Source: Candidatus Nanopelagicaceae bacterium (GTDB taxonomy: Bacteria; Actinomycetota; Actinomycetes; Nanopelagicales; Nanopelagicaceae). From it: a stretch of DNA of 64,000 bases. The notes under the pieces were generated by a model. The model did no database searches and had not been told where the DNA came from. It worked only from the letters and a program-made list of their open reading frames with translations. Positions 1 to 64,000 of this stretch are shown here, piece by piece. Within the stretch, counting starts at the first letter, position 1; every line of letters starts with the position of its first letter. A program made the position numbers and the translations under genes. The stretch spans positions 1 to 64,000 of the forward strand of contig SHVK01000005.1 of the NCBI GenBank assembly GCA_009694285.1. The letters run 5' to 3'.

Positions 1-501
1 ATCGAAAAACCCTTTCATCAACCAGATCGCCGCGGGCAAAGTAAATGTTGTGTACGCCAAAGCCAATCCAAATTTAGTGTCAAGCAGATTTAATTTCATC
101 ATCATGATGTAGATCGGAATCAACAAGAGCACGCCAGGAATTACCCGAACCAACATGTAAAAAAGCAAAATTCCTTGTTTGCCACCAAAGTTAGCGCGGG
201 ACAATGCATATCCAGCAAAAGTTCCTAGGGTCAAACTCATGACCATTGTCATCATACTTACAATAACGCTATTTCCTAGCAGATGCGGAAAATCCGTGTA
301 CTTCCACACTTCGCGGTACGCCTCAAAACCTAAATTTCCAAACATGAGTCCGGTGGGATGTTTTACAATTTCGATTTCGGGTCTAACCGAAGTGTATGCC
401 GTCCAAATCAATGGAAGGATAGAAAATAAAATAAGTGATCCAACTCCAACATTAATTGCGACAGTGCTGGGAGCGTATTTAGATTTACCAGTAACTGCCA
501 T
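1..501 (-). CDS. Carbohydrate ABC transporter permease, MalG/UgpE type (3' part outside window)
   Basis: Inner-membrane permease subunit of a CUT1-family sugar ABC importer. The frame is open from an ATG at 501 to the window edge and gives about 167 N-terminal residues, so the C-terminus is missing. Visible features are a first membrane segment soon after the N-terminus, a periplasmic stretch, hydrophobic segments around residues 80-100 and 120-145, and an LPAAIWLMKGFF stretch at the edge, which in MalG-type proteins lies just before the EAA loop that contacts the ATPase. The start overlaps the stop of the upstream permease by one base (TAATG), so the two are translationally coupled. The pairing with a MalF-type gene makes the family sure; the substrate cannot be told. 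Confidence 0.9.
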   Translation of the reverse strand, partial: MAVTGKSKYAPSTVAINVGVGSLILFSILPLIWTAYTSVRPEIEIVKHPTGLMFGNLGFEAYREVWKYTDFPHLLGNSVIVSMMTMVMSLTLGTFAGYALSRANFGGKQGILLFYMLVRVIPGVLLLIPIYIMMMKLNLLDTKFGLALAYTTFTLPAAIWLMKGFFD

Positions 502-1445
502 TATTTCTCCTTTCCGAAACCAACGGAACGGATATAAACCATTGCAAAACCACTAATTGCAATTAGAACAGCAACTGAAATTGCTGAGGCATAACCAAAA
601 TCAAAGGCTTGATACGCCTTTTTGAAAGCCAGCAACGGAACAACCATAGTTGAATCCCCTGGACCTCCTTCAGTCATTAACAAAACTAAAGTTGGTGAAT
701 TGATTAACTTGATTGCTTCTAAAATTGTTGAGACAAAAAGAACTGGCTTTAAAAGTGGCAACATTACATATCTAAAATGTTGAAAAGAGGAAGCGCCATC
801 AATTGCGGTTGATTCACGCAACTCGGCTGGAATTCCTTGGATACCGGCAAGAATGAACAATGTAAAAAATGGATAGGAGCGCCAAAGTTCTACAAAGAGA
901 ACTCCATAGAGCGCCTTATCCGGATCGGCCCAGATACCTTGACCGCCGATATCAATCCCGATGTGACCTACCAATATAGTTACAATTCCATATTGCGCAT
1001 CTAACATAAAGCGCCACATGTAAGCGGTTACTACTGGTGGCATAAACCAGGGAAGCATCACCGCGATCCGTGCGGCCCAGATAAATTTAGATTCACGACT
1101 TAAAAGCAATGCAGCCGCCATGCCCAAAGCGATTTGCGATATCAAACCATAGAAAGTGTATTTAAGAGTGTTTTTTGCGGCATTTGCAACATCCGGATCG
1201 GAGAGTACGGTGCGAAAATTTTCAAGTCCAATAAATTTTGCATCTGGACCTTTAAGCAATTCTAACTCTGAAAAACTTAATCTAATACCTCTATAAAGCG
1301 GATAAACAATAAATAATGCGACTAGTAAAAGACTTGGGACAAGCAAAATCCATGCAAATGCTTTGCCTTCCAGAACATTCAAAAATCTAGCTAAAGGATT
1401 CGCTCTCCGTTCGGAGTAACCAACTTTCCGGCGATCCTTTAACAT
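501..1445 (-). CDS. Carbohydrate ABC transporter permease, MalF/UgpA type
   Basis: Partner permease of the sugar importer, about 314 residues with six predicted membrane segments, the first following a basic N-terminus. The EAA loop reads ELRESTAIDGASSFQHFRYV at about residues 211-230, the docking site for the ATPase. I place the start at the ATG at 1445, preceded by GGGGGAG; an in-frame TTG at 1457 would add four residues. The gene has its own promoter at about 1518-1546, almost identical to the one before the enolase-family gene upstream. No ATPase or solute-binding gene is in the window; they presumably lie beyond base 1 or elsewhere. Substrate unknown; a sugar or sugar acid is likely from the neighbour. 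Confidence 0.9.
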   Translation of the reverse strand: MLKDRRKVGYSERRANPLARFLNVLEGKAFAWILLVPSLLLVALFIVYPLYRGIRLSFSELELLKGPDAKFIGLENFRTVLSDPDVANAAKNTLKYTFYGLISQIALGMAAALLLSRESKFIWAARIAVMLPWFMPPVVTAYMWRFMLDAQYGIVTILVGHIGIDIGGQGIWADPDKALYGVLFVELWRSYPFFTLFILAGIQGIPAELRESTAIDGASSFQHFRYVMLPLLKPVLFVSTILEAIKLINSPTLVLLMTEGGPGDSTMVVPLLAFKKAYQAFDFGYASAISVAVLIAISGFAMVYIRSVGFGKEK

Positions 1446-1517
1446 CCACTCCCCCAACTAATAGCAAGAAACTAGTAACAACCGCCGACGCAATGATTTA
1501 GAATTTGCTAAGACCGC

Positions 1518-1546
1518 AATTCTGGTGCATATGGGTGATTTGTCAA
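1518..1546 (-). promoter_or_regulatory. Promoter/operator before the sugar permease operon (copy 1)
   Basis: Read on the minus strand there is a perfect -35 TTGACA (1541-1546), a 17-base spacer and -10 AGAATT (1518-1523). Twenty-five of 29 bases, including most of the spacer (CACCCAT, TG, ACCA), match the element at 2820-2848. Spacer conservation suggests a regulator-binding site, not only two sigma-70-type promoters. Confidence 0.7.
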
Positions 1547-1586
1547 GAAAACGAGAACTCGTTCAATTGGATTTATCTTTCTCCGA

Positions 1587-2729
1587 TCAACCGACAAGAC
1601 CAGCATCTTCAGCACGCCCGTAGACATTTGCCAGCATCTTCATGGGTTTAGTAGATGGCGCATGACTTTCGAGATACTTTTCATCAAATACGATTCCGGC
1701 ACCGGGAGTTTTGTTAAGAACAATGCATCCATTCTCAATCTCCATTGGATTGATTAATGCAGCCTCCCTTCCCATTTCGAAAACCTCCATCATTACATGG
1801 TGCTTCCAAGTGGACGATAGATGCGCGATGCTGTTTCCGACATCGGGACCGGTAACAACAGGGCGGTCAAAAGCTGCTGCCATGTCCGCCACGATTCCCG
1901 CACCAGTAAAACCCGAGACGCCCGATTGGATTTGGATGACATCCCCGGCCCCATGTTGAAATAGCGGCACGAACTCCTGAGGGTCAGTGAAGTTCTCACC
2001 AGTTGCGACCGGAGCACGGACGCCTTCAGAAACGCGGCGAAGTCCTTCAAAATCGCGCCGAGGAACTGGTTCTTCAACCCAGAGAAAGTCGAAGTGTTTT
2101 TCTAAGAGCGAGACCCTTTGGATCGCCTGCTTCGGCGACCACCACTCGTTGGCGTCAATGATCAACTGAGCACGACCACCATTGGAACTGAGAGCTTCAA
2201 TCATCACGCGAAGGCGCCGCTCATCATCATCGGCGTTACGTCCAACTTTGAGCTTTCCGGCAGTTACACCTTTCGCTGCAAGTCCCGCGTAGAACTTGTA
2301 CAGATCTTCATCACTAAGTGGAAAATCCAATCCACTTGCGTAAGCGCGTACTGGCTTGCCGTTTCCGCCCAACTCTTTCCAGAGCGGAACTTCGTGGAGT
2401 TTTGCACGCAAGTCCCACAGTGCACGGTCGATCGCAGAGATACCTGCTGCCATAGGGCCATGCAGACCGTTTTTGAATGCCCGCGCGGTCATCCGATTCC
2501 AGGAGCTCCGGACAGAGCGCGGATCTGTTCCGATGACAAGATCTGCGAGACCAGAAAGTGTGTCCGCCGCGCTACCTACTCCAACACAGCAACCAGTGAC
2601 TCCCTCGTCTGTCCGTACAAAGACAGCTAGTTCCATTCCCTCGCTGGCTCCATCGGGGAGATTGACGTCCCCGATCATTCGATTCATTTGATATGTATAA
2701 GGAGTGAACGAAATCTCTGTAACAATCAC
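1587..2729 (-). CDS. Enolase-superfamily (mandelate racemase/muconate lactonizing) enzyme, likely sugar-acid dehydratase
   Basis: A 380-residue member of the mandelate racemase branch of the enolase superfamily, which abstracts a proton next to a carboxylate in a Mg-dependent way. Visible are the N-terminal capping domain, a K-x-K acid/base motif (KLK, residues 159-161) and metal ligands D192 (IIDANE), E219/E220 (WVEEP) and E245 (TGENF). The start is a GTG at 2729 with a near-perfect Shine-Dalgarno GGAGGTGA (2735-2742) five bases upstream. It heads the operon with the sugar ABC permeases, so it probably acts on an imported sugar acid; the substrate cannot be assigned. Sampled lines are 53-62% G+C against about 33% in the neighbouring lnt, suggesting recent acquisition. 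Confidence 0.88.
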   Translation of the reverse strand: MIVTEISFTPYTYQMNRMIGDVNLPDGASEGMELAVFVRTDEGVTGCCVGVGSAADTLSGLADLVIGTDPRSVRSSWNRMTARAFKNGLHGPMAAGISAIDRALWDLRAKLHEVPLWKELGGNGKPVRAYASGLDFPLSDEDLYKFYAGLAAKGVTAGKLKVGRNADDDERRLRVMIEALSSNGGRAQLIIDANEWWSPKQAIQRVSLLEKHFDFLWVEEPVPRRDFEGLRRVSEGVRAPVATGENFTDPQEFVPLFQHGAGDVIQIQSGVSGFTGAGIVADMAAAFDRPVVTGPDVGNSIAHLSSTWKHHVMMEVFEMGREAALINPMEIENGCIVLNKTPGAGIVFDEKYLESHAPSTKPMKMLANVYGRAEDAGLVG

Positions 2730-2734
2730 CTAAA

Positions 2735-2742
2735 TCACCTCC
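2735..2742 (-). promoter_or_regulatory. Strong ribosome-binding site fixing a GTG start
   Basis: GGAGGTGA on the minus strand lies five bases before the GTG at 2727-2729. It is one of the few near-perfect Shine-Dalgarno sequences in the window and supports the GTG start of the enolase-family gene. Confidence 0.8.
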
Positions 2743-2768
2743 ACGTTAACTTCTGTCTTAGCCAACTT

Positions 2769-2800
2769 AATTAGTTGATTAGTTAATTAGTTGATTAGTT
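2769..2800. repeat. Two perfect tandem 16-bp copies in the enolase-gene leader
   Basis: AATTAGTTGATTAGTT occurs at 2769-2784 and again at 2785-2800. Each copy is itself two 8-mers of the form (A/G)ATTAGTT, giving four 8-bp units on two helical faces. It lies between the promoter at 2820-2848 and the ribosome-binding site, so it would be transcribed in the 5' leader and could be an operator or an RNA element. Confidence 0.8.
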
Positions 2801-2819
2801 TGACTCTAATTCCATCCGT

Positions 2820-2848
2820 AATTGTGGTACAGATGGGTGGTTTGTCAA
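2820..2848 (-). promoter_or_regulatory. Promoter/operator before the enolase-family gene (copy 2)
   Basis: On the minus strand there is a perfect -35 TTGACA (2843-2848), a 17-base spacer and -10 ACAATT (2820-2825). It matches the element at 1518-1546 at 25 of 29 positions including the spacer. It overlaps the last codons of lnt, so it drives the sugar operon independently of the upstream gene block. Confidence 0.7.
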
Positions 2849-4281
2849 GGAACGCGGAAATACCTACGTTTCAAAATAGATAACAAAAAAATAACAAGTA
2901 CGGCGAAACAGCCTTGTTCTACCCAAGCACTTAGCCATTGGGCAGATGTATTAGCACTAGACAAATGCACTTCACCATAGAGAATTCCAGCATCATACTT
3001 TGGTAAAACTCTTACAACCTTCCCACCTTGATCAATTAATGCAGTATTGCCAACTGTTGAAACTACAACAATGTCGCGACCAAATTCAATTGCCCGAGCA
3101 CGGGTAATCTGTAACTGTTGATCGCTTTCCGAAGATTCACCAAAAGTCGCATTATTAGTTTGTGCAATTATTAAATTTGAATTGCTGCTTTCTTTTAGCA
3201 ACTTATCACTTAGAATTTCGAAACAAATTACCGGCAGAATTTTTGCATCTCTTACCTTAAAAATCTGAGACTTTTCTCCGGCTGCAAAATCTGTAACGTT
3301 TTTAGCTAAGGGCGAAATAAATTCGGCCAAAGATCGCAACGGCATAAATTCCCCGAATGGAGCCAATCCTCGTTTTTGATAGATTGCAGATGCGCCGCCA
3401 CCGCTATTTTTCGGCTCCCAAAGTATGGAGAGATTTGTTGGGCGAGAATTTTCACTTCCAACTCCACCGACAATTAATGGCTTAGAAAGAACGTTAACCA
3501 AACCATTTATTTGATCTTTTGCTTCTGTCAATGGATTTACATCAGAGGCATTTTCTGGCCAGATAAACAAATCAGGCTCAAAATTTGCAGGTCGGTTTGC
3601 TTGAGTCTTCCAATTTTTCGTTAATTCAAGATGATTTTTCAAAACTGCTATTCGTTGCGAATTGAAATCTAAACCTAAATCTGGAACTGATCCCTGAATA
3701 GCTGCTATTTTCAAAGAACTATCGGTGCTCGAAGAGTTATTTGGGATGAAAATGTTCGCAACTACTATTAGAAAAAGTGGAACATAGCGATAGTTAAACT
3801 CTATAAATGCTAAATAGATTAAAACGCCTATAAACACGACAACGAACGAGGCTAATGGGACGCCACCGAGTGAAAGTGTTTGAGAAAAAGGGGTATCCAC
3901 CACGATAAATCCGGCTCTCCCCCATCCAAAACCACCAAAAGGGTAATTACTGCGGAACCATTCCAAAATCACCCACAAGGAGGGCATTGTTATGAGCAAT
4001 ACCAATCCTTTCTGATTTGTAAACCAAGTGAAAGGTGCGATCAGTAATGCTTCACCTATAGCCAAAATAAGCCAAGGCCAGATTCCAACATAAGTGCTGG
4101 ACCAATGCAGCAGGGGCAATGTAAAGCCTAGTGAAAATACAAAGCCATCGATTGCCCGACTTCTGAAGGATTTTTTATGTGTTCGTCGGATTATCAACGC
4201 TAGAGCTATGGGTAAAAAAATCCAAATACTTATTGGCGCAAAAGCCATCTGTGCCAAAATGCCGTAAAAAAATGCAAACAT
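2845..4281 (-). CDS. lnt: Apolipoprotein N-acyltransferase
   Basis: Transfers a third acyl chain to the N-terminal cysteine of diacylated lipoproteins in the cytoplasmic membrane. The 478-residue protein has about seven N-terminal hydrophobic segments (to about residue 180), a carbon-nitrogen hydrolase domain, and one C-terminal membrane segment. The nitrilase-type triad is visible: E243 (WPENASD), K303 (YQKRGLAPFGEF) and C353 (PVICFEIL). It is the last gene of the pafB-to-lnt block, two bases after the exonuclease gene, so it is probably co-transcribed. A likely client made in this window is the cyclophilin lipoprotein at 11697. Confidence 0.93.
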   Translation of the reverse strand: MFAFFYGILAQMAFAPISIWIFLPIALALIIRRTHKKSFRSRAIDGFVFSLGFTLPLLHWSSTYVGIWPWLILAIGEALLIAPFTWFTNQKGLVLLITMPSLWVILEWFRSNYPFGGFGWGRAGFIVVDTPFSQTLSLGGVPLASFVVVFIGVLIYLAFIEFNYRYVPLFLIVVANIFIPNNSSSTDSSLKIAAIQGSVPDLGLDFNSQRIAVLKNHLELTKNWKTQANRPANFEPDLFIWPENASDVNPLTEAKDQINGLVNVLSKPLIVGGVGSENSRPTNLSILWEPKNSGGGASAIYQKRGLAPFGEFMPLRSLAEFISPLAKNVTDFAAGEKSQIFKVRDAKILPVICFEILSDKLLKESSNSNLIIAQTNNATFGESSESDQQLQITRARAIEFGRDIVVVSTVGNTALIDQGGKVVRVLPKYDAGILYGEVHLSSANTSAQWLSAWVEQGCFAVLVIFLLSILKRRYFRVP

Positions 4282-4283
4282 GA

Positions 4284-5204
4284 TTAGAGCTCTAGAGCGC
4301 TTAGGAGGCGTTTCACTGAGGATTCAATTCCGTGATTCTTAGCGAGTATTTCCAATGCTTTTGAATTAGGTGCCTTTTTTGGCAACACGAAAGGACCTTT
4401 AGGTAATCTAAGATTAGCAACGCAATTGACGACTACTTCTGCCCTTCGTAGGTAATTAGTACTTTCAACGATCTTCTTTTGCAAAGCGCCGCTCAAAATC
4501 GGGTTGGAATCCTGAGCAGCGGTAATTACCTCCTCAATAGATGCAAAATTATTTGCGATTATCGCTGCTCCCTTGGGACCAATTCCACGGGCGCCCGGAA
4601 GGCCATCAGAAGGGTCGCCACGGAAAGTTGCAAATAAGGCGTAACGATCCCCCGGTATCTCATATTTGTTTTTAATCCATTTCAAATCTACCAACTCATG
4701 TTGTGAAATACCTTTAGCAATATAAGCCACTTTTATTTTTCGCTTATCGTCAACAAGCTGGAAAAGGTCGCGATCCCCTGTAACAATAAATGTTGGTCCG
4801 GGTTCGCGCACAGATAAAGTTGCAATTACATCATCAGCTTCATAATCGTCAATCCCAATTAACGGAATTCCGATCAAATCTAAAACTTCCATAATCACCG
4901 GCACTTGCGCTTCAAGAATTTCTAACTCCTCAGCCGCCTCACTCATTGATCCATCTTCAGATTCTTCTTCAGCCCGGTTAGCTTTGTACTCTGGAATTAA
5001 CTCAGTTCTCCATGATGGACGCCAATCACCATCTAGGCAGGCAACAATTCGATCAGGTTGATAAGTAATAGCCATCCTGGCAACCGAATCTAAATAACCC
5101 CTGATGGCATTAACTGGTTGACCTGATGGGGAAACCATTGATTGGGGTAAACCGTAGAAAGCTCGGTACCACAGCGACGCACTATCTAGAAGTAAGAGTG
5201 TCAT
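4284..5204 (-). CDS. Stand-alone 5'-3' exonuclease (Pol I N-terminal/FEN-like)
   Basis: A 306-residue nuclease equal to the 5' nuclease domain of DNA polymerase I, which removes flaps and RNA primers. Acidic metal ligands are visible at D7 (LLLLDSAS), D58/D60 (LDGD), the EADD cluster (122-125), D144/D146 (TGDRDLF) and D197/D200 (GDPSDGLPG). The helix-hairpin-helix RGIGPKGAA at about 206-214 binds DNA. The start overlaps the helicase stop (ATGA), so the two are translationally coupled. Helicase plus exonuclease in one operon is recurrent in Actinobacteria; a joint repair or RNA-processing role is inference. Confidence 0.9.
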   Translation of the reverse strand: MTLLLLDSASLWYRAFYGLPQSMVSPSGQPVNAIRGYLDSVARMAITYQPDRIVACLDGDWRPSWRTELIPEYKANRAEEESEDGSMSEAAEELEILEAQVPVIMEVLDLIGIPLIGIDDYEADDVIATLSVREPGPTFIVTGDRDLFQLVDDKRKIKVAYIAKGISQHELVDLKWIKNKYEIPGDRYALFATFRGDPSDGLPGARGIGPKGAAIIANNFASIEEVITAAQDSNPILSGALQKKIVESTNYLRRAEVVVNCVANLRLPKGPFVLPKKAPNSKALEILAKNHGIESSVKRLLSALEL

Positions 5205-7831
5205 GCGACTTGGTTGGAGTATGCGATTACTCCGCGTTTTAGCAATTTTGTCGCTTCGCTAGCAGCAAAAGACAATGGATTTGATAACGCTGAGATTTGC
5301 GTCAATAAATCGAGAAGTTGTTTCATCTGTCTTACAAAATCACCGGCTGTTAAATCAGTATTTTCTAATACTTCACTCAACGTTGCACCGCTAGCCCAGC
5401 GATAAGTCGCCCAAGTTAATCCAGTATCAAGTTGTCGCATAGTGTCTAATCTATTTTTCGATTCTAGAGCATGTATCGCAAACCAGATCCGATCCATCGC
5501 CTTGGTTGCTTCTAAAATTGCCCCTTTAGGGGTTTTCATCTTTGCTTCATCATCATTACGGGCTTGAAAAATAATCGCCGAAAGTACTGATGCCAATTCT
5601 GCAGGGGTTAATTCATTCCAAATTTTTTGACGAAGTGATTCAGAGACCAATAAATCAAACTCTGAATAAATATTTGCAAGTATCTTCCCTTCTGGTGCGA
5701 TAACTTCACCATTAATATAATCCAATTCACCAAGAACTGAACAAATTTGATCGAAAGTTCTAGGGATTACATGCGTTCGATTTTCCACTCTTTTTTGTAA
5801 ATCGATGATCTCGCGCTCTAACCGATCAGAACGTTCTGAGATTCGAGCATGCTCTTCACGATCATTACACGCATGACACGGATGGGATCTCATCGATGTT
5901 CTCAATTCAATTAAAACCGAATCTTCTTCCTCAACAGCGGCATTACGTTTGACACCACTTTGACGAAAAAGATCCAACCATTGGGATTTATCCTTTGCGT
6001 TTTTGTGACTTAACCCCCCGGGAATCTTTAATTGACCAACAACGTTGACGCCGTATTGACAATCATTTGGACTTAAACGATGCACTCGTTTATCGAGAGT
6101 TATAACTAGTGGTCTGGCATATTCATGACCACGTTCTATAACTAATGCAATACCGTTGCGGCGTCCTCCTCCGATTGCCAAAATAGCACCCCTATTAACT
6201 CCACCTAATGTTTCGATTACTTGAGGTAGGGAGGCCTTGGTGTTCCGATCTCTCTTTTCGTACTCCTTGATCTGTCGTCTGATCGCCGCATAGGAAGCGA
6301 AATCGCCTAAGTGACAATCAATCTCCTTATTAATCTCGCGAATAGCACTTTCATTTTTAGAAATCTGCCGAGCAATTCCTACAACCGATCTATCTGCTTG
6401 GAATTGAGCAAAGGAGGAAGCCAATAGTTCTCGCGCAGTATTTTTACCGGAAGTAGAAAGCAGATTTACGGCCATGTTGTAGGTTGGATAAAAAGAAGAT
6501 CGCAATGGGTAAGTTCTTGTAGTAGCTAATCCAGCCAAACTCGGGATGTCAACCTCTGGGCTCCAAACAATCACCGCATTACCTTCGATATCGATGCCGC
6601 GTCTTCCGGCTCGACCGGTTAGCTGAGTGAACTCCCCAGGAGAAATTTCAACATGAGCTTCGCCATTCCATTTAGTTAATTTTTCAAGTACTACGGTTTT
6701 TGCTGGCATATTTATACCTAAAGCCAAAGTCTCGGTAGCAAAAACAACGCGGATATAGCCAGCTTGGAAGAGTTCTTCAGTTAACTCCTTAAATGGTGGA
6801 ATTAATCCGGCATGGTGTGAAGCAATCCCTCGCTCGAGCGCTTTGGACCACTCGCCAAAATTTAACGCACTTAAATCTTCAGGAGCGATCACATTAGCCA
6901 ACACTTCTATTCTTGAACGGATTATTGACTTTTCCTCGCTAGAAGTTAAATCTAGTTTTGCACAGGATTTAACCGCTGCATCACAAGCAGCACGACTAAA
7001 AATGAAAAATATGGCCGGAAGCATATTGCGTTCGGCTAATTTATGGACTATCTCACTTCTCGGAAGTTGCCGATACTCATTTCGCATATCTCGATTTCGA
7101 TAAACTTTCTGGTAATTTTGTGAAATCCGCACGAGATCTTTATTAGGCGAAATACCCTCAGCTAAAAGTGGAAAAAAATCATTTCCTTGTAAAACGTACT
7201 GATGTAATGGAACCGGCCGAGTCTCACTTAAAATTATTCTAATTTCCCCTCTAACGGTGGTTAGCCATTCACCAAACTCTTCGACGTTGGATACCGTTGC
7301 TGATAGTGAGATGACCGGAATTTCTTGCGGTAGATGAATCAGAATTTCTTCCCAAACCGCTCCCCTGAATTTATCCCCCAAAAAGTGGACCTCATCAAGA
7401 ACGACAAAGCCTAAATTTTCTAACGTATCTGATCCTGCATAAATCATATTTCTGAGCACTTCTGTTGTCATAACAACGATTGGAGCTTCTCCGTTGACAG
7501 AAACATCTCCCGTTAAGAGCCCAACATGATCCGATCCATAGCGTTCAACAAACTCTGAATATTTTTGATTAGATAAAGCCTTAATTGGCGTAGTGTAAAA
7601 AACTTTCTTGCCTCTTTCATAAGCTAAAAATGTCGCAAATTCACCAACCACAGTTTTTCCAGCTCCCGTGGGGGCAGCTACCAATACCCCGAAACCATCT
7701 TCAAGTGCATGACAAGCCTCAACCTGAAAATCATCAGGGGTGAATGAAAGATTGGAAACAAATCTTTGAAACTCTGGGTGAGAAACCCGATTTTTACTTG
7801 CCGCAAAACGGGCTGAAGGCGAACTCTCCAT
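5201..7831 (-). CDS. helY: Ski2/Mtr4-like DEVH-box helicase
   Basis: An 876-residue superfamily 2 helicase resembling mycobacterial HelY and eukaryotic Ski2/Mtr4 RNA helicases. Motifs in order: Walker A PTGAGKT (54-60), the DEVH box in VVLDEVHFLG, LSATVSN, ATETLALGINMPAKTVV, and motif VI QLTGRAGRRGID. A C-terminal DSHCT-like region follows. It sits between the lipid kinase gene (TAATG overlap upstream) and the 5'-3' exonuclease gene (ATGA overlap downstream). Placement beside tatC/tatA and pafBC matches the usual actinobacterial order. Whether the substrate is RNA or DNA cannot be told from sequence. Confidence 0.93.
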   Translation of the reverse strand: MESSPSARFAASKNRVSHPEFQRFVSNLSFTPDDFQVEACHALEDGFGVLVAAPTGAGKTVVGEFATFLAYERGKKVFYTTPIKALSNQKYSEFVERYGSDHVGLLTGDVSVNGEAPIVVMTTEVLRNMIYAGSDTLENLGFVVLDEVHFLGDKFRGAVWEEILIHLPQEIPVISLSATVSNVEEFGEWLTTVRGEIRIILSETRPVPLHQYVLQGNDFFPLLAEGISPNKDLVRISQNYQKVYRNRDMRNEYRQLPRSEIVHKLAERNMLPAIFFIFSRAACDAAVKSCAKLDLTSSEEKSIIRSRIEVLANVIAPEDLSALNFGEWSKALERGIASHHAGLIPPFKELTEELFQAGYIRVVFATETLALGINMPAKTVVLEKLTKWNGEAHVEISPGEFTQLTGRAGRRGIDIEGNAVIVWSPEVDIPSLAGLATTRTYPLRSSFYPTYNMAVNLLSTSGKNTARELLASSFAQFQADRSVVGIARQISKNESAIREINKEIDCHLGDFASYAAIRRQIKEYEKRDRNTKASLPQVIETLGGVNRGAILAIGGGRRNGIALVIERGHEYARPLVITLDKRVHRLSPNDCQYGVNVVGQLKIPGGLSHKNAKDKSQWLDLFRQSGVKRNAAVEEEDSVLIELRTSMRSHPCHACNDREEHARISERSDRLEREIIDLQKRVENRTHVIPRTFDQICSVLGELDYINGEVIAPEGKILANIYSEFDLLVSESLRQKIWNELTPAELASVLSAIIFQARNDDEAKMKTPKGAILEATKAMDRIWFAIHALESKNRLDTMRQLDTGLTWATYRWASGATLSEVLENTDLTAGDFVRQMKQLLDLLTQISALSNPLSFAASEATKLLKRGVIAYSNQVA

Positions 7832-8688
7832 TAGCGTAAAACCTTCAACTGGCTGTGCGAAATAGACACATCAAGTGGTAACTCACCAATCCGTTCTCCA
7901 TCTGCATAAGCAACAGCGTTTGCTTTTATCTGAATTGAACGACCTTGCAAAATAGAAACTGCGGGATGGGTTACATGCAAGCCTTTAAAGACTGATGGAA
8001 ATATTCGGATAAATTCCAATTTAGGAACTGGCGCTAAAATCATGATGTCAAGCAACCCGTCTTGAAGATCTGCTGCTGGACAAACTTTCATTCCCCCACC
8101 ATATGACAGACCGTTAGCAATGGCGATTAACATCGCTTTAGTTTGCAAGCGTTTCCCATCGATAACTATTTCGTAACTTCTTGGTTTGAATCTTGGCAAC
8201 TCAAGGAGCATCGCAATGTTGTACTTCATTTTGCCACGTGGCCATTTTAATTTATTCGCACGTTCGTTTACGATCGAATCAAATCCAGTAGAGCAGATGG
8301 CAGCAAAATACTCTTGGCCGACTTTCCCTAAATCTATATATTCGACGCTAGCAGAACTAATATTTTCAATATTTCCAATCGGATCATCGAGTGGTAAGCC
8401 AAGAGCGCGAGCAAAATCATTTCCGGTGCCAGCCGGGATTAATCCGATGGCGTTATCTTTAATATTGTTTATTGCGGCATGGACCATGCCATCGCCACCA
8501 ATTATTATTATCTTTGCTTCAGGATTTTCAATTAGGGTTTGAGTTAGCGATATTAGAGATTGCTTAAGAGTATTGGTAGAGATCAAATAATACTCAACAT
8601 GGTTATTATTCAAGTAAGTTTCGATAATGGAGAGCACTTTTGCGCCTTTTCCACGACCTGAACTGGGATTGGCAAAAAGAATCAACAT
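7831..8688 (-). CDS. Diacylglycerol kinase-family lipid kinase
   Basis: A 285-residue soluble lipid kinase (DagK/YegS/BmrU family) that phosphorylates diacylglycerol or a related lipid with ATP. The nucleotide-binding GGDG (64-67) and GTGNDFAR (87-94) motifs are clear, with the family's C-terminal beta-sandwich after about residue 130. The stop overlaps the helY start (TAATG) and the start directly follows the tatC stop, so it is an inner gene of the operon. The exact lipid is unknown; diacylglycerol recycling or phosphatidylinositol-linked glycolipid synthesis are the usual proposals. Confidence 0.9.
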   Translation of the reverse strand: MLILFANPSSGRGKGAKVLSIIETYLNNNHVEYYLISTNTLKQSLISLTQTLIENPEAKIIIIGGDGMVHAAINNIKDNAIGLIPAGTGNDFARALGLPLDDPIGNIENISSASVEYIDLGKVGQEYFAAICSTGFDSIVNERANKLKWPRGKMKYNIAMLLELPRFKPRSYEIVIDGKRLQTKAMLIAIANGLSYGGGMKVCPAADLQDGLLDIMILAPVPKLEFIRIFPSVFKGLHVTHPAVSILQGRSIQIKANAVAYADGERIGELPLDVSISHSQLKVLR

Positions 8689-9447
8689 TTACTCTTCCTC
8701 AGATTGACTTTTTTTGCGATTACGACGGCGATCATTTAATAAGGAAATTCCACCAGCCATAAAATATAACCCACACAAAGGCATTGCCAAAGCAAGCATT
8801 GTGATGGGATCTCCCGTTGGCGTGAAAGCGGCTGTAAAAAGAAAAATTCCAAAAACACTTGCTCTCCACGGCTTAAGGATTGCTTTTCCGGTTAGAGCCC
8901 CAGCTATATTTAAAGCAACTAAAAAAACCGGTAATTCAAATGCTAATCCGAAAATCAACATAATTCGTACGACAAAATCAAGATAATCATCAAATTTGAT
9001 TAAGTTGTCTAAAGAGGCAGGAGTGAACCCAAGTAGTACTTTGATAGCAACCGGTAAAATGTAATATCCAAGAGTGACTCCTGTCGCAAAAAATGGTGTC
9101 GCAGCGATGATAAATAAAATAGACCATTTCTTTTCTTTTTTATGTAAACCTGGCGCCACGAAAGCCCATAGTTGGTACAACCAAAATGGTGCAGAAAGTA
9201 TCACTCCAACGAGTAGGGCAATCTTTATTTGCAGATTCAAGGGGCCTAAGACGCCAGAAATGTACAACGTGTTGCAATCAGCAATTTTATTCTCTACGCC
9301 ACACACGGGTTTTGATAAAGTCTTGATCAATGTTCCATAGGCAAACCACCCGCCAATTGATCCTAAGAATATTCCAGCCGCAGCCAAAACCACACGTTTG
9401 CGAAACTCCTGCAAATGAGAAATTATCGACATGCGATCGGTAGCCAA
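8689..9447 (-). CDS. tatC: Sec-independent (Tat) translocase subunit TatC
   Basis: Membrane receptor of the twin-arginine pathway, which exports folded proteins. It has 252 residues and six predicted membrane segments. Family features include the N-terminal HLQEFRKR motif, the FVAPGLHKKEKK cytoplasmic loop and the FGLAFELPVFL segment. The frame can start at TTG 9447 or at ATG 9432 (MSIISHLQEF); I keep the longer form because many actinobacterial homologues have a few residues before the matching Met. It follows tatA by 53 bases. No tatB is in the window, so TatB is either elsewhere or replaced by TatA. Confidence 0.93.
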   Translation of the reverse strand: MATDRMSIISHLQEFRKRVVLAAAGIFLGSIGGWFAYGTLIKTLSKPVCGVENKIADCNTLYISGVLGPLNLQIKIALLVGVILSAPFWLYQLWAFVAPGLHKKEKKWSILFIIAATPFFATGVTLGYYILPVAIKVLLGFTPASLDNLIKFDDYLDFVVRIMLIFGLAFELPVFLVALNIAGALTGKAILKPWRASVFGIFLFTAAFTPTGDPITMLALAMPLCGLYFMAGGISLLNDRRRNRKKSQSEEE

Positions 9448-9500
9448 AACTATCTCGCTTTCAATTAGGTGCGAGTGGTATTTAGAAAGTGCAGAGTTAT

Positions 9501-9698
9501 TTAAGCCCCGCTATTTTTCTTGTCTCCATCACTATCATCTTCTTTGGGCTTATCAGCATTTAATTCTTTAACTTCATTTTTAAAAATTTTCATTGATTTA
9601 CCGAGTGCACGAGCGGAGTCTGGTAAACGTTTTGCGCCAAATAGCAAAACAAGAACTATTACGAGGATTAGTATGTGGCTAGGTTCTCTGAGAAACAT
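9501..9698 (-). CDS. tatA: Twin-arginine translocase subunit TatA
   Basis: A 65-residue TatA/E protein that forms the Tat translocation pore. It has one N-terminal membrane helix (about residues 8-21), the hinge FGAKRLP, the amphipathic helix [18 protein letters not shown] and an acidic/basic tail. The start ATG is preceded by a good AGGAGG ribosome-binding site. It lies between pafC and tatC, as in mycobacteria and streptomycetes. Confidence 0.93.
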
Positions 9699-9750
9699 AG
9701 ATCCTCCTGGATCGTTACAAAGGTTATGGCTTCAAGTCTTGAGTATAGGT

Positions 9751-10683
9751 TCAAGAGGCATAATTTGCGAGTGAAGCCGCTGCCCTAGCGGCCACCTCTT
9801 TCCTCAAAACCGTGTCAGAAGGGATTCTCATCTCTCCCGATAAAGCCAAAACAGCCCTAATTGCCCACTCGTGATTATGCAAATTTACGGTGCCAATAAA
9901 TCCTTCATCAGATTGATTGCGGATCATATTTCGGATACCCCATTCTTCGGCGAACCACAAAGCTTTTTCGTTTAATTCCAATTCAATAAAATTGTCAGGA
10001 TTCCTCGATAACTTTGAAAGTTGTGCAAATTTCGTAACCTTAGTATGGGTGGCCCTGATTCCACGGATACGTTCAATCTTAAATTGGCGATAGTCATTTG
10101 CTGAGTAACACCAGGCGTATAGATATCTTCCGCCTGAAGAATCTGCCAGATATTCAAGCGGAGCGACATCTCGTGTGGTCAATTGATCAGATGTTGGAGA
10201 GTAGTAATCAATTGATATCTGAAGATTAGCTGTGATTGCTTTATCAATTACAAGTAAATCAGGTTGAATCGATAATTTTGAAATATCGATACTCACTTTA
10301 GGATCAGCACGTTCTGAAATCTTTACTAATTTATTAATAAGATTCAAAATGTTTTCCTTAGCATCAGTATCAACACTTAGCAAAAGTGAATTTAAGGCAA
10401 CAATCAAGGCCGAACTTTCTTCATAAGTTAATCTTCGAGGTTTTGCAATCGCTCCTGCATTGGCAATTGAAATATAGCCTCTATCAAATTGCACATCAAT
10501 AAGTTCTAGGTGACTGTAGCCTGGCAAACCACAAACCCAAAGCAGATTTAAGTCAGCGATTAGTTCTCTTTCACTCACCCCGAAAATCTCACAAGCTTCG
10601 CTTATCTCAATTCCTTGATGAGATGATAGAAATGGGACCATTCTTAGAATGCGCGCAAATCGAGTTTCATTTTTTGACGTCAT
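9751..10683 (-). CDS. pafC: WYL-domain transcriptional activator subunit PafC
   Basis: Second half of the PafB-PafC pair. In mycobacteria PafBC activates the RecA/LexA-independent DNA-damage response. The 310-residue protein has an N-terminal winged helix-turn-helix (about 1-70), a WYL domain in the middle with the family-typical YLYAWCYSANDYRQFKIERI stretch (starting near residue 184), and a C-terminal WCX extension. Its start overlaps the pafB stop by four bases (ATGA), so the two are made together. It has no ligand-binding evidence beyond the WYL fold. Confidence 0.88.
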   Translation of the reverse strand: MTSKNETRFARILRMVPFLSSHQGIEISEACEIFGVSERELIADLNLLWVCGLPGYSHLELIDVQFDRGYISIANAGAIAKPRRLTYEESSALIVALNSLLLSVDTDAKENILNLINKLVKISERADPKVSIDISKLSIQPDLLVIDKAITANLQISIDYYSPTSDQLTTRDVAPLEYLADSSGGRYLYAWCYSANDYRQFKIERIRGIRATHTKVTKFAQLSKLSRNPDNFIELELNEKALWFAEEWGIRNMIRNQSDEGFIGTVNLHNHEWAIRAVLALSGEMRIPSDTVLRKEVAARAAASLANYAS

Positions 10684-11651
10684 GAACGGTGCTCACTTAG
10701 GACTTTTGTAAGACCGTTAACAACAGCCTCCACAAGAATCTCTGGATTGATGACTTTGACATCTGGACCACACCATAAAATATTATAAACAAGCAGATCA
10801 AAATCTATATTATTTAACTGAATCAGATCCCACTCAACATCGTCAGAATCCAAATTTTTGACATCGCCTAACTTTCGGATCGCCGCGCCTGATCCTGGTT
10901 TAATCAAGATCTCTGCTTTCTCGATAAGATGTTCAGTTATATCTTTTATATAATTAGAAACTTTATATTCGGATGAAATTACAAATGCCTTTTCGGGCGA
11001 TGAGATCTTTGGCAAGGATTGAAATCTACTCAATCTGAATATTTTAAAATCCCCTGAGGAGTTTTCTTTGGCGACTAAATACCAATGACCTCTTCTAGAA
11101 ACCAAAGAGTGAGGTGCAACATTACGTTCAATAACTACCCCATCAGTGCCCTTGTATTGAAATGTGATCATCTCTTTATGATTAATAGAACTCCATAGCG
11201 AATAAAATATCGGCTCTGAGGTTTGAATAATTGGCATAGAAGCTAAAGGTTCTAGAGGCACATAATCAGCATTTGTGCTTTGAATCTTGAAAATTGCATC
11301 TTGGGCTAAGTTCTCTAAAGCCGCCCCTCTCCAAATATTTGCAGCCACTGATAGCCAATAGATTTCCGAAGAATCAAAATCTGTATCTGGCATTTCAAAA
11401 GACTTTTTAGCTATCCGATAACCAACTTCATCATCAAAATACTTATCTTTAGCCTCTACTAAAATCTCAATATTTAATTCTCGTAAATCATCTTTATCTC
11501 GCTCAAACATCCGCTCCATAGCTGCTGGAGTTCCGGAGTACCCCGCTACATTTGTGAAAATTTCATCCTTACTTAGAGGGCGCCGGGTCTCAAGTAAAGC
11601 CATGGTCAAATTCACTAGACGTTCAGCTTTATCTTTTCTGACCAGGCTCAT
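10680..11651 (-). CDS. pafB: WYL-domain transcriptional activator subunit PafB
   Basis: First half of the PafBC heterodimer, 323 residues: winged HTH at about 1-75 (beginning MSLVRKDKAERLVNLTMALL), WYL domain near 140-250 with HSLVSRRGHWYLVAKENSSG, and a WCX tail. The open frame extends 50 codons further upstream, but that part overlaps the divergent cyclophilin gene and has no family similarity, so I choose ATG 11651. In other Actinobacteria pafB follows the Pup ligase gene pafA; here a cyclophilin gene on the opposite strand occupies that position. It heads the pafB-to-lnt block. Confidence 0.88.
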   Translation of the reverse strand: MSLVRKDKAERLVNLTMALLETRRPLSKDEIFTNVAGYSGTPAAMERMFERDKDDLRELNIEILVEAKDKYFDDEVGYRIAKKSFEMPDTDFDSSEIYWLSVAANIWRGAALENLAQDAIFKIQSTNADYVPLEPLASMPIIQTSEPIFYSLWSSINHKEMITFQYKGTDGVVIERNVAPHSLVSRRGHWYLVAKENSSGDFKIFRLSRFQSLPKISSPEKAFVISSEYKVSNYIKDITEHLIEKAEILIKPGSGAAIRKLGDVKNLDSDDVEWDLIQLNNIDFDLLVYNILWCGPDVKVINPEILVEAVVNGLTKVLSEHRS

Positions 11652-11684
11652 ATCAAGTATGTTAGCGAACCACTCAAAAATATG

Positions 11685-11690
11685 TAGAAT
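11685..11690 (+). promoter_or_regulatory. -10 box for a leaderless cyclophilin mRNA
   Basis: TAGAAT ends six bases before the ATG at 11697, so transcription would start at or next to the start codon. No Shine-Dalgarno is present. Confidence 0.55.
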
Positions 11691-11696
11691 ACGGAT

Positions 11697-12425
11697 ATGA
11701 CTATGAGCATTTACGCTAAATCTCCAGTGGTAATAGCAACATTTCTGATCAGTGGCATCCTTTTTGCTGGTTGCTCGACAACCGGAACAACTGATGATCA
11801 AGCCGCACCTTCAGAATCTGCTTCTGCTAGTACTCCTGCGCCAAGTGAATCAGCCACACCAGTTGCTGACGGTCCTTGCAAGCCAAGTACGGCAACAGGC
11901 TCTACCGCTAAAGATGTAGGTGCTCCAAATGATGTTCTGCCGGCAAAAACTTATACCTTTACATTGCAAACAAATTGTGGAGAAATTGTTATCGAAGCAG
12001 ATGGAGTTAAGGCGCCGATCACGGTTTCCACTTTGGCATTTTTAGCCAAAGGTAAATATTACGATGGAACAATCTGCCATCGGTTAACAACTCAGGGTTT
12101 ATTTGTGTTGCAATGCGGTGATCCAACTGGCACTGGTGGTGGAGGACCCAACTTCACTTTCAAGGATGAGAATTTGCCTGCCCAAGCAGATAACAATTAT
12201 CCAGCCGGATCAGTTGCAATGGCTAACTCCGGTCCAAATACAAATGGAAGTCAATTCTTTTTGGTTTACGATAATACAACTTTGGGACCTAATTACACCC
12301 TCTGGGGAAAGATCACGCAAGGTTTAGATATTGTTAAATCAATAGCTGCATACGGTACTGCTGATGGAAGTGGCGACGGAGCACCTAAATCAACTGTCGA
12401 AATTATCAGCGCAACCGTTAAATAG
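11697..12425 (+). CDS. Cyclophilin-type peptidyl-prolyl isomerase lipoprotein
   Basis: A 242-residue extracytoplasmic foldase that isomerises prolyl bonds. It begins with a lipoprotein signal: hydrophobic segment about 11-22 and lipobox LFAGC with C26 as the lipidated residue. A Ser/Thr/Ala/Pro linker covers about 27-60. The cyclophilin domain follows from about 70, with ICHRLTTQGLFVLQCGDPTG, MANSGPNTNGSQFFLVY and GPNYTLWGKITQG. It is divergent from pafB across 45 bases. The standard signature FHR appears as CHR, as in many bacterial lipoprotein cyclophilins. No operon partner is seen. Confidence 0.92.
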   Translation: MTMSIYAKSPVVIATFLISGILFAGCSTTGTTDDQAAPSESASASTPAPSESATPVADGPCKPSTATGSTAKDVGAPNDVLPAKTYTFTLQTNCGEIVIEADGVKAPITVSTLAFLAKGKYYDGTICHRLTTQGLFVLQCGDPTGTGGGGPNFTFKDENLPAQADNNYPAGSVAMANSGPNTNGSQFFLVYDNTTLGPNYTLWGKITQGLDIVKSIAAYGTADGSGDGAPKSTVEIISATVK

Positions 12426-12449
12426 TTATTTAAGACAAACTTTTACTAA

Positions 12450-13331
12450 TTACTCTTGATCTAGTAAATCTTCCTCACCTGGTTTGGAAGGTCTTCTTCT
12501 CTTTCGCATTGCGGCTACTCCATCAGCCACTCTTCTGCTTCTTACTAGAAAGCCGGTATGACTGATCATGCGGTGTTCTGGACGAACCGATAAAGATTCA
12601 ACATGCCAAGGCCGATGCAGACTTTCCCAAGATTCAGGTTCGGTGAATAGCAGGTTTGCTCGCAGCGCCTCTACCAATCGCGACAATTGCGTTGTTGTAG
12701 TGACATATCCAATAAATACTCCGCCTGGTCGCAAAATTTGGGAAGTAATTTCTACGCAATCCCATGGAGCCAACATATCTAGTACAACACGATCAAACTT
12801 TTCTTCGATTATTGCATCCTGAAAAGAGTTGATCTGCAACTCCCAACCAGGATGTGTGGAGCCGAAAAATAGTGAGATGTTTTTAGTGGCAATCTCTCCA
12901 AAATCTGCACGCCGTTCAATGCTTAAAACTCGACCGGTTGAGCCAACCGCCCTTAGTAATGAAATTGTTAAAGCTCCGCTACCAACTCCGGCTTCGAGTA
13001 CCCGGTCGCCAGAGTGGATGTCACCATAAGCAATTATCTCGGCGGCATCTTTAGGGTAAACAATCGTTGCGCCTCGTGGCATCGAGAGTACGAAATCTTC
13101 CAATAGCGGCCTCTGATAAAAATATGGCGCTCCCAAAGTAGAGAGCAAAATCGAACCTTCGCTAGAACCAATAATTTGGTCATGTGAAATATGACCTTTG
13201 TGTCCTTGCCAGGTGGCTCCGGGAGTTAAAGTGATCGTATGCAATTTTCCTTTGGCATCGGTCAATTGAATCCGCTCGCCCGCTCGCAATGGGCCACTTC
13301 TGCTGCTTTCAACAAATTCATTTTCACTCAT
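12450..13331 (-). CDS. trmI: tRNA (adenine-58-N1)-methyltransferase TrmI
   Basis: Methylates A58 in the T-loop of tRNAs using S-adenosylmethionine. The 293-residue protein has the family N-terminal beta domain, the SAM-binding motif LEAGVGSGALTISLLRAVG at about 113-131, and the DRVVLDMLAPWD segment with the catalytic Asp. In Actinobacteria trmI usually neighbours the RecB-like nuclease gene, as here in divergent orientation. The ATG at 13331 lies six bases after a TAGAAT -10 box, so the mRNA is probably leaderless. The C-terminal 40 residues are basic. Confidence 0.92.
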   Translation of the reverse strand: MSENEFVESSRSGPLRAGERIQLTDAKGKLHTITLTPGATWQGHKGHISHDQIIGSSEGSILLSTLGAPYFYQRPLLEDFVLSMPRGATIVYPKDAAEIIAYGDIHSGDRVLEAGVGSGALTISLLRAVGSTGRVLSIERRADFGEIATKNISLFFGSTHPGWELQINSFQDAIIEEKFDRVVLDMLAPWDCVEITSQILRPGGVFIGYVTTTTQLSRLVEALRANLLFTEPESWESLHRPWHVESLSVRPEHRMISHTGFLVRSRRVADGVAAMRKRRRPSKPGEEDLLDQE

Positions 13332-13337
13332 TTGCCC

Positions 13338-13343
13338 ATTCTA
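13338..13343 (-). promoter_or_regulatory. -10 box for leaderless trmI mRNA
   Basis: On the minus strand TAGAAT ends six bases before the trmI ATG. It lies inside the 32-base gap shared with the divergent nuclease gene. Confidence 0.55.
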
Positions 13344-13363
13344 GACTTATCGGGGAGATAGCG

Positions 13364-14170
13364 ATTAGTACACCTTCTAGACGCAATACGCTCTCGCCAA
13401 GCCGCGCAAATGACTACATGAACTGCCCTTTACTTTATCGCTTTAGGGTTATCGATAAATTGCCTGAGCCTCCAAGTGCCGACGCATTAAAAGGAACTTT
13501 GGTGCACTCTGTTCTGGAACATTTATTTGGATTAGTTAGGTTAGAAAGAACTCCTGATCGAGCACATGATTTGCTACAACCAACGTGGGAAAATTTAAAA
13601 GAAAAAACTTCTGGAGTAACAGAAATGTTTCAAAATGTGGATTTAGAGCAATGGCTGATCAGTGCCCATTCATTGTTAGATCGATATTTTGAACTTGAAG
13701 ATCCAAAATCCTTTGATCCAACAGATTTAGAAAAATTTGTTGAGTATCAAATGGAAGATGGTCCGATGATTCATGGCTACATAGATCGACTTGATATTGC
13801 ACCAACTGGAGAAATTAGAATCGTCGATTACAAAACCGGAAAATCACCCAAAGCTACATATGAAGAGAAATCACTTTTTCAAATGCGTTTCTACGCTCTG
13901 ATACTTTGGCGCACGCTTGGAAAAATTCCAAAGAGATTGCAACTTCTTTATTTGGGCGATAAAAATAGATTGATCAGTGAGCCGACTGAAGCGGAGTTGG
14001 TGAAAATTGAAGGAAAGATATTGTCAATCTGGTCAGATATCCAACTTTCATATGAAACTGGTCTTTGGAAACCTAAAAAAAGTAAATTATGCGATTGGTG
14101 CGCACACCAATCAATCTGTCCAGAATTTGGTGGAACTCCCCCACCTCTGCCTGAGCAAGTTAGCGATTAA
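13364..14170 (+). CDS. RecB-like PD-(D/E)XK nuclease with predicted Fe-S cluster
   Basis: A RecB/Cas4/AddB-type nuclease, about 268 residues. Nuclease motifs are HSVLEHLF, the Asp of MIHGYIDRLDI and the VDYKTGK Lys. One Cys near the N-terminus (YMNCPLLYRF) and a C-terminal C-x2-C-x5-C (LCDWCAHQSIC) match the four ligands of a 4Fe-4S cluster in AddB/Cas4 relatives. The first ATG in frame (13289) would lie inside trmI and adds 25 unrelated residues; the conserved LSPSRANDY motif begins just after an ATT at 13364 that is six bases after GGGGAG, so an ATT start is plausible. No helicase partner is adjacent. Confidence 0.85.
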   Translation: MSTPSRRNTLSPSRANDYMNCPLLYRFRVIDKLPEPPSADALKGTLVHSVLEHLFGLVRLERTPDRAHDLLQPTWENLKEKTSGVTEMFQNVDLEQWLISAHSLLDRYFELEDPKSFDPTDLEKFVEYQMEDGPMIHGYIDRLDIAPTGEIRIVDYKTGKSPKATYEEKSLFQMRFYALILWRTLGKIPKRLQLLYLGDKNRLISEPTEAELVKIEGKILSIWSDIQLSYETGLWKPKKSKLCDWCAHQSICPEFGGTPPPLPEQVSD

Positions 14171-14813
14171 ACTGTTTTATCAATTCTGTGACTGTTAAAT
14201 TCTCTAAACTTTTTAGAATTATTCTGCGTGGGGCTGGTTCTATCGGAACTAAATGTGGAACCGCCACAACATATGCTCCGGCTGCCGTTGCAGAAGCGAC
14301 CCCCGTGGCTGAATCTTCAAGCACGATAGATTCACTTATATCCACCGCAAACTTTTCAGCAGCCAAAAGGTATGGATCAGGAAAAGGTTTACTTCTGGTT
14401 ACCTCTGAAGCAGATATCGAAAACTGATAATAATTCTTGCTAAGCCCGTTCAATACCGCATCAACTATCGGACGCGGACTGGCTGAAACTAATGCAATTG
14501 GTATCTCTAGTGACGATATCTCAGTTAATAACTCTTCAACCCCTGGCATAAAGCTCACACCCGAAGAACAACGTTGGGCCATTCTGCGGACCATTTCATC
14601 AGAAAACCATTCCGCCAGATCAGGACGGCCACTTTTTTCGGCTAGATGGATCCCAAATTTGGACATGGGGCCACCTAAACAATGAGCCTGATCTGCCAAC
14701 GACCAATCAGCGCCATACTCATTTGCTAATTCAACCTCTGACTTTAACCATAAAGGCTCGGTATCAACTGAAAGCCCATCCATATCAAAGAAAAATGCTT
14801 GCGGAAAAATCAC
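14160..14813 (-). CDS. HAD-family phosphatase (beta-phosphoglucomutase-like)
   Basis: A 217-residue haloacid dehalogenase-type hydrolase. Motif I is FFDMDG (D9, D11 nucleophile and acid), followed by an alpha-helical cap (about 20-80), motif II VSAS, a Lys in SKPFPDPY and motif IV VLEDSATG. It starts with GTG, overlapping the metH stop by four bases (GTGA), so it is coupled to metH. In many Actinobacteria the same HAD gene follows metH. The substrate is not predictable. It converges with the RecB-like nuclease gene, overlapping its end by 11 bases. Confidence 0.9.
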   Translation of the reverse strand: MIFPQAFFFDMDGLSVDTEPLWLKSEVELANEYGADWSLADQAHCLGGPMSKFGIHLAEKSGRPDLAEWFSDEMVRRMAQRCSSGVSFMPGVEELLTEISSLEIPIALVSASPRPIVDAVLNGLSKNYYQFSISASEVTRSKPFPDPYLLAAEKFAVDISESIVLEDSATGVASATAAGAYVVAVPHLVPIEPAPRRIILKSLENLTVTELIKQFNR

Positions 14814-17800
14814 GTCGCGTTGAAATATTTCGCTTCAGGGTGATGAACAATTATTGCTGAAGTTGATTGCTCAGGATGTAACTGGAACTCCTCAGACAGT
14901 TCAACTCCAATTCTTTCTGGCTCTAGTAATTTACAGAGTGCAACTTGTTGTTCTATATCTGGACAAGCTGGGTATCCAAAAGAGTAACGCGAACCTCGGT
15001 AACCTTGATCTAAAAGATCCGCCAGATCAGCACTATCTTCTTTAGCAAAACCTATTTCAGATCTGATTCGTGCGTGCCAATATTCAGCCAGACTTTCGGT
15101 AAGTTGCACCGATAAACCATGCAACTCTAAGTACTCTCTGAATGATCCGGCGGCAAATAATTTTGCGGTTGCTCTGCTAATCGCTTCACCCATTGTCACA
15201 ACATGGAAAGAGACAACATCAATTTTGCCACTTTCTTTGGATGCAAAAAAATCTGCCAAACATAAACGTCGATCTCTTCTCTGACGTGGAAAAGAGAAAC
15301 GAACCCGCTCAGTTTTTTGGTCTTCTTCCAAAATGACTAAATCATTACCTTCGCTGTAGCAAGGAAAATATCCATAAACTACAGCCGCCTCTAGCCAAGC
15401 ATTGGTTTGTACCTCATTAAGTAAATTCCTAAGCCGAGGACGTCCTTCGGATTCGACCATTGCCTCGTACTCACCTCTTGCGCTTTTTAAACCCCACTGG
15501 CCAACAAATAGTGCTCGCTCGTCAAGCATGCCCGCATAATCTGCAAGTGGAATTCCTTTAACAACACGTGACCCCCAAAAAGGTGGCTTAGGTATTTCAT
15601 TACTTATCGAAACGTCACTTCTTAAGGTATCTACAGCGGTTTCCACTAGAGAAGTAACCTTGGTGCGACGCTTTTTCAACTCTGGCAATTGCGCACCTGC
15701 TACTCCACGCTTGATTCCCATTAAAGTGTCCATTAGACGTAAACCTTCAAAAGCATCTCTTGCATATCTAACAGTTCCGGGGAATTGATCAGCAAGATCT
15801 TGTTCAACATAGGACCTCGTTAATGCTGCACCGCCCAAAATGATTGGCCATTTTTGATCCAGGTTTCTCGCCGTGATCTCCTCCAGATTCTCTTTCATTA
15901 TCACCGTGGATTTCACTAATAAACCACTTAATCCAATTACGTCGACATTTTCATTTTCGGCCGCTTCAAGAATTGCGTTGATTGGTTGTTTAATGCCAAT
16001 ATTTACTACTTCATATCCATTATTAGACAAGATGATATCTACCAGATTTTTCCCAATATCGTGTACATCACCTTTTACGGTGGCAAGTAAAATTCTTCCA
16101 CGACCTTCATCATCGGTTTTTTCCATTTTTGGCTCTAAAAACGCCACTGCCAATTTCATAACTTCCGCGGAAGAGAGCACAAAGGGCAGTTGCATCTCAC
16201 CTTTACCGAATAACTCGCCTACAGTTTTCATTCCTTCAAGCAGATGGTCGTTAATTATCGCTAAGGGTTTAATTCCGTCTGCCATTGCTAAATCTAAATC
16301 GGCTTCTAGGCCCGCCCGTTCACCATCAATAATTCGTCTTTGTAATCTCTCTTGTAATGGCAGGAGTAATAACTCTTCAGCTCGACTTGCGCGCCCCGAA
16401 GCCGCTTCTACTCCTTCAAAAAGATCTAGAAATCTTGTCAGTGGATCATACGTAACAATTTCATTTTCATATTTCCTTCGATCGTAAATTAAATCAAGGG
16501 CAACTTCTTTTACTTCACTGGAAATACGGGCGAATGGGGTAATTTTTGAAGGATGGACTATCGCTGAAGTTAAACCTGCGTTTACAGCTTCATGTAGAAA
16601 AACTGAATTGAGAACAATGCGCGCTGCTGGGTTGAGACCAAAAGAAATGTTACTTACTCCTAAAGTTGTTTGTACTCCCGGATAAATTCGGCGAATCTCA
16701 CGTATCGCATTAATAGTTTCTAAGCCATCACGACGAGTTTCTTCCTGGCCTGTTGCTACCGGAAAAGTTAGTGAATCAATAATGATGTCTTCTACTCTCA
16801 TCCCCCATTTATTTATTAAATCTTCGATCAGACGTGTCGCGATCGCAACTTTTAAATCTGCTGTTCTGGCTTGACCCTCTTCATCTATCGTTAAGGCGAT
16901 AACGGCACACCCATGCTCTTTCACTAACTCCATCATTTTGGTAAAACGAGAGTCGGGTCCGTCACCATCTTCATAATTAACTGAGTTGATGACCGCCCTA
17001 CCACCTAATCTTTCTAAACCGGCTTTTATTACTCTAGGTTCAGTGGAATCAAGCACGATAGGTAAGGTCGAGGAAGTTGCCAGTTTTTCTGCTAAAAGAC
17101 TCATGTCGATGGCACCATCACGCCCGACGTAATCAACACAAAGATCCAACATGTGCGCGCCATCTCTTATTTGGTCACGGGCAATTTCTAGGCATTGCTC
17201 CCAATTCTCCGACAACATCGCTTCTTTAAACGCACGAGAACCGTTTGCGTTAGTTTTTTCACCTATTGCTAAATAAGTTTTGTCTTGGCGTAATTGCACC
17301 TGTTGGTACAAGGAAGCAACTGATGCTTCCACTGGGATTACTCGTATCATTGGTTTCTCTAGATTCGCAATCGCGACAACCTCTTTGAGATGTTCTGGTG
17401 TTGTGCCACAACACCCGCCAATAAAATTTAATCCGTAATCCTTAATAAAGACTTTAAGTGCGTGAGCCAAATCAATCGGAGAAAGCGGATAATGAGCGCC
17501 GTTAGCACCTAACACCGGCAACCCCGCATTGGGCATGCAACTGAGTGAGATCTTTGCTTGTTGAGATAACTGCCTTAGATGTTCACTCATCTCCGTGGGA
17601 CCAGTAGCACAGTTAAGGCCGATTGAGTCAATGCCAAGTGGTTCTAGCGCGGTTAGTGCAGCGCCTATCTCACTTCCGAGCAACATGGTTCCAGTTGCTT
17701 CAACTGTAACCTGCACCATCAAGTAAACATCTCTATCTGCATTTTTTATCGCAGCCCTAGACCCATTAACTGCTGCCTTTGCTTGTAAAAGATCTTGTGC

Positions 17801-18274
17801 TGTTTCAATTAACAATCCATCACAACCGCCATCAATTAATCCTTCAGCGGCAACTTTATAAGCAGTTCTTAAATATTCATAAGTTGTATGACCCAAAGTT
17901 GGCAACTTAGTACCTGGACCTATTGAACCAAGCACATAACGCGGATGTTCGTTAGTGGAAAAATTATCTGCGCATTCACGCGCAATTTTTGCCCCTGCTA
18001 GCGCTAATTCATATATTCGATCTTGCGCTTCGTATTCAGCTAAATTTGCCCAGTTCGCACCAAAGGTATTAGTTTCGATCGCATCGACACCTACTTCAAG
18101 ATATGCATTGTGCACCGCTGCAACCATGTCGGGGCGAGTGACATTCAAGATCTCATTGCACCCTTCCAAACCTTGGAAATCCTCCATGGTCGGGTTTTGG
18201 GCTTGCAACATGGTGCCCATTGCTCCATCAGCCACTAATACCCGGTTCACAAGGCTTTGGCGCAGGCTCATCAT
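14810..18274 (-). CDS. metH: Cobalamin-dependent methionine synthase
   Basis: Makes methionine from homocysteine and 5-methyltetrahydrofolate with a B12 cofactor. The 1154-residue protein is full length: homocysteine domain (about 1-310) with zinc ligands C222, C288 and C289; folate domain (about 330-600, AIGEKTNANGSRAF); B12 cap and binding domain with DVHDIGKN (lower-ligand H738); and a C-terminal SAM-dependent reactivation domain (about 880-1150). No cobalamin or SAM riboswitch fits in the 44 bases upstream. Together with metK in this window it covers the methionine-to-SAM step. The first two codons are both ATG; either could start. Confidence 0.96.
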   Translation of the reverse strand: MMSLRQSLVNRVLVADGAMGTMLQAQNPTMEDFQGLEGCNEILNVTRPDMVAAVHNAYLEVGVDAIETNTFGANWANLAEYEAQDRIYELALAGAKIARECADNFSTNEHPRYVLGSIGPGTKLPTLGHTTYEYLRTAYKVAAEGLIDGGCDGLLIETAQDLLQAKAAVNGSRAAIKNADRDVYLMVQVTVEATGTMLLGSEIGAALTALEPLGIDSIGLNCATGPTEMSEHLRQLSQQAKISLSCMPNAGLPVLGANGAHYPLSPIDLAHALKVFIKDYGLNFIGGCCGTTPEHLKEVVAIANLEKPMIRVIPVEASVASLYQQVQLRQDKTYLAIGEKTNANGSRAFKEAMLSENWEQCLEIARDQIRDGAHMLDLCVDYVGRDGAIDMSLLAEKLATSSTLPIVLDSTEPRVIKAGLERLGGRAVINSVNYEDGDGPDSRFTKMMELVKEHGCAVIALTIDEEGQARTADLKVAIATRLIEDLINKWGMRVEDIIIDSLTFPVATGQEETRRDGLETINAIREIRRIYPGVQTTLGVSNISFGLNPAARIVLNSVFLHEAVNAGLTSAIVHPSKITPFARISSEVKEVALDLIYDRRKYENEIVTYDPLTRFLDLFEGVEAASGRASRAEELLLLPLQERLQRRIIDGERAGLEADLDLAMADGIKPLAIINDHLLEGMKTVGELFGKGEMQLPFVLSSAEVMKLAVAFLEPKMEKTDDEGRGRILLATVKGDVHDIGKNLVDIILSNNGYEVVNIGIKQPINAILEAAENENVDVIGLSGLLVKSTVIMKENLEEITARNLDQKWPIILGGAALTRSYVEQDLADQFPGTVRYARDAFEGLRLMDTLMGIKRGVAGAQLPELKKRRTKVTSLVETAVDTLRSDVSISNEIPKPPFWGSRVVKGIPLADYAGMLDERALFVGQWGLKSARGEYEAMVESEGRPRLRNLLNEVQTNAWLEAAVVYGYFPCYSEGNDLVILEEDQKTERVRFSFPRQRRDRRLCLADFFASKESGKIDVVSFHVVTMGEAISRATAKLFAAGSFREYLELHGLSVQLTESLAEYWHARIRSEIGFAKEDSADLADLLDQGYRGSRYSFGYPACPDIEQQVALCKLLEPERIGVELSEEFQLHPEQSTSAIIVHHPEAKYFNAT

Positions 18275-18281
18275 TGAGCCA

Positions 18282-18287
18282 AGAGTA
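18282..18287 (-). promoter_or_regulatory. -10 box for leaderless metH mRNA
   Basis: TACTCT on the minus strand lies seven bases before the metH ATG. There is no Shine-Dalgarno in the 44-base gap to the divergent PAC2 gene. Confidence 0.5.
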
Positions 18288-18306
18288 CCGGTTAACCCTT
18301 CTGCTC

Positions 18307-18312
18307 TAGTGT
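18307..18312 (+). promoter_or_regulatory. -10 box for leaderless PAC2 mRNA
   Basis: TAGTGT ends six bases before the ATG at 18319, again leaving no room for a leader. Confidence 0.45.
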
Positions 18313-18318
18313 TAGGTC

Positions 18319-19173
18319 ATGGAGATTTTGGGCATACCGCAACTCAGATCGCCAATAATGATTTTGGCTTTTTCGGGCTGGAATGATGCTGGTGAGGCCG
18401 CTTCTGCTGCTATAGAACATTTAGCGAGTATTTGGCCAGTTCAAGCCATCGGTGAATTTGATACTGAAGAGTTTTACGATTACCAGAATAATCGACCAAT
18501 GGTCTCAGTTGATGAATCTTTTAACCGCTCACTTACCTGGCCTATAACAACGGTGCGGGGGGTTTCATTACCTAATTACGATCGCGATCTAATTTTAGTC
18601 TCCGGTGTTGAACCTTCCTTGAAGTGGCGCTCATTCGTGGCTCAATTACTTGATCTCGGGGAAGATCTCGACATCTCAATGGTTGTTTGCTTGGGATCAT
18701 TATTGGCCGATGTTCCGCACACTCGCCCAATACCAGTAACTGCAACAGCCGCAAGACCTGAATTTGGTGAACGTCTCGGACTTGAAATGAGTCGCTACGA
18801 AGGCCCAACTGGAATTTTGGGTGCAATACAAGATGCCTGCAACCAAAGAGAGATAGATGCACTATCTATTTGGGCTGCGATTCCACATTACGTTTCTTCT
18901 CCCCCTTGCCCCAAAGCAACTTTGTCACTTCTTAACCATCTAGAAGATTTATTGGAGTTGCCTATCGACTTAGGAGAATTACCCGAAGATGCAAAAGCCT
19001 GGGAAATTGGTGTGGATCAACTTTCGCAAGAAGATTCAGAAATTGCTGATTACGTTAAATCTTTAGAGGAAAGCAAAGATGAAGCAGATCTACCAGAAGC
19101 AACTGGCGAAGCAATCGCTCGTGAATTTGAGAGATATTTGCGTAGACGTGGAGAAGAAAATCCGCAAACTTGA
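18319..19173 (+). CDS. PAC2 (proteasome assembly chaperone-like) family protein
   Basis: A 284-residue protein of the PAC2 family, whose fold is shared by eukaryotic proteasome assembly chaperone 2 and bacterial proteins of unknown role. Typical features are the N-terminal ILAFSGWNDAGEAASAAIEHL, SVVCLGSLLADVPHTRPIPV-like middle part (here MVVCLGSLLADVPHTRP) and the C-terminal IPHYVSSPPCPKATLSLL. The last 60 residues are acidic and probably helical. It is divergent from metH, a common actinobacterial arrangement. No proteasome gene is visible in the window, so a proteasome link is unsupported here. Confidence 0.88.
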   Translation: MEILGIPQLRSPIMILAFSGWNDAGEAASAAIEHLASIWPVQAIGEFDTEEFYDYQNNRPMVSVDESFNRSLTWPITTVRGVSLPNYDRDLILVSGVEPSLKWRSFVAQLLDLGEDLDISMVVCLGSLLADVPHTRPIPVTATAARPEFGERLGLEMSRYEGPTGILGAIQDACNQREIDALSIWAAIPHYVSSPPCPKATLSLLNHLEDLLELPIDLGELPEDAKAWEIGVDQLSQEDSEIADYVKSLEESKDEADLPEATGEAIAREFERYLRRRGEENPQT

Positions 19174-19180
19174 ATCTCAG

Positions 19181-20416
19181 TTAGAGCGCAATCCCTAATA
19201 TCGCATCAATAAATCTTGCCAAAGTCCCAGTATTTGATAGTTTCGAATTTTTTTCTGAGTTTGAATCTGCAATGGCTTTTTCCACCCAAGAATCAATATG
19301 TGCCAAAGCTCTCGTTGTGTCTAGATCATTATTCAGCGCATCTACTACACCTGAGATTGTTGCGTCTATTTCAGGCCCCTCTGGTTTAGCAAAACCTTTT
19401 CGCCACTTAGCTAACCGTTCGGTAGCATTTTGTAATAGTGCATTATCCCATTCGCGATCGCTTCGGTAATGATTAGCAAGCAGGGCTAACCGGATCGCCA
19501 TTGAATCAATGCCCGCTTCTCGAAGTTTTGATACAAAAACCAAATTACCTTTTGACTTACTCATCTTTTCGCCTTGATAGCCGATCATTCCAGTGTGCAT
19601 AAAATATTGAGCAAAAGTTGCGTTGTTCATCACCTCGCCTTGGGCTGCGCACATTTCATGATGTGGAAAAATTAAATCTGAGCCTCCGCCTTGAATTGTG
19701 ATTGAACTCCCTAAATACTCAAGAGCGATAGCGGTGCATTCAATATGCCACCCAGGTCGACCCGCTCCAAAAGGTGAATCCCAACTTGGCTCTCCTTCTC
19801 GATGAGCTCTCCATAACAAGCAATCCAATTTATTCCGTTTACCGACCAAGGTAGGATCCCCACCACGTTCACCAAAAATTTCAATCATCTCAGCAATTGA
19901 TAGATGTGAGCGATTCCCAAAATTTAAATCCGAGGAGATATCAAAATACAAATCATTACCAATCTTATAAACCGCATCTTTCGAGATTAGTTTTTCAATA
20001 GCTTTAATAACAAGCGGAATCGCTTCAACCGCTCCTATGTAATTCTGAGGGGGCAAAACTCGTAGTGCGCTCATATCATCTTTAAAGAGTTCTATTTCCT
20101 TAGTAGCAAGATCTCGCCAATCCAAGTTATCTCTTATTGCACGTTCCAATAAAGGATCATCAACATCGGTAATATTCTGAACGTAAGAAACATTTCTACC
20201 TTGGATCTTCAGTAGCCGTTGTAAGAGATCAAAAGTTAGATAGGTAGCAGCGTGCCCAATGTGTGTTGCATCGTAAGGAGTTATTCCGCAAACGTATAAC
20301 TTAATATCTTTCTCATTTACCTCAGCTATTGATTGTGCTTGGGTGTTCCAGATTTTGACCTTGGAAGCAACTTCAACTTTGTAGTTAGGTACCAAAAGTG
20401 ATGTCCAGCTTTGCAT
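19181..20416 (-). CDS. mshC: L-cysteine:1D-myo-inositol 2-amino-2-deoxy-glucopyranoside ligase (mycothiol synthesis)
   Basis: Joins cysteine to GlcN-inositol with ATP, the third enzymatic step toward mycothiol, the actinobacterial thiol. The 411-residue protein is a cysteinyl-tRNA synthetase relative: zinc/cysteine ligands C43 (YVCGITPYDA), C227 (GWHIECTAIA) and H252, the HIGH signature at 52-55 and KMSKSKG at 284-290. The N-terminal MQSW and the GERGGDPTLVGKRNKLDCLL stretch separate MshC from true CysS, which also has a longer C-terminal anticodon domain. It has a leaderless-type promoter and ends eight bases from the convergent PAC2 gene. Confidence 0.93.
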   Translation of the reverse strand: MQSWTSLLVPNYKVEVASKVKIWNTQAQSIAEVNEKDIKLYVCGITPYDATHIGHAATYLTFDLLQRLLKIQGRNVSYVQNITDVDDPLLERAIRDNLDWRDLATKEIELFKDDMSALRVLPPQNYIGAVEAIPLVIKAIEKLISKDAVYKIGNDLYFDISSDLNFGNRSHLSIAEMIEIFGERGGDPTLVGKRNKLDCLLWRAHREGEPSWDSPFGAGRPGWHIECTAIALEYLGSSITIQGGGSDLIFPHHEMCAAQGEVMNNATFAQYFMHTGMIGYQGEKMSKSKGNLVFVSKLREAGIDSMAIRLALLANHYRSDREWDNALLQNATERLAKWRKGFAKPEGPEIDATISGVVDALNNDLDTTRALAHIDSWVEKAIADSNSEKNSKLSNTGTLARFIDAILGIAL

Positions 20417-20422
20417 GGGACC

Positions 20423-20428
20423 AGAGTA
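20423..20428 (-). promoter_or_regulatory. -10 box for leaderless mshC mRNA
   Basis: TACTCT on the minus strand lies six bases before the mshC ATG, the same hexamer and spacing as before metH. It sits in the 13-base gap after the kinase-like gene, so mshC can be transcribed apart from the trio. Confidence 0.5.
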
Positions 20429-20429
20429 C

Positions 20430-21128
20430 CTAAACCGGAGGCCAGGGAATCGCAGGCCAATCCTCGGAGGGGAAAGGAAATCTGCCTGAATCTAAAAGTT
20501 CTAGGGTTCGTTGCCTCGTGATCTCTTTCTCATCTTTGGTCAGCAAATTTGCAATTAAATCGCTCCATTTTCCGAAATTCGAGATAAAACTTTCCAGTTG
20601 TGCAATCTCTATTTGATTTAGTGGTCTTCCCCGCCACTGCCATAGAACTGTGCGTAACTTATCTTCGACATGAAATGTCACTCCGTGATCGCAACCAAGT
20701 ATTTCACCTTCTTGTGTTGGCAAAAGGTGTCCAATTTTGCGATCAGTATTATTGATAATGGCATCAAACAGTGCCATCTTTCGCAATCTTTCATCATCAC
20801 TTTGTGAAAATTCAATAATTTCAAAAGATTCATCAACTTCGATCCAATGTTGCACCATGCCTAATCCAAATGGACCTTCACGCAAAGTTGTAAAAGGAAC
20901 TATGTTGAAATTCATGAACTCACTAGTCAAATACGCGGCTACTTCGCGTCCAGCTAAAGATCCCTCTTCGAAATCCCAAAGTGGGCGCTCGCCTGAGATT
21001 GGTTTGTAAATAACATTGATCTCTGTCTCCTCTAGCACCCCAAAAAGAGTTGCATTGGAAGCATCAACTAACCTCCCCAATATCTCTATCGGTTTGTTAG
21101 TTATCGCGGCTTTAACGTCGGTAACCAT
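20430..21128 (-). CDS. SCO1664-family protein, probable PI3/4-kinase-fold kinase
   Basis: A 232-residue member of the family defined as TIGR03843, distantly related to phosphatidylinositol 3-/4-kinases and otherwise uncharacterised. Kinase-like residues are K42 (IYKPISGERP), E62 (GREVAAYL), a catalytic-loop-like D122/N127/D129-R130 (FDAIINNTDRKIGHL) and a metal-binding-type D147 (GCDHG). Its start overlaps the stop of the DUF3090 gene by 17 bases. With DUF3090 and the phosphatase gene upstream it forms a conserved actinobacterial trio. The substrate is unknown; adjacency to mshC, an inositol-glycoside enzyme, is suggestive only. Confidence 0.85.
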   Translation of the reverse strand: MVTDVKAAITNKPIEILGRLVDASNATLFGVLEETEINVIYKPISGERPLWDFEEGSLAGREVAAYLTSEFMNFNIVPFTTLREGPFGLGMVQHWIEVDESFEIIEFSQSDDERLRKMALFDAIINNTDRKIGHLLPTQEGEILGCDHGVTFHVEDKLRTVLWQWRGRPLNQIEIAQLESFISNFGKWSDLIANLLTKDEKEITRQRTLELLDSGRFPFPSEDWPAIPWPPV

Positions 21129-21636
21129 TAGCTCTCGGACACAAGTGCGCTGAAGGGTCTAAGGGATTTCCACAAAATTGACAAGGAGGTCGACCCGATT
21201 TTACCAATGCATTTGAACGCAAAGCAAAACTTTTCGCCATGCTGGAAGTTAATGTTACTCTAAAAAGATCAGGCCCTTCAGTAATCTGGTGATCAACAAC
21301 TTCTTCCGATTCCCCTGCTTGGGCTTCAATTATTAAATGTTGCGTTTGCGGATCCCACGCTATAGATATTACCCCGACTCGGAAATCATCCATCAAAGGT
21401 AGTTCTAGCGGAGCATCATCAACTTTGAGTACAGCTGATTTTGGAGGCAAATTCATCTCTTTAAGCAGATTAAGAATTCTTTCAGCAAGTAATGCAACTT
21501 GGCCTTTTTCCAAACTTATGGAGGAAATTTTAATTCCTTCTTTGGCTTGTAGATAGAAAGTTCTTTCGCCTGGCATACCAACAGTTCCAGCAACAAATCG
21601 TTCTGGATTTTGGAAATCAAAAATATTTCTACTCAT
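21112..21636 (-). CDS. DUF3090 family protein with C-terminal zinc-ribbon-like motif
   Basis: A 174-residue protein of the DUF3090/TIGR03847 family, the middle member of the trio. The N-terminus (NPERFVAGTVGMPGERTFYL) is the family signature and suggests a beta-rich domain. The C-terminus has C152-x2-C155 and H164/C166 ahead of the conserved PRANGYRR ending, resembling a small zinc site. It overlaps the phosphatase gene by four bases upstream (ATGA) and the kinase-like gene by 17 bases downstream, so all three are translated as a unit. No function has been assigned to the family. Confidence 0.87.
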   Translation of the reverse strand: MSRNIFDFQNPERFVAGTVGMPGERTFYLQAKEGIKISSISLEKGQVALLAERILNLLKEMNLPPKSAVLKVDDAPLELPLMDDFRVGVISIAWDPQTQHLIIEAQAGESEEVVDHQITEGPDLFRVTLTSSMAKSFALRSNALVKSGRPPCQFCGNPLDPSAHLCPRANGYRR

Positions 21637-22319
21637 GCTCCCCCACCATCGCCTTTGCCGCCACCAAGACCAGCCAATTCTTTATTCTCTAGCAACTTAC
21701 TTAAAGGAGTCCCAGATTCATTCATTGAAATCAGGGCAGTTCTTCGTAATTCCTCTTGTTTTTCTACTTTTACGATCGAAATAGATGCTGGGTCAATCAC
21801 TAATTTTTGGAAATTATCAATAGGTAAATCTAAAATCTTTGCAATGGCCAATTTAATAATATCGCCATGACTAACAATAATTACATTTTCATCATCATTT
21901 AAACTGCCAATAATTTGATCCAATCCTTTTGATACTCGATCAAACATCGCTTTAAAACTTTCACCTTCTGGAAATGTCACGTTCGATGGTTCCTTTTGGA
22001 TTTCTTTCCATAATGGTTCTTTTGATAATTTGCTTAATTTCTGCCCGGTCCAACTACCGTAATCCGATTCTATAAAATTATGGTCTATCTCAATAGTTGA
22101 TTTGCCGTGGGCTCTATGCCAAGGAGTTATGGTCTCAAGGCACCTTTGTAGCGGGCTGGAAATAACTCGTTTAATTTCGATTTCACCAATTCGGGAAACC
22201 AACCCTTGTGCTTGAGCAAAGCCAACATCATCCAAAGCGATTCCGGGGGCTTGGCCGGCAAGAACTCCTGCAGTATTTGCAGTACTTCTTGAGTGTCGCA
22301 CCAAAATAATGCTTGCCAA
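21633..22319 (-). CDS. MSMEG_4193-family histidine phosphatase
   Basis: A 228-residue phosphoglycerate-mutase-superfamily enzyme of the TIGR03848 subgroup. Catalytic residues are R8-H9 (LVRHSRSTAN), R58 (SSPLQR), E83 (IESDYGSW) and H150 (VSHGD). Start is a TTG at 22319 supported by GGGAGG four bases upstream. As first gene of the trio with a probable kinase, it is thought to remove the phosphate the partner adds; this is the published family hypothesis, not shown here. The last ten residues are Gly-rich. Confidence 0.88.
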   Translation of the reverse strand: MASIILVRHSRSTANTAGVLAGQAPGIALDDVGFAQAQGLVSRIGEIEIKRVISSPLQRCLETITPWHRAHGKSTIEIDHNFIESDYGSWTGQKLSKLSKEPLWKEIQKEPSNVTFPEGESFKAMFDRVSKGLDQIIGSLNDDENVIIVSHGDIIKLAIAKILDLPIDNFQKLVIDPASISIVKVEKQEELRRTALISMNESGTPLSKLLENKELAGLGGGKGDGGGA

Positions 22320-22392
22320 CGAGCCTCCCTTAGATACCCTCGGGAGAGGTTAGCCGAAAACCTTCCATGGGACGAAAGCAAATAGGGCAAGA

Positions 22393-23349
22393 GTGGGGTG
22401 GAAGCAGTTGGAGCAACGACAACTAGGCAATAGTGGATTGCGCGTCTCTGCGATTGGGCTCGGCACCATGACCTGGGGCCGCGATACGGATGAGCATGAA
22501 GCCGCTGAACAGTTGCGCATCTTCACCGAATCTGGCGGCACCTTTATCGATACAGCTGCAAGTTACTGTGATGGAGATAGCGAAAGGGTTATCGGCGGGC
22601 TAATCGGAACGATGATTCCGCGCGAAGATGCCGTAATCGCCACAAAAGCCGGAATAGTTGGACGTGAAATTGATAATTCGCGAGGAGCGCTCCTGCGAGA
22701 TTTAGATGAATCATTAAAAAGATTGCATACGACTTATGTTGATTTATGGCAGATACATGCATGGGATCCGACTGTAAGAGTTGAAGAAACTCTTTCTGCT
22801 ATGGATATTGCAGTTAACTCTGGTCGCGTTAGATATGTGGGGATTTCGAATTTTTCAGGATGGCAAAGTGCGCGCGCTATAACATTGCAAAGTTCAGGGG
22901 CTGGGCGTGCCGAAATTTGTGCAACTCACAATGAGTACTCACTCCTCAACCGGAAGATTGAGAAAGAAGTTTTACCCTGTGCCCAAAATCTAGGAGTAGG
23001 TGTTTTAGCTTGGTCACCATTGGGTCGTGGAGTATTGACTGGAAAATATCAAAATGGAATTCCGGCTGATTCACGTGGAGCAAGTCCACACCTAGGACCA
23101 TTTGTAGCAAACTATCTTGATGCTCGATCTAAGCAAATTGTTACAGCAGTAAGCACCGCTGCTGATGGATTAGGAGCTGCGCCTCTTGAGATCGCATTAA
23201 GTTGGGTAAGGGACGCACCAGGAATTTCAAGCGCCATTATTGGTGCTCGAACTTCTGCGCAATTGCGCGGCGCTTTAAGATCAAATGATTTAGTTTTGCC
23301 TGATCTTGTACGCTCAGCTTTGAATGATATTTCTGAGGCAGGCGATTGA
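22393..23349 (+). CDS. Aldo/keto reductase
   Basis: A 318-residue NADPH-dependent oxidoreductase of the AKR superfamily (YghZ/perakine-reductase-like). The tetrad is visible: D52-type Asp in FIDTAASYCDG with Tyr, Lys in VIATKAG and His in WQIHAWDP. The (beta/alpha)8 barrel ends with the cofactor stretch AIIGARTSAQLRGAL. Two starts are possible, GTG 22393 or TTG 22408 (beginning with the family-typical EQRQLGNSGLRVS). It is divergent from the trio and overlaps the DUF5703 gene downstream by 26 bases. The substrate is unknown. Confidence 0.9.
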   Translation: MGWKQLEQRQLGNSGLRVSAIGLGTMTWGRDTDEHEAAEQLRIFTESGGTFIDTAASYCDGDSERVIGGLIGTMIPREDAVIATKAGIVGREIDNSRGALLRDLDESLKRLHTTYVDLWQIHAWDPTVRVEETLSAMDIAVNSGRVRYVGISNFSGWQSARAITLQSSGAGRAEICATHNEYSLLNRKIEKEVLPCAQNLGVGVLAWSPLGRGVLTGKYQNGIPADSRGASPHLGPFVANYLDARSKQIVTAVSTAADGLGAAPLEIALSWVRDAPGISSAIIGARTSAQLRGALRSNDLVLPDLVRSALNDISEAGD

Positions 23350-23551
23350 AATTCAAACTACTAACTCTTATGAATATCAAACAATTCGAATCCCGAAAGG
23401 GATGAGAATCAATATTGTTCGTTCAATGTTGGTAGAAAGAGCCGAAATGGGTAGTTGGATCTTAGATAGAGTCCGCATTTATCCAGATGGCCGGCATTTG
23501 GTGACATTACGCCGCCGGATTATTAAGCCGCAACTTTCGTTGGCTAATTAA
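23324..23551 (+). CDS. DUF5703 family small protein
   Basis: A protein of up to 75 residues with the actinobacterial DUF5703 pattern: SYEYQTIRIPKG near the N-terminus, LVERAEMGSWILDRVRIYPDG in the middle and LRRRIIKP near the end. Function unknown. The ATG at 23324 lies inside the end of the aldo/keto reductase gene and has no ribosome-binding site; the family core begins only at about residue 16, so the real start may be a non-ATG codon such as the ATT at 23345, which follows GAGGCAGG. It converges with the M20 peptidase gene, which is its usual neighbour in Actinobacteria. Confidence 0.75.
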   Translation: MIFLRQAIEIQTTNSYEYQTIRIPKGMRINIVRSMLVERAEMGSWILDRVRIYPDGRHLVTLRRRIIKPQLSLAN

Positions 23552-23554
23552 CAA

Positions 23555-24868
23555 CTAACAGTTTTGTAAAAATTTATCTAATACCCGAACGCCAAATTTT
23601 ATGGAACTAACTGGAACTCTCTCATTTATCCCATGAAATAGCGCCATAAAATCTAAATCAGGCGGTAGTTTCAAAGGGGCAAAACCGAAACCGGTTATAC
23701 CTAATACTGCTAAAGCTTTATTGTCGGTACCCCCACTCATGCAATAAGGAACTGGTATTCCTTCTGGATCCTCCGCAATAATTGCTGCGCACATAGCGTC
23801 AACTAATTTGCCTTCAAATGGAAATTCAAGCGCTGCATCGGTTGCAATTGTTTCAATACGCACACCTTCATTTAGTAATGAATGAATAGTAGACATAAAC
23901 TCTTTCTCATGTCCCGGTAAAAAACGACCATCAATTGTCGCAGTGGCAGTTTGCGGGATCACATTTGCTTTGTAACCAGATGTCAACATAGTTGGGTTAG
24001 CGGTGTTACGCGTTGTTGCCCCAATCATCTTGGCCATCGAACCAAGTTGGGTGACAATATTTTCTGGGTGTTCTGGGTCGTACTTCATGTCGCATGCTTC
24101 GGCAACTTTACCTAGAAAGAAATTAACTGTCTTAGTTTGACGGACTGGCCAGTTATAAGTTCCAATCTTTGCCACACTCTGACTTAGGGCAGTTATCGCA
24201 TTTTCTAAATTGATCATCGAACCATGCCCTGCCGTCCCCTCAGATATTAAACGCATCCAGTGGAAACCTTTTTCAGCATTTTCAATTAAGTAGAATCTTT
24301 TTCCATTAGGCAAAGTTGCCGAAAAACCACCAACTTCGGAAATTGCTTCAGAACAATTTTTAAAGAGTTCAGGGTGGTTCTGTACTAACCATCTTGAGCC
24401 AAACAGTGAACCGGCTTCTTCATCTGCAAAGAAAGCTAAGACAATATCTCGTGGTGGGATAAATCCGGTGCGTTGCCAATCAGCAACGACAGTTAAAATC
24501 ATCGCATCCATATCTTTCATATCGACTGCGCCACGTCCCCAGATCTCACCATTAATGATTTCACCACACCATGGATCGTGTTTCCAATCTGCCACGGTCG
24601 CTGGAACAGTATCGAGATGTCCGTGTAAAACTAAACCTGGACGAGAACTGTCTACACCCTTAATACGGGCAATCACATTTGAACGATTTGGCGCACTATC
24701 TATAATTTGATTCGGAATTCCGCAACTCGTTAAAAATTCACTTACGAAAATTGCGATCTCTTTTTCATTTCCATTTCCATCACCAAAATTAACACTAGGG
24801 ATTTGGATCAATTTTTGGCATAAAGATACAGCTTCATTCTCAAGTCGCCCGTAATCGGTGCTTCGCAT
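23555..24868 (-). CDS. M20-family metallopeptidase / dipeptidase
   Basis: A 437-residue zinc peptidase of the ArgE/DapE/ACY1/CPG2 group, probably an exopeptidase or amidohydrolase. Ligands are H84 and D86 (HGHLDTVPA), D117 (GRGAVDMKD), E150/E151 (ADEEAG) and a C-terminal His in ALFHGINERVP, with a dimerisation domain inserted at about 190-310. The open frame extends 43 codons into the tRNA-Leu gene; ATG 24868 is the sensible start and follows GGGGGAG at a distance of nine bases. It converges with DUF5703. The exact substrate is not clear. Confidence 0.9.
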   Translation of the reverse strand: MRSTDYGRLENEAVSLCQKLIQIPSVNFGDGNGNEKEIAIFVSEFLTSCGIPNQIIDSAPNRSNVIARIKGVDSSRPGLVLHGHLDTVPATVADWKHDPWCGEIINGEIWGRGAVDMKDMDAMILTVVADWQRTGFIPPRDIVLAFFADEEAGSLFGSRWLVQNHPELFKNCSEAISEVGGFSATLPNGKRFYLIENAEKGFHWMRLISEGTAGHGSMINLENAITALSQSVAKIGTYNWPVRQTKTVNFFLGKVAEACDMKYDPEHPENIVTQLGSMAKMIGATTRNTANPTMLTSGYKANVIPQTATATIDGRFLPGHEKEFMSTIHSLLNEGVRIETIATDAALEFPFEGKLVDAMCAAIIAEDPEGIPVPYCMSGGTDNKALAVLGITGFGFAPLKLPPDLDFMALFHGINERVPVSSIKFGVRVLDKFLQNC

Positions 24869-24944
24869 TTGCGTATTCTCCCCCACTTTGAACTCTAAAC
24901 CGTGATTTTGGTAGGGTACCTCTTGACATGGCTCAACATCATCT

Positions 24945-25028
24945 GACCGGGTGGCGGAATTGGCAGACGCGCTAGCTTGAGGTGCTAGTTCTCGCAAGGG
25001 ATTCGGGGTTCAAGTCCCCGTTCGGTCA
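24945..25028 (+). tRNA. tRNA-Leu (anticodon GAG)
   Basis: A complete class II tRNA. The acceptor arms GACCGGG (24945-24951) and TTCGGTC (25021-25027) pair over seven bases, followed by discriminator A. The anticodon stem CTAGC/GCTAG encloses loop TTGAGGT, giving anticodon GAG for CUC/CUU leucine codons. A variable arm and T-arm with GGTTCAAGTCC follow. CCA is not encoded. It is transcribed away from the M20 gene and toward the quinone reductase gene. Confidence 0.95.
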
Positions 25029-25064
25029 CAATTAATTGCAAAACTGACGCAGGATGGAGTCTTT

Positions 25065-26036
25065 GTGCGAGCAATTTCCATATCGACCGTTGGTCCAGCG
25101 GATCAACTCAAAGTCCAAGAATTTCAACGCCCGGTCTCATCAATTACTCCTGGTGAAGAGATCTTAATTGTAGTTGAAATGGCTGGAATTAATTTCTTTG
25201 ATATTTATCAACGACGGGGCGAAAGACCAATGGTTTTTCCAGGAATTTTAGGGGTAGAAGGCATCGGCATTATTTTGGAAAGTTCGATACCTCTTCAAAA
25301 TTTCAAAATCGGTGATCGGGTTGGCTGGACTGGTGGCACAAAATCTTATGCCCAATTTTTGACTCTTAGTGAGGATCAATTAATTCCGTTACCAGCAAAC
25401 ACTTCTTCCGAAAAATTGTTACCACTACTTTTGCAAGGATTGACCGCTCACTTTCTGGCGACCTCTTCACATGTGGTCTCAGCAAAGACAACCGCTTTAG
25501 TGACTGCTGCATCTGGCGGTGTTGGATCTGTCTTAATTCAATTATTGAAACGCACGGGTGCTCGAGTTATTCCAGTTACTTCCACCAAGACCAAATTAGA
25601 AAAGTTGCAGAGTTTGGGTTTTGAAGATGCATGTACTTATTCAGAAATGAAAGACAAGGTAAATCTCTTGACAAAAGGAATGGGAGTCAATGTTGTTTAT
25701 GACAGCGTCGGAAAAGCTACTTTTAACCAAACCATAGAACTTGTGGCCAGAAGGGGTGACATGGTGCTTTACGGTGCAGCTAGTGGGCCGGTAGAACCAG
25801 TCAATCCATTAATTTTGACTAGAAATTCCATCTACTTATCCCGCCCAACTCTTTCAGATTTCATTTCCACCTTCACTGAGAAAAAAGAACGTATTAATGA
25901 CCTTGTTAGCGCCCAACTATCTGGCGCTTTAGAACTGCCTGCACTTCAAATCTTTACCTTCGAGGAGGCCGCTAAAGCTCATCGCTTACTTGAAAGTGGC
26001 ATGGCTGGCGGTAAGTTAGCCTTCACGACAGCATAA
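25065..26036 (+). CDS. NADPH:quinone reductase-like zinc-independent MDR oxidoreductase
   Basis: A 323-residue medium-chain dehydrogenase/reductase of the quinone oxidoreductase (QOR) class, which reduces quinones or enones with NADPH. It has the N-terminal GroES-like fold (GINFFDIYQRRG, GVEGIG) and the nucleotide-binding motif AASGGVGSVLIQL at about 149-161. The zinc-binding cysteines of alcohol dehydrogenases are missing, as expected for QOR. The GTG start at 25065 has GGATGGAG five bases upstream. It is followed 34 bases later by a small membrane-protein gene. Physiological substrate unknown. Confidence 0.9.
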   Translation: MRAISISTVGPADQLKVQEFQRPVSSITPGEEILIVVEMAGINFFDIYQRRGERPMVFPGILGVEGIGIILESSIPLQNFKIGDRVGWTGGTKSYAQFLTLSEDQLIPLPANTSSEKLLPLLLQGLTAHFLATSSHVVSAKTTALVTAASGGVGSVLIQLLKRTGARVIPVTSTKTKLEKLQSLGFEDACTYSEMKDKVNLLTKGMGVNVVYDSVGKATFNQTIELVARRGDMVLYGAASGPVEPVNPLILTRNSIYLSRPTLSDFISTFTEKKERINDLVSAQLSGALELPALQIFTFEEAAKAHRLLESGMAGGKLAFTTA

Positions 26037-26070
26037 ATCTGATCCAGGTTTAAGAAAGGCGGGAAATTAA

Positions 26071-26346
26071 ATGGCCGACTTAGCATTATTGGTTGCCATG
26101 ATTCTATTTTTTCCAGCGATCTTGGCGCCCCTTGCCTTGGGTTTAACTTTCATGAAACGTCAAAAATGGCATGTCTTTTTTATATTGCCAATCTCGGTGA
26201 TGGCATCATCAATCAGCGGTCCATTAATTTTATCAAATATAAGCACCGGTGGCACTGTGATGGGTTTAATCGGCTTGACCTGCTCACTACTTGCCGTTTG
26301 GCGTTGGGTGAAATCAGCACCTCCTAAACCATTACGTGAAGATTAA
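26071..26346 (+). CDS. Small membrane protein of unknown function
   Basis: A 91-residue hydrophobic protein I do not recognise. Three hydrophobic segments are visible at about residues 4-25, 33-54 and 59-76, with a basic loop MKRQKWH between the first two and a charged C-terminal tail. A GGCGGGA stretch lies several bases before the ATG. It sits between the quinone reductase gene and apt in the same direction and with short gaps, so it may be co-transcribed with the former. Codon usage looks like its neighbours. Confidence 0.7.
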   Translation: MADLALLVAMILFFPAILAPLALGLTFMKRQKWHVFFILPISVMASSISGPLILSNISTGGTVMGLIGLTCSLLAVWRWVKSAPPKPLRED

Positions 26347-26361
26347 ATAAATTGAAAAATA

Positions 26362-26367
26362 TAGAAA
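26362..26367 (+). promoter_or_regulatory. -10 box for leaderless apt mRNA
   Basis: TAGAAA ends seven bases before the apt ATG; no Shine-Dalgarno is seen in the 28-base gap. Confidence 0.45.
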
Positions 26368-26374
26368 TGTCGAC

Positions 26375-26908
26375 ATGATTGATTCACTTACAAAAGCCCA
26401 AGCGCTAATCAAAGATGTGGCTAATTATCCAAAACCTGGTGTAATTTTCAAAGATATAACTCCGTTAGTTGCCAATGCGCAAGCATTCACCCTGTGTGTC
26501 GATGCCATGGCAAAATCTTTAGCGGGAGCCACACACGTTGCTGGTCTTGAAGCTCGCGGATTTGTATTTGCAGCAGCTATAGCGGCAAGACACAACTTAG
26601 GATTTGTTTTGTTGCGTAAACCTGGAAAACTTCCAAGGGAAGTCCATAAAGTTCAATACGCCCTCGAGTATGGATTTGATTCACTTGAGTTGCACAAAGA
26701 TCAGTTAGGAAAGATGGATAAAGTAATCATCGTTGATGATGTATTGGCTACCGGCGGAACTCTAAGTGCTGGAATTACTTTGGTTGGTTTAACAGGAGCC
26801 GAAATCCTGGGTTCAGTCGTTTTAGGGGAAATCCCGTTCTTAAACGGAAGAAAGAAGATTGCGATAGATCATCCTGGCCATAGGATCGCTGCAATTTTCG
26901 AATTCTAA
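26375..26908 (+). CDS. apt: Adenine phosphoribosyltransferase
   Basis: Salvages adenine to AMP with PRPP. The 177-residue protein is full length: N-terminal YPKPGVIFKDITPL, the LEARGFVF segment and the PRPP-binding motif VIIVDDVLATGGT at about 118-130. In many Actinobacteria apt lies between secDF and relA; here it stands alone, convergent with an ABC-F gene only two bases away. With the purine permease at 32065 it gives a purine-salvage capacity in this window. Confidence 0.95.
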   Translation: MIDSLTKAQALIKDVANYPKPGVIFKDITPLVANAQAFTLCVDAMAKSLAGATHVAGLEARGFVFAAAIAARHNLGFVLLRKPGKLPREVHKVQYALEYGFDSLELHKDQLGKMDKVIIVDDVLATGGTLSAGITLVGLTGAEILGSVVLGEIPFLNGRKKIAIDHPGHRIAAIFEF

Positions 26909-26910
26909 TT

Positions 26911-28521
26911 TTATTCCAACATAATTAAATCTAGGTATTCTTCATTCCACAAATCCTCCTCCCCATCAGGTAGTAAAAGAACTCGTTCTGGTTTTAAGGA
27001 AACGACTGCACCCTCATCATGTGAAACTAAAATAACTGAACCTTGATATTCGCTTAATGCGCCTAGAATTTCATCGCGTGATGCTGGATCTAAGTTGTTA
27101 GTTGGTTCATCTAATAAGAGAACATTTGCAGCACTTACTACTAACATCGCAAGGGCAAGTCTAGTTTTTTCCCCGCCGCTTAAAACTTTTACCGGTTTTT
27201 TGACATCATCGCCTGAAAACAAAAAGGAACCCAAAACATTACGGGCTTCTGGTTCGCGAATATCTTCAGCCGAACTCAACATATTTTCAAGAACAGTTCT
27301 TTCGTAATCTAGAGATTCATGTTCTTGTGCGTAATACCCAATTTTCAATCCATGGCCAGCGATAACTTCACCTGTATCCGATTCTAAATCCCCCGCTAAT
27401 ATCCGCAATAGAGTGGTTTTGCCGGCACCATTTAATCCCAGAATCACAACCCGGGATCCTTTGTCGATTGCCAAATCCACATCAGTAAATATTTCCAGTG
27501 AGCCATAAGATTTACTCAAACCGGTAGCCGAAAGTGGAGTCTTTCCACAAGGAGATGGCGTTGGAAACCGTAGCCTTGCCACACGATCACTTTTACGTTC
27601 ATCTTCAAGATTAGAAAGTAATTTCTCTGCTCGACGAAACATACCTTGAGCGGCTTTGGCTTTGGTTGCCTTGGCACGCATTTTCTCGGCTTGCTTCTCA
27701 AGAATTGCCGCTCGCTTTTCGGCGTTCGCTCGCTCACTTTTTCGGCGATGTTCATCGGCCTCTCGCTGTTGCAAATATTTCTTCCATCCCATGTTGTATA
27801 CATCAATTACATTTCGATTCGCATCTAAATAAAATACTTTATTAACTACTGTTTCGATTAAGGAAACATCGTGGCTTATGACTACTAAGCCGCCCGCATA
27901 CTTTGCCAAAAACTCGCGTAACCAATAGATAGAATCAGCATCCAAATGGTTAGTGGGTTCATCTAATAGTAAGGTTTCTGCGCCGCTGAATAAAATCCTG
28001 GCTAATTCAACTCTTCTGCGTTGACCACCACTTAATGCTCCAATATTTTGTTCAAATAGTCTCTCGGGGATTCCTAAATTTGTAGCAATGGCTTCAGCTT
28101 CAGCAGTTGCTGAGTATCCACCTGCAGCATTAAATTCACTATCGGCTCTTGAATACTTAGCAAGGACTGCCGCTAACTCTTCACCTTCGGTATTAGCCAT
28201 CGCCTCTTCTGCTTGGCGCATTCGCTCTACAATTAGATCTAGTCCACGTACTGACAAAATCCGATCTAAAACACTACCTGCTTCATCACCCGTACGAGGG
28301 TCTTGTGGAAGATACCCAATAGTGCCGCTTCGATTTACTTGGCCACCCGCGGGCAATGTTTGACCTGCTAGTACTTTCGCAAGAGTGCTTTTGCCGGCAC
28401 CATTCCTGCCAACAAAACCAATACGATCACCGCTATTAATTCGGATACTCACTCCTGAGACCAAAAGTCGCGCACCCGCACGAAGCTCTAAACTTGAAGT
28501 AGCAATCACATGAGAGATCAT
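26911..28521 (-). CDS. ABC-F family ATPase (ribosome-associated type)
   Basis: A 536-residue protein with two fused ABC ATPase domains and no membrane segment, the ABC-F layout of translation factors and antibiotic-resistance proteins. Domain 1 has GRNGAGKST and LSGGQRRRVELARI, domain 2 GLNGAGKTT and LSGGEKTRLALAM, joined by a charged linker (about 235-315, rich in E, R, K and A) that reaches into the ribosome in known members. Which ABC-F subgroup cannot be settled; a housekeeping role in stalled-ribosome rescue is likelier than resistance. A GTG at codon 5 could be the true start. Confidence 0.92.
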   Translation of the reverse strand: MISHVIATSSLELRAGARLLVSGVSIRINSGDRIGFVGRNGAGKSTLAKVLAGQTLPAGGQVNRSGTIGYLPQDPRTGDEAGSVLDRILSVRGLDLIVERMRQAEEAMANTEGEELAAVLAKYSRADSEFNAAGGYSATAEAEAIATNLGIPERLFEQNIGALSGGQRRRVELARILFSGAETLLLDEPTNHLDADSIYWLREFLAKYAGGLVVISHDVSLIETVVNKVFYLDANRNVIDVYNMGWKKYLQQREADEHRRKSERANAEKRAAILEKQAEKMRAKATKAKAAQGMFRRAEKLLSNLEDERKSDRVARLRFPTPSPCGKTPLSATGLSKSYGSLEIFTDVDLAIDKGSRVVILGLNGAGKTTLLRILAGDLESDTGEVIAGHGLKIGYYAQEHESLDYERTVLENMLSSAEDIREPEARNVLGSFLFSGDDVKKPVKVLSGGEKTRLALAMLVVSAANVLLLDEPTNNLDPASRDEILGALSEYQGSVILVSHDEGAVVSLKPERVLLLPDGEEDLWNEEYLDLIMLE

Positions 28522-28526
28522 CTCAT
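28510..28526. repeat. Palindrome over the ABC-F start codon
   Basis: ATGAGA (28510-28515) and TCTCAT (28521-28526) form a perfect inverted repeat around GATCA, covering the ABC-F start codon (28519-28521). It may be an operator or a weak start-codon hairpin, or chance. Confidence 0.4.
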
Positions 28527-28558
28527 GATACAGATGCGAGAATTTCCCAGTTTCTGGT

Positions 28559-28564
28559 TATAAT
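28559..28564 (+). promoter_or_regulatory. Candidate -10 box for the alcohol dehydrogenase gene
   Basis: A consensus TATAAT lies 65 bases before the ATG at 28630. No clear -35 hexamer is seen. The rest of the 108-base intergenic region is AT-rich without other recognisable elements. Confidence 0.45.
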
Positions 28565-28629
28565 TAAAAAAATTATTCAATAACTGCAGAATTTATCTTC
28601 TATCTTTTCAACTAATAAAGAGGGAATCA

Positions 28630-29673
28630 ATGTTAAAAACACGTGGCTACGCTGCTTTAACTGCAGGCGCCCAAATAGCACCCTTTGATTTTGAAAGACG
28701 TGAGCCTAGATCTGAGGATGTGGTGATTGAGATCACCTATGCAGGTATCTGTCATTCAGATATCCATCAGGTTCGTGAGGAGTGGGGATCATCTTTATTC
28801 CCGATGGTTCCAGGTCATGAAATTGTGGGAAAAGTAATTTCTATCGGTGAGAAGGCAAAAAAGTTCTCAGTTGGACAAATTGTAGGAGTTGGCGTTTTTG
28901 TTGACTCTTGCCGTAAATGTGAAAATTGTTTAGCCGGTGTAGAGCAATACTGCTTAGAGGGCATGACCGGTACATACAACGGTTTAGAACGCGACGGAGT
29001 AACAGTTGCTCAAGGTGGATACTCTAAAGTCATAGTTGTTGCCGAAGATTATGTGGTGACGATTCCAGCAAATCTCGAATTGGCCAACGTTGCTCCACTT
29101 TTATGCGCTGGCATCACTCTTTATTCACCATTGAGACATTGGGAAGCCGGACCTGGTAAAAAAGTTGCGATTCTAGGATTAGGTGGCTTAGGTCATATGG
29201 GTGTCAAATATGCAAAAGCCATGGGTGCTGAAGTCACTGTTTTCTCACACTCTCCCGAAAAACATGAAGATGCTTTAGCGATGGGCGCAACTCATTTTGT
29301 GGCAAAAGCCAGCAAAGAAGATTTTAAAAGACTTGCCAAAAACTTTGACTTGATCCTAAATACAGTTTCTGTTGACCTTAACCTGGAAGATTATTTGGGG
29401 ATGCTTAAATTAGATGGCACTTTGGTGCTAATCGGTTTGCCTGGAGCTCCTTACAGTGTGCCAGCAGGTGTTCTACTTGGCCAACGTCGACGTTTAGCCG
29501 GTTCGATGATTGGTGGAGTTCGCGAATTGCAGGAGATGTTGGATTTTTCAGGAGAACATAACATCACGAGTGATGTTGAAGTTATCGCACCTGATTACAT
29601 CAATACCGCATGGGATCGAACCGTTAAATCAGATGTTAAATATCGATTTGTAATTGATATATCTAAAGTTTAG
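28630..29673 (+). CDS. Zinc-dependent NADP alcohol dehydrogenase (cinnamyl/YahK type)
   Basis: A 347-residue zinc alcohol dehydrogenase reducing aldehydes with NADPH. Catalytic zinc ligands lie in GICHSDIHQ and GHE(IVG), structural zinc cysteines in CRKCENCLAGVEQYC, and the cofactor motif is GLGGLGHMGVKYAKAMG. The set matches the YahK/YjgB/ADH-C broad-specificity group. A GAGGG ribosome-binding site precedes the ATG. Its last four bases overlap the convergent DUF554 gene. Which alcohol or aldehyde is used cannot be told. Confidence 0.93.
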   Translation: MLKTRGYAALTAGAQIAPFDFERREPRSEDVVIEITYAGICHSDIHQVREEWGSSLFPMVPGHEIVGKVISIGEKAKKFSVGQIVGVGVFVDSCRKCENCLAGVEQYCLEGMTGTYNGLERDGVTVAQGGYSKVIVVAEDYVVTIPANLELANVAPLLCAGITLYSPLRHWEAGPGKKVAILGLGGLGHMGVKYAKAMGAEVTVFSHSPEKHEDALAMGATHFVAKASKEDFKRLAKNFDLILNTVSVDLNLEDYLGMLKLDGTLVLIGLPGAPYSVPAGVLLGQRRRLAGSMIGGVRELQEMLDFSGEHNITSDVEVIAPDYINTAWDRTVKSDVKYRFVIDISKV

Positions 29674-30395
29674 TGAAGGTTAGCCACTAAAACTGCTAAG
29701 AGTGGTGCAATGGCAAGAGCGGGCAACAAGTCTCCAATGGCGATTATTTTGATGTTCAATAATCGCATTCCTATCCCTACGAGAAGCATTCCACCAACAC
29801 TAGTCATCGCTGCTATTTGATACTCCGCCAAAACCGAACCTAGTGCGAAGCCAACAGCGCTCCATGCACCTTGATATACAAGAACTGAAAGAGCGGAAGC
29901 AGCAACTCCCCATCCAAGTGCTGCAGCAAAAGCTATTGCGGCAAATCCATCCATCACACTTTTAAGAATCAAAAGTGAGTTTCCCTCACCAAGGCCATCA
30001 CTAATACTTCCTAAAATCGCCATCGGACCAACGCAAAAAATCAAGGATGCACTAATAAAGCCTGCGACAAAATTCCCATCATCTGATTTAGAAAATTTTC
30101 TCTCCAGAATCTTGCCTAAACCATTTAAGCGATCTTCAATCCGTAAAGCAGATCCGATCAAGCCGCCAATTAACAACGATCCAAGCACAACTAAAATTGG
30201 CCATCCTTCACCTACTGCTTCAACAAAATCTGCATTCCACATTGCTGAAGCAGCACCTGCGGCAGCCAAAAAGGAAACTAATCCGAGTGCGTCAGTTACA
30301 AGTGTGCGTGTCCTATTAGGGATACGACTACCTATAAGAGTGCCTAAGGTTGTACCGATCAAAATTGCAACAACATTTATTAATGTGCCGATCAT
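29670..30395 (-). CDS. DUF554 family membrane protein (YdfK/YqgA-like)
   Basis: A 241-residue membrane protein with six to seven hydrophobic segments and the family signatures GTLINVVAILIGTTLGTLIGSRI at the N-terminus (residues 3-25), FCVGPMAILGSISDG in the middle and GGMLLVGIGMRLLNIKIIAIGDLLPAL near the end. The family is widespread and has no firm function; a transporter role is only a guess. Its start overlaps the uppP stop by four bases, so it is translated from the uppP mRNA. Confidence 0.88.
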   Translation of the reverse strand: MIGTLINVVAILIGTTLGTLIGSRIPNRTRTLVTDALGLVSFLAAAGAASAMWNADFVEAVGEGWPILVVLGSLLIGGLIGSALRIEDRLNGLGKILERKFSKSDDGNFVAGFISASLIFCVGPMAILGSISDGLGEGNSLLILKSVMDGFAAIAFAAALGWGVAASALSVLVYQGAWSAVGFALGSVLAEYQIAAMTSVGGMLLVGIGMRLLNIKIIAIGDLLPALAIAPLLAVLVANLH

Positions 30396-31273
30396 AAAAA
30401 TTTCACCGCCGAGATACTACCTACGACCAAACAATAAATTGCAAATGGATATAACGTGTGGTGCCTAAACCATTTCACAAGTATTTTCACTGAGACGTAA
30501 GTACCAAGCACTGCAATAACCGAACCAACAATAACTGGTCCGATTATGTGCTTAATTTCCGGATTAAATAAATCAGGAATTTTCAACAAGCCAGCTCCCA
30601 GAATTACTGGAGTTGCTAAAAGAAAAGCAAAATCAGAAGCCGCCGAATGTGACAAGCCTCTATTTAGACCAGCACCCATAGTTACCCCAAACCTGCTGAT
30701 CCCGGGGAACAAAGCAGCTGACTGAGCAACCCCGATTGTGAGGGCATTTTTGAAAGAAATTTGATGAATCAGAGTTTCATCTGAGTCGGTAAGTGTTTTC
30801 CTTTTACTTGATTTCTCGGCAATTATTAAAATAAGACCATTTAGAGTTAGAAAAATACTTGCCGCCAGTGGTTCCGAAAACAAAACTTGGAAATCCCGCT
30901 CAAATGTGATCCCCAAAACACCGACCGGTATTGTTGCAAGTAAAATCAACCAAATAATTCTTGATTCTGGCGTTTCCAACGAGCGTGATTTTAAACTTCT
31001 AAAAAAGGCTCGGATTAATTGCAGCCACCGCTTCCAAAAAATTAGTAATAAAGTTATCGCACTAGCAGCGTGCAATGCGATTATCATCAATAAATAAGGA
31101 GACTCTCCAGCAGTTGTATTAGTGAGAAATGAATTCCAACTTCCACCAATCCATGCTGGTACTAAAATCGAATGACCCAGACTTGAAATTGGAAATAACT
31201 CAGTTATCCCTTGCAAAAAACCCGTTAATATCGCTTGCCAATAAGAAAGTTCAAGTTGTGTAGCCATTTGCAT
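30392..31273 (-). CDS. uppP: Undecaprenyl-diphosphatase
   Basis: Removes one phosphate from undecaprenyl diphosphate to regenerate the lipid carrier for peptidoglycan (BacA/UppP family). The 293-residue integral membrane protein has the two active-site motifs: ITELFPISSLGHSIL with the catalytic Glu/Ser/His (about 23-37) and PGISRFGVTMGAG with the Arg (about 183-195). Seven to eight hydrophobic segments are visible. The first (31273) and third (31267) codons are both ATG. It is divergent from the YczE-like gene with a 40-base gap. Confidence 0.95.
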   Translation of the reverse strand: MQMATQLELSYWQAILTGFLQGITELFPISSLGHSILVPAWIGGSWNSFLTNTTAGESPYLLMIIALHAASAITLLLIFWKRWLQLIRAFFRSLKSRSLETPESRIIWLILLATIPVGVLGITFERDFQVLFSEPLAASIFLTLNGLILIIAEKSSKRKTLTDSDETLIHQISFKNALTIGVAQSAALFPGISRFGVTMGAGLNRGLSHSAASDFAFLLATPVILGAGLLKIPDLFNPEIKHIIGPVIVGSVIAVLGTYVSVKILVKWFRHHTLYPFAIYCLVVGSISAVKFL

Positions 31274-31301
31274 AAGGGTATAAGAATATATGGATTTCGT
31301 C

Positions 31302-31307
31302 TAAGAT
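31302..31307 (+). promoter_or_regulatory. -10 box for leaderless YczE-like mRNA
   Basis: TAAGAT ends six bases before the ATG at 31314; no Shine-Dalgarno is present. Confidence 0.5.
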
Positions 31308-31313
31308 GCGGCA

Positions 31314-31961
31314 ATGAGATTTAGACTCTCGCGAACAATTCCGGATACACCTTGGCGAGCATCAAATACTTGGTCTTTAACACCAGTGCGGTTTTCAATT
31401 CTAGTTATTGGATTAGCGCTTTTCGGCATTGGTGATGGTTTGTTGGTTGTCGCTCATCTTGGCAATGCACCATGGACCGTTTTGGCACAGGGGTTAAGTT
31501 TGCGGACGGGCATATCTTTAGGTTGGTGGACTTTCATTATTAGTACAATCGTACTTTTGATTTGGATACCACTTCGGGAGAAACCGGGCTTTGGAACTAT
31601 TGCCAATATCGTTGTCGTCGCCTTTTTTATTCAATCAACCGTAGATCTTCTCCCCACCCCAACCTTGCTTTGGGAACAATTGCTCCTTTCAATTATTGGC
31701 GTCTTAATCGTGGGGGCAGGCAGTTCGCTCTACTTAACGTGTGGTCTAGGCCCAGGACCACGAGATGGATTAATGACCGCTTTGCATAACCGAAGTGGAC
31801 TCCCAGTCGGTCGGGTACGGCTCTTTATTGAGTTAATAGTTTTGAGCCTGGGGTGGGCCTTAGGTGGTCGAGTTGGGGTGGGAACCTTCCTATTTGCGCT
31901 GTTCATTGGCTTCTCAATTGCTTTTTGGCTCGGAATAGTCGGGCGTTTCACCGCCCATTAA
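31314..31961 (+). CDS. YczE/YyaS/YitT-type membrane protein
   Basis: A 215-residue membrane protein with five to six hydrophobic segments. The pattern GIGDGLLVVAHLGNAPWTVLAQGLS and the segment LTCGLGPGPRDGLMTALHNRSGLPVGRVR fit the YczE family of membrane proteins of unknown role. The N-terminal 30 residues are basic and cytoplasmic by the positive-inside rule. It is followed by 103 bases holding a GC-rich structured stretch and then the purine permease gene. Confidence 0.82.
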   Translation: MRFRLSRTIPDTPWRASNTWSLTPVRFSILVIGLALFGIGDGLLVVAHLGNAPWTVLAQGLSLRTGISLGWWTFIISTIVLLIWIPLREKPGFGTIANIVVVAFFIQSTVDLLPTPTLLWEQLLLSIIGVLIVGAGSSLYLTCGLGPGPRDGLMTALHNRSGLPVGRVRLFIELIVLSLGWALGGRVGVGTFLFALFIGFSIAFWLGIVGRFTAH

Positions 31962-31990
31962 TGAAATCCAGAGGTAGGTTTGTGGCATCT

Positions 31991-32041
31991 TCCCTCGGCG
32001 TCGCGAGCCGTTACTTCGCACGGGGTCGCAAACACCCCCGT
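31991..32041 (+). promoter_or_regulatory. GC-rich structured leader before the purine permease gene
   Basis: Thirty-five of the 50 bases in 31991-32040 are G or C, in contrast to AT-rich surroundings. Two hairpins can form: CGGC/GCCG (31996-31999 with 32007-32010) and ACGGGG/CCCCGT (32020-32025 with 32036-32041). CCGTTAC follows or ends each hairpin (32008-32014 and 32038-32044). It lies 24 bases before the permease ATG with no T-run, so it does not look like an intrinsic terminator. It does not show the core I know for purine (guanine/adenine) riboswitches. Function unknown. Confidence 0.5.
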
Positions 32042-32064
32042 TACCAAAACAGTTAAGAGGGGTA

Positions 32065-33498
32065 ATGCTGGATACGTACTTCAAAATCAGTGAACGTGGA
32101 TCAACCGTAGGGCGCGAAGTTCGCGGAGGTTTGGTTACGTTCTTCACGATGGCATACATCGTGGCTCTTAATCCACTAATCATCGGTCTTTCAAAAGATA
32201 GCACCGGTAAATTTATTGGTGGAGACGCTCCAAACTTGGCGAAAATTGCCGCAGTAACCGCACTCGTTGCCGGAATTTTGACAATCCTGATGGGCGTTGT
32301 GGCGAACTTTCCTTTAGCACTAGCAACTGGTCTAGGTTTAAACACTTTCGTCGCAGTAGGAATCGCTTCGAAAATGACCTGGCAAGAAGCAATGGGTCTA
32401 GTTGTACTTGAAGGCTTAATTATTTTGATTCTGGTACTTACCGGATTCCGGGTTGCAGTTTTCCGGGCAATTCCAACTCAATTAAAAATAGCCATCTCAG
32501 TTGGTATTGGGCTATTTATTGCATTAATAGGTTTAGTAGATGCCGGATTCGTACGCAGAACTGGTTCTGGTCCCGTCCCGGTAACTCTTGGTGATGGCGG
32601 AACTCTTGTGGGATGGCCGATAGTTGTATTTGCGTTCGGTTTGTTCTTGATGATCGGTTTGATGGTAAAGAAAGTTAAAGCTGCCATTTTAATCGGAATC
32701 GTTGCCGCAACCACTTTGGCAGTAATTCTGGAATCATCTTTCAAGATCGGACCTTTATTTGATGGTGCGACTGGCAAGGTAAATCCAAAGGGATGGAACT
32801 TAAATGTGCCAGCAGTTCCTAAGGAGGTTGTTGCGACTCCAGATTTCACGCTAATTGGAAGTTTTGACCTCTTCGGAGCGTTCTCTAGAGTGAGTGTTGT
32901 TGCCGCTTTGTTGTTTGTCTTCACACTTCTCTTGGCTGACTTCTTCGACACCATGGGAACAATGACTGCGATCGGTGCAGAAGCAGGACTAAATGATAAA
33001 GATGGAAATGTTCCAAATGCTAACAAGATTTTGTTAGTTGACTCAGTAGCTGCTATTGCTGGTGGAGCATCTTCGATCTCATCAAATACCTCATATATTG
33101 AATCAGCAGCAGGTGTTGGGGAAGGCGCACGTACCGGATTATCTTCTGTGGTTACCGGTATCTGTTTCTTGCTTACCACGTTCCTAGCTCCACTTGTTGC
33201 AATCATTCCTTACGAAGCAGCAACACCAGCATTGATAATTGTTGGCTTCTTAATGATGACGCAAATTAAGGGAATCGAATGGAATGATTTGGGTATTGCA
33301 ATCCCGGCATTCTTGACCATTATTTTAATGCCATTCACCTACAACATCACCGTTGGTATTGGCGCTGGCTTTGTATCTCACGTACTCATTCGTGCGTTGC
33401 AAGGTAAATCAAAAGAAGTACATTGGCTATTATGGTTAATCTCAGGATTATTTATGATTTACTTCCTGACTTCACCAATTAATAATTGGATGGGTTAA
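32065..33498 (+). CDS. NCS2-family purine permease (AzgA/PbuG-like)
   Basis: A 477-residue proton-coupled purine importer with about 12-14 membrane segments. Family marks include the N-terminal TVGREVRGGLVTFFTMAYIV, NPLIIG, the ATGLGLNTFVAVGIA segment, LLADFFDTMGTMTAIGAEAGL and SSISSNTSYIESAAGVGEGARTG stretches typical of the hypoxanthine/adenine/guanine branch. AAGAGGGG precedes the ATG closely. With apt it supports purine salvage. The GC-rich leader upstream may control it. A strong bidirectional hairpin terminator follows. Confidence 0.93.
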   Translation: MLDTYFKISERGSTVGREVRGGLVTFFTMAYIVALNPLIIGLSKDSTGKFIGGDAPNLAKIAAVTALVAGILTILMGVVANFPLALATGLGLNTFVAVGIASKMTWQEAMGLVVLEGLIILILVLTGFRVAVFRAIPTQLKIAISVGIGLFIALIGLVDAGFVRRTGSGPVPVTLGDGGTLVGWPIVVFAFGLFLMIGLMVKKVKAAILIGIVAATTLAVILESSFKIGPLFDGATGKVNPKGWNLNVPAVPKEVVATPDFTLIGSFDLFGAFSRVSVVAALLFVFTLLLADFFDTMGTMTAIGAEAGLNDKDGNVPNANKILLVDSVAAIAGGASSISSNTSYIESAAGVGEGARTGLSSVVTGICFLLTTFLAPLVAIIPYEAATPALIIVGFLMMTQIKGIEWNDLGIAIPAFLTIILMPFTYNITVGIGAGFVSHVLIRALQGKSKEVHWLLWLISGLFMIYFLTSPINNWMG

Positions 33499-33516
33499 TT
33501 AATAGTTAAAAAGTAA

Positions 33517-33565
33517 AATACCACTGGTCCATAATATTAACTATTTTGGATCGGTGGTATTTTTA
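33517..33565. terminator. Bidirectional intrinsic terminator
   Basis: Arms 33517-33530 and 33548-33561 pair over 14 positions with two G-U wobbles around a 17-base AT-rich loop. The plus strand continues with a T-run and the minus strand with TTTTACTTTTT, so it can stop both the permease transcript and the convergent ABC ATPase transcript. Confidence 0.8.
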
Positions 33566-33574
33566 TGTTAATTA

Positions 33575-34354
33575 CTAATTGGCTCTGGCAAACCAACGCC
33601 CACCTTCGACAGTTAAATTAATCGACAAACCAAAAGTTTGCGAAATATTTTGCGAAGTTAAAACTTGATCTATTAGACCCGCGGCCACGATCGCCCCATC
33701 TCGAAGTAATAATGCATGAGTAGTTCCAGTTGGAATCTCTTCAACATGGTGTGTGACCAGCAAACTTGTAGGAGCGGAAGGATCTAAAGCCAATGCGCTT
33801 AAGCGAGTCAGGAGGTCTTCTCGAGCGCCTAGATCAAGGCCTGCAGCTGGTTCATCTAAAATCAATAATTCAGGATCAGGCATTAGTGCTCTAGCTATTT
33901 GTACCCGTTTTCGTTCACCCTCACTCATGCTTCCAAAATTTTGATCTCGATTTTGCGAAACTCCAAATAAGGAAAGCATTCCCATCGCTCGTGATTCATC
34001 CCATAAGTCGTAAACCTCTTGCCATCTACCGGTGACCGCCCAAGCAGCGGTCATAACCACATCTAGTGCGCACTCGTCGGGCGGAATTCGATCAGTTAGA
34101 GCTGCGCTACTAAGCCCGATTCGGTGACGTAACTCAAATACATCTACTCGACCCAACAACTCATCCAGAACCCTTGCCTGCCCTTTTGTAGGGTGTATTA
34201 AAGTCGCAGCAATAGCGATCAAGGAAGTTTTCCCAGCACCATTGGGCCCTAAAATCACCCAACGTTGACCCTCTTCAACTCGCCAAGTAATCGGACCCAA
34301 GATTTGGCGCCCACCACGGGTCAAACAAAGTTCATGAAAATCAATTACTGACAC
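33575..34354 (-). CDS. Orphan ABC transporter ATP-binding protein
   Basis: A 259-residue ABC ATPase: Walker A GPNGAGKTS, Q-loop region RIGLSSAAL, signature SEGERKRVQIARAL, Walker B LLILDEP and the His switch VTHH. No permease gene adjoins it, and the next gene is divergent serB, an arrangement recurrent in Actinobacteria. It resembles the YlmA/ModF-like soluble ATPases. I prefer the GTG at 34354 (VSVIDFHELCLTRGG), since upstream codons overlap the serB promoter region and lack similarity. Partner and substrate unknown. Confidence 0.87.
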   Translation of the reverse strand: MSVIDFHELCLTRGGRQILGPITWRVEEGQRWVILGPNGAGKTSLIAIAATLIHPTKGQARVLDELLGRVDVFELRHRIGLSSAALTDRIPPDECALDVVMTAAWAVTGRWQEVYDLWDESRAMGMLSLFGVSQNRDQNFGSMSEGERKRVQIARALMPDPELLILDEPAAGLDLGAREDLLTRLSALALDPSAPTSLLVTHHVEEIPTGTTHALLLRDGAIVAAGLIDQVLTSQNISQTFGLSINLTVEGGRWFARAN

Positions 34355-34440
34355 AAGAGTAAAACCTACCTGATGTGAAGCCATAATCAGCGCAAAAGTC
34401 TCCAACGGAGCTGAAGGGATTGACGCTAACCTTGCCCACT

Positions 34441-35370
34441 GTGAGCGCGTTGATAACCCTTTCTGGCATCGCCCAACCCCGAATCACCCAGAAAATCCTG
34501 GCTTTTGTGAGCGATTTAGAAATTATCGAAGTAAACGAAAAAATCATTGCCGGAGAAATATTTTTATCTGTGAAGACAACCAGCCCCGCTGCCAAAATCT
34601 TAACCTCCTCTAATTTCTTGAATTTGCAAAATTTTGCAAATTTTTCAGCATTAACGGTTGATTGTGTTGCGATAAAGACCGTCGTATCCCGCTCTGTTAA
34701 GAATCGCTCAATTGGAAAAAAACGTTTACTCCTACTTGATGTGGATTCAACTCTAATCCAAGAAGAAGTAATTGAATTATTAGCAAACAAGGCTGGAGCC
34801 GGTGCGGAAGTGGCGCGAATAACTGCTGCTGCCATGTCAGGTCAAATTGAATTTGCGGCGGCATTAGATGCCAGAGTAAGACTTTTAAGTGGATTGCCAG
34901 AAAAAGTGTTGGAGGAAGTTCGGAAAGAGATTACATTGACAGCAGGTGCTCGTGAATTGATCTCGGCTTTGCAGAAATTAGGGCACCAAGTTGGAATAGT
35001 TTCTGGTGGTTTTATAGATGTAATTCAACCATTGGCAAAGGAATTGCTCATTGATTTCATAAGAGCAAACAAATTAGAAATTATCGATGGAAAATTAACT
35101 GGCCACTTAGAAGGAAGCACTATAGATAGAGCAGGTAAAGCTCAAGCTCTTTGTGATTTTGCAAAAATTTCAGATGTGGAAATCGCTGAAACTGTCGCGA
35201 TTGGTGATGGAGCTAACGATATAGATATGCTGAAAATCGCCGGTATTGGAATCGCTTTCAATGCTAAACCGATTTTACAATCGGTCGCAGATGTCTCCTT
35301 AAATAGCCCTCACTTAGATTCAGCACTTTACTTAATGGGACTTTCTGAGGCAGAAATTGCACTTATTTAA
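34441..35370 (+). CDS. serB: Phosphoserine phosphatase
   Basis: Last step of serine synthesis: releases phosphate from L-phosphoserine. The HAD core from about residue 95 has motif I LLLLDVDSTLIQEE (nucleophile Asp and acid Asp), motif II SGGF, a Lys in RAGKAQAL and motif IV IGDGANDIDML. The N-terminal 90 residues are poorly conserved and stand where other SerB proteins carry ACT domains. The frame opens at TTG 34420; GTG 34441 lies eight bases after TAACCT and is preferred as a leaderless start. It ends with a four-base overlap with convergent hisG. Confidence 0.92.
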   Translation: MSALITLSGIAQPRITQKILAFVSDLEIIEVNEKIIAGEIFLSVKTTSPAAKILTSSNFLNLQNFANFSALTVDCVAIKTVVSRSVKNRSIGKKRLLLLDVDSTLIQEEVIELLANKAGAGAEVARITAAAMSGQIEFAAALDARVRLLSGLPEKVLEEVRKEITLTAGARELISALQKLGHQVGIVSGGFIDVIQPLAKELLIDFIRANKLEIIDGKLTGHLEGSTIDRAGKAQALCDFAKISDVEIAETVAIGDGANDIDMLKIAGIGIAFNAKPILQSVADVSLNSPHLDSALYLMGLSEAEIALI

Positions 35371-36209
35371 AGTCGGCAAGCATGAATATCGGTAACTAAA
35401 ATCCCCCGAGCACCCAAAGACCATAAATCATCCATTATCCGATGAGCCTCATGGCGTTTAACCATTGCTCTAATTGCCACCCACCCTTCTACTCTTAAAG
35501 GAGAAATTGTGGGCGATTCAATCCCTGGCGTTAATGCACAAGCTGCATCAACCAATTCACTTTTAACGTCATAATCCATCAATACATACTGTCTAGCAAT
35601 AATCACACTATTTAATCTATGAATTAGGACCTGCATTTCTTCAGTAGTTATAGAACTGGAAATTAAGACAGCTTCACTTTCAAGTATTGAATCCCCTATG
35701 ACTTTTAAGCCCGCTTGACGCAAAGTGTTACCTGTTGACACGACATCAGCAATTGCATCTGCCACACCCAGTCTTACTGCGCTTTCAACAGCTCCATCAA
35801 GTTGGACTACTTCAGCTCTAATTGATTTACTCACCAAATAATTCTTAACCAAGCCGGGATATGAGGTCGCAACTCTTTTTCCATTAAGCATGGAGATATC
35901 CTCACCACTCACCGATGTCGATACCCCAAAACGAAATGTTGATCTACCAAAACCTAGTGATAGCAACTCATGTGCATCCACAGCCGAATCCAATAATAAA
36001 TCTCGGCCAGTTATTCCAATATTCAACTCACCAGATGCAACATAAATTGCAATATCTCGAGGTCTTAAATAATAAAATTCGATCTGATTAACATCATCTA
36101 AAGTCACTAAGTCGCGCGAATCTGATCTTTGTTTGTACCCTGCCTCTATTAGTATTTTAATTGAATCCTCGGCAAGAGAACCTTTATTTGGAAGAGCTAC
36201 ACGTAACAT
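35367..36209 (-). CDS. hisG: ATP phosphoribosyltransferase, long form
   Basis: Commits PRPP and ATP to histidine synthesis. The 280-residue length is that of the hexameric HisG-L form, with a C-terminal PII-like regulatory domain (about 205-280, ending RGILVTDIHACRL) that binds histidine. Catalytic parts include LRVALPNKGSLAEDSI, the DIAIYVASGELNIGITGRDLL segment and the PRPP loop DAIADVVSTGNTLRQAGL. It is the last gene of the 20-gene minus-strand array, 23 bases after hisE; other his genes are not in the window. Confidence 0.95.
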   Translation of the reverse strand: MLRVALPNKGSLAEDSIKILIEAGYKQRSDSRDLVTLDDVNQIEFYYLRPRDIAIYVASGELNIGITGRDLLLDSAVDAHELLSLGFGRSTFRFGVSTSVSGEDISMLNGKRVATSYPGLVKNYLVSKSIRAEVVQLDGAVESAVRLGVADAIADVVSTGNTLRQAGLKVIGDSILESEAVLISSSITTEEMQVLIHRLNSVIIARQYVLMDYDVKSELVDAACALTPGIESPTISPLRVEGWVAIRAMVKRHEAHRIMDDLWSLGARGILVTDIHACRL

Positions 36210-36232
36210 TAAGACCCACTTTTCTAAGTATT

Positions 36233-36496
36233 CTAAAGTTCTTGGTAAACCGCATCCATTTCAATTTCACGGGCCAGCATCATTACCTGCAAATAATAAA
36301 GTAGTTGACTTATTTCAAGCGCTAAATCTTCATCACTTTCATACTCAGCCGCCATCCAAACTTCAGCCGCCTCTTCAATGATCTTCTTCCCTATCGCATG
36401 AACTCCCCCAGCTAGTAACTCTGAGGTGTTAGATCCTGCTGGTCGAGTTCGAGCTATCTCCCCCAGCTCACGCCATAGTTCTTCAAAGGTTTTCAC
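36233..36496 (-). CDS. hisE: Phosphoribosyl-ATP pyrophosphatase
   Basis: Second step of histidine synthesis: hydrolyses phosphoribosyl-ATP to phosphoribosyl-AMP. The 87-residue stand-alone all-alpha MazG-like protein has [38 protein letters not shown], containing the E-x2-E and E/D metal ligands (about 36-68). Stand-alone hisE paired with hisG is the actinobacterial arrangement. A 38-base gap separates it from rpe. Confidence 0.93.
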
Positions 36497-36534
36497 ATCT
36501 CTTAGGATAGTGCAGCACTAAGATATGTTGCGTA

Positions 36535-37212
36535 CTATTTACTTGAATTATTGAGTTGATTTAGTGCTAGCGCACGCAACTTTCGGACCATTAGCGCTGG
36601 GTCCGATGATTTATACACCGCTGATCCCGCCACAAAGGTATCGGCTCCAGCTCGAGTAGCAATCTCGATTGTTTCAGTCGAGATACCTCCGTCAACCTGC
36701 AACCAAATATCTCTTGATGATGAGTTCAATGCTGCGCGAACTTGTGAAACTTTTGCCATTTGATTTTCCATAAAACTTTGCCCACCAAAACCTGGCTCTA
36801 CCGTCATAACCAAGACCATATCCACTAGATCAATTAAATCTGAGATAACTTTAAATGGCGTATTTGGTTTTATAGCGACCCCGGCCCTTGCTCCGTGTTT
36901 TTGTATTTCACTTATCAACTTCTTGGGATTATCGCTTGCTTCGATATGAAAAGTGACACTTGTAGAGCCAATTTCGGCATATTCAACACCAATACGATCG
37001 ACATCTGCAACCATTAAGTGAACATCTATATCGATTGGACAGTTAGCAATAATCTTTGAAGCAGCATTAAAATCAAAAGTAAAATTCGGAACAAAAATAT
37101 TGTCCATAACATCAAGATGGATCAAATCCGAATCTTTGGCTACTTTAGCAATCTCATTAGCAAGATCGTCGAAATCGGCATTTAGAATACTTGGAGTTAT
37201 CCGGATATCCAT
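36535..37212 (-). CDS. rpe: Ribulose-phosphate 3-epimerase
   Basis: Interconverts ribulose 5-phosphate and xylulose 5-phosphate in the pentose phosphate pathway. The 225-residue TIM barrel shows the family order: ITPSILNADF, LIHLDVMDNIFVPN (His and Asp metal ligands), DVHLMV, VEPGFGGQSF and QVDGGI. The open frame continues 17 codons upstream into rsmB; ATG 37212 (MDIRITPSIL) is the true start with AGGA about ten bases before. It feeds ribose phosphate, hence PRPP, to the his and pyr genes in the same array. Confidence 0.95.
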   Translation of the reverse strand: MDIRITPSILNADFDDLANEIAKVAKDSDLIHLDVMDNIFVPNFTFDFNAASKIIANCPIDIDVHLMVADVDRIGVEYAEIGSTSVTFHIEASDNPKKLISEIQKHGARAGVAIKPNTPFKVISDLIDLVDMVLVMTVEPGFGGQSFMENQMAKVSQVRAALNSSSRDIWLQVDGGISTETIEIATRAGADTFVAGSAVYKSSDPALMVRKLRALALNQLNNSSK

Positions 37213-37222
37213 GCTAATAATC

Positions 37223-38554
37223 CTACTTTGCCACTCGCTGAAATACTGCCAAGAACATTCCATCAGTTCCGTGTAGCCCGGGCCAAAGTTGGATATTCGG
37301 TGAATCTGGTAAATTCATTACTTCAGGAAAAAACTCAAGTACTGGAATTTGGATAAATTCTGGGTTGCCTTCGAGAAACCATTTAACATTTTCAATTGTT
37401 TCAGCAGGATGTGGTGAGCAGGTCACATATCCCAAAACTCCACCTACTCTAATCAATTTAGCAGCACTCGCTAATAAACCTTTTTGGATTTCGACTAAAC
37501 CTTGAATTTCAAATTCTTTCTTGCGCCATCTAGCATCTGGTCTTCTTCGCAACGCACCAAGACCAGAACACGGGGCATCAATTAATATTCGAGTGAAGGA
37601 ACTTTCTGTAAATGCTGGATTCAAACCATCACTAATAACAATTTTATTAGTAGACCTTTGCACCAACTTGGCCCGGTGTGGGGCGATCTCATTTGCAATA
37701 AAATTGATATTACGTTCAGCAGCCCATCGATCAAGAAGCGCGCTTTTACCTCCTGGCCCCGCGCACATATCAAGCCAAAACCCATCTTCTTTGATTGGGA
37801 TATCGGCAAATGCTTTACTTACTAAAAAAGATCCTTGGTCTTGCACACTTGCTCGTAAGCCCCTAATTGCGGCAATCTCTGCAGGGTCCCCAGTGATCTC
37901 AACACCACTATCCACCCAGTGCGCGGGGGCAAAACTTTCATTGCTTTCCAATAATTCACTTTGCGTGGCCTGGCCTGGCCAACCAATTACACATACTTTA
38001 GGATTTTTATTATTTGCAATGCACTCTTCTTCAACACGAATAATGTCGCCGAGGCGCTTTAAGTAACTCTCTAAAATCCATCTGGGGTGAGAGTATTGAA
38101 TTGCAAGTTGATCCAACTTGTCAGTAAATCCGAGATTTGTAATCCATTGATCAAAATCAAATTTTGAAATTTTTCGTAAAATTGCATTTACAAAGCCAGA
38201 ACTAGATTGATTTATCTCCTGCTTGGTTAGAGTTACTGCTGTATCAACTGCGGCATGTGAGGCCACACGCATGTTGAGAAGCTGATGAGCACCCATTCTC
38301 AAAACTTCGCGCACTTCTAAATCAAGATCCTGAACTGGCCTATTGCTGACGCTATCAATAATCCGATCGTAAGTTCCACGCATTCGAATTGATCCATAAA
38401 CAATTTCGGTTACCAGTGATTTGTCAGCTACCGAAAGATTGCTTTCTTTCAGGAAATTCGGTAGTGCTAAATTTGCATAACTGTGTTCTTTTTCGATAGA
38501 GATTAAAGCTTTTAATGCAACTCTACGTGAATCGAGACCATTTGCGTCAGACAT
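37223..38554 (-). CDS. rsmB: 16S rRNA (cytosine-967-C5)-methyltransferase
   Basis: Methylates C967 of 16S rRNA with SAM. The 443-residue protein has an N-terminal NusB-like RNA-binding domain (about 1-140) and a C-terminal Rossmann methyltransferase with LDMCAGPGGKSALLDRW, the APCSGLGALRRRPDARWRK motif and the catalytic VTCSPHP cysteine. It overlaps fmt by eight bases, giving the classical def-fmt-rsmB order, and ends ten bases before rpe. Confidence 0.94.
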   Translation of the reverse strand: MSDANGLDSRRVALKALISIEKEHSYANLALPNFLKESNLSVADKSLVTEIVYGSIRMRGTYDRIIDSVSNRPVQDLDLEVREVLRMGAHQLLNMRVASHAAVDTAVTLTKQEINQSSSGFVNAILRKISKFDFDQWITNLGFTDKLDQLAIQYSHPRWILESYLKRLGDIIRVEEECIANNKNPKVCVIGWPGQATQSELLESNESFAPAHWVDSGVEITGDPAEIAAIRGLRASVQDQGSFLVSKAFADIPIKEDGFWLDMCAGPGGKSALLDRWAAERNINFIANEIAPHRAKLVQRSTNKIVISDGLNPAFTESSFTRILIDAPCSGLGALRRRPDARWRKKEFEIQGLVEIQKGLLASAAKLIRVGGVLGYVTCSPHPAETIENVKWFLEGNPEFIQIPVLEFFPEVMNLPDSPNIQLWPGLHGTDGMFLAVFQRVAK

Positions 38555-39467
38555 ATTTATTTTCTATTGCATCAACTCTCATTTGAATTCCTCGGCTCCA
38601 TTCAGAACCTGACATTATTTTCTTACCGCTACTTTGAACCTTCAAGATTTCAAGGTCAAAATCACGAGTCGCTACATATAGTTTTTGATTAACGCAAGTA
38701 ATAGTTCCGTAAGGCTTGTTGCTGCTCGTTTCGCTCACGCCGACTTCATAAATATAGATATCATTATCACGGAATGATGTTTTGGCACGAGGTGTTGGAT
38801 TCAACGCACGAATCATATTTTTAATTGAGATTGCCGGGCTATTCCAATCTATCCGCAATTCACTCTTATCAATTTTTGGGGCAAAACTAAAATTCTCTAC
38901 AGATTGCGGTAATGGCGTTTCTAAATTCCGTATTTTTAGCAAAGTTTGATCGAGCATCTCAGGAATCATTTTACTCATTCTGTTTAAACACTCTCCTGAT
39001 GATTCCATTTGTAATATTGAAACTGTTTTTTGAATAAAAATTGGTCCAGTATCCATTCCAGGATCTAATTGGAAAATTGAAATCCCGGTTGATTCTTCCC
39101 CATTCCAAATCGCTCTTTGCACCGGCGCTGCTCCACGAAATTTAGGTAACATCGAAAAATGCACATTTATCCAGCCATATTTAGGCATTTGTAAAAATTC
39201 CTTTGGTATCAATTTTCCGTAAGCAATCACCACAACTAAATCTGCCGATTCGATAGCTTCCTTCGTCTCTGGTAAGTTGATGGAAGTATAAATAGGAATC
39301 AAATAGGTTTTCGCAAAAATTGCAACAGGGGAATCAATCAATTCGCTACTTCTACCTTGCGCTGCTGCCGGTCGAGTTAACACGCCCACTAGTTCATGCT
39401 CGGAAGAAAATATCCATTCTAAAGTTGGTAAAGCTACATTAGGAGTACCGGCAAATAAGATACGCAC
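38547..39467 (-). CDS. fmt: Methionyl-tRNA formyltransferase
   Basis: Formylates initiator Met-tRNA with 10-formyl-THF. The 306-residue protein has the N-terminal MRILFAGTPNVALPTLEW, the catalytic NVHFSMLPKFRGAAPVQRAI (Asn and His) and DPGMDTGPIF, followed by the C-terminal OB-like tRNA-binding domain. The stop of def and start of fmt overlap by one base (TAATG), coupling formylation to deformylation. Confidence 0.95.
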   Translation of the reverse strand: MRILFAGTPNVALPTLEWIFSSEHELVGVLTRPAAAQGRSSELIDSPVAIFAKTYLIPIYTSINLPETKEAIESADLVVVIAYGKLIPKEFLQMPKYGWINVHFSMLPKFRGAAPVQRAIWNGEESTGISIFQLDPGMDTGPIFIQKTVSILQMESSGECLNRMSKMIPEMLDQTLLKIRNLETPLPQSVENFSFAPKIDKSELRIDWNSPAISIKNMIRALNPTPRAKTSFRDNDIYIYEVGVSETSSNKPYGTITCVNQKLYVATRDFDLEILKVQSSGKKIMSGSEWSRGIQMRVDAIENKYV

Positions 39468-40012
39468 TAACTACCAAAACCAAAAGTAGGGTGTGGTGAA
39501 ATCCGGATTTCGGGCTTAACTATTCCAAACCATTCAGATTCACGGACTTCACGTAAAGCTTCTTTTCGTAAATCTTTTGTCAATCTGTCAATAAACAAAA
39601 TTCCATCCAGGTGATCGGTTTCATGCTGAATGCATCTAGCCATTAATTCGCTACCTACTACTTCAACCGGTTCACCGTGCATATTAAAACCTTGCGCAAC
39701 TACCGAAAATGCTCTTTTACAATCATAAACAAGTCCGGGGAAAGACAAGCACCCTTCATCCCCTTCTTGTTCATCTACGCTTAATTGCAACTTTGGATTT
39801 ATTAGATACCCTACTTCTTCCTCTATATTCCAAGTGAAAACTCTAAGTGAAACCCCGATTTGCGGAGCCGCCAAACCTGCTCCCCCAGCGTCGAGCATCG
39901 TTTCGGTGAGATCTCTGACTAAATTTCGCAACTCTTTATCAAAAGTTACAACTTCCAGCGACGGGGTGGCCAAGACGGGGTCCCCGAATAACCTAATCGC
40001 TTGAGTGCTCAT
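39467..40012 (-). CDS. def: Peptide deformylase
   Basis: Removes the N-formyl group from nascent proteins. The 181-residue protein shows all three motifs: GAGLAAPQIG (45-54), EGCLS with metal ligand C88 and QHETDHLDG with H130, E131 and H134. The short N-terminal and C-terminal tails fit the actinobacterial form. It lies nine bases after priA and overlaps fmt by one base. Confidence 0.96.
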   Translation of the reverse strand: MSTQAIRLFGDPVLATPSLEVVTFDKELRNLVRDLTETMLDAGGAGLAAPQIGVSLRVFTWNIEEEVGYLINPKLQLSVDEQEGDEGCLSFPGLVYDCKRAFSVVAQGFNMHGEPVEVVGSELMARCIQHETDHLDGILFIDRLTKDLRKEALREVRESEWFGIVKPEIRISPHPTFGFGS

Positions 40013-40021
40013 GATGATATT

Positions 40022-41962
40022 TTACAGTTCAATTGGGTCTACTCGTACCTTTAAAGCCGTTAAACCATGAGCACTTCTAATCCGGCAATAATGAAGTACA
40101 TCATCAACTAAATCTTGGGCTTGATGGTCCAAGCCTCTCAAAATGATCTTGGAAAGATAAATATCATCTGTAGATTGAAGCGATGATACTAAATATTTTC
40201 CAGAGAATTCCAATGCCATATTATGCACATCTGTGTGCGGACCTATGACACTAACCGCTTTAAATTGAGGCGGCAGATGCAAAGCGGTTCGTTCCAATAA
40301 ATCTCGACTTGCAGCATGCCAAGGATCCCATCGTAATAAAGCTTGAAAATTTGGATTCGATACGACTACATCCAAAAATACTTGTGCATTTTTTGTGGCG
40401 AGAGCGCTGACGGAAAACCAATTCAGACGCGCTTGTTCCTCAGCATTGACTGATGCCCGCTCCAGAAAGATTCTAGAATCTAAAAAGACAATTGCTGCAT
40501 AACCTTTTTTCGCCTGAGGTTCACTTCCGGGTGTTGCGAGAACTATGCAAGAATCTTCTATCTCATCCAAGATCATCGACTCTTGATTTGAATTACGAAT
40601 AGGAGTTCCAGGGAAGGCCTTGCCTATTTCTTCTAGAGTTCTCTCGTCACCAATCGCAGCATGTCGAAATGCACTACCTGCACAATATGTGCATTGCCAA
40701 TCTGATTGGAAAACCCCACACAACCCACAAACAATATTTTTGTTTACAGATGCGATTATTAATTTTCCACCGCATTGACAGCGCGCATGATTTGCGCATT
40801 TTTGACAAATTAAAGAACGAATATATCCTCTCAAGGGAACTTGAACTAATACTGGCCCTGTTTGTAAACCTCTTTGAATAGTTTTCCATGCTTTAGTAGA
40901 TATCCGGCCGCGCTGATCTGGAGAACTGATCTCTGATATGCCAATGAATTTTGGTGAGTACTCTTTAAAGATTTCTTGAAGTGGATTCAGTGGTTTTAAC
41001 CAACCAGCTAACAGATATTTTGTGGCAATTAAAGAAGGAGAAAGACTTCCCAAGATCAGAGAGCAACCCTCTTGCTTAGTACGTTCTATAGCTACCTCTC
41101 GAGCGTGCCATCCTGGACTCCTAATTTCACTATAATTTTTATTACCTTCCTCCCAAACAATAATTAATGACAATCTTTGGATTGGCAAAAATATAGCGCC
41201 TCGAACTCCAATCACTAACTGAACATTTCCTTTTAGGATTTCCAGATAATTTGAATACCGTTGGCTTTTGGTTAATTCCGAACTCCAAGTGCAGATATTT
41301 TTACCTAGACCACTTGCGAGGAATACTTGTAAACATCTATCAACACTCTTTGAATCCGGAACCAATATTAATATGTTTCCACTTCGTAACTTGCAAAATT
41401 CCGCCATTAATTCGAAAGGCTCAGTTGCGGGAAGTGGAGTCCAGATAACATGTGAAGCCTCGCCATTTTTTAGTGATTCAAAATATGATTGTGGGTAATG
41501 CTTGATAATTTCATTATTTCTCGGTTGTGGTGCAGAGTAACTTAATGAGACATTTTTTACCGAACTAACTGCTGATGGGAGTGCAAAACGTAGAACATCC
41601 ATAATATTGCCTGCATATTTATGTGCTACCGTGCGCGATAAATTCAATATATTTGCTGTTAACAATGGAGTTTCATTATTGACTTTATCTAAATACTGCA
41701 TTCGCCCAATATGTGCTGAACTATTCGCTCTACCAACAATATATCCGTCACATTTCCGACCATTAAATGGTACAAGAACCGATACGCCAGGTTTTGCAAT
41801 TTCTGATAACTCTTCAGGAACTAAGAAATCAAACTCCTGATCTAGATGAAATACTCCGGTATCAACTAAAACTCGAGCAATGGGAGAGTTATTGGCAGGT
41901 TTTCCAGGAATTTTTGGCGTTCTTTGCCTAACTAATGTTAAGGCTTTTGGTACTTGCGCCAC
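40022..41962 (-). CDS. priA: Primosomal protein N' (PriA), helicase motifs degenerate
   Basis: Replication-restart factor that recognises branched DNA. The 646-residue protein keeps the N-terminal 3'-DNA-binding domain (LVDTGVFHLDQEFDFLVP, FNGRKCDGYIVG) and the paired zinc cysteines (CQKCANHARCQCGG and CGLCGVF/CTYC, about 384-430). The ATPase motifs are eroded: where GxTGSGKT is expected the sequence reads TPLPATEPFE, and DEEH is replaced by WEEGN. Such ATPase-deficient PriA is known in Actinobacteria. It starts with GTG seven bases after metK. Confidence 0.9.
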   Translation of the reverse strand: MAQVPKALTLVRQRTPKIPGKPANNSPIARVLVDTGVFHLDQEFDFLVPEELSEIAKPGVSVLVPFNGRKCDGYIVGRANSSAHIGRMQYLDKVNNETPLLTANILNLSRTVAHKYAGNIMDVLRFALPSAVSSVKNVSLSYSAPQPRNNEIIKHYPQSYFESLKNGEASHVIWTPLPATEPFELMAEFCKLRSGNILILVPDSKSVDRCLQVFLASGLGKNICTWSSELTKSQRYSNYLEILKGNVQLVIGVRGAIFLPIQRLSLIIVWEEGNKNYSEIRSPGWHAREVAIERTKQEGCSLILGSLSPSLIATKYLLAGWLKPLNPLQEIFKEYSPKFIGISEISSPDQRGRISTKAWKTIQRGLQTGPVLVQVPLRGYIRSLICQKCANHARCQCGGKLIIASVNKNIVCGLCGVFQSDWQCTYCAGSAFRHAAIGDERTLEEIGKAFPGTPIRNSNQESMILDEIEDSCIVLATPGSEPQAKKGYAAIVFLDSRIFLERASVNAEEQARLNWFSVSALATKNAQVFLDVVVSNPNFQALLRWDPWHAASRDLLERTALHLPPQFKAVSVIGPHTDVHNMALEFSGKYLVSSLQSTDDIYLSKIILRGLDHQAQDLVDDVLHYCRIRSAHGLTALKVRVDPIEL

Positions 41963-41969
41963 CTGACAC

Positions 41970-43163
41970 TCACAATCCTAATGCGCTGCGTAACTCCGTT
42001 GCTCTATTTGTTTGCTCCCAAGCAAATTCTGGCAGTTCACGACCAAAATGACCATAGCTACTTGTTTTCCGATAAATCGGGCGCAATAAGTTCAAATCAC
42101 GAATAATTGCTGCAGGTCTAAGGTCAAAAACTTCCATAACTGCACTTTGAATCTTTTCCTCAGAAAGCGCACTTGTTCCAAAAGTTTCCACAAAAAAACC
42201 AACTGGTTTTGCTTTACCAATCGCGTAAGCAACCTGAACTTCACATCGATCTGCTAGTCCAGCCGCAACCACATTTTTAGCTACCCATCTCATGGCATAC
42301 GCCGCTGAACGATCCACTTTTGAAGGATCTTTACCGCTAAATGCGCCTCCACCATGGCGGGCCATTCCGCCATATGAATCAACAATAATCTTTCGGCCAG
42401 TTAAGCCAGCATCACCCATTGGTCCGCCAACCACAAATCGTCCAGTTGGATTTATGTATGCATTAATAATTTTACTTGGCAGTTCATACATTTCAAGAAC
42501 AGGTGCAATAACTTCTCGCATTAAATCTTTATGTAAAACTTTCTCTAGATCTACACCTTCGGCATGTTGGGTCGAGACAACGACGGTATCTAAGCGAACC
42601 GGACGATGCCCGTCATACTCGATAGTTACTTGTGTTTTTCCATCTGGCCGTAAATACGCCAGCGTTCCATTTTTACGGACTTTAGCAAGTTGCTCGGCCA
42701 ATCTATGTGCCATTGCAATAGGTAATGGCATTAACTCTGGGGTGTCATTACACGCGTATCCAAACATTAAACCTTGGTCGCCTGCTCCTTGTAAATCTAA
42801 TGGGTCTACTGATGACTCATTTCGTCTTTCAAAGGCATCATCAACGCCTTGGGCAATATCTGGCGATTGTTTTCCTAACAAAATATTGATTCCGCAAGAT
42901 TGTGCGTCAAATCCAACATCATTTGAGGTATATCCAATGTCGGAGACCACGCTACGAATTAATGACATTAAATCAGGCGCAGCGGTAGTTGTCACCTCAC
43001 CTGCAATGTGGATCTGTCCAGTAGTTAAAAGTGTTTCAACAGCGACGCGTGACTGAGGATCTTGAGCTAGAAAACTGTCCAGAATCGCATCTGAAATTTG
43101 GTCAGCCATCTTGTCAGGGTGGCCTTCGGTAACAGACTCAGAGGTGAAGAGGCGATTTGGCAC
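41970..43163 (-). CDS. metK: S-adenosylmethionine synthase
   Basis: Makes SAM from methionine and ATP in the cytoplasm. The 397-residue protein is full length with [21 protein letters not shown] at the N-terminus, [12 protein letters not shown] (hexapeptide) at about 127-138 and [16 protein letters not shown] at about 273-288. Only four bases separate it from coaBC and seven from priA, so there is no room for a SAM riboswitch. It supplies SAM to the methyltransferases rsmB and trmI and links with metH. Confidence 0.97.
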
Positions 43164-43167
43164 TGCG

Positions 43168-44379
43168 CTAATCTAGTCGTTTTACTACTAAATCCAGCAA
43201 ATGTTCGGCTAGCGTGTCCTTGGATTGATAAGGAAGTTGAGCGATTACCCCTGCAGAATCCAGTAAGTAACCCCCGTTGCTTTCAGAGCCGAAGACATCT
43301 TGATTTAAAACATCATTAAGAAAGAGAAGATCTACCCCTTTTCGGAGCAATTTCGCTTTTGCTTGATCAATTGAAATCGAAGTTTCTGCCGCAAAGGCCA
43401 TAATTATTTGATTTTGCCGGTTCGGCCTATCTGTTAATGCAACAGATGCTATGAGATCTGGATTTTCTATTAACTCAAGTTTGAGCTGTGATCCATCTCT
43501 TTTGATCTTACTTTCACTTCTACCTGCTACGCGAAAATCCGAAACAGCGGCGCTCATCATGATTAAATCTTGATCGGGCGCTAATTCAAATAACTTATCA
43601 CCCATCTCTAATGCGGCATTAACTTTGATAACCTCAACTCCGACTGGGTCTTCAAGCGAAACATTAGCCGAGATTAAAACAACGGTCGCGCCACGAGCAG
43701 TGGCAGCATTGGCCAAGGCGTAACCCTGTTTGCCTGATGAACGATTTCCAATAAATCTAACTGGGTCTATCTCCTCACGGGTACCACCAGCCGTAATTAA
43801 TACCTTCTTACCTAACAAATCAGATTTACTACCGATGCTAGTTAAAAAGAAATCGATGATTTCAAAACTTTCCGGAAATCGCCCGATGCCGGTATCTCCA
43901 CTTGTTAGCGGTCCAACAGATGGCTCTAAAATATAAAATCCGCGTTCTTTCAACAACTTTACATTGGCTTGGGTTGCCGGATTTAGCCACATATTTGGAT
44001 GCATCGCTGGAACAAGAATCTTTGGAACATCAGATGAAAGAACTGTTGTAGTTAAAAGATCATCTGCTCGACCTATAGCCAATTTTGCAATCAGATCTGC
44101 AGTAGTAGGGGCAATCAAAATCGCATCGTTATTTTTTGCTAAATTTACATGTGGCACTTGCGAAATATTTTGCCATAAATCACTCTGTACTGGATTACCT
44201 GACAAGCCTTCCCATGTTGCGACACCAACAAAATTTAAAGATGCTGGCGTCGGGATAACAGTGATTTCAAAGCCTCGATCTTGTAATCGGCGCAAAAGTT
44301 CGGCAGATTTATATGCGGCAATACCACCAGAAACGCCCAATATGATCTTGCGGGCCGATTTTGAGATTAGGGGAAGCAT
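43168..44379 (-). CDS. coaBC: Bifunctional phosphopantothenoylcysteine decarboxylase / phosphopantothenate-cysteine ligase
   Basis: Two consecutive steps of coenzyme A synthesis. The N-terminal half (about 1-185) is the FMN-dependent CoaC decarboxylase with [31 protein letters not shown] and PAMHPNMW. The C-terminal half is the CTP-dependent CoaB ligase with [30 protein letters not shown] and FAAET. The length of 403 residues is normal. It follows rpoZ by 25 bases, as in most Actinobacteria. Confidence 0.96.
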
Positions 44380-44404
44380 TATTAAATCCGGCTTAGTGCT
44401 CTGG

Positions 44405-44671
44405 TTAAGCTTGCTGCTCGACTGGATCTAACGGTTCAAGAGTTACTAAACCTTCGTTTATCTCACGGAAAGCAATTGATAAAGGTTTTTCGTGAACATG
44501 GGTTTCAACTAGCGGTCCCACGTATTCAAGTAAGCCTTCGCTAAGTTGTGAATAGTAAGCGTTGATCTGTCTGGCGCGCTTAGCTGAGAAGATCACTAAA
44601 TTGTATTTAGATCCGGCTTTGTCCAACAATTCATCAATAGGCGGATTTGTGATTCCATCGCTTGCTTGCAC
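44405..44671 (-). CDS. rpoZ: RNA polymerase omega subunit
   Basis: Small RNA polymerase subunit that helps assemble beta-prime. The 88-residue protein has [31 protein letters not shown] (about 11-41), with the [12 protein letters not shown] signature. Its GTG start is supported by GAGGAG six bases upstream. The 59-base gap to gmk is the longest inside the array and could hold an internal promoter. Confidence 0.94.
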
Positions 44672-44730
44672 TGAAAACTCCTCAATTAGATGAAATAGAT
44701 CAACTCGAGCAATTAAACTAGATTTACCTG

Positions 44731-45273
44731 CTAATCAAGTGCCAAGGATAACAGCCTCTGCGCTACCTCTTCGACGCTGGTATTTATCAAAGTGAGGTCA
44801 AACTCCCCTTGGGCGGCCATTTCAGCCCGAGCCAAAGCCAGTCTGGATACCCGTCTTTCCGCGGAGTCGGTACCACGTTTCAAGAGCCGCTCTGCTAACT
44901 CCTCCCAAGATGGTGGCGCTAGAAATACCAATAAGGCTTCGGAGTTTTTAGCCCGAACTTGCCTGGCTCCAGATATCTCTAACTCTAAAAGTACGCTCTT
45001 ACCAGCTTTCAAATGTTGATCAACAAATTGTTTTGGAGTTCCGTATCGGGCACCAGCAAAATCTGCCCACTCTAAAAATTTATCTTCGACTATCCACTTA
45101 TCAAACTCGGCATCCGATAAAAAATAGTAATCAATTCCATTAATCTCCCCCGCACGAGGTGCTCTGGTGGTAGCCGAAACACTCACCCAGAGATTGCTCT
45201 CATTGCCACGCAAATATGAAATTACCGTGGATTTACCTACTCCTCCAGGACCTGAGAGGACGATTAACTTCAT
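44731..45273 (-). CDS. gmk: Guanylate kinase
   Basis: Phosphorylates GMP to GDP. The 180-residue protein shows the P-loop [11 protein letters not shown] (6-16), the GMP-binding [21 protein letters not shown] and the [13 protein letters not shown] segment. It ends 59 bases before rpoZ and begins 16 bases after mihF, the conserved actinobacterial order mihF-gmk-rpoZ-coaBC-metK. Confidence 0.95.
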
Positions 45274-45289
45274 ATGCCAAGGGTAACGG

Positions 45290-45607
45290 TTAACTCAAAT
45301 TAAAATGCGCAGTCAATTCTCGAATTTGATGAATACCTAAACCACGGATTCTGCGGCTATCTGCAATCCCTATTTTTTCCATTACCGATTTTGCTCTGAC
45401 TTTGCCTACGCCAGGGAGAGATTCGATCAGCGCGATAACTTTCATCTTTCCTACGCTCTCGATTTGTTGTCCTGATTGAATGACTTGCTCTAGGGAAAGT
45501 TCACCTTTTTTCAATCGCCCTTTAATTTCAGCCCGCTCTTTGCGCGCAACTGCAGCCTTCGCTAAAGCCTGAGCACGTTGTTCTGGAGTAAGTACTGGAA
45601 GCGCCAT
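45290..45607 (-). CDS. mihF: Actinobacterial integration host factor (nucleoid protein)
   Basis: A 105-residue nucleoid-associated protein specific to Actinobacteria, structurally a helix-two-turn-helix fold and unrelated to proteobacterial IHF. Residues ALPVLTPEQRAQALAKA at the N-terminus and IESLPGVGKVRAKSVMEKIGI (about 62-82) match the family. Its start is six bases after a TAGATT -10 box, so it can be transcribed independently of the upstream pyr genes as a leaderless mRNA. Confidence 0.94.
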   Translation of the reverse strand: MALPVLTPEQRAQALAKAAVARKERAEIKGRLKKGELSLEQVIQSGQQIESVGKMKVIALIESLPGVGKVRAKSVMEKIGIADSRRIRGLGIHQIRELTAHFNLS

Positions 45608-45613
45608 GAGTGT

Positions 45614-45619
45614 AATCTA
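45614..45619 (-). promoter_or_regulatory. Internal -10 box for leaderless mihF mRNA
   Basis: TAGATT on the minus strand ends six bases before the mihF ATG and overlaps the pyrF stop. It would separate mihF-gmk-rpoZ expression from pyrimidine control. Confidence 0.5.
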
Positions 45620-46333
45620 GCGAGAATGATTGATTCCAGCATCCTGAATTTGCTTCGCAATCTGCGCGGCACTAGCCCTTACCCCAATGATTGCCGCGGT
45701 AATTGGTCGTCCAATTACTACCAAATCGGCACCATTTTGCAACGCCTCAACTGGGGTGGCTACCCGAGCCTGGTCACCTTGATCGCTTCCAACCGGGCGC
45801 ACTCCAGGGGTAATCAATTTAATCTGCGCAGGTAAATTTTTACGTAAATTTGCTACCTCTTGAGGTGAGGTCACAATCGCTTTCGCGCCAGCCTCAACCG
45901 CTTGTGTTGCCCAGGCTAGCGACGTAACAGATGGGTCATCGCCAAGGCCTAGTTTAAATAATTGTTTTGGAGAGATCGAAGTTAAAACTGTAACTGCAGT
46001 TACTTGGCAATTTGGCAACGCTTGCACAGCAGCAGTGATCATTTCAAACCCTCCAGACGCATGCACCGTTAAGAAATCTGGGTTTAACCTTTCAACTGCC
46101 AATGCTGCACCTTTTACAGTGTTCGGAATATCGTGAAGTTTCAAATCTAGAAAAAATCTCAAGGATGGCGCCGCTTTGCGAATTGCGGCAACACCATCTG
46201 CTCCATTACTCAAGAAAAACTCCAGCCCAACCTTTACGACTTGAATTGAATCCTGTGCCTGATATGCCCAATCACAGGCGGTTTGTTGATCTGTTGTGTC
46301 TAACGCTAAAACTATTGGCGCTTTATAACCCAT
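45617..46333 (-). CDS. pyrF: Orotidine 5'-phosphate decarboxylase
   Basis: Final step of UMP synthesis. The 238-residue TIM barrel has IVLALDTTDQQTACDW, the catalytic FFLDLKLHDIPNTVKGA (D-x-K-x2-D) at about 61-77, and the phosphate-binding TPGVR and VIGRPIT. It follows pyrD by 23 bases and is the last pyr gene of the array. Confidence 0.96.
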   Translation of the reverse strand: MGYKAPIVLALDTTDQQTACDWAYQAQDSIQVVKVGLEFFLSNGADGVAAIRKAAPSLRFFLDLKLHDIPNTVKGAALAVERLNPDFLTVHASGGFEMITAAVQALPNCQVTAVTVLTSISPKQLFKLGLGDDPSVTSLAWATQAVEAGAKAIVTSPQEVANLRKNLPAQIKLITPGVRPVGSDQGDQARVATPVEALQNGADLVVIGRPITAAIIGVRASAAQIAKQIQDAGINHSR

Positions 46334-46356
46334 GTTCTCGCCGCCTTATTCTTTTT

Positions 46357-47292
46357 CTAATCTCTGTGCGCATATCCCACAGCCTCTGCCACCGAATTAA
46401 ATCCGCGTTGCTCAATTAATGCCGCTAGCTCCTGCTGAATTCTGGGGGCGGCACTTGGATCATTAAAACTTGCAGTACCCACACTTACACCAGATGCTCC
46501 AGCTAAAATTAATTCAAATGCATCTTCACCACTCATAACTCCACCCATTCCCAATATTGGTAGTTGTGGAAGTGCGGCATGGACTTGATAAATTGCTCGA
46601 ACTGCAACCGGTCTGATGGCAGGACCTGATAATCCACCGGTTTTATTTGCAAGTAACGGTCGCATTTTTTTAGTGTCGATTACCATTCCTAATAATGTAT
46701 TAATCATGGCTACGGCATCAGCACCAGCTGCATGAACTTCACGCGCAATTATCGAAATGTCGGTCACATCAGGAGAAAGTTTTGCAATTATCGGCAAAGT
46801 ATTCCCAATACTTCTTTTGACCGCTTCAATAACATTTCGTGCGCTTACCGGATCACAAGCAAAAACTAAACCTCTATTTTCTACATTTGGACACGAGATA
46901 TTGACCTCAATTGCGCTTACCCCTGGCGCTTGTCGTACTTTGCGGGCCAAAGCTGCAAACTCCTCGACACTCTCACCAGCGATTGAGACAATCGTTCGAG
47001 CGCCTTGCTCATATAACCATGGAAGATCATTTTCCAAGAAAGAATCGATCCCAGGCCCTTGAAGACCAATTGCATTTAACATTCCACTGGCGGTTTCAGC
47101 CATTCGTGGCGTTGCTCGACCCGAACGTGGATTATTCATTACAGATTTAGTTACTACAGCTCCGATATCAGAGAGCTTAAAAAATTGGGACAACTCTTTA
47201 CCATTAGCCGCACATCCACTTGCCGTAAAAATCGGAAAAGGGAAAGTAACTGAACCGAATTTAGCTGATTGGTCTATTTGATTAATACTCAT
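46357..47292 (-). CDS. pyrD: Dihydroorotate dehydrogenase, class 1B catalytic subunit
   Basis: Oxidises dihydroorotate to orotate with FMN; class 1B uses NAD through the PyrK subunit. The 311-residue protein has FTASGCAANGKE, K49 (VVTKSV), the active-site base C134 (NISCPNVENRG), TGGLSGPAIRPVA and GMGGVMSGEDA. It overlaps pyrK by four bases, consistent with an equimolar PyrD-PyrK complex. Most Actinobacteria instead use the quinone-linked class 2 enzyme, so the soluble pair is a point of note. Confidence 0.94.
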   Translation of the reverse strand: MSINQIDQSAKFGSVTFPFPIFTASGCAANGKELSQFFKLSDIGAVVTKSVMNNPRSGRATPRMAETASGMLNAIGLQGPGIDSFLENDLPWLYEQGARTIVSIAGESVEEFAALARKVRQAPGVSAIEVNISCPNVENRGLVFACDPVSARNVIEAVKRSIGNTLPIIAKLSPDVTDISIIAREVHAAGADAVAMINTLLGMVIDTKKMRPLLANKTGGLSGPAIRPVAVRAIYQVHAALPQLPILGMGGVMSGEDAFELILAGASGVSVGTASFNDPSAAPRIQQELAALIEQRGFNSVAEAVGYAHRD

Positions 47293-48131
47293 TTCGGACC
47301 ACCATATGTTCCTGAGGGAACTGTGCCGATTGCATCCCAGCGCACTTTCGAGCCTTCAAAGATTGGTCCTTCAGTACATGATCTGACCATTCGCGTTTGG
47401 CCGTCATCCCCAATAACCGGTAAAACACAGGTCATGCAAATACCAATTCCACATGCCATCGATTCCTCTACTGCACTTTGACAAGGGATCCCTCTCTTCG
47501 CCGCAATTTTACTTATCGCTTGCAACATCCCCATCGGTCCACAGGCATAAATAATATCTGTGTGGTCTAACAAACTTTCAATTGGATCAGTGACTCTCCC
47601 TTGGGTGCCCATAGATCCATCTTCGGTAAATATTGAAAGTGAGTGAACTGATCGCTTTCCTTCAACCGGTGCGAAAATTTTATCTGCCGTAGCCGCGCCA
47701 ACAATCATCTCTACTCTGCAATTTCTCTGTCTAAGTGCATCACCTAGCGAAAATAGTGCGGCCGATCCATAACCTCCACCAATTAACAAAGCTCGAACCG
47801 GCTCTTTAGGTATCCCAAATGAGTTTCCTAACGGACCAACTACATCAATTTTTTCGTGAGCAGTTCTGTTAACTAACCATCGGGTTCCAGGGCCATTTGC
47901 AGAAACAATAATTTCAATAGTTCCCCCAAAAGGACCTCTGCCAGATGCTTGATAAATAGCAAATGACCTGCGTAACAACATTGAACTTTTTTCATCGCCA
48001 ACACTTATGGCAATAAAGTTGCCAGGTTTTGCTCTTTCGGAAATTTTATCCGCCGATAATGTGATGTGATAATAAGCACCAACTCGTTTATTAGAGATAA
48101 CTTCACATTGAGTTTGCACAGGGGTTGTCAT
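47289..48131 (-). CDS. pyrK: Dihydroorotate dehydrogenase electron-transfer subunit
   Basis: FAD and 2Fe-2S subunit that passes electrons from PyrD to NAD. The 280-residue protein has a ferredoxin-reductase-like FAD domain (RRSFAIYQ), an NAD-binding segment (LLIGGGYGSAALFSLG) and the iron-sulfur ligands C227, C232, C235 and C252 in MACGIGICMTC and RSCTEGP. It directly abuts carB (no spacer) and overlaps pyrD by four bases. Confidence 0.95.
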   Translation of the reverse strand: MTTPVQTQCEVISNKRVGAYYHITLSADKISERAKPGNFIAISVGDEKSSMLLRRSFAIYQASGRGPFGGTIEIIVSANGPGTRWLVNRTAHEKIDVVGPLGNSFGIPKEPVRALLIGGGYGSAALFSLGDALRQRNCRVEMIVGAATADKIFAPVEGKRSVHSLSIFTEDGSMGTQGRVTDPIESLLDHTDIIYACGPMGMLQAISKIAAKRGIPCQSAVEESMACGIGICMTCVLPVIGDDGQTRMVRSCTEGPIFEGSKVRWDAIGTVPSGTYGGPK

Positions 48132-51100
48132 CTACTTCAACCAATCCTGTAACGATTTAACTTGGAAACCACCTTTTTGTTGCGCGGCAATTCCTAGCAC
48201 CGCAGCCTTAAGACCAGGAATGGTTGTGATGATCGGAATTCCTCTAGCAACTGCAGCAGTTCGGATCCGCCAACCATCTTCACGCGCACCAGAACCAAAT
48301 GGAGTATTTATCACTAGCGCAACTTCACCACTTTCAATTGAATCAACAGCAGTTAATTCACCTTTAGGACCCAAACCATCTGAATATTTGCGAATTACTT
48401 TACTTTTTATACCTTCGGCAGCCAAGAACTTTGCAGTTCCAGCTGTCGCAACAATTTCAAAACCTAATTTAGCAAGTGCTTTAACTGAATCTACACATTT
48501 GCCTTTATCTCGATCAGCAAAAGATGCAAAAACTGCCCCTGATATTGGTAAAGCTCCTAACGCGCCGCTCTGGCTCTTTGAGAATGCAGCACCAAACTCA
48601 TCATCCCTGCCCATTACTTCACCGGTTGAACGCATTTCCGGTCCAAGTAATGAATCAACCCCACTGCCATCTTTCTTTCTAAATCGGTTCCACGGTAAAA
48701 CCGCTTCCTTCACGCTAATGCCTTGGGCAATACCGTCACCAACCTTAGGCAGAGCACCCTCTTCGCGCAGATCTGCGATGGTTTTACCTAAGGATATTGC
48801 TGCTGCACATTTCGCTAGAGAGATCCCGGTGGCTTTACTAACAAAAGGAACCGTTCTCGAAGCTCTTGGATTTGCTTCTAAGACATATAAAAGATTTTCA
48901 GCGATTGCGAATTGAATATTAATTAAGCCTTTAACCCCTACCCCTCGTGCAATTTTTTTTGTGGCTTCGCGAATCTCCTTTGTTAAAGAGGCATCAATCG
49001 AAGTCGGAGGAAGAACACAAGCTGAATCCCCTGAGTGCACACCGGCTTCTTCAATGTGCTCCATTACTCCACCCAAAAACAACTCTTCACCATCAAATAG
49101 TGCATCAACATCAACTTCAATTGCGTCATCTAAAAATTTGTCGATCATCACTGGATGAGTTAATGAAATTTCCGTTGATTTACTTATATAGGCAGCCAGC
49201 GTTTCTTCATCGTAAACAATCTCCATACCTCGTCCACCAAGTACATATGAAGGTCGCGCAAGAACCGGATATCCGATTTCATTTGCAATTTTTTGGGCTT
49301 GCTTAAATGATCCAGCCATACCAAATTTCGGCGCTCGCAAATTTTGATCTTTGAGAAGTTGCCCAAATAAACCGCGATCTTCCGCGATATCAATCGCTGC
49401 AGGACTAGTTCCCACAATCGGAACCCCTGCGGCTTGCAATCTAGCTGCTAGCCCTAAAGGAGTTTGACCTCCAAGTTGGACTACAACACCAACAATTGGA
49501 CCAACGGCAAGCTCTGCTTCATAAACTTCCATGACATCTTCAAAAGTTAATGGTTCAAAATAGAGTCGATCTGAAGTGTCATAATCAGTAGAAACAGTTT
49601 CAGGGTTGCAATTAATCATGATTGTCTCAAAATCCATCGCACGTAAAGCAAAAGCGGCGTGGACACAGGAATAATCAAATTCAACTCCCTGACCAATTCT
49701 ATTTGGACCACTGCCTAAAATAATCACTGCCGGTTTGGTTCTAGGTTCAACTTCTGTCTCATAATCATAAGAAGAGTAGTGATATGGAGTCATTGCCTTG
49801 AATTCAGCGGCGCAAGTATCAACAGTCTTGTAAACCGGATGCATCCCTAAAATAGATCTGCGTTTTCTAACATCCTCTTCGGTGCTTCCAGTTAGTTGCG
49901 CTATTTGCAGATCTGAAAAACCTAACCGCTTAGCATCTCTGAGTACTTTTTCGCTGATTTCCCCAGGCTGAAGTAGTAGATGCGCCATTTTGTTAATGAT
50001 TTCAATCTGAGCCAAAAACCACAGATCTATAAAACTAGCTTCGTGTGCTTGCTCGACTGTCGCCCCGAGGAACATCGCTTGTTGAACTGAATGAATTCTA
50101 CTTTCTGTTGCCACTCCAGATTCGATTAAGAGCTCAGCTTTACTTTTAACGATCTGATCCCAAGAAAAAGAACTCCCTTTCTTCTCCAGTGATCTCAGCG
50201 CCTTTTGCAAAGCTTCAGGAAATGATCTCCCTATTGCCATTGCCTCTCCAACACTTTTCATAGTTGTTGTTAGGCGATTATCGGCGGCCGGAAATTTTTC
50301 AAAATTGAAACGGGGAACCTTGACGACAACATAATCTAGAGTCGGTTCAAATGATGCGGGAGTTTCTTGAGTGATGTCATTTTTAATTTCATCTAATGAA
50401 TAACCAATTGCGAGTTTGGCGGCTATTTTAGCAATTGGGAATCCAGTTGCTTTAGATGCTAACGCACTGGAACGGGAAACTCGTGGGTTCATTTCAATGA
50501 CCACAATTCGACCGTCTGCTGGATTGACCGCAAATTGGATATTGCATCCACCAGTATCAACACCAACCGCTCTAATAATTCCGATAGATAAATCCCGCAA
50601 TTTTTGATACTCAACATCGGTTAATGTCATAGCAGGAGCAACAGTTATTGAGTCCCCTGTGTGAACCCCCATCGGATCAAAATTCTCAATCGAACAAACA
50701 ACAACCACATTATCTTTGTAGTCGCGCATCATCTCCAACTCAAATTCTTTCCATCCGAGTATGGATTCCTCAATCAAAACTTCAGTCGTTGGGCTGTAAC
50801 GCAATCCAGCACCGGCTATCTCAGTTAACTCATTTTTCGTATATGCAATACCAGAACCTAATCCACCCATCGTGAATGATGGCCTAACTACAACTGGATA
50901 ATTAAATCTTTCAGCGGCTTTATAACAATCTTCAATCGTGTGACAGATCATCGAACCAGCAGATTCGCCACCAATGGATGCAACTATCTCTTTAAATAAT
51001 TGTCGATCTTCCCCTCGTCTAATTGCATCAACATTTGCACCAATTAAGCGGGTTTTATATTTATCTAAAATTCCGGCATCATGTAATGAAATCGCTGCAT

Positions 51101-51389
51101 TTAGAGCCGTCTGCCCGCCCAATGTTGCCAAAATTGCATCTGGTCGTTCTTTAGCGATCACTTTTTCAACAAACTCAGGTGTAATAGGTTCGATATAAGT
51201 TGCATCCGCAAATTCAGGGTCAGTCATTATCGTGGCTGGATTAGAGTTTATTAAAATGACTCGAATTCCTTCGGCTTGTAAAACCCGACACGCTTGTGTG
51301 CCGGAATAATCGAACTCGCATGCTTGACCGATGACGATTGGGCCAGAACCAATTACCAGAACACTTTTAATTTCATTAAGGCGTGGCAT
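48132..51389 (-). CDS. carB: Carbamoyl-phosphate synthase large subunit
   Basis: Makes carbamoyl phosphate from bicarbonate, ammonia and two ATP, for both pyrimidines and arginine. The 1085-residue protein is full length with two ATP-grasp halves ([19 protein letters not shown] near the start, [20 protein letters not shown] at about 558) and a C-terminal MGS-like allosteric domain (about 945-1085). It overlaps carA by 14 bases, so the two subunits are coupled. Confidence 0.97.
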
Positions 51390-52497
51390 GAACTCCGCCT
51401 TTCATCAAATCCACAAAACGATCAAATAGGTAACTAGCATCATGTGGTCCTGCGGCCGCCTCTGGGTGGTACTGAACACTAAACGCTGGCCGATCCAGTA
51501 AAGCCAATCCTTCTACTACACCGTCGTTTAAGCAGATATGAGTAACTTCACCTTTTCCATAAACGGTATCAAAACTTCCATCCATCGGAGCTTGCACTGC
51601 AAAACCATGATTGTGTGCCGTGATTTCCACTTTATTGGTGGTTTTATCCAAAACTGGTTGGTTGATACCACGATGACCGTAACGCAATTTATAAGTTTCA
51701 AAACCAAGCGCTCTTCCAAATATTTGATGTCCAAAACAGATGCCGAATATTGGGATCTGCTTTAATAAAAGTTCGCGCACTAAAGCAACAACTTCAACCA
51801 TGGTTGATGGGTCTCCGGGACCATTTGAGAGAAATACTCCATCTGGTGAGATTTCTAACAATTGCTCCATAGATGCATCTTGCGGAAAAACATGTACCTC
51901 TATCCCCCGTTCTGACATCAAACGTGGAGTTGCAGCCTTGATGCCTAAATCAATAGCAGCAACTGTAAATAATTTTTCTCCAATTGCTGGAACAATGTAT
52001 TTTTTCTCCGTAGAGACTTCTGCGGAGAGTTGCGAACCACTCATCTCGGGTGATTTCCGTACCAGCTTTACCATTTCTTCTCTAGATAAATCCATATTTG
52101 AAAAGATTCCAACTCTCATAACGCCACATTCACGAAGGTGACGAGTGATCGCCCTCGTATCTACATTGCAAATACCGACTATCCCTTGTGCTACTAGATC
52201 ATCTTCCAATGATCGTTGTGCTCGCCAATTTGAAACAATTGGTGATGGATCTCTAACTACAAATCCAGAAACCCAAATCTTCCGAGATTCTTCATCAACC
52301 TTGTTCATTCCGGTATTCCCGATATGTGGTGCAGTCATAATAACTACCTGTCGGTGATAAGAAGGATCTGTCAAAGTCTCTTGATAGCCAGTCATGCCAG
52401 TTGAGAAAACTGCCTCACCATAACTTTCGCCATCACTGCCCCAAGATTGACCTTCGAAAATCTTGCCATCATCTAAAACGAAGAATGCATTCCCCAT
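51376..52497 (-). CDS. carA: Carbamoyl-phosphate synthase small subunit
   Basis: Glutaminase subunit that feeds ammonia to CarB. The 373-residue protein has the N-terminal domain ([18 protein letters not shown]) and a class I amidotransferase domain with nucleophile C254 (FGICFGHQ), the oxyanion segment LSNGPGDPS and the C-terminal [11 protein letters not shown] His/Glu pair. It overlaps pyrC by one base upstream and carB by 14 bases downstream. Confidence 0.97.
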
Positions 52498-53789
52498 TAG
52501 CGGGTAACCATTTTAGTTGAAATCATTGTTGGCTTTCCTTTATAAAATACATGTCGAACTTCTCCAGGTAAAGTTATTCCAGTAAAAGGAGTGTTTTTAC
52601 TTTTCGAGATTTGTTCTTCCGCCACAACCACTCTTGATTTGTTTGGATCATAAATAGTTATATTTGCTGGTGCTCCAATTGCCAATTCGATTCCTTGTCC
52701 TGTTGCTCTTCCAATTTTTGCCGGAGTAATCGACATTCGATCAGCAACTTGAGACCAATTGAGAAGTCCCGTGTCAACCATAGTTTTCTGAACCACTGAC
52801 AATGCTGTCTCTAAACCGATCATTCCATTAGCTGCACCGGCCCATTCGCATTCTTTGTCCTCTGCAGGATGCGGGGCATGATCTGTAGCGACGATGTCGA
52901 TCGTTCCATCTGCTAATCCAATTCGCAGCGCTGCGATATCTTCATTACTTCGCAATGGCGGGTTAACTTTGAATTTTGGATCGTAAGATTCTACAAGTTC
53001 ATCAGATAACAGAAGATGATGTGGTGTTACTTCAGCCGTAACATCAATACCGCGGGATTTTGCCCATCTAATAATGTCAACGCTTCCTGCCGTCGATACA
53101 TGACAGATGTGCAATCTGGATTTCACATGCGAAGCAAGTAAAACATCTCGGGCGATAACTGCTTCCTCTGCAACCGCTGGCCACCCGCTAAGCCCTAACT
53201 TTGCCGAAACAACTCCCTCATTCATCTGCGCATTAACTGTTAATTTTGGATCTTGTGCATGTTGAGCAATTACTCCATCAAATTGCCGTACATATTCCAG
53301 AGCTCGACGCATCATCTGCGAATCACTTACGCATTTCCCATCGTCGCTAAAAACTCTAACTTGCGCAGCCGAGTGAGCCATGGCTCCTAATTCAGCCAGA
53401 GTTTCACCAGCTAAATCTTTAGTGACTGCGCCAACTGCAAATACTTCGCACCATCCAGCTTCTTTTCCTAAGCGCACTACCTGTTCCACAACCCCAGCTG
53501 TATCTGCGACTGGATCGGTATTTGCCATTGCAAAGACCGCGGTATATCCGCCCCGCGCTGCTGCTCGAGTGCCAGTTAAAACAGTTTCGGCATCCTCTCT
53601 TCCAGGTTCGCGAAGATGAGTGTGCAGATCAACCAATCCCGGTAACGCTACACAACCTGAACCATCTAGCAGATTCGCGTAGGTATTGACTGTCTTTTTT
53701 GAAAGTTCGCTGATAAAGCCATCAACAATCCCGATATCTACTTTTTCACCATTTACTAACTCAACATCTTTAATTAGATAAGTACTCAT
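52497..53789 (-). CDS. pyrC: Dihydroorotase
   Basis: Cyclises carbamoyl aspartate to dihydroorotate. The 430-residue type I dihydroorotase has zinc ligands in [12 protein letters not shown] (about 54-65), the [10 protein letters not shown] segment, HICHVST and the catalytic ATDHAPH (about 302-308). It overlaps pyrB by four bases and carA by one. Confidence 0.96.
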
Positions 53790-54748
53790 GCTCCCACTCC
53801 AATGTTCCCGCCAAGAAGTAAATAAAGAACTGCCATACGTACGCTGACACCATTTGCAACTTGTTCCAAAATAACCGATTGGACACTATCGGCGCACTCC
53901 GCTGAAATTTCTAAACCTCTGTTCATAGGCCCTGGATGCAAAATCAGCGCTCCCTTCGGCAGTAAATTCATGCGATCTAGATTTAATCCAAATAGCCTTG
54001 AATACTCCCTAGTTGAAGGGAAAAAGGAGTTTTTCATACGCTCACTTTGAACTCGCAACATCATCACTGCATCAACTTCAGGTAAGACCTCATCTATATT
54101 GTAAGAAATATTAACTGGCCAACTCTCAACACCAACTGGAATTAAAGTTGGAGGCGCAACTAATGTTATTTTCGCACCAAGAAGATTAAGGAGTAAAACG
54201 TTGCTACGAGCGACTCTTGAATGCAATACATCGCCAACAATTGCTATGTGCTTGCCTTCCAAATCGCTTCCAACACTCCCTAAATGACGTCGAATCGTAA
54301 AGGCATCTAGTAAGGCTTGTGTTGGATGTTCATGGGTGCCATCGCCTGCGTTAATCACAACACCATTGGTCCAACCAGCAAGTCGATTTGCCGCTCCAGA
54401 TTCTGGATGACGAAGCACTACCGCATCTGCACCCATGGCTTGCAAAGTTAAAGCGGTATCTTTTAGTGATTCACCCTTACTTACACTTGAACCCTTAGCG
54501 GAAAAATTGATCACATCGGCTGATAAACGTTTTGCTGCCGCCTCAAAAGATATCCGCGTTCTAGTTGAATCTTCGAAAAACAAGTTGACGATAGTTCGAC
54601 CACGAAGTGTTGGTAATTTTTTAATCGGCGCGTCAGATATTCTCGCTAATTCTTCTGCGGTATCTAAAATCAGAAGTGCTTGATTATGGTTCAAATCACC
54701 AATTGATAATAAATGACGTGGTAGTTCGATTAATTTTTCAGGCGTCAT
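53786..54748 (-). CDS. pyrB: Aspartate carbamoyltransferase catalytic subunit
   Basis: First committed step of pyrimidine synthesis. The 320-residue protein has the carbamoyl-phosphate loop [41 protein letters not shown] and the late LHPGPMNRG motif. Of two possible starts I prefer ATG 54748, five bases after AGGTG, over the GTG at 54754. No pyrI is present, so it is the unregulated trimeric type, controlled through PyrR. It overlaps pyrR by 11 to 17 bases. Confidence 0.96.
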
Positions 54749-55283
54749 TCGCACCTGCGATCACAATTTGATCAATTTCATCTATTTCGCTGATCGAAAC
54801 TCGAACAATCTCATCTGCCGATGTTGGCAAATTTTTACCCACATAATCTGCCCGAATTGGAAGTTGACGGTGTCCGCGATCAACCAGTACTGCAAGTTGC
54901 ACTTGAGCTGGTCTCCCAATCTCGCCAAGCGCATCGAGTGCTGCTCTGATTGTTCGTCCCGAAAAAAGCACATCATCAACTAAAACAACAATCTTATTTT
55001 CCACTCCACCAGCTGGAATAACTGTGGGGGTCAATGCACGGGGAGGTCTGGAACGCAGATCATCTCGGTGCAAAGTGATATCTAAAACACCATTAGGAAT
55101 TTCGCGTTGATCTATTGAACCGATAATTTTCGCCAACCGTGCCGCTAGATAGGCTCCACGAGTGGGAATTCCAAGTAAAAGCAGATTTTCAGAACCACGA
55201 TTTTTCTCAATAATTTCATGAGCAATACGGGTCAACGCCCGGGAGATGTCTCCCTGCTCTAGCACTATCTTGACAGCATTCAC
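54738..55283 (-). CDS. pyrR: Bifunctional pyr operon regulator / uracil phosphoribosyltransferase
   Basis: UMP-sensing RNA-binding regulator of the pyr operon that also has weak uracil phosphoribosyltransferase activity. The 181-residue protein has the PRPP loop [19 protein letters not shown] (about 101-119) and [15 protein letters not shown] near the N-terminus. The frame is open 20 codons further upstream, but GTG 55283 is preceded by AAGGAG at seven bases and matches family length. It heads the array and has its own binding element in the leader. Confidence 0.95.
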
Positions 55284-55290
55284 CGACTCA

Positions 55291-55315
55291 CTCCTTCCCC
55301 GCCTCACTGGACGGG
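55291..55315 (-). promoter_or_regulatory. PyrR-binding-type leader element overlapping the pyrR ribosome-binding site
   Basis: On the minus strand the mRNA leader reads CCCG, then TCCAGTGAGG, then CGGGG, and runs directly into the pyrR Shine-Dalgarno AAGGAG (55291-55296). CCCG/CGGG can pair, presenting the TCC-GTGAGG loop that resembles the PyrR-binding loop of Gram-positive pyr leaders (TCCAGAGAGGCT-like). The position fits mycobacterial-type control, in which PyrR with UMP blocks translation initiation. No separate terminator is seen in the leader. Confidence 0.75.
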
Positions 55316-55334
55316 TCGTTAAAGGACAGGTGTG

Positions 55335-55340
55335 AATATA
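55335..55340 (-). promoter_or_regulatory. Candidate pyr operon -10 box
   Basis: TATATT on the minus strand would start transcription about 45 bases before the pyrR GTG, so the leader would include the PyrR element. No convincing -35 hexamer is seen. Confidence 0.4.
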
Positions 55341-55434
55341 CACAGCATCGATATAGATCTACTAATTCTGATCCGTGTCGAAATATTTCCAGAAAACTCT
55401 TTAAATATGACAAATGACCTATAGGCTCAGTCGC

Positions 55435-56649
55435 ATGTCAAAACCAATCACAATCACAAAAATCCGCACAATTTTGACCTCTCCGGAGAAGATTCCGCTT
55501 GTGATCGTCAAAATTGAAACCTCAGAACCTGGTCTATACGGACTTGGGTGCGCCACTTTCACACAACGCTACCTCGCTGTAGCTACCGCCATTGATGAGT
55601 ATTTGACACCATTTTTAATCGGTCGGGATGTTTCTCAAATCGAAGATATCTGGCAGACCTGCATGACTAGCGCATATTGGCGCAACGGGCCGATCACCAA
55701 CAACGCCGTTTCCGGAATTGATATGGCCCTTTGGGATATCAAAGGCAAAGTTGCTGGAATGCCGGTTTATGACTTGCTTGGCGGAAAAACCCGCGAAGCC
55801 GCCGCTGTCTATCGCCATGCTGATGGAAAATCCTTAACTGAGGTTGAAGACAATGTTCGTAATTATATGGAACAAGGTCTGCTCTATATCCGTTGCCAAA
55901 TGGGTGGTTATGGTGGTCGTATCGATCAGATCAAATCTCCAGAAGGTGCACTTCCTGGTGCTTACTTTGATCCGCACGGTTATGCGCGCAATACCGTTAA
56001 ATTATTTGAACACATGCGTAACACGGTTGGACATGACATCGAACTTTTACATGATGTCCATGAGCGATTGGCGCCAATTGAAGCAATTCGCTTATCTAAA
56101 AATTTAGAGCCGTACCGTTTATTTTTCTTAGAGGATGCCCTTGCGCCAGAACAAGTTGACTGGTTTGCAATTATGCGAAACCAAAGTTCCACACCAGTTG
56201 CGATGGGCGAATTATTTACCCATCCGCAAGAGTGGTTGCCTCTGATCCAAAATCGGCTAATCGATTTCATTCGTTGTCATATCAGCACAATTGGTGGAAT
56301 CACACCAGCGAAGAAATTGGCGCACCTTTGTGAAGCATTTAGCGTTCGAACTGCATGGCATGGTCCGGGAGATGTCTCTCCGATTGGTCATGCCGCTAAT
56401 TTGCACATCGACGTTAGTTCGGCAAACTTTGGTGTTCAAGAGTGGTGGGGACCGTCTGACAAAATTCAAGAAGTATTCCCCGGAACTCCAATTCTTAAAG
56501 GTGGTTATGTCTATCCAAATGACAAGCCTGGGTTAGGTATCGATATCGATGAGAAATTGGCAGCCCAGTTCCCTTGCGATAATAAAGATGCGGTTAAAGA
56601 TATGTGGACCACGGCAAGAACTCCAGATGGTGGTGCCTGGCGTCCATAA
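55435..56649 (+). CDS. Enolase-superfamily mannonate dehydratase (ManD/RspA family)
   Basis: Probably dehydrates D-mannonate or a related sugar acid to 2-keto-3-deoxy-gluconate. The 404-residue protein has the metal-binding order of the ManD group: LHDVHERLAP (Asp), FFLEDALAPEQ (Glu), AMGELFTHPQEW (Glu), the TIGGITPAKK segment and the active-site His in AWHGPGDVSPIGHAANLHID. The C-terminal GWW-equivalent EWWG is visible. ATG 55435 is preferred; it lies nine bases after TATAGG. It interrupts the pyrR-bldD neighbourhood found in streptomycetes. Some family members are low-activity, so the substrate is not sure. Confidence 0.88.
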   Translation: MSKPITITKIRTILTSPEKIPLVIVKIETSEPGLYGLGCATFTQRYLAVATAIDEYLTPFLIGRDVSQIEDIWQTCMTSAYWRNGPITNNAVSGIDMALWDIKGKVAGMPVYDLLGGKTREAAAVYRHADGKSLTEVEDNVRNYMEQGLLYIRCQMGGYGGRIDQIKSPEGALPGAYFDPHGYARNTVKLFEHMRNTVGHDIELLHDVHERLAPIEAIRLSKNLEPYRLFFLEDALAPEQVDWFAIMRNQSSTPVAMGELFTHPQEWLPLIQNRLIDFIRCHISTIGGITPAKKLAHLCEAFSVRTAWHGPGDVSPIGHAANLHIDVSSANFGVQEWWGPSDKIQEVFPGTPILKGGYVYPNDKPGLGIDIDEKLAAQFPCDNKDAVKDMWTTARTPDGGAWRP

Positions 56650-56709
56650 TCCAGAACCATAGGTAGTAATAAGTGGCTGTGGACGGCTAATTGCCGTGAG
56701 TGATAATTG

Positions 56710-56749
56710 AACCTACCTTTCGTTGTAAATCAACGGAAGGTAGGTTTTT
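56710..56749 (+). terminator. Long hairpin with T-run; 3' arm holds the bldD ribosome-binding site
   Basis: Arms 56710-56725 and 56731-56746 pair over 16 positions (one G-U) around loop TAAAT, followed by TTTTTC. It can end the mannonate dehydratase transcript. GGAAGGTAGG in the 3' arm is also the only ribosome-binding-site candidate for bldD at 56751, so the same structure may hide that site in readthrough mRNA. Confidence 0.75.
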
Positions 56750-56750
56750 C

Positions 56751-57233
56751 ATGGAAGAGATTAAAAAACAAGCAGCCCAGGAGTTAGGTGCAAGGTTACG
56801 GATAATCCGTAAATCCCAAAAAATGAGCTTGCAGGAGGTAGAAAAACGATCCAATGGGCATTGGAAAGCCGTTGTAATTGGATCTTATGAACGTGCCGAT
56901 CGCGCGCTTTCGGTCGGAAAATTAGCTGAACTACTACATTTTTATCAAGTTCCCATCTCATCATGTTTTTCAATGCCAAGTACTGGAAAGGTAGAAATAC
57001 GACAACTAATTCTTGATTTATATAAATTCCGCAATATGGGAGAAGAAGTAGCACCTGCTCGACGATATATCTCGGCCATTACTACAAAACGTGAAGATTG
57101 GAATGGGCAAATGCTCTCACTGCGAAAAAGTGATTTAGAAACTTTGGCGATTTTGTTTGAAACAAGTGAGGTTGCGCTCTTTGAACAATTTGAAAAATGG
57201 GGAGTTCTTATACATCCCCAACAGCAGGCGTAA
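56751..57233 (+). CDS. bldD: BldD-type cyclic-di-GMP-responsive transcriptional regulator
   Basis: A 160-residue DNA-binding protein. Residues about 8-72 form a helix-turn-helix of the XRE class (GARLRIIRKSQKMSLQEVEKRSNGHWKA); the C-terminal domain from about 80 carries the c-di-GMP motif R114-x-D116 then eight residues then R125-x2-D128, at the same residue numbers as in Streptomyces coelicolor BldD. In streptomycetes BldD represses development when dimerised by c-di-GMP. The frame opens 17 codons earlier, but ATG 56751 fits the family. It overlaps convergent nusB by 26 bases. Confidence 0.92.
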   Translation: MEEIKKQAAQELGARLRIIRKSQKMSLQEVEKRSNGHWKAVVIGSYERADRALSVGKLAELLHFYQVPISSCFSMPSTGKVEIRQLILDLYKFRNMGEEVAPARRYISAITTKREDWNGQMLSLRKSDLETLAILFETSEVALFEQFEKWGVLIHPQQQA

Positions 57234-57630
57234 CTAGTAACTCTCTATTTATCTCACCTAGAACGCCATTTATGAATCCGGCGGACTCGTCAGTTGAAAG
57301 ATTCTTAGCCATACTTACAGCCTCATCGATCGCCACTGCATTTGGGACATCTGAACACCATTTAATTTCATAAATTGCAATTCTCAAAATATTGCGATCA
57401 ATCCCAGGCAAACGGTCGAGATCCCATTCCTTTGCATGAGCAGTAATGGCGCTATCTATTTCGAATTTGTATGCCATAACCCCATTCACCAGCAGACGCG
57501 CAAACTCAGCAATTGCCGGAGTGTTCTCATCTAACCGTTCTTCTAGAAATGCGGTTGCAGCACGGCCGCGCAACTCTGCTTCATACAAAATGTCTAAAGC
57601 CCGTTTTCGCCCCTTTGATCTAGCTGACAT
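57208..57630 (-). CDS. nusB: Transcription antitermination protein NusB
   Basis: RNA-binding antitermination factor that works with NusE on rRNA leader transcripts. The 140-residue all-helical protein has SKGRKRALDILYEAELRG at the N-terminus and LPGIDRNILRIAIYEI and AIDEAVSMAKNLSTDESAGFINGVL in the core. It overlaps efp by one base. It is the last gene of the shikimate/efp operon and its tail overlaps bldD. Confidence 0.95.
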   Translation of the reverse strand: MSARSKGRKRALDILYEAELRGRAATAFLEERLDENTPAIAEFARLLVNGVMAYKFEIDSAITAHAKEWDLDRLPGIDRNILRIAIYEIKWCSDVPNAVAIDEAVSMAKNLSTDESAGFINGVLGEINRELLVTPAVGDV

Positions 57631-58190
57631 TAGTTAACGCGACCCAGGTACGAACCATCTCTGGTGTCGACACGAACCTTTTCGTCTTGATTAATAAATA
57701 ACGGAACTTGAATTTCAACCCCAGTTTCTAAAGTTGCTGGCTTGCTGCCGGCACTAGAACGGTCGCCTTGTAATCCAGGTTCGGTATATGTAATTGTTAA
57801 CTCAACAGATGCTGGCAATTCAATAAATAATGGTTCGCCTTCGTAAACTGCAACTACGGCCTTAACTTCTTCTAACATGTAATTTGCAGCATCCCCTACT
57901 GTTGCAGCAGTGATCGTCATCTGGTCGAAAGTTTCTTTATCCATGAATACAAAATCTTCGCCATCTTTATAAAGATAAGTCATATCTCGCTTATCAACAG
58001 TGGCAACTTCGATCTTTAATCCGGCGTTAAAGGTTTTGTCTACTACCTTGCCAGAAAGCACATGCTTAAGTTTGGTCCGTACGAAAGCCGGACCTTTTCC
58101 AGGTTTGACATGTTGAAACTCAACAACATTCCAAAGTTGGTTATCGATATTTAACGTGATGCCGTTTTTCAAATCATTGGTAGTAGCCAA
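57630..58190 (-). CDS. efp: Elongation factor P
   Basis: Relieves ribosome stalling at polyproline. The 186-residue three-domain protein begins [20 protein letters not shown] and has the P-site loop [16 protein letters not shown] with K32 at the tip. The C-terminal signature [12 protein letters not shown] is intact. Actinobacterial EF-P is usually unmodified; no modification gene is near. It starts 40 bases after aroQ. Confidence 0.96.
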
Positions 58191-58230
58191 TTTGGATTCC
58201 CATCCTAAATATTTAAAGAGTGAGGTGATT

Positions 58231-58665
58231 CTACCTTGCTTTTATTGTTGAAATTGCCCGCAAAGCCAACTCATATGAGTTCAATCCAAATCCACCAATA
58301 GTTCCATTTACTACTCCTGAAACAACAGAGGTATGGCGAAACTCTTCTCTGGATAATGGATTTGATAAGTGCACTTCAATTACCGGAGCTTTCAACATTG
58401 CAACGGCATCTCTTATTGCATAAGAATAATGAGTAAAGGCGGCGGGGTTAATTATTACTGGCACTTTCTCATCCGCTGCTTTATGTAACAAATGAATTAT
58501 TTCAGTTTCGTCATCGCTTTGGAAGACTGAAACTGTATGCCCTAATTCTTTCCCGGTTTTCTCACAAAAAGCCACCAAATCAGCGTAAGCAATATCTCCG
58601 TAAGTGGCACTATCGCGCAGGTCTAATCTTCCAAGATTAGGTCCATTGATTACCCAAATATTCAT
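58231..58665 (-). CDS. aroQ: 3-dehydroquinate dehydratase, type II
   Basis: Third step of the shikimate pathway. The 144-residue protein has [19 protein letters not shown] (about 5-23, with the catalytic Tyr), [17 protein letters not shown] (about 75-91) and the His in [16 protein letters not shown]. The length fits the dodecameric type II enzyme. It overlaps aroB by four bases. Confidence 0.95.
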
Positions 58666-59726
58666 ATAGATATTTTCTCATAAGCGATCGTCAGATCTGC
58701 CTCAGACGCTCCTTCGAGCCGTTTAATTTTTTCTACATTTTCAAGCAACACAAAGCGCAGTTGGCCATTTCTTACTTTCTTATCGCGACCCATTCGCTCT
58801 ATTAATTCTGGTAAAACCGATTTTTTATAAGAAGTTGGCAAACCAACCGAAGATAAAATTGCACGGTGTCTATCTACAAATTTTTGATCACAAAAACCAA
58901 CTTGTAGTGCTAGTTCGGCGGCGAAAACCATTCCAATAGAAACCGCATCTCCATGTCTCCAGGTGAACTCTTCAACTGCTTCGATCGCATGACCAAGGGT
59001 GTGGCCATAATTCAAAATCTCACGCAATGAAGCTTCTTTTAGATCAGCAGAAACCACATCAGCCTTGACCTTAATGGAACGTTGAATGACCTCTAGTAAC
59101 TGCGGTGAATTCCATTGCAACAATTTCTGCGAATCTGCTTCGAAAATCTTAAGTATCTCTTCATCTGCAATAAAGCCACATTTAATAATTTCTGCCAGGC
59201 CCGAGCGCAATTCGTCGATCGGAAGTGTTTCTAGAAAATTCGGGTCAACAAATACTATTTGTGGTGAGTGAAACGCACCTACTAAATTTTTACCTGCCGG
59301 AATATTTATTCCAGTTTTTCCTCCGATGGCTGCATCAACCATTCCAGCAACTGTTGTCGGCACACTTGCCCAGTTGACCCCACGCAACCATGAGGCAGCC
59401 GCAAATCCCGCTAAATCAGTTGTAGCCCCTCCTCCAATACCAATGATCCAATCGCGGCGGGTAAAATTGTGCGCCGATAAAGTATTCCAAATTTCAATTA
59501 ATACCTCTGCACTCTTTTGAGATTCTCCCTCTGGAAGTTCGATCATTACTAATTCCTGTTGTAAAACCCATTCGGCCGAAATTTTATCTACAACTTCACT
59601 TATTTCAGCGGGATACAAGAGTGCAACTTTTGAGCAATCTTTCAATAAAGGTTTTAAATTGCCTACATCAAGATCGCCAATCAAAACATCATATTTATGT
59701 TCGGCTGAAATATTAATCTTCTTCAT
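58662..59726 (-). CDS. aroB: 3-dehydroquinate synthase
   Basis: Second step of the shikimate pathway, NAD- and metal-dependent. The 354-residue protein has GIGGGATTDLAGFAAASWLRG (about 116-136), TTVAGMVDAAIGGKTGIN and the metal-binding NYGHTLGHAIE (about 249-259). It overlaps aroK by four bases and aroQ by four bases. Confidence 0.96.
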   Translation of the reverse strand: MKKINISAEHKYDVLIGDLDVGNLKPLLKDCSKVALLYPAEISEVVDKISAEWVLQQELVMIELPEGESQKSAEVLIEIWNTLSAHNFTRRDWIIGIGGGATTDLAGFAAASWLRGVNWASVPTTVAGMVDAAIGGKTGINIPAGKNLVGAFHSPQIVFVDPNFLETLPIDELRSGLAEIIKCGFIADEEILKIFEADSQKLLQWNSPQLLEVIQRSIKVKADVVSADLKEASLREILNYGHTLGHAIEAVEEFTWRHGDAVSIGMVFAAELALQVGFCDQKFVDRHRAILSSVGLPTSYKKSVLPELIERMGRDKKVRNGQLRFVLLENVEKIKRLEGASEADLTIAYEKISI

Positions 59727-60232
59727 TTCGACAACTCCCTCCGAAGTGAATCCACAGTCTCGTTAGAACTTTTGTCATCTGTGTTGATCACATGGGTAGC
59801 TAAAGATTCATAAATATGCCGACGTTGAGCCATGAGAGCAACCCATCTTGCGCGTGGGTTGTCGATTAACAGGGGACGGTCTCGATTAAAACCAATTCTT
59901 GGCGCTGCACCTGTTATCGAAACATCCAAGAAAACGATCTCACTTCCGCAGTTACGGAGAAGTTCTTGGGTAACTTCACTCAAGATCGCTCCCCCTCCTA
60001 AAGACAAAACCCCATTCTCGGTGGTTAAAGCATGGGCAACCACTTCTTCTTCAATCGCCCGAAAATATCCTTCTCCTTGTTCAGTAAAAATATCTGAGAT
60101 CGAAGATTTCTCTCGTTCTTCAATCATTGAATCTGTGTCTGAAAAACTCAGCTGCAGTTCATGACTTAGTCCGCGTCCAACTGTGCTTTTTCCACAACCA
60201 GGAGGGCCGATTAAAACAATTTTAGGTGGCAT
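59723..60232 (-). CDS. aroK: Shikimate kinase
   Basis: Phosphorylates shikimate. The 169-residue protein has P-loop GPPGCGKST (9-17), the shikimate-binding DTDSMIEER, LSLGGGAIL and the lid NRDRPLL. It lies six bases after aroC and overlaps aroB by four bases, the usual aroC-aroK-aroB order. Confidence 0.95.
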   Translation of the reverse strand: MPPKIVLIGPPGCGKSTVGRGLSHELQLSFSDTDSMIEEREKSSISDIFTEQGEGYFRAIEEEVVAHALTTENGVLSLGGGAILSEVTQELLRNCGSEIVFLDVSITGAAPRIGFNRDRPLLIDNPRARWVALMAQRRHIYESLATHVINTDDKSSNETVDSLRRELSK

Positions 60233-60238
60233 GGCAAA

Positions 60239-61423
60239 TTACTTAATTGTGCGGGTATTTAAGTAGGAATCAAGATTTCGTTTTGTTTCACCCAAACTAT
60301 CTCCACCAAATTTTTCTAGCAATGCATTTGCCAAAACTAAAGCCAGCATTGCTTCAGCCACTACACCTGATGCTGGGACTGCACATACATCTGATCTCTG
60401 ATTGATGGCTTTCGCAGGTTGCATGGTTGCGGTATCGATAGTATCCAATGCGCGTGGCACTGTAGATATTGGTTTCATGGCAACTCTTACTCGTAGCAAT
60501 TCACCAGTACTCATTCCACCTTCAGTTCCGCCAGCGCGTCCTGATCTACGTTTTACGGTTCCATCTGGATTTAATTCAATCTCATCATGCGCAATTGATC
60601 CACGCCGAGTAGCAGTGGTGAAACCATCACCGATTTCGACACCTTTCATTGCATGAATACTCATCATCGCTCCAGCAATACGGCCATCAAGTCTGCGATC
60701 CCAATGGACATGTGAACCAAGACCGGCAGGTAAACCAAAAGCTAAAACTTCAACAACTCCACCCAAGGTATCTCCAGCTAAATGCGCCTCTTCGATTTCA
60801 GCAACCATCCGCAAACTACTTGCTGGATCACTTGCTCGCACTGGATCAGCATCAATACTCTCCATTTGGTCCGCGGTAGGCATCGCGTAACCTTCAGGGA
60901 GTCGCGCTGAACCAATCGAAATCACATGGGACAAAATTGTGACACCTGCTGCTTGTTGCAGAAATGCTCGCGCTACTGCGCCAAGTGCGACTCGTGCAGC
61001 AGTCTCGCGCGCACTCGCTCTCTCTAAAATCGGACGTGCATCATCAAAATCATATTTTTGCATTCCAACTAAATCTGCATGTCCAGGTCGTGGACGGGTT
61101 AATGGTGCGTTCCTCGCCAATCCTTCGAGTTCGGAAGGATCTATTGGGTCAGCCCCCATTACAACTTTCCATTTCGGCCATTCACTATTAGCGACCTGAA
61201 TTGCGATCGGTCCACCTTGGGTTAAACCATGCCGGATCCCACCCAAAATACTGATCTGATCCGCTTCAAAACTCTGCCGCGCACCTCGGCCTACCCCAAG
61301 ACGGCGTCTGCGCAGGTGGTAATCCAAATCGGCACTGGTGACCTCTACCTGAGCCGGCAACCCTTCTAAAATCGCGGTCAAAGCTGGTCCGTGGGACTCT
61401 CCTGCAGTTAGCCATCTCAACAT
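60239..61423 (-). CDS. aroC: Chorismate synthase
   Basis: Final step of chorismate synthesis, FMN-dependent. The 394-residue protein is full length with [68 protein letters not shown] (here [11 protein letters not shown]) and [16 protein letters not shown]. It follows the A24 peptidase gene by 21 bases. Confidence 0.97.
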
Positions 61424-61444
61424 GGGGGTAATTCTCGCAGATAC

Positions 61445-62050
61445 TTACCCTTTCATGTGCAACATTGGCCAGATCCAGATAGCTGCCACAAGCATCGGTG
61501 CCGCAAAGGCAATCCCACCCTTAAAGCGCTTTGTTTGAGATCTGCCTAGAGTTGAAAGTAAGCCCAAAATCGCGGCCAATAAGGTGAAATTGATTAATTC
61601 ACGAAAACTTACCCGACCTATTACTAAACCAATCAGGCCAGCGAGTTTTAGATCACCGATTCCAATGCCTCTTCTAGAAACAATAGTTAATACCCCAAAA
61701 AATAATAGAAATTCAACTCCTCCTACGATCGAATCTAAAATCTGGTGCTGGAAAAATTGGATTAGGAGCAGTAAGAGCGATAAATATCCAGTGATGAAAT
61801 TTGGTATCCGATGGAATTCGTAATCAATCAAAATAATGGACCAACCAAAGATCAATAATGGGAGCGCAGCTAAATCCAGATTTTGTGAAAGTGCTCCAGC
61901 CGAAATCAGGGCAATAAAGAGGTAGAGCAGAAAGGTTTTGATTTTTTGCGGATCAGTGTTAAATCTGCGACAAAGAAAAATATGCAATAAAAAACCAAAA
62001 ATGTAAAAAATTACTAAAGCAATTAACTCCATTGATAAAAAATAAGGCAC
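61445..62050 (-). CDS. Prepilin peptidase (A24 family), short form
   Basis: An inner-membrane aspartyl protease that cleaves the leader of type IV/Tad prepilins. The 201-residue protein has about six hydrophobic segments and the two catalytic aspartates D76 (LIDYEFHRIPN) and D133 (GIGDLKLAG, the G-x-GD motif). It lacks the N-terminal zinc-cysteine methylase domain. Its place between aroE and aroC is common in Actinobacteria. No pilin gene is in the window, so its substrate is elsewhere. Confidence 0.88.
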   Translation of the reverse strand: MPYFLSMELIALVIFYIFGFLLHIFLCRRFNTDPQKIKTFLLYLFIALISAGALSQNLDLAALPLLIFGWSIILIDYEFHRIPNFITGYLSLLLLLIQFFQHQILDSIVGGVEFLLFFGVLTIVSRRGIGIGDLKLAGLIGLVIGRVSFRELINFTLLAAILGLLSTLGRSQTKRFKGGIAFAAPMLVAAIWIWPMLHMKG

Positions 62051-62088
62051 AAGATTTTTCGGTCAAAGGTGCAACTCTCTTGCGTTAA

Positions 62089-62898
62089 TTAAACGCCCAA
62101 CTTCTGCAATCCTGCGGTCCGCATGGTTACTGCTAGTGAGCGCAAATCTAGAGTTAACGGTTCATCAGCCATTAACTCAATCTGGCCTATTCCCTGCTCA
62201 ACAAGTAGATCTAATCCATCAATGTAGTTGCCACCTGCATCTTTCCAACGCCCTAATAATTTGGTCGGCCATGGTGAATAAAGTGATTCAAATAAAACCC
62301 CTGTTGCTTGTGTCGGAATTAAATGATCTGTCGCTCCGGATGGCGTAGTTGCGATAATTAGATTCGCCGATAATCCAGATTGCGCTTCGCTCCAATCTTT
62401 AACTTCTACAGTAGCCGAAATAGAACTATTAATTAATTGAGCGGCTCTTGATGCACTGCGACTATAAACCGTAATCGTTCTACCGCGAGTATCAAGGGCG
62501 GCAATCGCAGAACGCGCAGTAGCTCCGCCACCTAAAATCGTGATTTCATTTGGAATAACGATTTCGGCCTTAGATAGCGCTCGAGCGAATCCAGAGACAT
62601 CAGTTGAATATGCGCTAATTTCATGATCTTCGAAAATTAAAGTATTGGCTGCATTAATTCTTTTAACTAATGGATCTAACGAGTCAGCAATCATCAATGC
62701 TTCTTCTTTTAACGGCATAGTTAATGACAGCCCGCGGAAAATCTTTCGGTTAGCTGCAATAAATTGCGCCAGTTCACCACTTTTTACTTCAATCGCTGTG
62801 TAATCCCAATCCCAACCCAATACTTCATATGCACATTTGTGCAAAGTGGGCGAAAGTGAATGCCCGATTGGATAACCAAGTACTGCGGCTTGAATCAC
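62089..62898 (-). CDS. aroE: Shikimate dehydrogenase
   Basis: Reduces 3-dehydroshikimate to shikimate with NADPH. The 269-residue protein has the substrate-binding VLGYPIGHSLSPTLHKCAYE, LTMPLKEEAL with the catalytic Lys, NAANTL and the cofactor motif GGGATARSAIAAL (about 123-135). It overlaps mltG by four bases, and a 38-base gap separates it from the A24 gene. Confidence 0.95.
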   Translation of the reverse strand: MIQAAVLGYPIGHSLSPTLHKCAYEVLGWDWDYTAIEVKSGELAQFIAANRKIFRGLSLTMPLKEEALMIADSLDPLVKRINAANTLIFEDHEISAYSTDVSGFARALSKAEIVIPNEITILGGGATARSAIAALDTRGRTITVYSRSASRAAQLINSSISATVEVKDWSEAQSGLSANLIIATTPSGATDHLIPTQATGVLFESLYSPWPTKLLGRWKDAGGNYIDGLDLLVEQGIGQIELMADEPLTLDLRSLAVTMRTAGLQKLGV

Positions 62899-63974
62899 TT
62901 ACTCCCCTTAAATAAACCAGCCTTGTAATTACGGATAAATTCAGCTTTAAATTTTAGGAACTCCGGATACTTATCGGTAAACCTAGTATCCCCAGGTGCA
63001 ACGGTAACAAAGTAGAGCCAATTCCCGGGGGTAGGGGTGATCGTTGCCGTAAGAGCCGAGCTACCTGGAGATCCGATCGGTCCAGGAGGTAAACCCTTGT
63101 ACTTGTAGGTGTTGTACTTTGAAGATGATTTGAGTTCTCGAGTAGTTACCCGAATCTCACCTCTACTCTGATTCGCATACATCAAAGTGGAATCCATCTG
63201 CAACGCCATACCAATTTTTAACCGATTGTAAATAACAGTAGCGATCTTGCCAAAATCATCCTGATTGAAACCTTCACCTTGAACGATTGAGGCGATAGTT
63301 AAAAGTTCCAATGGTGAAAGATCGCGATTTTTAACGGCAGCATAAAATTGCAACTTTTCTAACTCTTGTGCAAATCTACTGATTGCACTTTGCAGCAAAG
63401 TGGCCGGATCTCCTCCTGGCAAAATCGTATAGTTTGCTGGAAACAACAATCCCTCTGAATTTTTGTTATTAAATTGATCTGGCACTTTTAAATCTGCAAA
63501 AGCTTGATCAACTTGATCAGCATTAAATCCCTCATTAACCAGATTTTTTCGGATCTCACTTATCCTGGCGCCTTCTACAATTAGAAATTTACCTTGCAAC
63601 CGTTTCTTATCGAGTAACTGAGCAATAGCTTCTTTAGCTGATAAATGATTATTAAGTAGATACAACCCCGCTGAAATGCTCTCCGCCCGTTTATCGCCAG
63701 TTGCTGCTCTAAAAAATATCAAAGAGGTTTTTACTACACCTGCTTTGGCCAAGATTCGACCAATTTCGACGCCGGAACTTCCCGCTGGAATATTTACCTC
63801 AATTTCTGGCCCAGCAGTACCTGCTGGATAATCCAAATCCGGATGATTTTGATTCCAAAACACCACCCCACAAATCAAAACAACAAAAACAATTACTGTA
63901 GAAAAGATGGCTTTTAGATTTAAAGATTTTTTCGGAGCACCTAAATCATTTTCCACCAGATCAGCCATTCGCAT
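62895..63974 (-). CDS. mltG: Endolytic murein transglycosylase MltG
   Basis: Membrane-anchored YceG-like lytic transglycosylase that cuts nascent glycan strands and sets their length. The 357-359-residue protein has an N-terminal cytoplasmic stretch, one membrane helix (about 22-40), a LysM-like region and the catalytic domain with IASIVQGEGF (active-site Glu), LKIGMALQMDSTLMYAN and YKGLPPGPIGSPG. The start may be ATG 63974 or ATG 63968. In Actinobacteria it precedes aroE as here. The Holliday-junction resolvase gene ruvX usually upstream would lie beyond the window. Confidence 0.92.
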   Translation of the reverse strand: MRMADLVENDLGAPKKSLNLKAIFSTVIVFVVLICGVVFWNQNHPDLDYPAGTAGPEIEVNIPAGSSGVEIGRILAKAGVVKTSLIFFRAATGDKRAESISAGLYLLNNHLSAKEAIAQLLDKKRLQGKFLIVEGARISEIRKNLVNEGFNADQVDQAFADLKVPDQFNNKNSEGLLFPANYTILPGGDPATLLQSAISRFAQELEKLQFYAAVKNRDLSPLELLTIASIVQGEGFNQDDFGKIATVIYNRLKIGMALQMDSTLMYANQSRGEIRVTTRELKSSSKYNTYKYKGLPPGPIGSPGSSALTATITPTPGNWLYFVTVAPGDTRFTDKYPEFLKFKAEFIRNYKAGLFKGSK

Positions 63975-64000
63975 CAAGGTAACTTTGCAAAATGTTTACC

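Follow-up and report, generated by a model that had tools for sequence, protein, structure and literature searches.

A kinase-like protein of the SCO1664 family, a DUF3090 protein and a histidine phosphatase are encoded together in many actinobacteria. In Mycobacterium tuberculosis we take the trio to be Rv2133c/Rv2134c/Rv2135c, with Rv2134c presumably being the DUF3090 gene. The linkage of SCO1664 with mshC and a possible role in mycothiol or inositol metabolism were published in 2013, where the linkage was termed invariable and mycothiol was said to occur, apparently, in actinobacteria alone (PMC4255298). Rv2135c, the M. tuberculosis relative of the phosphatase, is a weak, tetrameric acid phosphatase without phosphoglycerate mutase activity; given its Km values of 8-14 mM for the test substrates, its true substrate was probably absent from the test set (PMC3866925). 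The CxxC..HxC motif of DUF3090 has been noted before (PMC9425974), and Rv2134c mutants showed altered sensitivity to sub-inhibitory rifampicin in a Mycobacterium bovis BCG screen (-1.42, p < 0.001; PMC11329110). A described function for the trio families was not found in the open-licence PubMed Central literature. The first-pass annotation of the DNA analyzed here had called the trio its best candidate for an undescribed system, which holds for its function, while the families (as NCBIfam models) and the linkage to mshC (PMC4255298) are already on record.

Locus layout, catalytic residues and predicted folds

The window, i.e. the whole stretch of 64,000 nucleotides that was analyzed, harbors the trio at positions 20430-22319 of the minus strand in the order phosphatase, DUF3090, kinase-like protein (Table 1). 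According to the ORF list and the sequence, the junctions overlap by 4 nt, as an ATGA shared by the phosphatase stop and the DUF3090 start, and by 17 nt. The phosphatase gene starts with TTG, with a strong AGGGAGG-type ribosome site just upstream. Three of the encoded proteins scored above the cut-offs of their families: the kinase-like protein reached 265.1 bits against TIGR03843 (curated cut-off 172.4; positions 4-253 of 253), DUF3090 189.7 bits against TIGR03847 (cut-off 117.25) and MshC 562.7 bits against TIGR03447 (cut-off 485). The phosphatase obtained 202.6 bits against TIGR03848, 1.3 bits under the curated cut-off of 203.85, with a full-length match to what is by far its best family and a conserved operon position. 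The PAC2 neighbor recurs in loci L031-L034, L037 and L038.

Table 1. Coordinates of the trio, its motifs and the adjacent genes in the window.
Feature	Position	Strand	Basis or remark
PAC2-family protein	18319..19173	+	convergent with mshC; conserved Actinomycetia neighbor
mshC, mycothiol cysteine ligase	19181..20416	-	TIGR03447 equivalog; 13 nt downstream of kinase gene
Kinase-like protein (TIGR03843, SCO1664 family)	20430..21128	-	profile and model; predicted PI4K type II / Fam20-like fold
Kinase D147 codon, second metal-binding Asp (D-x-G motif)	20688..20690	-	alignments
Kinase catalytic loop D122...N127-x-D129-R-K-x-x-H134	20727..20765	-	invariant in 48 sequences and 50 further ones
DUF3090 (PF11290 / TIGR03847)	21112..21636	-	profile match; PUR/PC4-like fold predicted, tentative; zinc-type tail
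DUF3090 C-x2-C...H-x-C tail (C152, C155, H164, C166)	21139..21183	-	alignment
Histidine phosphatase, branch 1 (TIGR03848 / MSMEG_4193 family)	21633..22319	-	profile match, PF00300 143.8 bits; R8-H9, R59, E84, H151
Aldo/keto reductase	22393..23349	+	divergent neighbor; nothing ties it to the module

In an alignment of 48 relatives of the kinase-like protein, K42, D122, N127, D129, R130, K131, H134, D147, R159, T160 and W163 were invariant. The catalytic residues were likewise invariant in 50 further copies spanning Actinomycetota to Chloroflexota, namely 46 copies at loci of Chloroflexota or Rokubacteriota plus four copies of Arthrobacter, Kocuria and Citricoccus. The structure model of the protein (pLDDT 94, pTM 0.92) was compared with the PDB using Foldseek, and the best match was PI4K-II alpha (E 1.5e-8, TM 0.68), followed by PI4K-II beta, Fam20C/A and CtkA. 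By sequence, the family profile matched PI4K-II beta (E 1.6e-4) and Fam20A (E 5.6e-4). The Pfam family of PI3/PI4-kinases, PF00454, was matched by 43 of the 48 relatives (E up to 0.1; best 6.7e-14), the window protein itself scoring 15.3 bits, under the gathering score of 27.1. Profile and model together suggest that the protein is placed nearest to the type II phosphatidylinositol 4-kinases and Fam20. The invariant D-R-K-x-x-H loop is a hallmark of the SCO1664 family, with H134 at the position where the aligned PI4K-II has Asn; as this histidine replaces the usual Mg-binding Asn, the fold might serve a reaction other than that of a kinase, such as AMPylation or glutamylation.

The phosphatase satisfies the pattern of branch 1 histidine phosphatases (RH motif, second Arg, acid, second His), and the corresponding residues (Table 1) are intact in the window copy and 98-100% conserved in the alignment. 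In DUF3090, C152, C155 and H164 are invariant and C166 is at least 90% conserved. In a second alignment set this tail was gapped in 10 of 41 copies, and therefore zinc binding would not always be needed.

For DUF3090, a sequence search for relatives of known structure yielded nothing convincing, and comparison with a viral structure library was uninformative. The ten best PDB matches of its model (pLDDT 88.8, pTM 0.80) were all to PUR-alpha (repeats I-II), with E-values of 2e-3 to 2.7e-2, probabilities of 0.66-1.0 and a TM of about 0.4; past the tenth match the E-value rose to 0.06 and the probability fell to 0.12. The model has a beta4-alpha-linker-beta3(4)-alpha plan, tentatively like that of PUR-alpha and the bacterial Bpur (PUR/PC4-like), and it agrees with the published PUR/PC4 topology except that its second half has three strands instead of four (PMC11042805). 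Unlike PUR-alpha, DUF3090 bears a zinc-type tail, and the two share a TM of just about 0.4 and no detectable sequence similarity. DUF3090 thus models best on PUR/PC4-type nucleic-acid-binding domains, a reading that stays tentative because it comes without sequence support.

The first-pass annotation had described three translationally overlapped genes beside mshC, a PI-kinase-fold protein with K42, D122, N127, D129 and D147 kept, a DUF3090 protein with a zinc-type C-x2-C...H-x-C tail and a histidine phosphatase with all catalytic residues. These descriptions were borne out, in the case of the fold by profile and predicted structure. It had further held that inactive enzymes would speak against a kinase/phosphatase cycle; judged from the conserved positions, the residues of both enzymes look intact.

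Distribution and separability of the three parts

To describe the distribution of the trio, 160 genomes drawn across Actinomycetota were used as a phylum sample. Kinase and DUF3090 occurred in the identical 73 genomes, far beyond chance, and a clear phosphatase ortholog was obtained in 72 of them; in the 73rd (G158), DUF3090 sits at a contig start. The trio was found in every class-mate within this sample and in other Actinomycetota classes. In the sample of the window's own family, both kinase and MshC were present in 15/15 genomes of 1.2-2.2 Mb, two of the MshC matches lying just under the curated cut-off. The wide conservation and the retention in a compact genome that had been pointed out initially are thus confirmed, the trio being kept at about 1.3 Mb.

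GTDB contigs were scanned with the kinase as query, so that only kinase-bearing loci could appear. The kinase was detected in Chloroflexota (Anaerolineae including Bellilinea caldifistulae, Roseilinea and Thermoflexus; Chloroflexia; Dehalococcoidia; Thermomicrobiales) and also in two Rokubacteriota bins. Most of the 80 scanned loci had the order phosphatase-DUF3090-kinase. Phosphatase-kinase pairs without DUF3090 were obtained from Arthrobacter, Kocuria and two Citricoccus loci, DUF3090-kinase pairs without a phosphatase inside the fetched flank from a set of Anaerolineae loci and others related to them, and the kinase stood alone in five of the 80 loci; flank or contig ends may limit some of these cases. 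In Corynebacterium glutamicum, which served as control, kinase and phosphatase scored over the cut-off and DUF3090 was apparently absent. Because DUF3090-less pairs, phosphatase-less pairs and lone kinases occur, the kinase is the constant part of the module across the kinase-queried loci, which argues against DUF3090 as an obligate substrate. Likewise, the phosphatase is not an obligate eraser, since there are lone kinases and DUF3090-kinase pairs with no phosphatase inside the fetched flanks.

A consistent partner gene outside Actinomycetia was not found, neither in 40 loci plus the window nor in 47 Chloroflexota/Rokubacteriota loci, where the neighbors were varied housekeeping genes. Several local arrangements were observed. 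A second phosphatase-kinase pair without DUF3090 lies at about 8949-10266 of L036 (G008:C17:144000-163999), about 245 kb from the complete trio of G008. In the Roseilinea/Thermoflexales-type loci L114, L120, L127 and L134, at about 900-2140, a divergent cysteinyl-tRNA synthetase-like gene is located about 1 kb upstream of DUF3090-kinase, which is probably one inherited arrangement; MshC is a paralogue of cysteinyl-tRNA synthetase. In the Anaerolineae loci L112, L116, L126, L133, L140 and L177, the trio is preceded by an AAA+ (RarA-like) gene and followed by a homoserine-dehydrogenase-like gene, both named by eye from their sequences.

Relation of the trio to the mycothiol genes

In the phylum sample, MshC exceeded the curated cut-off in 13/160 genomes. 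Proteins were called MshC-like at 390 bits or more and MshA-like at 290 bits or more, thresholds that were chosen after the score lists had been viewed. An MshC-like protein was detected in 18 further genomes; 17 of them scored 390-446 bits, and G124 was included for a match of 285 bits that is cut by a contig end. All 31 genomes with MshC or MshC-like proteins carry the trio, and 42 of the 73 trio genomes are without an MshC-like protein. MshA-like proteins were present in 67/73 trio genomes vs 5/87 others. With the MshA of the window's own genome, relatives from beyond Actinomycetia share 40-48% identity, and G046 and G058 have MshA-like proteins at 417-422 bits yet no TIGR03848 ortholog. 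In the non-Actinomycetia families f27, f45, f42, f36, f37 and f21, MshC-like proteins mostly at 391-446 bits, under the cut-off, were accompanied by MshD over the cut-off and MshA-like proteins, and judged from these matches a mycothiol pathway is likely to exist there. The window's own genome (G000) encodes MshA (C4:7111-8331, 592.8 bits) and a clear MshC, with no MshD over the cut-off (best 34.9 bits; assembly 86% complete).

Within Actinomycetia, a class sample of 198 genomes and a sample of 140 genomes from family f79 were both scored on kinase and mshC. In the class sample, the kinase was found in 187/198 genomes and mshC over the cut-off in 177/198; the seven f79 genomes sampled from genera g179 and g186 (7/7) were devoid of kinase, mshC and a recognisable mshA. 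In f79, 35 genomes had the kinase, all of them with mshC, 47 had mshC without the kinase and 58 had neither (mshC at 449 bits or more). Thus, mshC was present in 35/35 kinase-positive vs 47/105 kinase-negative genomes (nominal Fisher p 1.9e-10), and 47 of the 82 mshC-bearing genomes were without the kinase. The co-occurrence in f79 is not taken as proof, because a CysS tree leaves just three supported independent contrasts within f79, which point in the same direction or show no difference, never the opposite, and have no power. In G183, G294 and G333 the trio and mshC seem to have been lost together, but this reading was rejected, as mshA is still there and the assemblies are broken, which makes a gap likely. 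MshC exceeded the cut-off in 78/140 and MshA in 0/140 f79 genomes, so that this family either uses another MshA or has lost the first step; matches of 250-370 bits in this family were not read as MshA because they are also present without the trio.

Proximity of the genes was analyzed as well. No mshC was found within 1.5 kb beyond the kinase at ten f79 loci, nor within 4 kb of phosphatase-kinase in Arthrobacter, Kocuria and Citricoccus, and in G008 mshC lies on a different contig from the complete trio. The linkage to mshC is therefore not invariable. Co-occurrence of the trio with msh genes had been proposed as a check of a mycothiol-related role, and the trio turned out to be neither confined to mshC organisms nor present in all of them. 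A mycothiol-specific role was therefore rejected, given the 42 trio genomes without an MshC-like protein, the Chloroflexota and Rokubacteriota carriers and the 47 f79 genomes with mshC and no kinase. Carriers without MshC and the unlinked mshC in f79, Arthrobacter, Kocuria, Citricoccus and G008 are what the first-pass annotation had itself named as refuting its mycothiol idea. We read the trio as reaching beyond mycothiol, with a secondary connection being possible in Actinomycetia.

A kinase-centred reading, its rivals and known systems

Taken together, we give a probability of about 0.5 to the joint reading that kinase and phosphatase are a writer-eraser pair with DUF3090 as optional adaptor and a substrate outside mycothiol synthesis. 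The SCO1664-family protein would be active as an ATP-dependent phosphotransferase and belong to the PI4K-II/Fam20/HipA type, as sequence and model indicate, and the phosphatase from the overlapping gene may remove the same phosphate, gene coupling pointing to one substrate shared by both enzymes. DUF3090 might bring an enzyme to this substrate, or sense a nucleic-acid or metal cue. The substrate would be something common to several Actinomycetota classes and Chloroflexota and not a mycothiol intermediate, and the adjacency of mshC would be a gene-order feature of Actinomycetia that may reflect co-regulation. The association with mshC in Actinomycetia is not accounted for by the writer-eraser reading and counts against it.

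Among the alternatives, a bacterial phosphoinositide switch, with an inositol lipid or an inositol phosphate as target of the kinase and with the phosphatase undoing the modification, is unlikely. In its favor, the nearest fold and sequence relatives are the PI4K-II lipid kinases, and trio genomes tend to have MshA-like proteins, MshA being an enzyme that uses inositol phosphate. However, Fam20 and CtkA are almost as close and phosphorylate proteins or sugars, and C. glutamicum retains kinase and phosphatase while corynebacteria are reportedly without inoA (PMC4255298). We further regard it as rather improbable that the trio serves mycothiol-linked physiology, such as MshC regulation or thiol stress, in Actinomycetia only, where an older module would have been recruited later. 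Almost all kinase-positive genomes of the class and family samples have mshC, in f79 even with unlinked loci, but after correction for phylogeny the three contrasts without power remain, and the linkage has been lost in several lineages.

That DUF3090 is the phosphorylated protein toggled by the kinase/phosphatase pair, as the first-pass annotation had suggested, agrees with the identical distribution of kinase and DUF3090 over 73 genomes and with the overlap of their genes. This idea was weakened by the phosphatase-kinase pairs that persist without DUF3090 in Arthrobacter, Kocuria, Citricoccus and the second copy of G008, as well as by C. glutamicum, where DUF3090 is apparently absent too and both enzymes are kept, and it has become doubtful. 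There is a similarly small chance that the trio is a widespread bacterial writer-eraser system for the phosphorylation of RNA or a ribonucleoprotein, in which the nucleic acid is presented by a PUR-fold zinc protein to a PI4K-II-like kinase and a histidine phosphatase.

Very improbable is the proposal that the phosphatase is MshA2, dephosphorylating the MshA product GlcNAc-inositol-phosphate under regulation by kinase and DUF3090: the operon with mshC, an MshA2 phosphatase step named without gene identifier in the literature as far as its accessible parts go, the trio in 31/31 MshC or MshC-like genomes (one on a contig-cut match), the MshA-like proteins of trio genomes (67/73 vs 5/87) and the 40-48% identity of the non-Actinomycetia MshA relatives would fit, but the Chloroflexota and Rokubacteriota carriers, the 47 kinase-less f79 genomes with mshC (where the kinase and not the phosphatase was searched), the MshA-like proteins of G046 and G058 without a TIGR03848 ortholog and the unaccounted-for kinase-DUF3090 pairs without phosphatase oppose it. 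If true, it would supply the gene for a mycothiol synthesis step that those parts of the literature give without a gene identifier.

The module of kinase, phosphatase and optional DUF3090 is present in all class-mates of the phylum sample, other Actinomycetota classes and Chloroflexota, and persists at genome sizes of about 1.3 Mb. Its non-specificity for mycothiol, the constant kinase and the likeness to PI4K-II turn a vague linkage into testable claims. We believe the following to be new: the PI4K-II assignment that profile and model suggest, the PUR-like fold tentatively modelled for DUF3090, the separability of the three parts, the extension to Chloroflexota and the testing of the mycothiol role.

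Compared with known systems, PI4K2A/PI4K2B (type II PI 4-kinases) are the best structural and profile match to the predicted kinase and have the N-x-D-R and D-x-G motifs in common with it. Unlike these enzymes, the window kinase is smaller and has His for Asn, and nothing points to insertion into membranes or to activity on lipids. Fam20C/Fam20A and HipA/CtkA, whose targets are secreted proteins or sugars or which serve as toxins or effectors, fall into the same atypical kinase fold group according to Foldseek and Pfam, with weaker sequence similarity; in contrast to them, the window kinase is operonic, apparently cytoplasmic and coupled to a phosphatase. With respect to the TIGR03843/TIGR03847 (PF11290)/TIGR03848 set, the window genes belong to the same families in the same order and lie near mshC as in several other Actinomycetia, so that the window copy shows no difference and is an ordinary member of the set in a small actinobacterial genome.
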